Below are positions 1-12,850 of a stretch of 12,850 bases of DNA, piece by piece. This DNA is from an uncultured Clostridia bacterium. GTDB taxonomy: Bacteria > Bacillota > Clostridia > Oscillospirales > Ruminococcaceae. Both the position numbers and the translations under genes were made by a program. The notes beneath the pieces are model-generated. The model had not been told where the DNA came from, did not search any database, and saw only the letters and a program-made list of their open reading frames with translations. The stretch covers positions 1 through 12,850 of the forward strand of contig CAMGJS010000014.1 in NCBI GenBank assembly GCA_946056455.1, written 5' to 3'. The stretch's first letter is position 1, and every line of letters begins with the position of its first letter.

Positions 1-265
1 ATTGGCAATTTTTCATAACACCAATCTGTAAACGATGATTAAGATTTCGGCATTTACATTCTCATCGTTTCAAAAGTAGCAATTCCCAAATGCCGTGTTC
101 CTTGACGGAAAAGTCCGTCCTGTCTGCCAATGACGAGAACAAGATTTTCGTGGCTACGCTGATGCGTAGTTATGTTGCAGAAACCAAAGAAAAACACTCA
201 CGATTAAGGACCGTCGAGATGCTTTGGTAACTTACTAAACTCGCACAAACTGTTATCCGCAACAT
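1..265 (+). ncRNA. Candidate structured RNA, unidentified, open at the left edge
   Basis: No convincing gene is visible here, but complementary segments are dense. Pairs seen: 1-7 with 125-131; 30-38 with 62-70 (9 bp); 48-55 with 88-95 (8 bp, interleaved with the previous pair, so a pseudoknot if both form); 104-109 with 114-119 (loop AAAG); 133-139 with 145-151 (one G-U); 154-159 with 164-169 (loop TGAT); 172-178 with 259-265, enclosing 183-189 with 222-228. From 125 to 178 the helices are separated by only one or two bases, typical of a folded RNA junction. Strand is assumed from the downstream genes and the G-U pair. The first helix reaches base 1, so the RNA probably begins outside the window. 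It could be a known mobile-element RNA (for example an IscB-associated HEARO/omega RNA or an intron piece) or a new one; I recognise no diagnostic motif. A DNA-level transfer or replication origin is an alternative. Confidence 0.45.
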
Positions 266-295
266 TGTCCGATAAATAAGCGGAGATTGTTCGCA

Positions 296-335
296 CCAAT
301 CCGTTTCTATTACGGAAGGAATAGAAACGGATTGG
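296..335. repeat. Perfect 16-bp inverted repeat with 8-base loop
   Basis: The arm at 296-311 is the exact reverse complement of the arm at 320-335, with loop ACGGAAGG. Neither strand has a T-run after the stem, so it does not look like an ordinary terminator. The outer CACCAATC at 294-301 also occurs at 19-26. An outer pair, 253-261 with 371-379 (9 bp), encloses the hairpin. Possible roles are the last domain of the candidate RNA, an oriT-type or protein-binding hairpin of the element, or an RNase-resistant end. Confidence 0.85.
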
Positions 336-353
336 AAAAGTGGGAAAAATCAA

Positions 354-448
354 CGCAGAATCGGAACTTATGCGGATAATAAATATGAAAATCAGTGAAA
401 TCTGCGAAAAATCGGCTTTTCGCGGACATGCTCGGGGTATGCCCTGAG
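354..448 (+). promoter_or_regulatory. Leader with competing hairpins upstream of tnpW-like gene
   Basis: A 10-bp hairpin pairs 401-410 with 417-426 (loop ATCGGC, one T-G pair). A second pairs 431-437 with 442-448 (loop TATG, one G-T pair) and is followed by an A-rich tract from 449 and mixed A/T runs to 484. CGCAGA at 354-359 can instead pair with TCTGCG at 401-406, breaking the first hairpin. This looks like an attenuator-type leader. No clear sigma-A promoter was found, so the role is inferred from the fold alone. Confidence 0.35.
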
Positions 449-529
449 AAAAAAATAAAAATTTTTCTGAAAAAATATTTTTTTGTGTTATATCATCTAA
501 TGAAAACTTTTGCGAAAGGAGGCTTGCCT

Positions 530-696
530 ATGAACGAAACAAGGGACGACCCTTTCTTCGGTGCGTCGACTGTATACATAATCGGCAATTCTATATACAT
601 CGTCGGGATAAAGTTCAACACGCAAAGCAAAGAAACAGTTTCAACCGTAGTTTTATCTCTCATTGAGCATGAGGTACAAAATTCAGAAAAAGAGTA

Positions 697-697
<1 letters not shown>
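530..697 (+). CDS. Small TnpW-like transposon-encoded protein
   Basis: This 55-residue protein starts at the ATG at 530, seven bases after a strong AAAGGAGG site at 515-522. The longer reading from 395 runs through the leader hairpins and lacks such a site, so it is rejected. The centre (YIIGNSIYIVGIKFN, then SKETVSTVVLSLIEHE) resembles my recollection of the TnpW family: a short beta-rich 'IGNTxYxVxVxF' segment, then 'SKET' and a helix ending in 'LIxxE'. These small proteins sit just upstream of TnpX-type serine recombinases in clostridial conjugative elements, which is the situation here (recombinase 65 bases downstream). Biochemical function is unknown to me. No signal peptide or membrane segment is seen. 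Assignment rests on pattern and neighbour. Confidence 0.7.
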
Positions 698-2394
<1,697 letters not shown>

Positions 2395-2420
2395 CATACG
2401 ATTTAAAATAGTTCGCTATT

Positions 2421-2455
2421 GGTAGTGCCCGAGGGGGCTCTCCTTACGCACCACC
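2421..2455. repeat. Imperfect inverted repeat between element and dut
   Basis: GGTAGTGC at 2421-2428 and GCACCACC at 2448-2455 are inverted copies. On - strand RNA all eight pairs form (one G-U); on + strand RNA there is one A-C mismatch. It lies 24-58 bases beyond the dut stop in that gene's direction, so it may be the operon's terminator stem, though a T-run directly after it is missing. Its position just after a serine recombinase gene also fits an attachment-site half or a junction. GA dinucleotides, the core used by TnpX/TndX relatives, occur at 2431-2432 and 2464-2465. The sequence does not decide between these. Confidence 0.45.
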
Positions 2456-2478
2456 CTTTCTCTGAAATAAAATGCTTA

Positions 2479-2913
2479 TTATCCCTTAACTCCTGTCGAA
2501 CCGAAACCGCCCTCGCCCCGTTCTGTATCGGGCAAGGTATCGGTCAATATCATATCCTCGATAATCACGGGGGTAATAACCATCTGCGCTATACGCATAC
2601 CGTTTTCGACGACAAAATCCTCCTTGCCGTTATTTATAAGCGCAACGCATATCTCTCCGCGATAATCGCTGTCAACAACGCCCACTCCGTTTGCAAGAGC
2701 TATCCCTTTTTTTGAGGCAAGTCCGCTTCTTGCATAAATCATAACGGCGGTATTTTCGTCAGCGGCAACGGCAATGCCTGTGGGGACTACGGCTATTTCC
2801 CCTTTATTAATTACAACGGGACTTTCAACGCAGGCGCAAAGGTCATAGCCTGCGCTACCCGATGTTGCTCTTTCGGGGACTTTTGCCCCGTCCTTCAAAA
2901 GTTTTATCTTCAT
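2479..2913 (-). CDS. dut: dUTPase (deoxyuridine 5'-triphosphate nucleotidohydrolase)
   Basis: This enzyme hydrolyses dUTP to dUMP and pyrophosphate, keeping uracil out of DNA and supplying dUMP for dTMP synthesis. All five motifs of the trimeric dUTPase family are present in the 144-residue protein: AGYDL at 21-25, ARSGLA at 61-66, GVVDSDYRGEI at 78-88 (catalytic Asp81, uracil-binding Tyr84), RIAQMVI at 107-113 and the C-terminal RGEGGFGSTG at 132-141. The length is normal for bacteria. The ATG shares its A with the stop of the upstream U32 gene (TAATG), and AGAGG lies about ten bases before it, so translation is probably coupled. It is the last gene of the operon, facing the mobile element tail to tail. 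Confidence 0.97.
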   Translation of the reverse strand: MKIKLLKDGAKVPERATSGSAGYDLCACVESPVVINKGEIAVVPTGIAVAADENTAVMIYARSGLASKKGIALANGVGVVDSDYRGEICVALINNGKEDFVVENGMRIAQMVITPVIIEDMILTDTLPDTERGEGGFGSTGVKG

Positions 2914-4934
2914 TATTCAATACCTCTGTAATAAAGTCCCCTTGTGAAATTTTCATAAGGGTTCTTTTCATTTTCATAGTTTTCTATCGCCTTGTTGATT
3001 TCATCGGCAGTTTCATTCTCAAAGAGCATTGACACAAAATCGACATTTTTAATGTCCTGCTTTTTATCGGCAAGGCAGAGTATGTCGCAGTTGAGTATCT
3101 CTGCATAGTCCTTTGTGCAGGCGACTTCAAACTCCCGTCCTGTTCGGTCACGAAGGATTTTTCTGCATTCCTTACAGCCTATCTGCGATTTTATCGGGCA
3201 GTTTCTTGTGAGCATAAGAGGCAGTTTTCCGTGAACGATTATTCCACGGGGAATGTCTGCTCCGAGTGAGGAGATTTGCGACAGTTTAAGCTCGAACGAA
3301 AGCTCTGTATCAACTGCACCGAGGTTTTTTATTTCCATCAAAGAATATGAATTTGCGATATTCATTCCATATCCCGAATGACAGACAAAGCCTAATTTTC
3401 CTGCGGTTTCAAGGTGAGAAATATTATTGCAGTATGCGTGACGAAAACCTTTTTCAAAAGCTTTTTGAAGAAGCTCCCGAACACTGTTCTCGTCCGTTAT
3501 GAACCTTGGTGGTGAGAGCAGGATTTTTTCATCGGGAGAGATTTTTTCAAACTCACTAAGGGGCAGAACGATTTCCTTTATATCGTCCGAAAGTCCTTTA
3601 ATCTGCTCGGCTTTTTTAAGGTGTACCCTTATATGCGGTTTTTCCGTTACGATATGCTTTTCGGGCATTGTAACTTTTTCGGAGAAGGCTGTTACCGCCT
3701 TTTTCTCGCAAAGCTTCTCTGAAAGAGCGTCCGTCACTTTTCGCCTGAGGTCGTTTATATCAGAAACGGTCATAAAAAGTCCGCTTTCGATTTCCGCCGT
3801 TATGCTACCTGCAAAAAATGGTGTTCCGCCAAGCTTTGACAGCTTATTCTCAACATATTTTTCATCGAGGGGGACGCTTTCCGCCTCTTGCGGAATGTTG
3901 CCCGTAACGGTGACAGAATTTCCGTCGCAAATGGCAGTCAGCGTTACATTCTGTCCACGAAAAACCTTCATTTCAAGGTCGAGCTTTTTTCTCGGAACAT
4001 CTCTGCGGTAAAGTTCCCGCAAAGTCGGAAGAACATCCTTTGCCGATGTGACATCGTCCTTTTCTCTTATGCCGAACATATTTCTGCCCAAGTTGCCGTG
4101 AAGATAACCGTTTGTAAAACCGCTCCGTGAAAAAACAGCTTTTAATGTGTCCATATCGGGAGCAGTTCCGTCAAGGGATTTTTTCAATGCGTCAACGGCG
4201 GCGGCAACATATTCGGGGCGTTTCATTCTGCCCTCTATTTTGAATGAAGTCACTCCTGCGTCGGCAAGAAGCTTTATTTCGGGGATATATGAAAGGTCTT
4301 TCAGCGACAATGCGTGATAAGTCGAATTATCCGCTGAAAAGGGCAGACGACAGCTTTGGGCACAAAGTCCTCTGTTTGCGCTTCTTCCGCCTATCATTGC
4401 GGACATAAAACATTGTCCCGAAACGGACATACATAACGCTCCGTGAACAAAAACCTCCACCTCAATGGGCAGAGAACAGATTTCCCTTATCGTTTCTAAG
4501 GGAAGCTCTCTTGAAAGGACAACTCTTGAAAAGCCCATTGAAAGAGCCTTCTTGGCGCCGTCCATAGTATGAATAGTCATCTGCGTTGAAGCGTGCAAGG
4601 GCATATGGGGCAAGGCGGTCTTTATCGCCGAAAAAACGCCCAAATCCTCAATAATAAATGCGTCCACCCCTGTTTCTGCGGAATGGACTGCAACTTTTAA
4701 AAGGTCTTTGAAATTGTTGTCGAAAATAACGGTGTTTATCGCCTGATGAACGGCTACTCCGTTCTTGTGGCAATAGTCGACCGCCTCTTTGAGCTCGTCA
4801 TCGGAAAAATTAGTCGCATTCTGTCTTGCGGAAAATTTTTTCGCTCCGAGATATACAGCGTCCGCACCGCATCTTACTGCGGCATAGACGCTCTCAATGC
4901 TCCCCGCGGGAGCTAAAATTTCGGGATTTTTCAT
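2913..4934 (-). CDS. Peptidase U32-family protein, RlhA-like
   Basis: This 673-residue protein has the U32 domain (about 1-290), starting ILAPAGSIESVYAAVRCGADAVYLG. It carries the family signature EVFVHGALCMSVSGQC at 160-175 and a later pair of cysteines in RGLCAQSCR (191, 195). Cys168, Cys175, Cys191 and Cys195 are the likely iron-sulfur or metal ligands. A long C-terminal half corresponds to the DUF3656-type extension of the large U32 proteins and ends with a cysteine-rich segment (NCPIKSQIGCKEC). The large E. coli member RlhA hydroxylates a 23S rRNA cytidine, and other members hydroxylate tRNA uridine, so an RNA-hydroxylation role is more likely here than collagenase activity. The substrate cannot be read from the sequence. 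The ATG is seven bases after the dnaB stop and the gene overlaps dut by one base. Confidence 0.88.
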   Translation of the reverse strand: MKNPEILAPAGSIESVYAAVRCGADAVYLGAKKFSARQNATNFSDDELKEAVDYCHKNGVAVHQAINTVIFDNNFKDLLKVAVHSAETGVDAFIIEDLGVFSAIKTALPHMPLHASTQMTIHTMDGAKKALSMGFSRVVLSRELPLETIREICSLPIEVEVFVHGALCMSVSGQCFMSAMIGGRSANRGLCAQSCRLPFSADNSTYHALSLKDLSYIPEIKLLADAGVTSFKIEGRMKRPEYVAAAVDALKKSLDGTAPDMDTLKAVFSRSGFTNGYLHGNLGRNMFGIREKDDVTSAKDVLPTLRELYRRDVPRKKLDLEMKVFRGQNVTLTAICDGNSVTVTGNIPQEAESVPLDEKYVENKLSKLGGTPFFAGSITAEIESGLFMTVSDINDLRRKVTDALSEKLCEKKAVTAFSEKVTMPEKHIVTEKPHIRVHLKKAEQIKGLSDDIKEIVLPLSEFEKISPDEKILLSPPRFITDENSVRELLQKAFEKGFRHAYCNNISHLETAGKLGFVCHSGYGMNIANSYSLMEIKNLGAVDTELSFELKLSQISSLGADIPRGIIVHGKLPLMLTRNCPIKSQIGCKECRKILRDRTGREFEVACTKDYAEILNCDILCLADKKQDIKNVDFVSMLFENETADEINKAIENYENEKNPYENFTRGLYYRGIE

Positions 4935-4940
4935 AAAAAC

Positions 4941-6278
4941 CTACTCTTTCACAAAGCTTGAAAATCTTGTGTACTGACCGTCCCACACAAGCTCGACGGT
5001 ACCCGTTTCGCCGTGTCTGTTCTTTGCGACGATACATTCCGAGACATTCTGCTTTTCGGTCTCTTTGTTGTAATAAGCGTCACGATAAAGCATAATTACA
5101 ATATCCGCATCCTGCTCTATTGAACCCGACTCACGAAGGTCGGAAAGCTGGGGACGATGGTCTGTTCGGCTTTCGGGACCTCTGGCTAACTGAGAAAGCA
5201 CTATGACGGGAACATCAAGCTCCTTTGCCATAAGCTTTAACTGTCTTGTTATCTCTGAAACTACGGCAACACGGTTGTCGCCCTTTATCTTTGCCGACTC
5301 CATAAGCTGTAAGTAGTCGATAACCACAAGCCCGAGATTTTTTATTCTGCGTAATTTTGCTTTCATCTGCGGAACGGTTATTCCACCCACATCAGAGAGA
5401 AAAATCTCGGTCTGAGAAAGCACAGCCGCCCCGACAGAAAGACGCTCCCATTCTTCGGGGGTTATGTTTCCTGTTTTAAGGCTCTGGCTGGGGACTCTCG
5501 ATTCGGAGGACAACATTCTCGTTACAAGCTGTTCGTTGGACATTTCGAGCGAAAATACAGCCGCTTTCAGCTCCTTGTTTTTAAGGCAGACATTTGTTAC
5601 GATATTTAAAGCAAATGCGGTCTTTCCCATACCCGGTCTTGCCGCAACAACGATAAGGTCGGACTTATTAAGTCCCGTTATCGTTCTGTCAAGGTCCGAA
5701 AATCCGCTTTTTGTTCCGAGATATTTTTCTCTGTCCTCGCCGCTTATTTTTTTGAGATTGTCAAAAACAGAAACGAGCGCGTCGTCAAGCTTTGTAAAGC
5801 CGTGAGTTTCCTTTCCCCGTCTTATGTCATAAATTCTCTGCTCGGCAAGGTCAAGAAGAGCCGAGGATTTCTCTCCGCCCTCCATAGCCGCCGACGCTAT
5901 TTCCTGCATAGCCTCGATAAGTGCGCGCTTTTCGTATTTGTCCCTTACTATTTCACAATAGTCCTTGATATTTTCAGTGGAGGGGACTTCGTCCATAATC
6001 GAAAGAAGATACCTCTTTCCCTCGGCGGCGGTAGCGAAAACTCCTTCCGCAACAGCGTCGTTGAGGACGGTCATAGCGTCCGCCTTTTCGCCCAGGGTAA
6101 ACTTATTGACAATTATCTGAAAGAGCTTTTTGTGATTTTCCTCCGAGAAATACTCCGCCTTCATCGTTTCAAGAATTTCAGAAACGGCATTCGGATTTAA
6201 AAGCATCGCTCCGAGGACGGTCTGCTCATATTCGATACTGCGCGTAGAGTCGTTTTCTCTTATGCTGTCAAAATTCAT
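4941..6278 (-). CDS. dnaB: Replicative DNA helicase DnaB
   Basis: This is the hexameric 5'-3' helicase that unwinds DNA at the replication fork and recruits primase (called dnaC in B. subtilis). From the ATG at 6278 the protein has 445 residues, normal for the family. It has an N-terminal helical DnaB domain (about 10-110), a linker, and a RecA-type ATPase domain with Walker A ARPGMGKT at 213-220, Walker B LVVIDYLQL at 317-325 and LSQLARGPE at 361-369, followed by the arginine-finger region. A TTG eight codons upstream lies inside rplI and has no ribosome binding site. The chosen ATG follows AGAGGA by eight bases and is one base after the rplI stop (TAAGATG), so translation is probably coupled. 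No intein or insertion is seen. Confidence 0.97.
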   Translation of the reverse strand: MNFDSIRENDSTRSIEYEQTVLGAMLLNPNAVSEILETMKAEYFSEENHKKLFQIIVNKFTLGEKADAMTVLNDAVAEGVFATAAEGKRYLLSIMDEVPSTENIKDYCEIVRDKYEKRALIEAMQEIASAAMEGGEKSSALLDLAEQRIYDIRRGKETHGFTKLDDALVSVFDNLKKISGEDREKYLGTKSGFSDLDRTITGLNKSDLIVVAARPGMGKTAFALNIVTNVCLKNKELKAAVFSLEMSNEQLVTRMLSSESRVPSQSLKTGNITPEEWERLSVGAAVLSQTEIFLSDVGGITVPQMKAKLRRIKNLGLVVIDYLQLMESAKIKGDNRVAVVSEITRQLKLMAKELDVPVIVLSQLARGPESRTDHRPQLSDLRESGSIEQDADIVIMLYRDAYYNKETEKQNVSECIVAKNRHGETGTVELVWDGQYTRFSSFVKE

Positions 6279-6292
6279 CTTAGTTTTCCTCT
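6276..6292 (-). promoter_or_regulatory. Ribosome binding site deciding the dnaB start
   Basis: AGAGGA at 6292-6287 on the - strand lies within the last codons of rplI, eight bases before the ATG at 6278. It supports the ATG over the in-frame TTG at 6302, which would lie ahead of this site. Confidence 0.8.
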
Positions 6293-6726
6293 GTAACTTC
6301 AACCGAAACAGACGCCGAGATACCCGTGTAAAGCTTGATTTCGGCGGTGTATGTTCCGAAAGCCTTTATGTCGGCAACGCTAATCTTCTTCTTTTCAACC
6401 TTAACGCCGAGCTGTTTTGCTATTTCGTCAGCAATATTCGAGGCTGTCACCGAGCCGAAAAGCTTTCCGCCCTGACCTGCCTTCGCCTTTAAAGTAACCT
6501 TTTTGCCCTTTAATTTTTCTGCAAATTCAAGAGCCTCTGCTCTTGCAACATCAATCTTGTGCTGTTCGGACGCTTTTTTTCCGTTGAGCAAAGACATATT
6601 TTCGGGCGTTGCCTCAACGGCAAGCTTTTTGGGAAGAAGCGAATTTCTTGCAAATCCGTCAGCGACTTCTTTTACCTCTCCTGCCTTTGCAGTACCCTTG
6701 ACATCCTGTAAAAATATAACCTTCAT
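6280..6726 (-). CDS. rplI: 50S ribosomal protein L9
   Basis: L9 binds 23S rRNA near the L1 stalk and helps keep the reading frame. The 148-residue protein has the usual layout: an N-terminal rRNA-binding domain beginning [20 protein letters not shown], a long charged central helix (about 45-75) and a C-terminal domain with the glycine-rich [13 protein letters not shown] segment near 81-93. In the signature, Ser29 stands where Tyr or Phe is common ([11 protein letters not shown]), a mild deviation. The ATG is preceded by AGGAGG, which lies inside the last codons of the upstream lipoprotein gene, with a gap of three bases. Placement between gdpP and dnaB is the classical Firmicutes order. Confidence 0.98.
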
Positions 6727-6729
6727 TTT

Positions 6730-7371
6730 TTATTCCTCCTGTGATTTTCTCATATCCGTAACGGTGTAACCGTCATAGTCAAATAATGTTTTGTCGCCCT
6801 TTTCGCCGTATTCTATAAGGTACTCAGCATAGAGCTTTTCGTCCTTGTCATAGAACGATATATCGCGGAGCTTTCCCTCGCCCGTCAGAAAAAGACATTT
6901 TTCGTCCCCCGTGGTATAAATCTCCGTCAGACTTCCGTCATCGTTTGTGGCGCTGTATGTCGGAGCGTCTGCCCCCACAAGCTGTGCAACGGTGAAGATA
7001 AAGTCGATGTCCGCATACATCACTTCATCGTGAGCGTTTTCTGCGGGGTATATCGCGGCGCACTTTTTAATATCGTCAATGACGATATAGCTGTCGGCGG
7101 TTTTTATAAACCTTGCCGAGTAATTGTCGTACTCTATCCGCCTTACCTCTTTATCTCCCTTGCGATAATACTCTGAAACTCCCGTTTCGCCGTAAATGCA
7201 GGAAATAGTTTTTATGTAATAATCTTCGCCGCTTGCGTCAGCCTGCGATATTTCCTCTTTTGCCTGCACAAAGCTTTCGGCATTTCCGAAAAGCTTTTTC
7301 TGTGAGCAGGAGCAGAGTGTGAATGTCAATGCAAAAAAGAGGAAAACCGCCGTTATTTTTTTTAGTTTCAT
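6730..7371 (-). CDS. Small lipoprotein of unknown function
   Basis: I do not recognise this 213-residue protein. It has a classical lipoprotein signal peptide: Lys2, Lys4 and Lys5, a hydrophobic stretch (about 8-19) and lipobox LCSC with Cys22 as the likely lipid-modified residue. It should therefore be anchored on the outside of the membrane. The mature part is acidic, rich in Tyr and Asp, and alternates short strands with turns (for example YYRKGDKEVRRIEYDN and SYIVIDDIKKCAAIYP). That pattern recalls LolA-like beta-sheet carriers, but this is only an impression. It starts two bases after the gdpP stop (TAATATG) and its 3' end carries the rplI ribosome binding site, so it is embedded in the operon. 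It interrupts the usual direct gdpP-rplI order. A weak GTGAGA precedes the start, suggesting coupling to gdpP. Confidence 0.85.
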   Translation of the reverse strand: MKLKKITAVFLFFALTFTLCSCSQKKLFGNAESFVQAKEEISQADASGEDYYIKTISCIYGETGVSEYYRKGDKEVRRIEYDNYSARFIKTADSYIVIDDIKKCAAIYPAENAHDEVMYADIDFIFTVAQLVGADAPTYSATNDDGSLTEIYTTGDEKCLFLTGEGKLRDISFYDKDEKLYAEYLIEYGEKGDKTLFDYDGYTVTDMRKSQEE

Positions 7372-7372
7372 A

Positions 7373-9340
7373 TTAACTTATCTCACTTTTATGTTCGTCA
7401 ATAGCGCTTATAAGAGCCGCCTTTGCCTCGGCAAGAGATACTCCCTCAAGCTGAGCGCCTGCCATTGTCTGATGTCCGCCGCCGCCTAACTTTTCCATAA
7501 TGACCTGAACATTCATAGCGCCCAAGGACCTTGCGGAAAAGCAAGCCATTCCGTTATTCATATAGATAACGAAAGCCGCGTCAACTCCTGCAATGCCCAA
7601 AAGCTCGTCCGCCGCCTGCGGAGCGACAACTCTTATATCGTCAATGGGAACATCGTTTATTGAAATAGCACAACGCTCATATATTTCAGCGTTTGCCACA
7701 AGCTTTGTCTTTTCGTGATAGCTTTCCATTGAGTTTGCAAACAAAGAGCGCACCGCAACGGTATCGGCGCCCATTTTTCTCAGGTACGCCGCCGCTTCAA
7801 AGGTTCTCACGCCCGTTCTCATAACAAAGCTTTTTGTGTCAAGCATAATTCCTGCAAGAAGAGCCTCCGCCGCATACTGACTTAATTTTCCTGCCTCGCC
7901 GAAGTACTGAACAATCTCCGCAACCATTTCCGACGCTGACGAAGCATAAGGCTCGTGGTGGAAGATAACTGCGTTTTCGATATAATTCGTCACCTTGCGG
8001 TGATGGTCGATAACCACAACCTGCTTTGCCTTTTCATAAAGCTCCGACGATTCGACAATATCTTTGTTATGGGTATCCACGATGATAAGGAGCGATGTAG
8101 GAGTAATCTCGGCAATCGCCTCTTCGGGAGTGATGAAAAGGTCGTCGGCATTTTCGTCCATCTCGTTTATTCTGTCGATAAGCGAAACGGCAAGGTTCTG
8201 TTCGGTATTGACAACGACATTCGCTGTTTTTCCTAAGTTTATTACCGCTTCGGCAAGACCTACCGCCGAGCCTACGCTGTCAAGGTCACCGAAACGGTGC
8301 CCCATAACATAAACGGCGGAACTTTCCTCGATAAGTCCCAAAAGACCTTTGGCTATCATTCTTGTCTTTACCTTGGTCTGTTTTTCTATTCCCTGGGATA
8401 CTCCGCCGAAGAAACGATAGTCGCTTTCGGTCTTGACAGCCGCCTGGTCGCCGCCTCTTCCGAGAGCCATATCAAGCGCCTGCTTTGCATAGCTTTCACA
8501 TTCTTCAAGGGTTTCTCCTCTGCCGACGCCTATTGAGAATGTTACGCTCAGTTTATCGTCAACGGAAATCTGTCTTGCCTTATCGAGTATCTTGAAGCGG
8601 TCGTCAATTATCTTCTGCAATTTCTGCTCCTCGATAATGACAAAAAATCTGTCGCTTGATGTCTTGCGGAGTATTCCTCCCGTTTCTTCGATAAAGCCTT
8701 CCATAAGCTTTTCTATCTGTATTAAAATTCTCGCCTTGTCGCTTTCTTTGATGCTCTGCAAAAGGTCCTCGTAGTTATCGACGGACGCTAACAGAACGGC
8801 AGGTCTTGTGTTCCTGAAATTTTCCTCCAAAAGAACAAAATCGGTAACATCTTCAAAATAAAGCATTGTAAGCTCTATTTCTCCCTTTTTGTTGCGTGAG
8901 GCGAAAACGCGGTAGTATCTGTCCTTATAGTCGATTACGGTACCTTGTCTTGTGTTCGCTTTTTCAATGTCTATCTGGACAATCGACTGAATGTTCACGC
9001 CGAAAGGATCCGCCGTGTCATAGATATATTCGGTAAATCTTCTGTTGAACCAGACTATCTTGCCTGCGTCGTCGATGATTATTGTGGGAGCGGGAAAGTT
9101 ATATATAGTTTCACGCTCGGTATTGTTTATCTGCTCGTCAACCTCGGCGACATATCTGTGGATATTCCTCTGCGCCGCTACAAACTGCATTACAAATACA
9201 AAGCTGACAAGAGCCGTCACAAAAAGCATTGTCCAGGATAAAAGCTCGTTTTCTTTTATAACTATCGCCGCCGAGCAGAACGCCGTGAAGATAAGCGCCG
9301 CACCCGTCACCTGAAACAACAGCCATTTTTTGCCTTTCAT
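7373..9340 (-). CDS. gdpP: Cyclic-di-AMP phosphodiesterase GdpP (YybT family)
   Basis: This membrane enzyme hydrolyses c-di-AMP to pApA, affecting osmolyte transport and cell-wall stress. The 655-residue protein has the full domain set. Two N-terminal membrane segments lie at about 7-28 and 33-54, followed by a PAS-like domain (about 80-165) and a degenerate GGDEF domain (about 175-300, SSDRFF instead of GGDEF). The DHH phosphodiesterase domain has GHRFGDLDS at 347-355, DTHN at 422-425, DHH at 445-447 and LDTKS at 500-504. A DHHA1 domain has GGGGHQTMAG at 619-628. All metal ligands are present, so it should be active. The ATG follows a GGCGGTGA site, and the gap to rnj is 33 bases without a terminator. 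The order gdpP-(lipoprotein)-rplI-dnaB is the Firmicutes arrangement with one added gene. Confidence 0.96.
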   Translation of the reverse strand: MKGKKWLLFQVTGAALIFTAFCSAAIVIKENELLSWTMLFVTALVSFVFVMQFVAAQRNIHRYVAEVDEQINNTERETIYNFPAPTIIIDDAGKIVWFNRRFTEYIYDTADPFGVNIQSIVQIDIEKANTRQGTVIDYKDRYYRVFASRNKKGEIELTMLYFEDVTDFVLLEENFRNTRPAVLLASVDNYEDLLQSIKESDKARILIQIEKLMEGFIEETGGILRKTSSDRFFVIIEEQKLQKIIDDRFKILDKARQISVDDKLSVTFSIGVGRGETLEECESYAKQALDMALGRGGDQAAVKTESDYRFFGGVSQGIEKQTKVKTRMIAKGLLGLIEESSAVYVMGHRFGDLDSVGSAVGLAEAVINLGKTANVVVNTEQNLAVSLIDRINEMDENADDLFITPEEAIAEITPTSLLIIVDTHNKDIVESSELYEKAKQVVVIDHHRKVTNYIENAVIFHHEPYASSASEMVAEIVQYFGEAGKLSQYAAEALLAGIMLDTKSFVMRTGVRTFEAAAYLRKMGADTVAVRSLFANSMESYHEKTKLVANAEIYERCAISINDVPIDDIRVVAPQAADELLGIAGVDAAFVIYMNNGMACFSARSLGAMNVQVIMEKLGGGGHQTMAGAQLEGVSLAEAKAALISAIDEHKSEIS

Positions 9341-9373
9341 AATGTCACCGCCTTTTTATCTGCGTTCCCCATA

Positions 9374-11461
9374 TTACAAATCCTGCAAAACGGGCAAAAT
9401 CATCGGGCTTCTCTTTGTCTTGTGATAGATATAGTCCGAAAGGCTGTCTTTAAGCCTTGATTTTATTGCGTTTCTGTCGCTTGTTCCGCCCGAAAGACAA
9501 TCTTCAAGCTCAGCGACAAGAATATCTCTTGCACCCGTCATAAGCTCCTCGGACTCGCGCACATACACAAACCCTCTTGAAATAATATCGGGGCCTGCAA
9601 GTATCTGTCCGTTTTCAAAGTCGATAGAGGCAACGGCTATAATAAGTCCGTCCTCGGCAAGATGCTTTCTGTCACGAAGAACAATAGCCCCAACATCGCC
9701 GACGCCAAGGCCGTCAACAAGAACTCTGCCTGCCGATACCTGCCCTGTAATCCTGATGTCCGTTCCGTCCGTTTCAATGACGTTTCCGTTTGAGCCTATT
9801 ATGATATTTTCTTCGGGGATACCCATTGCAACGGCTGTCTGAGCGTGCTTTTTAAGGTGCTTGTACTCACCGTGAACGGGAATGAAGAATTTAGGTCTTG
9901 TGAGAGCCATAATGAGCTTCTGTTCGTCCTGACAGGCATGTCCCGAAACATGAACATCATACATCGACTCATAGATAACCGTAGCGCCGAGGCGCATAAG
10001 CTCGTTGACAACCTTGGTCACAAGCTTTTCGTTGCCGGGAATAGGCGTTGCCGAAATGATGATATAGTCAAGGGGAGTGATGGAAACTTTCTTGTGGTCG
10101 TTCATCGCCATTCTTGACAATGCAGACATCGGCTCGCCCTGACTGCCCGTTGTTACAATGACAATCTGTTCGGGCGAATATTTATTGATAAGGTCTATAT
10201 CAATGAGTATTCCGTCGGGTGCGTCAAGATAGCCGAGTTCAATAGCTGTGTTGATGACATTCACCATACTTCTGCCTGAAACGGCAACCTTTCTGCCGTA
10301 TTTCACCGCGCAGTTGATGACCTGCTGAATACGGTGGATATTGGACGAGAAAGTAGCTATGATTATTCTCTTTGTTCCTGCCGACTCAAAAAGCTTGTCA
10401 AATGCAAGTCCCACAGTACGCTCGGTCTGGGTATAACCTGCTCTTTCGGAGTTGGTAGAATCGGACATAAGCGCAAGAACGCCCTTGCTTCCAAGCTCGC
10501 CAAAACGGGCAAGGTCTATTATTCCGCCCTCTATGGGGGTATAGTCAACCTTGAAGTCCCCCGTGTGAACGACTACTCCAGCAGGAGTGTGGATAGCAAA
10601 ACCGCAGGCGTCGGGAATAGAGTGGTTTACTCTTATAAATTCAACAGCCATACAGCCCATCTTGACGATCTGCCCGGGCTTTGTCACATTGAGTGAAACC
10701 TCGCCCAACAGATTATGCTCTTTGAGCTTACCCTCGATAAGCCCTATGGTGAGCTTTGTTGCATAAACAGGAGCCTTTATCTTTTTTAGCAGATAAGCAA
10801 GTCCGCCTATGTGGTCCTCGTGACCGTGAGTGATTACAATTCCGCGGAGCTTGTCGATATTCTGCTCGATATAGGTAAATTCGGGGATAACGATGTCTAC
10901 TCCGTAAAGCTCGGTATCGGGGAAGGCAAGTCCGCAATCGACGATGAACATATCGTTTGCACATTCAAAAACGGTGAGGTTCTTGCCTATCTCGTTAAGT
11001 CCGCCGATGGGAATTATTTTAAGGGGAGTGTTTCTTCCACCCTTATACATTGTTTCGAGAATATCTCTGCTGTGTCCCTGAAAATCGGTTGCCGTGAGGG
11101 TGTTGCCCTGCTTTTTTGCGCTTTGTTTCGTATTTTTCTGCGCAGGCTTTTTTGTGTTCTTCTGCTCTTTTTTATTCTCTGCCTTTTTCTTTGGCTGAGC
11201 AGGCTTTTCGTTCTTGCGGAGCTTTTGCTTCTTTTCGGCTTTTTCCGCCTTTTTGCGCTCGTTCATCATAGCCTCGTATTCGGCAAAGCTTGACGCTTTT
11301 TGCTGAACTGGCTTTCTCTGCGCACGCTGTTCAGATGATTTTCTTCCAAAATCTGCCATTTGCTTTTGAGTATTATTCTTTTTTTCCAAATTCTGACCGC
11401 CTTTCGGTATATGCCCCGCAAGACGCTTTAAACCGTCACGGAGTGCCTCTGCCTTGTGCAT
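9374..11461 (-). CDS. rnj: Ribonuclease J with long basic N-terminal extension
   Basis: RNase J is a metallo-beta-lactamase/beta-CASP nuclease with 5'-3' exo- and endonuclease activity, central to mRNA decay and rRNA maturation in bacteria without RNase E. From the ATG at 11461 it has 695 residues. The conserved core starts near residue 147 (LKIIPIGGLNEIG). It carries metal-binding HGHEDH at 212-217, His280, HTGD at 299-302, the beta-CASP motifs SDSTN at 333-337, GSQGEP at 439-444 and HVSGHA at 504-509, and HGEYKH at 530-535, then the usual C-terminal domain. All catalytic residues are present. The first 145 or so residues are low complexity and rich in Lys, Gln, Glu and Ala; family members without it are about 555 residues. 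It probably binds RNA or a partner (inferred). A TTG five codons upstream is rejected because it overlaps the ribosome binding site. Confidence 0.96.
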   Translation of the reverse strand: MHKAEALRDGLKRLAGHIPKGGQNLEKKNNTQKQMADFGRKSSEQRAQRKPVQQKASSFAEYEAMMNERKKAEKAEKKQKLRKNEKPAQPKKKAENKKEQKNTKKPAQKNTKQSAKKQGNTLTATDFQGHSRDILETMYKGGRNTPLKIIPIGGLNEIGKNLTVFECANDMFIVDCGLAFPDTELYGVDIVIPEFTYIEQNIDKLRGIVITHGHEDHIGGLAYLLKKIKAPVYATKLTIGLIEGKLKEHNLLGEVSLNVTKPGQIVKMGCMAVEFIRVNHSIPDACGFAIHTPAGVVVHTGDFKVDYTPIEGGIIDLARFGELGSKGVLALMSDSTNSERAGYTQTERTVGLAFDKLFESAGTKRIIIATFSSNIHRIQQVINCAVKYGRKVAVSGRSMVNVINTAIELGYLDAPDGILIDIDLINKYSPEQIVIVTTGSQGEPMSALSRMAMNDHKKVSITPLDYIIISATPIPGNEKLVTKVVNELMRLGATVIYESMYDVHVSGHACQDEQKLIMALTRPKFFIPVHGEYKHLKKHAQTAVAMGIPEENIIIGSNGNVIETDGTDIRITGQVSAGRVLVDGLGVGDVGAIVLRDRKHLAEDGLIIAVASIDFENGQILAGPDIISRGFVYVRESEELMTGARDILVAELEDCLSGGTSDRNAIKSRLKDSLSDYIYHKTKRSPMILPVLQDL

Positions 11462-11474
11462 ATCGCCTCTCCCC
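11459..11474 (-). promoter_or_regulatory. Ribosome binding site deciding the rnj start
   Basis: GGGGAGAGG at 11474-11466 on the - strand ends four bases before the ATG at 11461. The in-frame TTG at 11476 sits at the edge of this site and would leave no site of its own. Confidence 0.75.
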
Positions 11475-11511
11475 AAAGCGTGCGGAGCTGTTTTGTTTTA
11501 GTTGTGTATGT

Positions 11512-11541
11512 ATTATATATTCAGAGGGCACGCTCCCTCAA
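11512..11541 (-). promoter_or_regulatory. Possible second rnj promoter
   Basis: TATAAT at 11517-11512 is a perfect -10 box. TTGAGG at 11541-11536 is a fair -35 box with an 18-base spacer. The spacer contains the leader hairpin of the upstream promoter (11524-11539), so the two elements overlap. Transcription would start near 11505, leaving a leader of about 45 bases. In AT-rich DNA a chance TATAAT is possible. Confidence 0.4.
11524..11539 (-). promoter_or_regulatory. Leader hairpin in the rnj 5' untranslated region
   Basis: On the - strand GAGGG (11539-11535) pairs with CCCTC (11528-11524) around a six-base loop. It lies roughly 16 bases after the predicted start of the main promoter transcript. 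A 5'-proximal stem can protect a transcript from 5' exonucleases such as RNase J, so autoregulation is a possible inference. Confidence 0.4.
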
Positions 11542-11561
11542 ATCTTCAAAAATCAATATAT

Positions 11562-11590
11562 ATTCTACCACAATAGCGGTAGTTTGTCAA
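11562..11590 (-). promoter_or_regulatory. Strong sigma-A promoter for the rnj operon
   Basis: TTGACA at 11590-11585 is a perfect -35 box. TAGAAT at 11567-11562 is a near-consensus -10 box, with a 17-base spacer and a TG just upstream of the -10. Transcription should start near 11555, giving a leader of about 94 bases before the rnj ATG. Within the spacer and the edge of the -10 box, CTACC and GGTAG form an inverted repeat separated by eight bases (11566-11583), a possible operator. Confidence 0.85.
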
Positions 11591-11593
11591 ATG

Positions 11594-11633
11594 GCGGAAA
11601 ACACGGCTTTTTGTCAGAAACCGTATTTTCCGC
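11594..11633 (-). terminator. Stem-loop after the mutase-like gene, probable terminator
   Basis: On - strand RNA, 11633-11621 pairs with 11606-11594 over 13 bp with one U-G pair. On the + strand the same position is a C-A mismatch, so the fold favours the - strand. It begins eight bases after the stop of the upstream gene. The sequence after the stem is CATTTGACA, a poor T-run that merges into the next -35 box, so termination may be partial. Confidence 0.6.
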
Positions 11634-11640
11634 TCGCATT

Positions 11641-12792
11641 TTAAAACAACTTGATTTTCTTTTCATAAAAATCGCAAAGCTCGGACGCTGTTTCGCTATC
11701 AAAGCTTTCGGCGATAAGAACAACGCCCTTGCCCGACCTTATCGGTCTTATTATCACCCGTCTGCCGTCCTCTTCCTCGGCTGTACCCTCGTTTTCGCCT
11801 GCTTTTTCCTTACAAAGTCCGTTAAAGACCTTTTCTGCGTTTTCTGTGGGGACAAATCTTGTGGAGGCGGTAAAGTCGGGCAGTTCCGAGAGAGCCTCGG
11901 CAAGAGTAACTTTTCTGTCCTCTAAATAGCGGAGTATTATTGCCACAAGAGAAAAAGCGTCCCTTGCAAAGCGACAGTAAAGAGCGTCATTTCTTCCCTT
12001 TTTATCAGAAAAATCGGCGGTTCTTTCAAAATATCTCGAAACGGAGGCGCCGTATTTTTCGGCTATCCTTTCCGCTACTCTCGGAGCGGAATAGGGGAGC
12101 GAAATATCTCTGCCCTCTTTGAATTCATAAACGCAACCGAGGGTTAAAAGCTTTTCATAGAAAATATGCCCCGTTTCTATTGTGAACGCCGAAACCTTTC
12201 TGCAATCGGAGGAAATGTTGAAAACTATGTCACCGTCGCCACGACATTTTTGAAAAATCCTTTCGGCAATATCCATTACCTCTTTCTGCGGAGAATATAT
12301 TCTGACGGGACGGCTGATTTTTCCCAGCGTTCCCTTTATCCTCTCGGCATAAATCTCCCCTATGCCCGAAAGACGCTCTATTCTGCCGTATTCGCCGTAT
12401 TGCGCCGTATCATCTTCGCAAAGGGATTTTTCAAGCGTTTTTTCTTCCTTTGATGAGAGTGGCAGACCTCTTTCTGAAAGAAATTTTATTTTGGTGAACG
12501 GCCCCGAACTTATAAAAATGCCGTTTCTGGCACCCGTCAGCTTCATTGCAAGGTCCAGAGCAGGCTCAGGCAGAGCGCCGAGAAGGAAAACATCTGCGCC
12601 CTTTTCCGCAGCACCCGAAGCCGCCGCATAAGAAAGCGCCTCGGCTGATTTTTCGCCGTTGCAGGCAATGCATATCTTTTTTGAAAGCGCCGCCGTCGCC
12701 GCGCCTGACCTTACTGCTGTTGCCGAGGTGATTTCCGTTCCCGTTTCTCCGCACAGGCCGTCGTCGGACAGAATTCTTCTTGTATTTTCCAT
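11641..12792 (-). CDS. Catalytically degenerate phosphohexomutase-like protein
   Basis: The 383-residue protein follows the GlmM/phosphomannomutase fold but has lost its active site. SDDGLCG at 9-15 matches the N-terminal FGTDGIRG. IACNGEKS at 42-49 stands where IGRDTR is expected. ISSGPF at 94-99 replaces the catalytic loop ISASHNP. NISSDCR at 192-198 replaces the metal loop FDGDADR. RPIRSGKG at 349-356 replaces the phosphate-binding RPSGTEP. PYSAPRVAERIAEKYGA at 233-249 keeps family character. Known mutases have about 445 residues; the third domain looks shortened. The frame is intact and the ATG follows GGAGGG by six bases, so it is expressed-looking rather than decayed. It cannot be a normal mutase; a binding or regulatory role is possible. 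It lies upstream of the rnj promoter, in the same direction. The relationship is by eye. Confidence 0.75.
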   Translation of the reverse strand: MENTRRILSDDGLCGETGTEITSATAVRSGAATAALSKKICIACNGEKSAEALSYAAASGAAEKGADVFLLGALPEPALDLAMKLTGARNGIFISSGPFTKIKFLSERGLPLSSKEEKTLEKSLCEDDTAQYGEYGRIERLSGIGEIYAERIKGTLGKISRPVRIYSPQKEVMDIAERIFQKCRGDGDIVFNISSDCRKVSAFTIETGHIFYEKLLTLGCVYEFKEGRDISLPYSAPRVAERIAEKYGASVSRYFERTADFSDKKGRNDALYCRFARDAFSLVAIILRYLEDRKVTLAEALSELPDFTASTRFVPTENAEKVFNGLCKEKAGENEGTAEEEDGRRVIIRPIRSGKGVVLIAESFDSETASELCDFYEKKIKLF

Positions 12793-12850
12793 ATTGCACC
12801 CTCCGATTTGTTTTTAATCATTATGGGCGGAATTTAAAGGCGATATGCAG
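12793..12850. other. Right edge, upstream of the mutase-like gene
   Basis: These 58 bases hold the GGAGGG ribosome binding site of the mutase-like gene (12804-12799, - strand) and no clear promoter. On the - strand several frames stop within it (for example TAA at 12818-12816), so the end of a further upstream gene may lie here, but too little is visible to tell. Confidence 0.3.

Follow-up and report, generated by a model that had tools for sequence, protein, structure and literature searches.

A pseudoknotted RNA family in Clostridia mobile elements, possibly paired with a tyrosine recombinase

IS110 recombinases as well as the TnpB and IscB nucleases have established RNA partners, the HEARO or omega RNA of IscB and TnpB elements being a structured RNA encoded beside mobile-element genes; for tyrosine recombinases, such as Cre, Xer and lambda Int, we know of no RNA partner. 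In integrons, the attC sites are folded nucleic acid that adjoins a tyrosine recombinase. Elements of the IS110 type carry a noncoding RNA upstream of the mobile-element recombinase gene (PMC11187229). GOLLD and ROOL are large structured RNAs of unknown function in mobile DNA, located near the tRNA islands of phages (PMC12286853), whereas STAXI, which consists mainly of a pseudoknot repeated two or three times, occurs near integrase and other DNA-handling genes (PMC2864571). In addition, 28 candidate structured RNAs have been listed near integrase, sortase or phage domains (PMC8040213).

The RNA analyzed here lies in a stretch of 12,850 nucleotides from an uncultured gut bacterium of the Clostridia, family Ruminococcaceae (hereafter, the window, which denotes this whole stretch). 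The window is the entire contig C14 of a 74%-complete genome, so that there is no sequence to the left of base 1, and the conserved RNA unit spans approximately positions 1-432, its 5' part being cut off at the contig start. The original prediction, made from the sequence alone, had placed a pseudoknotted structured RNA at 1-265: a structured, pseudoknotted RNA is present there, but the unit reaches to about position 432 and starts left of the contig, and some of the proposed helices were wrong. Window 1-432 contains a pseudoknotted RNA whose family is absent from Rfam, and we tentatively regard it as the noncoding half of an RNA and tyrosine-recombinase module in Clostridia mobile elements (probability roughly 0.45). 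The features discussed below are all on the forward strand:

1..432, +, structured RNA (compact type), 5' end cut by the contig start; 85% identity to L004, fold z-score, paired-site constraint
1..28, +, remnant of a 5' hairpin, ATTGG/CCAAT; complete (CAGATTGG/CCAATCTG) in the L004 sequence
30-38/62-70, +, pseudoknot stem 1, 9 bp; L005 keeps nine pairs
48-55/88-95, +, pseudoknot stem 2, 8 bp; kept in L004 and L005
104..119, +, hairpin GACGG/CCGTC; identical in three sequences
123..181, +, three-way junction: outer helix 123-127/177-181, arms 133-139/145-151 and 153-159/164-170
183..228, +, helix 183-189/222-228 with an inner hairpin at about 195-221
228..250, +, conserved stretch TAACTTACTAA..ACAAAC; the window carries the variant TACTAAAC of TACTAACC
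253..379, +, long-range helix 253-261/371-379; window-L004 alignment
297..334, +, hairpin containing CCGTTTCTATT..AATAGAAACGG; motif counts, match to model R1
402..425, +, 3' hairpin 402-409/418-425; in L005 with one both-side change, one pair broken in L004
530..697, +, TnpW-like ORF, 55 aa; Pfam TnpW E 0.043, below the cut-off
763..2379, +, large serine recombinase, 538 aa; Pfam Resolvase, Recombinase, Zn_ribbon_recom, DUF4368
2380..2445, +, right end of a mobile element; the chromosome resumes at 2446

Among same-genus genomes (n = 6), DNA searches identified relatives of the RNA in two besides the window's own, namely L004 (genome G005), with 85% identity to the window over 1-432, and L005 (genome G002), with 74% identity over 300-415. 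The two interleaved pairings at the core of the original prediction hold up in these homologs. Stem 1 differs between L005 and the window by both-side changes in seven of its nine pairs, with one further pair changed to G-U and one unchanged, whereas one of the eight pairs of stem 2 is changed on both sides. The score of the H-type pseudoknot was reached by none of 1,000 dinucleotide shuffles in the window, L004 and L005 each. Differences between the window and L004 fall on 4 of 148 paired vs. 58 of 277 unpaired positions (Fisher p 3.6e-8), and the three pairs touched comprise one both-side change, one A-U to G-U change and one broken pair. The helices entering the covariation counts, both for these three sequences and for the six long relatives described below, were chosen by eye, with the shuffle tests and the window-L004 comparison of paired and unpaired positions serving as controls for the former. 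The fold of window 1-432 is maintained by compensatory change. Neither of the two outcomes named beforehand as contradicting the prediction was observed: the homologs covary, and no reading frame crosses the predicted segment. No ORF of at least 60 aa, open ends included, overlaps window 1-394 in the ORF list.

The remaining helices vary in how much the relatives say about them. The three predicted hairpins are all present in the sequence. The 6-bp hairpin at 104-119, with its four-base loop, is unchanged in the window, L004 and L005 and, therefore, uninformative about pairing; the second of this kind (154-169) and the wobble-containing one (133-139/145-151) form the arms of a three-way junction. 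In L005, two of the five pairs of the outer helix of this junction carry both-side changes; the arm at 153-170 shows one G-U to A-U change, and the arm at 133-151 is read from the sequence only. Helix 183-189/222-228 carries one A-U to G-U change in L004, and in L005 its four counted pairs are kept, two of them changed on both sides, with the other three of seven unpaired at the aligned positions. Near the long-range helix, an alternative helix, CCCGTT/AACGGG, slipped by about two bases, is possible in the L005 sequence; the 297-334 hairpin has two both-side changes in L005 and one lost outer pair. The two longer closing pairs of the original prediction are not supported: 172-178/259-265 loses several pairs in L004 and competes with the long-range helix 253-261/371-379, and 1-7/125-131, which gains no support from L004 because it is unchanged there, competes with both the 5' hairpin that is complete in L004 and helix 123-127/177-181.

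Window 1-440 folds with a z-score of -5.5 (0 of 100 shuffles as good), and the whole units of L004 (z -6.0) and L005 (z -7.1) each beat 100 of 100 shuffles. Most of the stability comes from the second half (217-432, z -8.5), and 1-216, which holds the pseudoknot, has a z-score of -0.3 in a nested fold. Segment 1-265 alone, for which a packing beyond chance had been proposed, is at chance level in stability (z -1.27, 21 of 200 shuffles as good). Across the wider set of loci, the sense strand folds slightly better than the antisense strand (29 of 44 tiles, p 0.03; 12 of 17 loci, p 0.09), an advantage that settles no reading.

Searches with Rfam 15 yielded no family at the gathering threshold in the window, with seven chance-level hits up to E 10, nor in L004, L005, L107 and L105; 15 further loci gave only an unrelated tmRNA in L070. 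The best sub-threshold hit, SpR14_sRNA at L005 2081-2151 (36.2 of 50 bits), falls outside the RNA. The window RNA is a family missing from Rfam 15. Of the two possibilities offered in the original prediction, a new element-borne RNA agrees with the covariation in relatives, the mobile setting and the lack of an Rfam family at threshold, whereas a known class such as HEARO does not: HEARO, presumably among the Rfam models, gave no gathering-level match and was absent from the seven hits. Accordingly, although HEARO or omega RNA is likewise a structured RNA beside mobile-element genes, the window RNA differs from it in this respect, and no IscB- or TnpB-like gene was recognized by eye in the window's ORF list. 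The Rfam models of GOLLD, ROOL and OLE had no match at threshold in the window and relatives; the RNA here adjoins a recombinase gene, in contrast to GOLLD and ROOL, and forms one long multi-helix unit, unlike the repeated pseudoknots of STAXI, as these are described in the sources cited above.

In phage and plasmid records, window 1-780 had no match, nor had L004 in plasmids and L005 in phages. A scan of viral contigs for TAACTTACTAA..ACAAAC returned 28 loci, in which local BLAST found only short matches (best E 0.02) that we took as chance, and the exact hairpin pattern occurred at 0 viral loci. Window 386-432 had three short matches, of 22-35 bases, in G031, G241 and G279. Among the open-access papers brought up by full-text searches, no description of such an RNA was recognized from titles and abstract openings, and these searches gave no paper from 2015 on that mentions a tyrosine recombinase together with a structured noncoding RNA. 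An earlier, unnamed sighting may be among the candidates of PMC8040213.

Two genes in the same orientation, int1 and int2, come after the RNA in L004 and L005. The product of int2 (~300 aa; Pfam Phage_integrase) is a tyrosine recombinase, as it is in loci L008 and L009, and the R, K, HxxR, H and Y positions, which we take to be the catalytic residues, are invariant in 16 aligned recombinases. An integron integrase was not found, the L008 int2 scoring 37 bits with NCBIfam integrase_gron against a cut-off of 265; besides this, the locus differs from integron attC sites in having one long unit upstream of the gene and variable arm spacing. The product of int1 (~200 aa), conserved in 11 aligned sequences, has no Pfam domain above cut-off and, as read from the alignment, ends before the HxxR motif. 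At L009 4008-4598 (reverse strand) and L004 1930-2538, it reads as a truncated recombinase paralog without the catalytic half, and possibly is a DNA- or RNA-binding partner. It looks rare, with nine protein clusters in a search of 5.8 billion proteins limited to shared words and two loci in the species-genome collection, both on already known contigs; no viral relative of int1 was found. Models of defense systems matched none of four proteins.

The RNA-int1-int2 unit of ~2.75 kb appears to move by itself, judging from end comparisons among genomes G002, G003 and G005, which also provide its inferred ends. In contig C47 of G003, chromosomal DNA gives way to a final stretch of 176 bases matching the left part of the G002 unit at 99.4% identity; by ORF reading, this chromosomal DNA adjoins a CAP-domain-like gene, and the G005 unit lies beside the same gene. 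At the other end, the G002 and G003 sequences agree past int2 and diverge after '..CTATAACATCGTTTTTC'. The left-end region of the unit (L008 at ~3380-3700; L009, reverse, at ~1120-1400) contains CTATAGA repeats, one of which continues as ATAGAAAC, the letters of one arm of a conserved RNA hairpin; near the six long RNAs, ATAGAAAC was not seen outside the hairpin.

The setting of the RNA in the window differs from that in its relatives. The tyrosine recombinase directly downstream of the RNA in L008 and L009 is not found here, where a TnpW-like ORF and a serine recombinase follow, and no relative of int1 or int2 was found in the window's genome in searches at E <= 0.001, <= 1e-10 and <= 1e-40. 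The proposed likeness of the small ORF to TnpW is weak (14 bits vs. a cut-off of 25), and the gene at 763-2379, named an integrase in the original prediction, is one of the large serine recombinase kind. Window 579-2444 shares 93.5% DNA identity with L091; the common sequence continues through GCCCGAGG (2434) and diverges afterwards, placing the element end between 2434 and 2445. Beyond it, window 2446-3400 is 92% identical to contig C15 of G005, which starts at the base matching 2446, whereas contig C36 of the same genome spans the 2446 junction without the element (54-base overlap, 89%). In G005 (L130, C36), a terminator-like palindrome (GGGTGGTGCATAACGCACCACCC) precedes a dUTPase-like gene, and the window element appears to have inserted in the loop of this palindrome. 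By sequence reading, CTCGGG at window 431-436 and CCCGAG at 2428-2433 are possible inverted ends of the serine-recombinase element, in which case the RNA would lie just outside its left end.

Relatives of int2 were found in 12 of 394 genomes of the order (E <= 1e-10), 4 of 391 genomes of the class (E <= 1e-40), and 5 of 63 and 2 of 12 genomes in two families re-searched with an alignment. Alignment A5 used 13 of 27 proteins, and a search with an int2 alignment returned one weak viral relative, L092 (24% identity). Because these loci were picked through the recombinase, as were all loci except L004, L005 and the window, neither how often the RNA occurs without the enzyme nor how often the two are paired is readable from them. 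The sample obtained from the RNA side consists of the window, without the enzyme, L004 and L005, both with the enzyme downstream, and a match of model R1 (below) in G533.

Upstream of the recombinase gene, 65 of 100 tiles from 18 loci have z-scores below -2, compared with 31 of 90 control tiles in or after the gene, which are partly coding (Mann-Whitney p 5e-6). This test excludes L072 and L078 (no RNA-like upstream region), L070/L099 and L111 (int at the contig start), and L091 (int2 tail only). For motif counts, 22 upstream regions were considered, consisting of the 18 tiled loci, the second L106 copy, L072, L078 and the window. The GTTTCTAT..ATAGAAAC hairpin is present in 7 of the 22 and in none of 40 shuffle sets; TACTAACC occurs in the sense orientation in 8 and in the antisense in 0 of the 22, with 0.3 per shuffle set. 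A looser hairpin, GTTTC..GAAAC, or the motif [TG]ACTAA[AC]C is found in 15 of 22 regions, the chance levels for these loose forms being ~1.2 and 1.4 of 22 shuffled regions. The seven regions with neither belong to L072, L078, L086, L090, L106 (twice) and L109, and those of L086 and L090 carry GAGACAG.

Six long relatives, picked by eye (L081, L083, L084, L085, L088 and L105), all contain the same elements in the same order: hairpin A1, the long-range helix A2, a second hairpin, A3, and a terminator-like one with a T-run, A4, which lies 117-359 nt before the gene start used (for L088, the start of a short int-like ORF). In the alignment of A1-A2 (A11), 14 of 27 predicted pairs show both-side changes; in that of A3 (A12), 4 of 21 pairs do, with a slightly unfavorable covariation term (+0.67 kcal/mol). 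Small hairpins of the ATTTCGGAAT type occur within the long RNAs, several per upstream region, in these six loci and in L082, and this motif is found in 8 of the 22 regions vs. 2.3 in shuffles. A second, strongly sequence-conserved RNA-like type, B (L087, L107, L108, L110), reaches the recombinase start and carries the conserved blocks GGCGGCTGTGAAAAT..CCTGAGTTTAGCAGGT..GATGCTACCGCAGG..TTACTAACC..GGAGACAG. The long and B types have a common order of junction, hairpin and ACTAA motif, by eye only. Within the proposed family, a pseudoknot domain conserved by covariation was found in the compact type (three sequences).

The neighborhoods of these genes contain other mobile-element genes. Close to int, 8 of 18 loci encode a large serine recombinase (L009, L082, where it is on the other strand, L083, L087, L088, L105, L107, L110), and so does L091; the L008 sequence stops at int2. 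Another tyrosine integrase or a fragment thereof is found within a few kilobases in L089, L090, L108 and L109, whereas the single neighboring gene scanned in each of L081, L084, L085 and L086 is neither a serine recombinase, an IS110 transposase nor a tyrosine integrase. In L106 (G1052), two related tyrosine recombinase genes are arranged in tandem (3102-4007 and 6846-7751), each with its own long hairpin GTCTCAATT..AATTGAGAC before it and an IS110-family transposase gene after it; judged by the ORF coordinates, the stop codon marked in each match is where the gene itself ends.

A covariance model, R1, built from A11 (six long members), matched window 293-454 with 46.7 bits (E 7e-10), a score at the level of a family match, partly through the palindromic hairpin. 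Other scores were 40.0 bits for L008, 22.5 bits for L106 and 42.1 bits for L082, the last at model positions 57-160, outside the A1 hairpin. However, the palindromic A1 by itself scores 22-35 bits on the wrong strand elsewhere; the values for L009 are 22.0 bits in sense vs. 23.5 in antisense; 1 of 10 viral control loci reached 20.5 bits (E 0.003); and among the B-type loci, L087 gave only 16.8 bits, whereas L107, L108 and L110 were without a hit at E up to 10. The R1 match, therefore, points to kinship of the matched domain rather than of the whole RNA. An RNA-first search with R1 recovered 1 of 150 genomes, the already known G533, and, with stricter filters, no further member in the 149 other genomes of its family.

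The best single reading is a separate RNA that works with the recombinase, in view of its position on the strand of the gene, its conserved fold and the terminator-like hairpin between the two in the long type. Both close relatives, as well as more distant loci found through the enzyme, have a structured RNA region upstream of a tyrosine recombinase gene and in its orientation; the close relatives were found by DNA search without using the enzyme, and each has the tyrosine recombinase downstream. The RNA would be transcribed, the recombinase would bind it, perhaps at the sequence-conserved hairpin GTTTCTAT/ATAGAAAC, and the RNA would help or control recombination. The window copy, where the recombinase genes are missing from the place they occupy in relatives and a serine recombinase follows, may be a remnant, act in trans, or work with the serine recombinase. 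Against such a module stand the window itself, an RNA without a tyrosine recombinase, none being found in its 74%-complete genome, the 7 of 22 upstream regions with neither the hairpin nor the ACTAA motif, the slight strand difference in folding, and the R1 results for L009, L107, L108 and L110.

The IS110/IS1111 bridge RNA or seekRNA offers the obvious comparison, being a noncoding RNA that adjoins a mobile-element recombinase gene, but its partner is a DEDD transposase rather than a tyrosine recombinase, and the RNA here is ~430 nt or more. No DEDD partner of the IS110 type was found (L008 and L009 have a tyrosine and the window a serine recombinase); IS110 genes occur only in L106, after int, and possibly are a separate element. 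Bridge RNA matches its target, whereas here no match was clearly beyond chance: in 12 comparisons of the RNA with ends and flanks, where the true recombinase sites may differ, the longest match was 9 nt (10 of 200 shuffles as long), and the remaining ones were 7-8 nt (at least 70 of 200 shuffles as long).

The main competitor of a separately acting RNA is a cis-acting leader, that is, a 5' untranslated region of the recombinase operon that sets expression by attenuation, a ligand or translation control. In L004 and L005 as well as the B-type loci, the RNA extends as far as the recombinase start and inspection by eye shows no terminator in between, which speaks against the module and makes a leader plausible; scanning L008 3380-4300 for terminators (with loops of 3-8 only) revealed none, and one promoter-like match, at L008 3693-3722, stands shortly before the RNA, although four such matches vs. 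2.7 in shuffles are no enrichment. Nevertheless, a leader is less likely than the module, considering that the six long relatives have a terminator-like hairpin and T-run between RNA and gene, that the conserved fold far exceeds the size of usual attenuators, and that a different gene follows the RNA in the window. The recombinases of this tyrosine family might even be ribonucleoproteins, with the upstream RNA as an obligate cofactor that shapes, licenses or targets recombination and the window representing an RNA handed to a serine-recombinase element; we regard this extension as rather unlikely.

Next, the recombinase could bind the hairpins as single-stranded DNA or as inverted DNA sites, similar to integron attC, in which case RNA would not be the active form. 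The sequence-conserved arms GTTTCTAT/ATAGAAAC, the recurrence of ATAGAAAC in the left-end region of L008 and L009, and the weak difference between sense and antisense folding would fit such sites. However, the arm spacing ranges from 8 to 21 nt, unlike in a crossover site, several pairs vary through G-U, and the pseudoknot, the strand-specific motif (8 sense, 0 antisense of 22) and the terminator-like ends fit RNA better, rendering structured DNA improbable. Less probable still is a large ornate cargo RNA of the GOLLD or ROOL kind, borne by the element for another purpose and merely neighboring the recombinase. Its length of up to roughly 1 kb, the pseudoknot, the nearby integration genes and the window copy without a tyrosine recombinase would be expected of such a cargo, and the link to the recombinase may be overestimated because most loci were found via the enzyme; yet, there is no match to GOLLD, ROOL or OLE at threshold, and both relatives found independently of the enzyme still have the recombinase downstream. 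Finally, chance or a non-functional mobile-element repeat, for which only the unremarkable stability of 1-265 alone could be adduced, is contradicted by the compensatory changes, the 0 of 1,000 shuffles and the paired-site constraint, and is highly improbable.

If the RNA acts as a cofactor, we know of no earlier case of a tyrosine recombinase with an RNA partner. The presence of a conserved RNA of at least 430 nt beside a family member with intact catalytic residues makes the question of an RNA partner directly testable. Even if the RNA is only a regulator, it represents a family that Rfam 15 lacks and whose pseudoknot is well supported.
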